DNA from: Candidatus Woesearchaeota archaeon
Lineage (GTDB): Archaea; Nanobdellota; Nanobdellia; SCGC-AAA011-G17; UBA489
DNA length: 11,327 bases
Reading direction: 5' to 3'
Assembly (NCBI GenBank): GCA_030679025.1
Contig: JAUXTV010000168.1
Coordinates: forward strand, 1-11,327
The notes below the pieces were generated by a model. The model had not been told where the DNA came from. It saw only the letters and a list, made by a program, of their open reading frames with translations, and searched no databases. The stretch's first letter is position 1, and each line of letters begins with the position of its first letter. Made by a program: the position numbers and the translations under genes. This document shows, one piece after another, positions 1-11,327 of this stretch.

Positions 1-40
1 GTTATTCTGTGGTTATTCCAAAAATCACTTATTAGCTTAC

Positions 41-805
41 TTAGTTAACTTCTCTTTTGAAGTAGACTGCAATAACTGTCATGACTGCCAATATAAAAGC
101 AATCATTATGGTTGAGACTGCTGGAATCAAGAGCACTAATACACTAGTTATTGCTGTAATGGCTAAAGCAAAAGTAAAGAGATATATTGATGTGAACAAC
201 ATTCTTCCTCCAGCTAACTGCGGAAAGGGAAGCATATGACTTAATAATAAAGCAATATTCATGAATATTAATTGTTTCCAAAGTTCTGCACCTGTTTTTT
301 CAAAAGCAAAAGCAAAGAGTATAGTCGCCAAAGTAGTTGCCATAATGCCTGCAAACATAATGCGAGCTTCTTCATAATCAGTATCATGCACCCATTTTTT
401 CCCAATACGATGCACAGTATTGACTGATGTCAAAACCATAGCCACACTTGCCAACCATATTTGTCCTTCACTGAAGACTGCAATAAATATTGGCAGAATA
501 ATTCCTAAAGGGAAATGATTCATTAGCTTATTTTTATGAATATACTGATAATCTTTGAACCCGAAGCGACTTATTCCCCAGATATTATATTCAGTCTGTA
601 TATTATAACGTCCTGCAGCCCATTTATGCCCTAAAACCATGATTATCAAGGAAATTAAGCTTAAAGCAACCATAAACATATAATTGGAAAACCAGGCTTC
701 TAAACTAAAGAATTCACGTCCATCATCGAAACCAAATACGAATCCCAGCACTAGAGCTGATACTATTATACTAAATATTTCTTTTTTCGTGAAGCTTATT
801 TTCAT
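41..805 (-). CDS. Site-2-protease (M50)-like membrane protein, probably catalytically dead
   Basis: A 254-residue polytopic membrane protein with about six hydrophobic segments. It resembles archaeal M50 (site-2 protease) proteins. In these a HELGHK-type zinc motif is followed by an R-Y-G/N stretch, then an AGP-like turn, then a late N/L-P-x-P-x-L-D-G-G-R motif. Here residues 56-65 read MVLGHKWAAG, followed by RYN, so the second His and following Lys are kept but the first His and the catalytic Glu are replaced by Met and Val. Residues 192-200 read LPFPQLAGG, so the zinc-binding Asp is Ala. Two of three metal ligands and the general base are therefore missing, and I infer a pseudoprotease with a binding or scaffold role. 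The ATG overlaps the end of the upstream TraB-family gene by 35 nt, and an in-frame stop lies two codons before it, which limits the start. Co-transcription with TraB is likely. Family placement is by motif only, moderately sure. Confidence 0.72.
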   Translation of the reverse strand: MKISFTKKEIFSIIVSALVLGFVFGFDDGREFFSLEAWFSNYMFMVALSLISLIIMVLGHKWAAGRYNIQTEYNIWGISRFGFKDYQYIHKNKLMNHFPLGIILPIFIAVFSEGQIWLASVAMVLTSVNTVHRIGKKWVHDTDYEEARIMFAGIMATTLATILFAFAFEKTGAELWKQLIFMNIALLLSHMLPFPQLAGGRMLFTSIYLFTFALAITAITSVLVLLIPAVSTIMIAFILAVMTVIAVYFKREVN

Positions 806-1466
806 GTTTTATTAACTCAATTAACTCTTTTTCATGACCTGCGCCTACAACAGCGACAATAGGTTCTTCTTTTTCTACATTCATTAGTTTATATAAGTTT
901 TTTGCCATGTACTCATTTCGCTCTTCTATGATAGTTTTGTAAAATGAAGGGTATCTTTTCTTTACTTGTGCTGTCAATTGCTTGATTACTTTTTCTTCAG
1001 GCACTTTTGTGAGATCAATTTTTATTTTTTGCTTACTGGAAACAAAGCTGAAGAGTATTTCTTTAATGAATCTTCCTTTCTCTCGCCAAGTGACTCTCTT
1101 TGAAAATCTTTTTAACACTATTTCTATGTCTTCATCTATTAATGCAAGGTTTGCTTTTACTTTACTTGCAATTTCTGCTGCTTTTTTCATTTCTGAACCT
1201 GGGGGGACTCCGACCATTTTTCCTAGCTTTTTTTCTGCCCAGAACCCTAGCAACTGAAATACGAATCCTTTAACACCTACTTTTCTTATATCTGCGAGTC
1301 TCATTTTCCTTTTTGTTGGATGCATCAATGCAAAAAATCTTCTTTTATCTAATTCTAGCGCTACAATTTTTGGTTTTATTTCTAAAATAACTTTTTCTAC
1401 TTCTTCCACGCTTTGCTTTGCTATGTGGGACGTCCCTATCAAGTAAAGATTTTTGTAGGTTTTCAT
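771..1466 (-). CDS. TraB-family protein (TraB/TIKI/GumN-like), soluble form
   Basis: A 231-residue protein with the hallmarks of the TraB family: GTSH at residues 11-14 after a first beta strand, a VALELD segment at 35-40, a P-G-S-E-M stretch followed by a helix and then a LIDED-like segment, and a C-terminal VVGAGHEKEL with GAGH at 208-211. The two G-x-x-H motifs are the putative metal/active-site elements of the TraB/TIKI superfamily. Bacterial TraB is linked to pheromone shutdown, but the archaeal role is unknown. Archaeal TraB proteins are often longer, with a C-terminal membrane region. This one stops just after the GAGH domain and has no membrane helix. The next gene, overlapping by 35 nt, is a membrane protein, which may supply anchoring (inference). 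The ATG lies about 37 nt from the centre of a TATA element shared with the divergent PRC-barrel gene. Confidence 0.88.
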   Translation of the reverse strand: MKTYKNLYLIGTSHIAKQSVEEVEKVILEIKPKIVALELDKRRFFALMHPTKRKMRLADIRKVGVKGFVFQLLGFWAEKKLGKMVGVPPGSEMKKAAEIASKVKANLALIDEDIEIVLKRFSKRVTWREKGRFIKEILFSFVSSKQKIKIDLTKVPEEKVIKQLTAQVKKRYPSFYKTIIEERNEYMAKNLYKLMNVEKEEPIVAVVGAGHEKELIELIKHENKLHEKRNI

Positions 1467-1496
1467 GGCTTTAATATGTGTTTTAAGAAAGGAAAA

Positions 1497-1510
1497 TCTT
1501 TATATACTTT
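1497..1510. promoter_or_regulatory. Bidirectional TATA element between TraB and PRC-barrel genes
   Basis: The sequence TCTTTATATACTTT reads as a TATA box on both strands (CTTTATATA on plus, AGTATATAAAG on minus). On plus it is centred about 56 nt before the PRC-barrel ATG, giving a predicted 5' leader of about 30 nt that holds the Shine-Dalgarno sequence. On minus it is centred about 37 nt before the TraB ATG, giving a leader of about 10 nt. Assignment is by position and sequence only. Confidence 0.6.
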
Positions 1511-1546
1511 GACTTGCTGATTCGCTTTATTCAAAACAACACTCCT

Positions 1547-1556
1547 GGAGGGTGAT
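1547..1556 (+). promoter_or_regulatory. Strong Shine-Dalgarno sequence of the PRC-barrel gene
   Basis: GGAGGGTGAT lies 2 nt before the ATG at 1559. Either GGAGG (longer spacing) or GGTGAT (shorter spacing) can pair with the archaeal 16S rRNA tail. This is the strongest ribosome-binding site in the window and fixes the start codon. Confidence 0.7.
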
Positions 1557-1558
1557 AC

Positions 1559-1876
1559 ATGCTCAAAGTCAAAAAGATTACCCATGTCTATGAAATGAAG
1601 GTGTTTACTGACGCTGGCGAATACTTTGGGGATGTTGAAGAATGCATTCTTACTATGAATAAAATCTTTGGGTGGAGAGTTAGAGCAACTCGTAATTCTT
1701 CCCTGCACAAATTATTAGGGGGAGCGAAAGGAGTTATAGTTCCTCATCGCTTAGTTCGTGCAATTGGTGATATAATGATTATCAGCAAGAGTGCAATACC
1801 AGCTGGTGCCGAAGGCGAAGATGCTGCAGTCAACAGATCAGAAAGTGATTCTGGTATGAGTATGGCTGAAGCATAA
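1559..1876 (+). CDS. Small PRC-barrel domain protein
   Basis: A 105-residue soluble protein. Residues 1 to about 80 show the PRC-barrel pattern: short alternating strands, a D-A-G-x-x-x-G turn near residue 20 (FTDAGEYFGDVEE), a basic W-R-V-R strand and a final hydrophobic strand ending at IISKSAI. The tail of about 25 residues is acidic, rich in Ser/Ala and probably disordered. Single-domain PRC-barrel proteins are widespread in archaea. In haloarchaea some (the CdpB proteins) act in cell division with SepF, but nothing here proves that role, and RNA-processing or other adaptor roles are equally possible. The start is fixed by the strong Shine-Dalgarno sequence just upstream. A small membrane-protein gene follows after 10 nt and probably shares the transcript. 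Confidence 0.75.
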   Translation: MLKVKKITHVYEMKVFTDAGEYFGDVEECILTMNKIFGWRVRATRNSSLHKLLGGAKGVIVPHRLVRAIGDIMIISKSAIPAGAEGEDAAVNRSESDSGMSMAEA

Positions 1877-1886
1877 TTTTTCTTTT

Positions 1887-2174
1887 ATGAAAGCCAAACA
1901 AAGACTCATTAAGACTATTAAAATCAATAAACACATTGTTAAAGCTAAAAAATCCTTTCTTGAACTTTATGTAACTTTAGCAGTTCTTAGCTTTTCACTT
2001 GGATTTGCTTTGTTTATTAGCGCAATCATTAAATTAATTGAACCAGAAAATCCTTGGAATGCACTTTGGCTTGGAATTGTTCTTATTTTTGTCCCAGTAT
2101 TCTTAGGAGTTTGGAAAATCCACCACATTAAAGGAAAGAGGTTTCATCATTTCAAAAGATTAAGGATAGAATAA
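1887..2174 (+). CDS. Small two-TM membrane protein, unknown function
   Basis: I do not recognise this 95-residue protein. It has a very basic N-terminus (about eight Lys/Arg in the first 22 residues), a hydrophobic helix at about 27-50, a short loop with E-P-E-N-P-W at 52-57, a second helix at about 57-76, and a basic, His-rich C-terminus (WKIHHIKGKRFHHFKR). By the positive-inside rule both termini should lie in the cytoplasm, forming a hairpin. It lies 10 nt behind the PRC-barrel gene with no promoter between them, so co-transcription is likely. No strong ribosome-binding site is visible, so translation may depend on coupling to the gene upstream. Reality is supported by the consistent TM/basic pattern and by its place in the operon. 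Confidence 0.68.
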   Translation: MKAKQRLIKTIKINKHIVKAKKSFLELYVTLAVLSFSLGFALFISAIIKLIEPENPWNALWLGIVLIFVPVFLGVWKIHHIKGKRFHHFKRLRIE

Positions 2175-2199
2175 CTTTCTTTTAATTTATTATTTAAAT
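2174..2199 (+). terminator. Possible T-rich archaeal terminator
   Basis: The stretch just after the two-TM gene contains several T runs (CTTTCTTTTAATTTATTATTTAAAT) in an otherwise gene-free 98-nt gap, before the next promoter at 2243. Archaeal termination often occurs at such oligo-T tracts without a hairpin. Weak evidence, because the whole region is AT-rich. Confidence 0.3.
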
Positions 2200-2242
2200 C
2201 TTCAGAATCAAGGTTTAGGACAGAGCTATGAGAATCATAAGG

Positions 2243-2250
2243 TTTTTATA
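2243..2250 (+). promoter_or_regulatory. TATA box for the KIFG-box gene triplet (leaderless)
   Basis: TTTTTATA is centred about 26 nt upstream of the ATG at 2273. This is the usual archaeal distance from TATA box to transcription start, so the mRNA should begin at or next to the start codon. In line with that, no Shine-Dalgarno sequence precedes the ATG. Confidence 0.6.
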
Positions 2251-2272
2251 GTAGGTTCAGTTTGTTTTCTTC

Positions 2273-2839
2273 ATGGCTAGTACGTTAGGGAATGCGATAC
2301 AGTTCTTGCAAGACTTTGGACTTTTCGATGTTATTCTACCTTTTTTACTAGTTTTCACTTTAGTTTTTGCAGTCTTAGAAAAAACCAAAATCTTCGGTAC
2401 AGAAGGATCTAAAGACAAAGAACAAACACGAAAGAATTTGAATGCTATGGTGGCTTTTTCAGTTGCTTTTTTCGTCACTGCTTCTGTGAGCATAGTTAGC
2501 GCATTCCAAATTGCTTTACCTTGGGTAGCTTTAGTCTTAGTTATTATTGTGAGCTTCATGTTATTAGTAGGCATCTTTTTTGGTGAAGGTCAACTTGACT
2601 TTTTCAAAACATTCAAGAAACCTACCGCAACTTTTATGGTTATTCTTATTGTAGTTGTTTTAATTATCTTCCTTGCAGCATTTGGTCAGTTAGGAACTAT
2701 TTTAAACTTCTTTACAGGTGATGCACAAAATAGCACTATCTTTACTTCAGTTATCTTTTTACTCTTATTAGTTGCTGCTATGTGGTTTGTTATTGGCAGA
2801 GACAAAAAAACAGAAGAAGGTGGAAAATCTAAAACTTAG
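2273..2839 (+). CDS. KIFG-box five-TM membrane protein, first of three tandem paralogues
   Basis: A 188-residue integral membrane protein with five predicted helices (about 16-35, 57-77, 81-104, 119-138, 155-174) and a charged Lys/Glu-rich C-terminal tail. The first helix has the form L-P-F-L-L-x-F-x-x-x-F-A-x-L-E-K, followed by KIFG at 39-42 and a charged loop. The same arrangement recurs in the next two genes, so the three are paralogues. The longest loop between helices 1 and 2 (FGTEGSKDKEQTRKN) is hydrophilic. No enzyme motif is visible and I do not know the function. The location near a secretion ATPase and platform protein suggests a membrane component of that apparatus or a lineage-specific membrane scaffold (inference). 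It is the first gene of its operon, behind a leaderless promoter, and is separated from the second paralogue by 11 nt. Confidence 0.82.
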   Translation: MASTLGNAIQFLQDFGLFDVILPFLLVFTLVFAVLEKTKIFGTEGSKDKEQTRKNLNAMVAFSVAFFVTASVSIVSAFQIALPWVALVLVIIVSFMLLVGIFFGEGQLDFFKTFKKPTATFMVILIVVVLIIFLAAFGQLGTILNFFTGDAQNSTIFTSVIFLLLLVAAMWFVIGRDKKTEEGGKSKT

Positions 2840-2850
2840 GTGATACAACT

Positions 2851-3381
2851 ATGGCTTACGATCTTTACAGCGTGATAACGCAATGGCAGGAAATTGGTGT
2901 TTATGGAGTTTTACTTCCCTTCTTACTTATTTTTGCAATTAGTTTTGCTATTTTAGAAAAGATCAAAATCTTCGGAGAAGGCAAGAAACAAATTAATGTT
3001 CTAGTTTCTGCAATTCTAGGACTTCTGTTTTTACAAAACGTTTATTTGGTTGAACGCATTCAATTTATTTTGCCTAAAGTTGCCTTTTCCTTACTCATCT
3101 TTGTCTTATTTTTATTATTGGCTGGCGTCCTTTCAGGAAAAACTCATACAGCATCGAATGGGTGGAGCTGGTTAGCTTTTTTAGCAGCTGCTATTTTCCT
3201 CATTTGGTCTTTAAGTCCTCTAGAAAGTGAAGGCTTTGGCTGGGATCCTGTCTATTATTTCTTTGAAACTATACCTCAATGGATTGTTGTAGTAGCTATT
3301 GTAGGAACTATTCTTTATTTCCTTACTAAGCCTGATGGCGGTTCATCTGACAAAAAACCAAAGAAACAAGAAGAGGAATAA
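2851..3381 (+). CDS. KIFG-box five-TM membrane protein, second paralogue
   Basis: A 176-residue membrane protein with the same plan as its upstream neighbour: helices at about 16-35, 48-63, 72-95, 105-122 and 142-158, the box LEKIKIFG with KIFG at 39-42 (the same position as in the first paralogue), and a charged tail ending KKQEEE. The loop after KIFG is short and basic (EGKKQ). The segment between helices 4 and 5 carries a W-D-P-V-Y-Y patch not found in the other two, perhaps an extracytoplasmic feature. GGTGAT lies 6 nt before the ATG and serves as the ribosome-binding site. It is co-directional with and tightly spaced to both paralogues (11 and 3 nt), so all three are surely on one transcript. 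Function unknown. Confidence 0.82.
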   Translation: MAYDLYSVITQWQEIGVYGVLLPFLLIFAISFAILEKIKIFGEGKKQINVLVSAILGLLFLQNVYLVERIQFILPKVAFSLLIFVLFLLLAGVLSGKTHTASNGWSWLAFLAAAIFLIWSLSPLESEGFGWDPVYYFFETIPQWIVVVAIVGTILYFLTKPDGGSSDKKPKKQEEE

Positions 3382-3384
3382 TTC

Positions 3385-3903
3385 ATGGCAACCATTCTTG
3401 ACACTAACATTGTTTCCTTCTTAACACCTATATTTATATTTATCTTATTATTTGCTATCTTTTTTGCCTTAATTCAAAAATTCAAGATCTTTGGTGACAA
3501 ATCTGAGAATCTTGCAGCAATAGCAGCTTTTTCCTTATCTATACTCATAGTCTTGTCTACACCAGCGAGAGATGTTGTGCAAACTATGACTCCTATGATA
3601 GTCATTATGTTCTTATTTGTCTTCTTGATTTTCCTTTTCTTTATGTTCTTAGGAGCAAAGGACGATGATTTAGTGAAACATGTTGTTAAAAGTCCTGGTT
3701 TTTATACTACCATGATTATTATCTTTCTTATTATCTTTTTAATATCCCTAACAAAAGCATTTGGACCTATATTCCAAGTGAGTGGACAGGCAGGATTTTG
3801 GGAGTCTACTAAGCGAGTTGTCTTTTCCCCAAGAGTTCTTGGTGGTCTTTTCCTTTTGATGATTGCAGCCTTTACAGTACGTTACTTAGGCTCAACAAAA
3901 TAA
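3385..3903 (+). CDS. KIFG-box five-TM membrane protein, third paralogue
   Basis: A 172-residue membrane protein and the most diverged of the three. Its helix 1 ends in ALIQKFKIFG (KIFG at 34-37), so the Glu of the L-E-K box is replaced by Gln. Further helices lie at about 42-60, 68-90, 106-124 and 150-168. Helix 3 is very rich in Phe (FLFVFLIFLFFMFLG), and a charged AKDDD loop follows it. The C-terminus is short (VRYLGSTK) and lacks the long charged tail of the other two. AGAGG lies 8 nt before the ATG, overlapping the end of the second paralogue. The gene ends 9 nt from the stop of the convergent coiled-coil gene, in a T-rich spot that could terminate transcription in both directions. Function unknown. 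Confidence 0.82.
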   Translation: MATILDTNIVSFLTPIFIFILLFAIFFALIQKFKIFGDKSENLAAIAAFSLSILIVLSTPARDVVQTMTPMIVIMFLFVFLIFLFFMFLGAKDDDLVKHVVKSPGFYTTMIIIFLIIFLISLTKAFGPIFQVSGQAGFWESTKRVVFSPRVLGGLFLLMIAAFTVRYLGSTK

Positions 3904-3912
3904 TTTTGCTTA

Positions 3913-4548
3913 TTATTTATTAGCTTTGAATTTTTCTGTAATTCTTGACAATTCTTTTACATTAGAAGACAAAGGAGTAATTACATTCTGCAATACTTTT
4001 TCTAGTGCTTTAATATCTGTTCCCACTTCTGTAATATGCTGATCATAATCATGCACTTTTCCAATAATTATTTTTTGTAAACTTTCTACTTTAGCGTCTA
4101 ATCGCACTAATTCTTGCTTGATGGAAAGCACATCAGTTCTTACTTTTTCTTTCCACATATTTAAGTCTCCCATATTCTCCATCAATTTCTGCCATTTCTC
4201 ATTAATGATAGACTCTGCAACTTGTTCAATCATATCTTCTGTATCCCTGTTTCCTTGACTACTTGCTGTCATTGCAGGACGCATCATTTGAGAACTTACT
4301 TGCATTACTTGAGGACTAGGATTGGAAGAAGGCATTGGTCTAGTCATAGACATAGCAGAGGGCTGCATACCTGCTGGGCTAGGTGCTGGAGGCGTTTCAA
4401 TATTTGCCTTTGTTTCTGCCTGTGTTAAAGCATCGGCAATTTGTTCATAGCTGAAACCCTGACTTTCTAATTCCTCTATAATCTGCTTGTTCGAAGCTCC
4501 ACGCTTTACCATATTCATGACTAATTCTGTTGGAGGTTCATTTGCCAC
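3913..4548 (-). CDS. Adaptor-like protein: N-terminal helical domain, Pro/Met linker, C-terminal coiled coil
   Basis: A 211-residue soluble protein with three parts. Residues about 8-45 form a small helical module with two turns of a G-x-S/F-x-x-x-I-x-x-x-L pattern (RGASNKQIIEELESQGFS, then YEQIADALTQAE), resembling a UBA-like or swap-type helical domain. Residues about 50-100 are a Pro/Met/Ser/Gln-rich linker, likely disordered. Residues about 105-211 are amphipathic heptads forming a coiled coil. The start is GTG at 4548, supported by AGGTG six bases upstream; it overlaps the upstream gene by 11 nt, so the two are translationally linked. General character and neighbourhood suggest a cytoplasmic adaptor of the secretion/filament system, comparable to archaellum FlaC/D/E proteins. 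No family-defining motif was recognised, so the role is inferred. Confidence 0.75.
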   Translation of the reverse strand: MANEPPTELVMNMVKRGASNKQIIEELESQGFSYEQIADALTQAETKANIETPPAPSPAGMQPSAMSMTRPMPSSNPSPQVMQVSSQMMRPAMTASSQGNRDTEDMIEQVAESIINEKWQKLMENMGDLNMWKEKVRTDVLSIKQELVRLDAKVESLQKIIIGKVHDYDQHITEVGTDIKALEKVLQNVITPLSSNVKELSRITEKFKANK

Positions 4549-4909
4549 GTTTTACACCTGCAGATTTTTGTATAATGAGACTTTCTACTTCTTCTGTTGT
4601 TACGAAACGCATAGGATTAATTAAGTCAATATATTTTTCGAGGACTTTTACTTGCTCTTTTTTTGCAAATAACTCCATTTCTTTGACCATATTTCTCATT
4701 GCGTCTTGTGTGAGCATAGTTTCTTGCCGCATTTCTCTTAGATCTTCATTGATTATTTTCATCTCTCTAAGCAATCGTTTATACTCTTCGATCATGTTCT
4801 GATTGACTACTAATAATCTTTCACCGAGCAAATTGTATTTGTTCTCTAAAGTTCTGATACGGTTGTTTAGATCAACGATGACTTGTGTTATTTCTTGCCC
4901 TTCTTGCAT
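4538..4909 (-). CDS. Coiled-coil protein, possible archaellum-type (FlaC/D/E-like) accessory protein
   Basis: A 123-residue soluble protein. Residues about 5-95 are nearly continuous heptads (RIRTLENKYNLLGERLLVV and onward, many Arg/Glu/Met/Leu). It ends in a conserved-looking non-coil segment at about 93-112 with KYIDLINPMRFVTTEEVE, then a basic tail. The short C-terminal I-N-P-x-x-F-V-T-x-x-E-V element recalls the region after the coil in archaellum accessory proteins of the FlaC/D/E group, but this is a weak resemblance. The gene is first in a two-gene minus-strand operon and its stop overlaps the GTG start of the next gene. The start is not well marked: AGAGGTGA lies about 21 nt before the ATG, too far for normal pairing, and an in-frame TGA just upstream rules out an earlier start. 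Confidence 0.72.
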   Translation of the reverse strand: MQEGQEITQVIVDLNNRIRTLENKYNLLGERLLVVNQNMIEEYKRLLREMKIINEDLREMRQETMLTQDAMRNMVKEMELFAKKEQVKVLEKYIDLINPMRFVTTEEVESLIIQKSAGVKRGK

Positions 4910-4998
4910 ACTTGTTTGGAGAACTCTTGTTCACCTCTTTCTTTTGTGAGAAGGTATCGTCCTTTAAATAGCTTTCTGCCTTTCTCTCGTGCATGAGG

Positions 4999-5012
4999 AA
5001 AGTATATAAATT
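4999..5012. promoter_or_regulatory. TATA element, bidirectional, for the secretion ATPase and possibly the coiled-coil operon
   Basis: AAAGTATATAAATT reads as a good TATA box on both strands (TATATAAA on plus, TTTATATA on minus). On plus its centre is about 27 nt from the ATG at 5033, predicting a leaderless ATPase mRNA. On minus it would give a leader of about 70 nt before the coiled-coil gene at 4909. A second minus-strand candidate, TATTTAAA near 4963-4970, would give a leader of about 30 nt. Confidence 0.6.
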
Positions 5013-5032
5013 TCGTTCTTTTGAAAGATTTT

Positions 5033-8000
5033 ATGCCTGAGGCACAAAAAACTGGTGAATATGAAATTATTTTGGAAGGGAGTGAGGAAGTTTTACGCAT
5101 TGACGCGAATAAATGGAGCCATAGTCCCTCTGTAGAAGACCATCCCCTAGTGATGGCAAGCACCATTGACAAATTAGTTGAAGTCCCTACAGTAAGTCGT
5201 TTGTTTTTTCATCAGAGACGTTACTACTCTTATAATTCTGAACAGACTCAATACCTTGTAGAGATTGCAAAAATTTATGATCATCTAGTTCGAGGAAAAA
5301 AACTCTTCACCTTAGGAGCACTAGGCTTTGATGAGTCTTATGTTGGATTTATTCAAGAAAAAAACTCACTCTTTGAATATTTAGTCTTTGATTTATTACG
5401 TCATGATCCTTTGGGCTGCTATATTGAAGTTCAGAGATTACTGCGCGAAGAAAAAATAGTTATAGAACGAGAAACGGTTCAGCCTTTGCTTCATTTACGC
5501 AAACGTTATGCTGGATTATTAGAATATTTCTTTACTTTACTAGACTCTACACAGATGGTTGCTGTGGTTCGCAGCCAATTAGCTGGCTATAAGATAGGTG
5601 ACAGAAGTTTCTACCGTCAACTCTTCCGACCTTTGATGACTCCTGATTTCATGTATACTCAAGTGATGGCACAACCTCCTTTGAATGGAGAACAAGTCGA
5701 TGTCTATTCCAATGGCAAAAGCGAGATTACTGTTTTTCGCATACCAGGTGATATTAAATTACTTTATCATCTTTATCCTCCAGAATTCAAATTAACTGAA
5801 GACGAATATACTCTTTTAGAATTAGCAAGAAATGTTTTAGCAGAACACAAGCCACGACAAGAAGAATTTTTAGATCCTCAACGCATGAGAAAAACGTTTT
5901 TTAACATCGGGAGAGATTTATTGCAAGAACTAGTAGAACACAAACAAATTTCCCTTGACTACAAACAAATTGCACTCTTAGCAGATATTCTAGTGCGCTA
6001 TACTGTTGGTTTTGGCATTTTAGAAATTTTATTACAAGACGAAAAAGTACAAGACATCATGGTGAATGGACCTATAGGCCAAACTCCTATTTTCTTAGTG
6101 CATCAAGATTATGGAGAATGCGTCACTAATATTATCCCTAGCAGAGAAGATAGTGACAGCTGGGCTACCAAATTACGCTTGTTAAGTGGAAGACCTTTAG
6201 ATGAAGCAAATCCTGTTTTAGATACGGACTTGTCCATACCTGGAGCAAGAAGCAGAGTATCTGTTATTACAACTCCCTTAAGTCCTGTTGGATTGTCTTT
6301 CGCATTCCGTAGACATAGAGATAAACCTTGGACTTTTCCCTTATTTATTCAACAGAAAATGCTGACACCTTTAGCTGCCGCAGTTTTGAGTTTTGCTATT
6401 GATGGCGGAAGAACTTTATTATTTGCAGGTACAAGAGGAAGCGGTAAGACTAGTTTGTTGGGAGCATCACTTGTAGAGATTATGCGCACTCATAGAATTA
6501 TTTCTATTGAAGACAGTGTTACAGGTGATTCAGAAATTCTTATCAAAAAAGCAAATTGCATACAAAAAACCACTATAGGTAAACTTATAGATTCTTCAAT
6601 TCAAAAATATGGATCATGGTATAATCTTTCAGGCCATGAAGTCTTAGGGAATCGTGAATCCATTCAAGTTCTTTCTCTCAATAAAGACAATAAACTCACT
6701 TGGTCACACCCATCAAAACTTATTCGTCACAAAGTGCAAAAGCAAATTTATCAGATTAAAACACGAACTGGACGAATTATTAAAACTACTGCAGATCATT
6801 CTCTTTTTACTTTAGGTGACGAAGGCACACTTCAAGAAATAAAACCCGTTAATTTATCTATAGGATCTCATATAGCTACCATACGAAAAATACCTTTCAA
6901 CGACTATGCTCAGAATACTATTAACTTATTAGATTATTTAGATAGAATTCCTAGAGGTATTTTACAAGGAGAATCTTTGAAAAAATTTATAAAAAAATAC
7001 TATTCTGAGATTAAACAATTAGCAAAAGAACAAGGTTATACACGTTCGATACCTCCTCGTTGGCTTAGATTAGGACAATTGCCTATTGTTATCCTTAAGA
7101 ACTTAAATATAGACTTTACTCCCTTTAAAGAAAAATTATCCTATAAATACTCTGGAAATTCCCAACCAATACCAACAGACATTAGACTTGATTCTGAATT
7201 TTTAATGCTTGTTGGCTTATGGCTAGCAGATGGCTGTTATGATGAAAGATCTATAATCGTGTCTAGCTTTGACGAAGAAGATAGTAATATAGTTTGTTTA
7301 GCCGCAAAACAATTCAAATTGACCCCTAAGATTCATTCTGATGGTGGATCTTTAATGATTAATTCAACAACTCTTAGATTTATTTTTCGAGACATCCTTG
7401 AACTTCGCGGAGATGCTTATACTAAGAAAGTTCCTTCATGGATTTATAGTCTTTCCAAACAACAAATAGCTTTTGTTCTTCAGGGAGTTTTCAGTGGAGA
7501 CGGCTGTGTTTCTGATAATGAAATAGTTATTCCTCTAGCCTCTTATCAATTATTAAGAGATCTTCAAACTTTGCTCTTGGGTTATGACATTACCCTTCGA
7601 ATAGGAAAAAAAAGGAAAGACGGTACTTTTAATGCTGGGATTAGCACATTAAGAGATTTTATAGAATTTAAGAAAAATATTGGTGTTTTACAATCTTACA
7701 AACTCAATTGTTTAGATAAACTTTGCTTAAAACGTTCAACACATGACACTACTGATATTATCCCTCTATCTCTCCAGCTGAAAAAAGAAATTTCTAATCT
7801 TACTAAAGATAATAAAATTTTTAATACTCAAGATTATATCTCTAGAAATAATAATGTCGGTAGAAGAAAATTCCTAACTTTAATGACTCAAGTTCAGATA
7901 ACAACTAACATTACTCAAAATTTGCAAAAATTAGTTCATGCCGACATTTTTTGGGATGAAGTTGCAGAGATTGAACCACTATCCTCTACAGAATTATATG

Positions 8001-8869
8001 TCTATGACTTATCTGTTCCAGATTATGAAAACTTTGTTTGTAATAATATTTTACTTCATAATACGCTTGAACTTCCGATTGACGCTTTACGCAATATGGG
8101 TTATAATATTCAACCGATGAAAGTACGAGCCGCATTAATGAGCGGAGGCAATGAACTTGCTGCTGATGAAGGCATTAGAACTTCTCTTCGTATGGGTGAT
8201 AGTTCCTTAATTGTTGGAGAGATTAGAAGTGTTGAAGCGAAAGCTTTGTTTGAAGCCATGCGTATTGGCGCCTTAGCAAATGTTGTTGCAGGAACTATTC
8301 ATGGTGCACATCCTTATGCTGTTTATGATAGAATAGTTAATGATTTGGGAGTACCCAAAACTAGCTTCAAAGCAGTTGATCTTATTATCGTTAGCAATCC
8401 AGTTCGCAGCGCAGATGGCTTACATAGCAAGAGAAGAGTTTTACAAATTACAGAAGTACGCAAACATTGGGATGATGATCCACAAAAGCAAGGCGGATTT
8501 GTAGATTTGTTCAGATATGACAGCAAACAAGATGCACTTTTACCTACAGATGATTTATTACAAGGCAACAGCGAAGTCTTGAAAAGCATTGCTGCAAATG
8601 TTCGTGAATGGGCAGGCAATTGGGATGCGGTCTGGGATGGGGTCTTAGTGCGTGCACAAGTGAAAGAAACTTTACTTAAGGCAGCACAGGCTTATGCACT
8701 TCCAGAACTTCTTGAAGCACCTTTTGTTGTGCAAAGCAATGATTATTTTCATCAAAGCGCAGACAAAATCAATGAACAACATCATGTTTATGACAATAAA
8801 CGCATTTTTGCAGATTGGGAAGCTTGGTTGCGCCAAGAAGTTAAACGCAGGAAGTTTCCATCATCATGA
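5033..8869 (+). CDS. Type II/IV secretion (FlaI/VirB11/GspE-like) ATPase, interrupted by an intein
   Basis: A cytoplasmic hexameric-type ATPase expected to power filament assembly or secretion with the platform protein encoded next. The precursor is 1278 residues; removing the intein (precursor residues 495-1010) leaves 762. From about residue 320 the usual N2 domain is visible (G-I-L-E-I-L-L-Q-D, then I-M-V-N-G). Walker A is GTRGSGKTS at 466-474 with Lys472. The Asp box is ISIED joined to TLELP once the intein is out. Walker B is SLIVGEIR (bases 8201-8227) and the His box is GTIHGAHP (from 8291), so all catalytic motifs are present. The first 320 residues and a C-terminal extension of about 100 residues match nothing I recognise; FlaI is usually near 550 residues. 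I chose ATG 5033 over TTG 5021, four codons upstream, because the TATA box places the transcription start at 5031-5033. The stop overlaps the next ATG as ATGA. Whether it serves a pilus, archaellum or secretion system cannot be told. Confidence 0.93.
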   Translation: MPEAQKTGEYEIILEGSEEVLRIDANKWSHSPSVEDHPLVMASTIDKLVEVPTVSRLFFHQRRYYSYNSEQTQYLVEIAKIYDHLVRGKKLFTLGALGFDESYVGFIQEKNSLFEYLVFDLLRHDPLGCYIEVQRLLREEKIVIERETVQPLLHLRKRYAGLLEYFFTLLDSTQMVAVVRSQLAGYKIGDRSFYRQLFRPLMTPDFMYTQVMAQPPLNGEQVDVYSNGKSEITVFRIPGDIKLLYHLYPPEFKLTEDEYTLLELARNVLAEHKPRQEEFLDPQRMRKTFFNIGRDLLQELVEHKQISLDYKQIALLADILVRYTVGFGILEILLQDEKVQDIMVNGPIGQTPIFLVHQDYGECVTNIIPSREDSDSWATKLRLLSGRPLDEANPVLDTDLSIPGARSRVSVITTPLSPVGLSFAFRRHRDKPWTFPLFIQQKMLTPLAAAVLSFAIDGGRTLLFAGTRGSGKTSLLGASLVEIMRTHRIISIEDSVTGDSEILIKKANCIQKTTIGKLIDSSIQKYGSWYNLSGHEVLGNRESIQVLSLNKDNKLTWSHPSKLIRHKVQKQIYQIKTRTGRIIKTTADHSLFTLGDEGTLQEIKPVNLSIGSHIATIRKIPFNDYAQNTINLLDYLDRIPRGILQGESLKKFIKKYYSEIKQLAKEQGYTRSIPPRWLRLGQLPIVILKNLNIDFTPFKEKLSYKYSGNSQPIPTDIRLDSEFLMLVGLWLADGCYDERSIIVSSFDEEDSNIVCLAAKQFKLTPKIHSDGGSLMINSTTLRFIFRDILELRGDAYTKKVPSWIYSLSKQQIAFVLQGVFSGDGCVSDNEIVIPLASYQLLRDLQTLLLGYDITLRIGKKRKDGTFNAGISTLRDFIEFKKNIGVLQSYKLNCLDKLCLKRSTHDTTDIIPLSLQLKKEISNLTKDNKIFNTQDYISRNNNVGRRKFLTLMTQVQITTNITQNLQKLVHADIFWDEVAEIEPLSSTELYVYDLSVPDYENFVCNNILLHNTLELPIDALRNMGYNIQPMKVRAALMSGGNELAADEGIRTSLRMGDSSLIVGEIRSVEAKALFEAMRIGALANVVAGTIHGAHPYAVYDRIVNDLGVPKTSFKAVDLIIVSNPVRSADGLHSKRRVLQITEVRKHWDDDPQKQGGFVDLFRYDSKQDALLPTDDLLQGNSEVLKSIAANVREWAGNWDAVWDGVLVRAQVKETLLKAAQAYALPELLEAPFVVQSNDYFHQSADKINEQHHVYDNKRIFADWEAWLRQEVKRRKFPSS
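6515..8062 (+). mobile_element. Intein with LAGLIDADG homing endonuclease, in the ATPase Asp box
   Basis: An in-frame 516-residue protein-splicing element. It starts with Ser1 in SVTGDSEIL (block A, more often CVTGDT). Block B is TTADHSLFT with His95. Two LAGLIDADG motifs follow: LVGLWLADG at 232-240 (Asp239) and LQGVFSGDG at 322-330 (Asp329). Block F is VYDLSVPDYENFV at 496-508 and block G is NNILLHN at 510-516, followed by extein Thr+1. All residues needed for splicing (Ser1, block B His, His515, Asn516, Thr+1) and both endonuclease acidic residues are present, so the element looks splicing-competent and possibly still able to home. Excision restores ISIED-TLELP exactly. Serine codon choice differs sharply from the host gene (AGC 2 of about 42, against 10 of 16 in the downstream extein), a sign of separate origin. 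Boundaries are firm; activity is inferred. Confidence 0.96.
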
Positions 8870-10977
8870 ATTCGGCAGTAGACGACGTTGTCCACAAATA
8901 TCAACAGCGTCTTGAAGCATCAACAGGAGATTCTTTATCTTCTCAAGTGCAATCTCGCGAATATTTGTTATTTCGCAAAGAAGCTTTGGAGAAACGATTT
9001 ACTTATTATGAGCAATGGTGCAAATTTGCAGAACATCTTCTTCCAGTTAAAGTTCAAGAGAAAGAACTTCCAGCTATTCAAGAATCTCTGCGTATTTCTC
9101 ATCTAGATATTACACCTAACAGCACCGCTAGCTTCGCTGCTTTAGTTTCTTTAGCACTAGTATTTTTTGGAGTCTTTATTGGAGTAATCAGTTATGTTAC
9201 TGGCAGTCTTTTGTTATCTGCTAGCTTATTTTTTATTTTATCCGGAATAGTTTTAATTAAACCTTTATCACGATTACCTTACTATTTCGCAACTCGATGG
9301 CGATTACAAGTCAGCAATCAAATGGTGTTGTGTATTCTGTATATTGTCATGTACATGCGTCATACTTCTAATTTAGAACATGCAGTTAAATTTGCTGCAG
9401 AACATCTGGGAGGACCTTTAAGCTTAGATTTAAAACGTGTCTTTTGGCAAATAGAAACTGAAGAATATTTTACAATTAAAGAAAGCCTGGACGCTTATTT
9501 AGAACAGTGGAGAAAATACAACTTAGAATTTTTAGAATCTTTTCATTTGATTGAAGGAAGTTTGTATGAGCAGAGCGAAGGCAAACGCTTGGAATTGTTG
9601 GAAAAATCTTTACAAGTCATGCTGGATGGAACTTATGACAAGATGTTGCATTATGCACACAATTTGAAAAGTCCTATTACTGTCTTACACATGTTAGGTA
9701 TTATTTTACCTATTCTTGGTTTAGTTATGTTTCCTATGATTGGCAGTTTTTTATCAGGATTGGTTAAATGGTATCATATTGCATTTCTTTATAATTTAAT
9801 TTTACCTTTTTTAGTTATGTATCTGGGTAATTCTATGCTTAATACTAGACCTTCTGGCTATGGAGAAAATGATATTCTTTTACAACGTCCCGATTTGAAA
9901 CGTTATCAAAGCTTAGCAAATGGTGTGTCTCCTTTGTCTATTACTTTATCCATTATTTCCTTATTTTGCATTGTAGGATTTATTCCTCTTTATATTTATT
10001 TTTTTAGTCCTGACTTTGATTTTCCTTTTTTCGGCGGAGAATTTTTTGACTTTAAAGGAGGCAATGGACCTTATGGTGTAGGTGCACTTTTTTTGAGTTT
10101 ATTTATTCCTCTGGGACTTTCTTTAGGATTAGCTTTTTTCTATTGGGTCAAAAGCAGAAAACTGGTTGCCTTCAAAGAAAAGACTGATGCCTTGGAAGTT
10201 GAGTTTAGCGGCGCATTATTTCAATTAGGCAATAGAATTGGCGATGGTATTCCCGCGGAGGTTGCTTTCGGCGATGTGAGCCAACAAATGCAAGGAACAC
10301 CTACGGGCGATTTCTTCAGAATTGTCAACATGAATATTCGCAATGCAGGCATGAGCATTAAAGAGGCCATATTTCATCCTCAACGCGGAGCTTTATTATT
10401 TTTCCCAAGTTCTTTAATTGAAAGCACGATGAAAGTTTTAGTTGAAAGCGCAAAAAAAGGCTCACAAATTGTCAGCAGAAGCTTGTTAACTATCAGCGAT
10501 TATATCACTAGAATTTATCGCATTAATGAACGATTGAAAGATTTGTTAGCAGATGTCTTAAGCAGCATGACTAGCCAAATTACTTTTTTGACTCCTTTAA
10601 TTGCAGGCATAGTTGTTGGTGTTGGCAGCATGGTTGTTACGATTATTAACAAATTAGGAGAACAATTTGCAAGTCTAGAGAATCCAGAACAAGGATTGAC
10701 TGGAGGCATTAGCGCTTTAGTCAGTGTTTTGGATATCAAAGATGTTATTCCTAGTTATTATTTTCAATTAGTTGTTGGTGTTTATGTTGTACAGATCACT
10801 ATTATTCTTACTTTGTTATCTACACGCATTGAACGAGGATATGATCAGACTACTACTCATCAGCGTCTTAGCAAAAATCTTTTGACTGCAGGCATTCTTT
10901 ATTTCTTAGTGAGTTTTATAGGCATTGTTGTCTTTACTCTTTTAGCCAATACAGTTAGCTTTGTAGGCGTTTCTTAG
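8866..10977 (+). CDS. FlaJ/TadC-like membrane platform protein (two T2SS-F regions)
   Basis: A 703-residue integral membrane protein, the expected partner of the ATPase upstream. Hydrophobic helices lie at about 88-110, 114-132, 272-296, 303-322, 355-380, 405-427, 573-595, 632-652 and 673-695. Two long cytoplasmic helical regions, about 145-270 and 432-572, match the layout of duplicated T2SS-F domains. The second has the typical pattern F-S-G-A-L-F-Q-L-G-N-R-I-G-D-G-I-P followed by a helix and a N-A-G-M-S-I-K-E-A-I turn. In archaella and type IV pili this protein anchors the filament base and transmits motion from the ATPase. A charged N-terminal region of about 85 residues precedes the first helix. 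The loop at about 381-404 is rich in Phe, Asp and Gly (FFGGEFFDFKGGNGPYG). The ATG overlaps the ATPase stop (ATGA), so the pair is translationally coupled. Whether it is FlaJ, TadC/PilC or a distinct lineage form needs comparison. Confidence 0.88.
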   Translation: MNSAVDDVVHKYQQRLEASTGDSLSSQVQSREYLLFRKEALEKRFTYYEQWCKFAEHLLPVKVQEKELPAIQESLRISHLDITPNSTASFAALVSLALVFFGVFIGVISYVTGSLLLSASLFFILSGIVLIKPLSRLPYYFATRWRLQVSNQMVLCILYIVMYMRHTSNLEHAVKFAAEHLGGPLSLDLKRVFWQIETEEYFTIKESLDAYLEQWRKYNLEFLESFHLIEGSLYEQSEGKRLELLEKSLQVMLDGTYDKMLHYAHNLKSPITVLHMLGIILPILGLVMFPMIGSFLSGLVKWYHIAFLYNLILPFLVMYLGNSMLNTRPSGYGENDILLQRPDLKRYQSLANGVSPLSITLSIISLFCIVGFIPLYIYFFSPDFDFPFFGGEFFDFKGGNGPYGVGALFLSLFIPLGLSLGLAFFYWVKSRKLVAFKEKTDALEVEFSGALFQLGNRIGDGIPAEVAFGDVSQQMQGTPTGDFFRIVNMNIRNAGMSIKEAIFHPQRGALLFFPSSLIESTMKVLVESAKKGSQIVSRSLLTISDYITRIYRINERLKDLLADVLSSMTSQITFLTPLIAGIVVGVGSMVVTIINKLGEQFASLENPEQGLTGGISALVSVLDIKDVIPSYYFQLVVGVYVVQITIILTLLSTRIERGYDQTTTHQRLSKNLLTAGILYFLVSFIGIVVFTLLANTVSFVGVS

Positions 10978-10982
10978 CAATC

Positions 10983-10990
10983 TTTATATA
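10983..10990 (+). promoter_or_regulatory. TATA box for the last, partial gene (leaderless)
   Basis: TTTATATA is centred about 26 nt before the ATG at 11013, in a 35-nt gap after the platform gene. No Shine-Dalgarno sequence precedes the ATG, which fits leaderless transcription. It means the last gene can be expressed apart from the ATPase/platform operon. Confidence 0.65.
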
Positions 10991-11012
10991 GTTCTAAGGA
11001 TGAATTTCTTTT

Positions 11013-11327
11013 ATGCAAAAAGAGGTTTCTCGTATCCCGTGGATTTCTATAGCACTTGTTTTCATAGCTATTATTACTGTGGGAATTTTCATGCAACCTA
11101 GTTTCGATCCTACTGGTGCACTAGTTTATCGTGATTATAGTTACGGCGGTGGCTATGGTGGATTTTATGGTGGTGGTCAACTTAGCATTACTAATTTTTA
11201 TGAAGAATTTCATGTTTATATCGACTCTATAATTTTTCTTATTATTTTTCTGAGCATAGGCAAGGCTGTATTTTTGAAACACTTTAACACGGGCGGTAAA
11301 TCTTTGTATGTAGCAGTAGGATTAGCT
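11013..11327 (+). CDS. Membrane protein with Tyr/Gly-rich loop, 3' end beyond the window
   Basis: An open frame of 105 codons from ATG to the window edge, with no stop. The start is basic (MQKEVSRIP) and leads into a hydrophobic helix (WISIALVFIAIITVGIFM, about 10-27). About 30 residues follow with a Tyr/Gly-rich low-complexity stretch (DYSYGGGYGGFYGGGQ, about 40-55), then a second helix (about 68-88, IDSIIFLIIFLSIGKAVFL), then the start of a possible third (SLYVAVGLA). The Gly/Tyr loop should lie outside the cytoplasm if the N-terminus is inside. I recognise no family. It is not a clear type III signal peptide or pilin, as no basic residue plus Gly cleavage site precedes the helix. It is downstream of the platform gene, but has its own promoter. 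A short alternative ATG at 11000 gives only about 30 codons in another frame and is less likely. Confidence 0.7.
   Translation, partial: MQKEVSRIPWISIALVFIAIITVGIFMQPSFDPTGALVYRDYSYGGGYGGFYGGGQLSITNFYEEFHVYIDSIIFLIIFLSIGKAVFLKHFNTGGKSLYVAVGLA

Follow-up and report, generated by a model that had tools for sequence, protein, structure and literature searches.

A two-part fold, in which a LAGLIDADG endonuclease is inserted in the splicing domain, is common to the inteins PI-PkoII (2cw7), PI-PfuI (1dq3) and TliVMA (7qss), all presumably residing in host proteins other than a motor ATPase. The intein of KlbA from Methanocaldococcus jannaschii (MJ0781, 2jmz/2jnq), itself a secretion-type ATPase, has Ala1 and Cys+1. 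Unlike the intein described here, it is a natural mini-intein, i.e. it has no endonuclease (PMC8229266). It was matched by the A1 profile (E = 1.1e-7); the M. jannaschii control genome was scored as a match, without a readable locus. In haloarchaea, several intein sites are described in one ATPase gene for MCM-a and MCM-d, one of them after the Walker A lysine, together with transfer of these inteins between species (PMC10643990). Their host is a replicative helicase and their activity was tested in vivo, whereas that of the present intein is predicted.

The stretch of DNA analysed here (the window, 11,327 nucleotides) belongs to a Candidatus Woesearchaeota genome of 233 contigs. One open frame spans positions 5021-8869 of the forward strand, and the precursor counted from the ATG at 5033 has 1278 residues. 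The segment 6515-8062 was recognised in Pfam as Intein_splicing (PF14890, E = 7.7e-25, 87.9 bits against a cut-off of 35.8) and LAGLIDADG_3 (PF14528, E = 3.9e-13, 49.9 bits against 22.5), and in NCBIfam as intein_Nterm (TIGR01445) and intein_Cterm (TIGR01443), which reached 47.3 and 21.7 bits where the cut-offs are 24.5 and 15.6, respectively. The junctions were read as ...GTRGSGKT...HRIISIED / SVTGDSEI...NNILLHN / TLELPIDA, with Thr+1 as the first C-extein residue. These scores, together with the identical boundaries ED/S...HN/T in 69 of 79 loci of named DPANN genomes (selected by similarity to the intein), rule out a chance resemblance. The features are listed in Table 1.

Table 1. Features of the intein-bearing ATPase locus (window positions).
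Feature	Position	Strand	Basis or remark
Precursor gene, T2SSE/VirB11-family ATPase	5033..8869	+	1278 codons plus stop; TTG start at 5021 also possible
N-extein, ends ...HRIISIED	5033..6514	+	junction reading and alignment
Walker A (GTRGSGKT), within N-extein	6428..6451	+	sequence; aligned to CpaF K287/T288
Near-identical tract, 3 mismatches to G002 (6697, 6709, 7003)	6506..8220	+	DNA comparison
Intein, 516 residues	6515..8062	+	Pfam, NCBIfam, junction reading, intein alignment
Ser1, first nucleophile	6515..6517	+	invariant in 16/16 aligned inteins
TxxH (T92, H95)	6788..6799	+	invariant in 16/16 aligned inteins
D239, first LAGLIDADG aspartate (GLWLADG)	7229..7231	+	invariant in 16/16; ends model helix 227-239
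D329, second LAGLIDADG aspartate (GVFSGDG)	7499..7501	+	invariant in 16/16; ends model helix 315-329
His515-Asn516, C-terminal splicing pair	8057..8062	+	invariant in 16/16 aligned inteins
C-extein, from Thr+1 on	8063..8866	+	junction reading and alignment
Asp-box glutamate (E of TLEL)	8069..8071	+	aligned with Mg-coordinating E312 of CpaF; numbering transferred by hand
Walker B (LIVGEIR)	8207..8227	+	sequence; structure-relative alignment
Downstream gene, 703-residue membrane protein	8866..10977	+	overlaps ATPase gene; open reading frame

The first-pass annotation had described a full-length Ser1/Thr+1 intein of 516 residues between Walker A and Walker B, exactly at IED/TLEL in the Asp box, with both LAGLIDADG acidic residues kept and a spliced product of 762 residues. 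This description is in good agreement with the results: domains score above cut-off at both ends, the splicing residues are present, the junctions fall at this site, the two aspartates are invariant in the alignment of 16 inteins (12 from the ATPase of the window and four from its paralogue), and 1278 - 516 residues leave 762. The TxxH motif was taken to be Block B. The AlphaFold2 model of the intein (pLDDT 90.4, pTM 0.91) found its best solved match in PI-PkoII (E = 1e-28, TM 0.75 by query length), although the identity was only about 19%. Judged by its residues and domains, the element is an ordinary class-1 intein, another representative of an already known type. A degenerate, splicing-dead intein, with the motor lost or working as two pieces, is extremely unlikely: the precursor frame contains no stop codon within the intein, the catalytic residues checked are all present, and the host gene is strongly constrained, with 58 silent and one non-silent codon changes in the N-extein relative to the congeneric genome G002. 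No point favouring such decay was found.

The host protein was matched by T2SSE (PF00437, E = 3.2e-11, above cut-off) and by solved GspE, CpaF and FlaI structures (E values from 3e-29 to 2e-20), with Walker A, Asp box and Walker B present in order. The spliced protein aligned without gaps at the junction with the intein-free solved relatives 2oap (archaeal GspE, SIEDTREI) and CpaF (TCEDAAEL). It had been called FlaI-like, which is correct in the broad VirB11-family sense; as archaellum FlaI, the intein-bearing precursor stayed below the 550-bit cut-off of NCBIfam NF058587, with 122.9 bits. Assignment to TadA/CpaF proper was rejected as well (111 bits against 373 for the same precursor, TIGR03819). 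Homologues carry the name TadA in their source records despite this sub-cut-off score. The downstream membrane protein gave no family match in the Pfam and NCBIfam searches; from its position it is probably a FlaJ/TadC-type platform.

The locus is very probably explained by a class-1 (Ser1...His-Asn/Thr+1) LAGLIDADG intein which is inserted in the Asp box of a filament/secretion motor ATPase of DPANN archaea, and which would splice and spread by homing. By the chemistry of Ser1/Thr+1 inteins, Ser1 would convert the Asp-Ser bond to an ester, the N-extein would then be transferred onto Thr+1, and Asn516 would cyclise, so that IED-TLEL is restored. The endonuclease would cleave empty alleles at the conserved Asp-box stretch, where the intein would be copied in. 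Since 516 residues come between the Walker A lysine on one side and the Asp-box glutamate and Walker B on the other, the unspliced ATPase should be dead. The precursor is probably inactive before splicing, as had been suggested earlier, the Mg-coordinating glutamate and Walker B both lying in the C-extein.

The distribution of the intein was evaluated in the order of the window, where 14 of 95 orthologues contained it and 80 aligned straight through the site (79 called by script, plus G089 read from its alignment). Homologues failing to align across the ISIED/TLELP junction had been named as evidence against the intein; among the 79 script-called empty orthologues, the junction read ED/T in 74, ED/V in four and EG/T in one. 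The empty site of G004, for instance, reads ...GTTGAAGACACTTTAGAA.... The alignment of G089 reads VEDNLEI past the site, and its match contains three stop codons. In the family of the window, six of nine orthologues were without the intein.

These counts bear on the further proposal that the intein acts as a switch on filament assembly or secretion, keeping the motor off until a cue triggers splicing. Its appeal is that an insertion dividing Walker A from Walker B and the Asp-box glutamate makes activity dependent on prior splicing, and conditional splicing is described for other inteins (PMC7360933, PMC5874633). Nevertheless, a regulatory device kept by selection is unsupported, because the intein is missing from most orthologues of the order and of the family. 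Empty alleles occur in sister genomes and at least nine presence/absence changes were counted on the extein (host-gene) tree, while the endonuclease acids are conserved, as is expected of an element maintained by mobility. Moreover, the frequent gain and loss of haloarchaeal MCM inteins has been held to speak against a sweeping host benefit of those elements (PMC10643990). The switch is thus considered very unlikely, and a mobile intein that splices is preferred.

Across the phylum, 26 of the 371 genomes held close relatives of the intein (E ≤ 1e-60, pooled over the two motor paralogues and irrespective of the exact insertion site). Among 120 listed of 689 homologous proteins, at least 102 were Ser1/Thr+1, i.e. 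every one that could be parsed by pattern; the start of P0073 was set wrongly, and of the 18 left unparsed, three showed the expected start and 15 the expected end. The paralogous motor ATPase carries inteins at the same Asp-box position (IED or VED/S...HN/TREL or TREI) in the genome of the window (C41, L002) and in G023, G019 and G028. They are also Ser1/Thr+1 and 34-39% identical to the window intein, but they interrupt another ATPase and fall apart from its clade (support 99/98). Several genes among the 120 listed homologues held two inteins, with 13 of the 120 lacking a call at one or more sites. Intein site 1 was occupied in four orthologues of the order, including G011 (a break seen in its alignment). 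Mutual exclusion of sites 1 and 2 was discarded, as L156 (Micrarchaeota) appears to carry both. A scan of IMG/VR for viral carriage produced 16 pattern hits, which yielded three matches, all weak and partial (27-28% identity), and no full-length relative. No published account of the Asp-box allele was recognised in one open-licence library, which leaves its absence unproven.

Recent movement was indicated by comparison with G002. The intein showed 3 mismatches in 1548 bases and the rest of the window 421 in 9779 (Fisher p = 2e-23), in this one genome pair; every stretch of the same length lying outside the intein had 38 or more. Silent codon changes numbered 3/516 in the intein, 58/494 in the N-extein and 11/268 in the C-extein. 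Divergence is uneven along the window: mismatches amounted to 59 in 1482 bases of the N-extein but to only 13 in 804 of the C-extein, so that the contrast is weaker on the C side. Most of the named relatives have record titles that mark them as MAGs or isolate bins, and the genome of the window is itself fragmented; a mis-assembled intein stretch common to two bins could mimic such a tract, although the contig runs on past both ends of the intein into flanking sequence of its own. The comparison supports a recent transfer of the intein between related species.

The intein tree and the host-gene tree were in conflict. A single clade of the inteins of the three f12 hosts was rejected (p-AU 2.6e-18, on an intein tree that takes in G073), as was one of the exteins of f1 hosts, G046 and G077 (p-AU 7.8e-12), the tested clades having been chosen after the trees were seen. 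In the natural pairs G073/G074 and G064/G065, extein DNA was 89-92% identical and the intein was present in one member only. An old insertion, inherited vertically, lost in most lineages and without recent movement, could account for the clustering of five f4 inteins (89/87) and for the presence of the intein in all three genomes of genus g1. There, the intein of G001 was 84% and its extein 86% identical, both from partial rows (353 intein residues, 35% of extein columns), and this similarity fits plain descent within the genus. Purely vertical inheritance is nonetheless highly improbable, given the near-identical inteins of G000 (the genome of the window) and G002 amid DNA diverged by 4.3%, silent sites included, and the rejected host-like grouping of f12 inteins. 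Under the preferred reading of spread by homing, copying would be visible as a trace only, in near-identical DNA and conflicting trees, with endonuclease activity predicted. Both observations support the first-pass view that the intein may still move.

The components of this system are already known, and its DPANN setting is thinly described: Table 1 of an archaeal survey of multi-intein genes covers two DPANN genomes, in which it counts one gene with a single intein and none with several (PMC10643990). It is conceivable, though unlikely, that DPANN filament motor ATPases form a multi-site intein hub, invaded separately at Walker A (GK/T), Asp box (ED/T) and Walker B (GEIRS/), with an Asp-box allele that crosses species and families and sits in two paralogous motors. 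Each insertion would presumably kill the motor until spliced, and the intein load could set the timing of surface filament assembly. The group is known here from assemblies only, and a homing test could start directly from G000/G002 and from the two pairs with and without the intein. The Asp-box allele represents a large Ser1/Thr+1 intein family, which may be useful for protein engineering.

The T2SSE-family ATPase of the window is encoded in an open frame that is broken by 516 residues at IED/TLEL. This insert passed the cut-offs of Pfam and NCBIfam, including those of the models for the two intein ends, and Ser1, T92, H95, D239, D329, H515 and N516 were invariant in 16 of 16 aligned inteins (12 from this ATPase and four from a paralogue). 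The complete intein proposed in the first-pass annotation is thus confirmed, and both LAGLIDADG acidic residues, described there as kept, correspond to the invariant D239 and D329. The AlphaFold2 model of the intein (pLDDT 90.4, pTM 0.91) had the PI-PkoII intein endonuclease (2cw7) as its best solved match in Foldseek (E = 1e-28). The predicted spliced ATPase has 762 residues, counted from the ATG at 5033.

Alignment to the solved CpaF placed the intein directly after the residue matching D309 (numbering derived by hand), and CpaF E312, a Mg-coordinating residue, is the counterpart of the TLEL glutamate, residue 3 of the C-extein. Since Walker A is thereby separated from both the Asp-box glutamate and Walker B, the unspliced precursor would be inactive. 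The host had been called FlaI-like: membership in the T2SSE family held, while archaellum FlaI proper was dropped, as the intein-bearing precursor scored under the curated cut-off. The gene overlapping the ATPase gene end encodes a large membrane protein with no family match in Pfam or NCBIfam; its position suggests a FlaJ/TadC platform. Elsewhere in the window, three neighbouring small membrane proteins (188, 176 and 172 aa) begin alike, e.g. PFLLVFTLVFAVLEKTKIFG and PFLLIFAISFAILEKIKIFG, and appear to be tandem paralogues.

Features of the window, its genome (G000) and homologous loci (L)
Feature	Location	Strand
ATPase open frame	5021-8869	+
Intein	6515-8062	+
Membrane protein gene	8866-10977	
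Three small membrane proteins	2273-3903	
547-aa insert in paralogous motor ATPase, contig C41	L025:809-2449	-
ED/V, EG/T and ED/N alleles	L051, L060, L082, L114, L057, L061	
Inteins after Walker A lysine	L062, L068, L069, L070	
Inteins after GEIRS, clear	L058, L059, L060, L068, L070, L072	
Inteins after GEIRS, half-seen	L057, L061, L064, L065, L073	
Splicing-domain matches, G000 contigs	C41, C42, C72, C81, C88, C92, C102, C107	

At E ≤ 1e-60 the ATPase was found in 95 of the 103 genomes of the window's order and not in the other eight. The Asp-box site was filled in 13 of these 95 orthologues, and in one more (G001, a congener) the contig begins inside the intein. By script it was empty in 79, with the junction read as ED/T in 74, ED/V in four and EG/T in one; the comparison with intein-free homologues therefore bears out the proposed junction, since the empty alleles align across it and 74 of the 79 read ED/T there. 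G089 was empty on reading the alignment (N at +1; its match contains listed stops), and G020 was assigned to neither class. The Asp-box intein is absent from every orthologue with ED/V (G083, G078, G079, G072), EG/T (G022) or ED/N (G089); these alleles may resist invasion, or may not be able to splice the intein out. Within family f1, the intein was present in 3/3 genomes of the window's genus and absent from 6/6 of the two other genera.

Relatives were encoded by 297 of 380 pattern matches in the named genome collection, and 79 distinct loci were retained, some of them from the same genomes as the order census. Their record titles include Woesearchaeota, Pacearchaeota, Nanoarchaeota, Aenigmatarchaeota, Micrarchaeota, Diapherotrites, Nanohalarchaeota and similar groups, with some given plainly as archaeon and one as bacterium (L125), the last probably a mislabelled record. 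ED/S...HN/T bounds 69 of the 79. Among the ten deviating loci, five are truncated or end or start elsewhere (L120, L175, L177, L181, L197), three have the match start elsewhere in the frame (L160, L166, L168), L176 has a stop and an altered end, and L170 has Ser+1. Judged by eye from the flanks, the hosts fall into two motor types, one resembling the ATPase of the window and the other its paralogue. In a phylum-wide draw scoring at most four candidates per genome, 26 of 371 genomes matched at E ≤ 1e-60.

Two further sites of this ATPase carry inteins: one at GSGK/T, following the lysine of Walker A (G036, G039 and G082 by script, G011 by reading the alignment), the other after GEIRS adjoining Walker B (six clear cases, five half-seen). 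The Asp-box and GEIRS sites were both filled in 13 of the 120 homologues listed among 689, 13 others of those 120 being not readable at some site. The intein load of G000 is heavy, with ten splicing-domain matches on eight contigs in 1,065,344 bases searched (that on C72 below cut-off) and hosts identified for C41 and C107. On C41 the paralogous motor ATPase has a second, intein-like insert (547 aa) that starts with Cys and ends ...TLVED/T in place of His-Asn, ends shared by G048 and G021; it matched LAGLIDADG_3 (1.3e-13) but scored just 18.5 bits for Intein_splicing, under the cut-off of 35.8. Inteins ending in aspartate are known.

In favour of movement of the intein, the host tree and the intein tree conflict. 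Inteins of three f1 rows, G046 and G077 (both f12) grouped together (100/99) with G081 (f12) outside, whereas the exteins of G046, G077 and G081 grouped together (100/100). For groups chosen once the trees were known, the AU test rejected the inteins of the three f12 hosts as one clade (p-AU 2.6e-18) and the exteins of the f1 hosts, G046 and G077 as one clade (p-AU 7.8e-12). A tree of the exteins, built from 94 rows by a quick method, needed at least nine presence/absence changes, gains and losses not separated. In the pairs G073/G074 and G064/G065 the exteins are 89-92% identical in DNA, and one member of each pair has the site filled, the other empty; G064 also carries the GEIRS intein, which G065 lacks. 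On the other side, the G001 intein and extein (84% and 86% identical, partial rows) diverged about equally, as expected under descent, and in the tree the inteins of f4 stay together; both count against movement.

The window and the congener G002 are 96% identical overall. With gaps excluded, mismatches number 3 across the 1548 bases of the intein versus 421 in the other 9779, and the minimum in any intein-free 1548-base stretch was 38. Differences in the coding stretches counted are mostly silent, with silent codon changes at 3/516 in the intein and 58/494 and 11/268 in the exteins. Upstream of the intein the nearest mismatch lies ten bases away (6505), and downstream the first is at 8221. 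Copying at a cut homing site would leave a boundary this close to the point of insertion. Divergence is also low across the C-extein as a whole (13/804), which could reflect co-copying or mere constraint.

A search of one open-licence library, with passages of PMC8229266, PMC3655853, PMC5874633, PMC4263178, PMC4858521, PMC12019362 and PMC10643990, turned up no published description of the Asp-box allele. For haloarchaeal MCM inteins, a passage of the last argues in a parallel way, from repeated gain and loss, against a sweeping benefit to the host. In the motor ATPase, the patchy distribution of the intein likewise counts against splicing as a regulatory switch, which the first-pass annotation had itself offered as inference.
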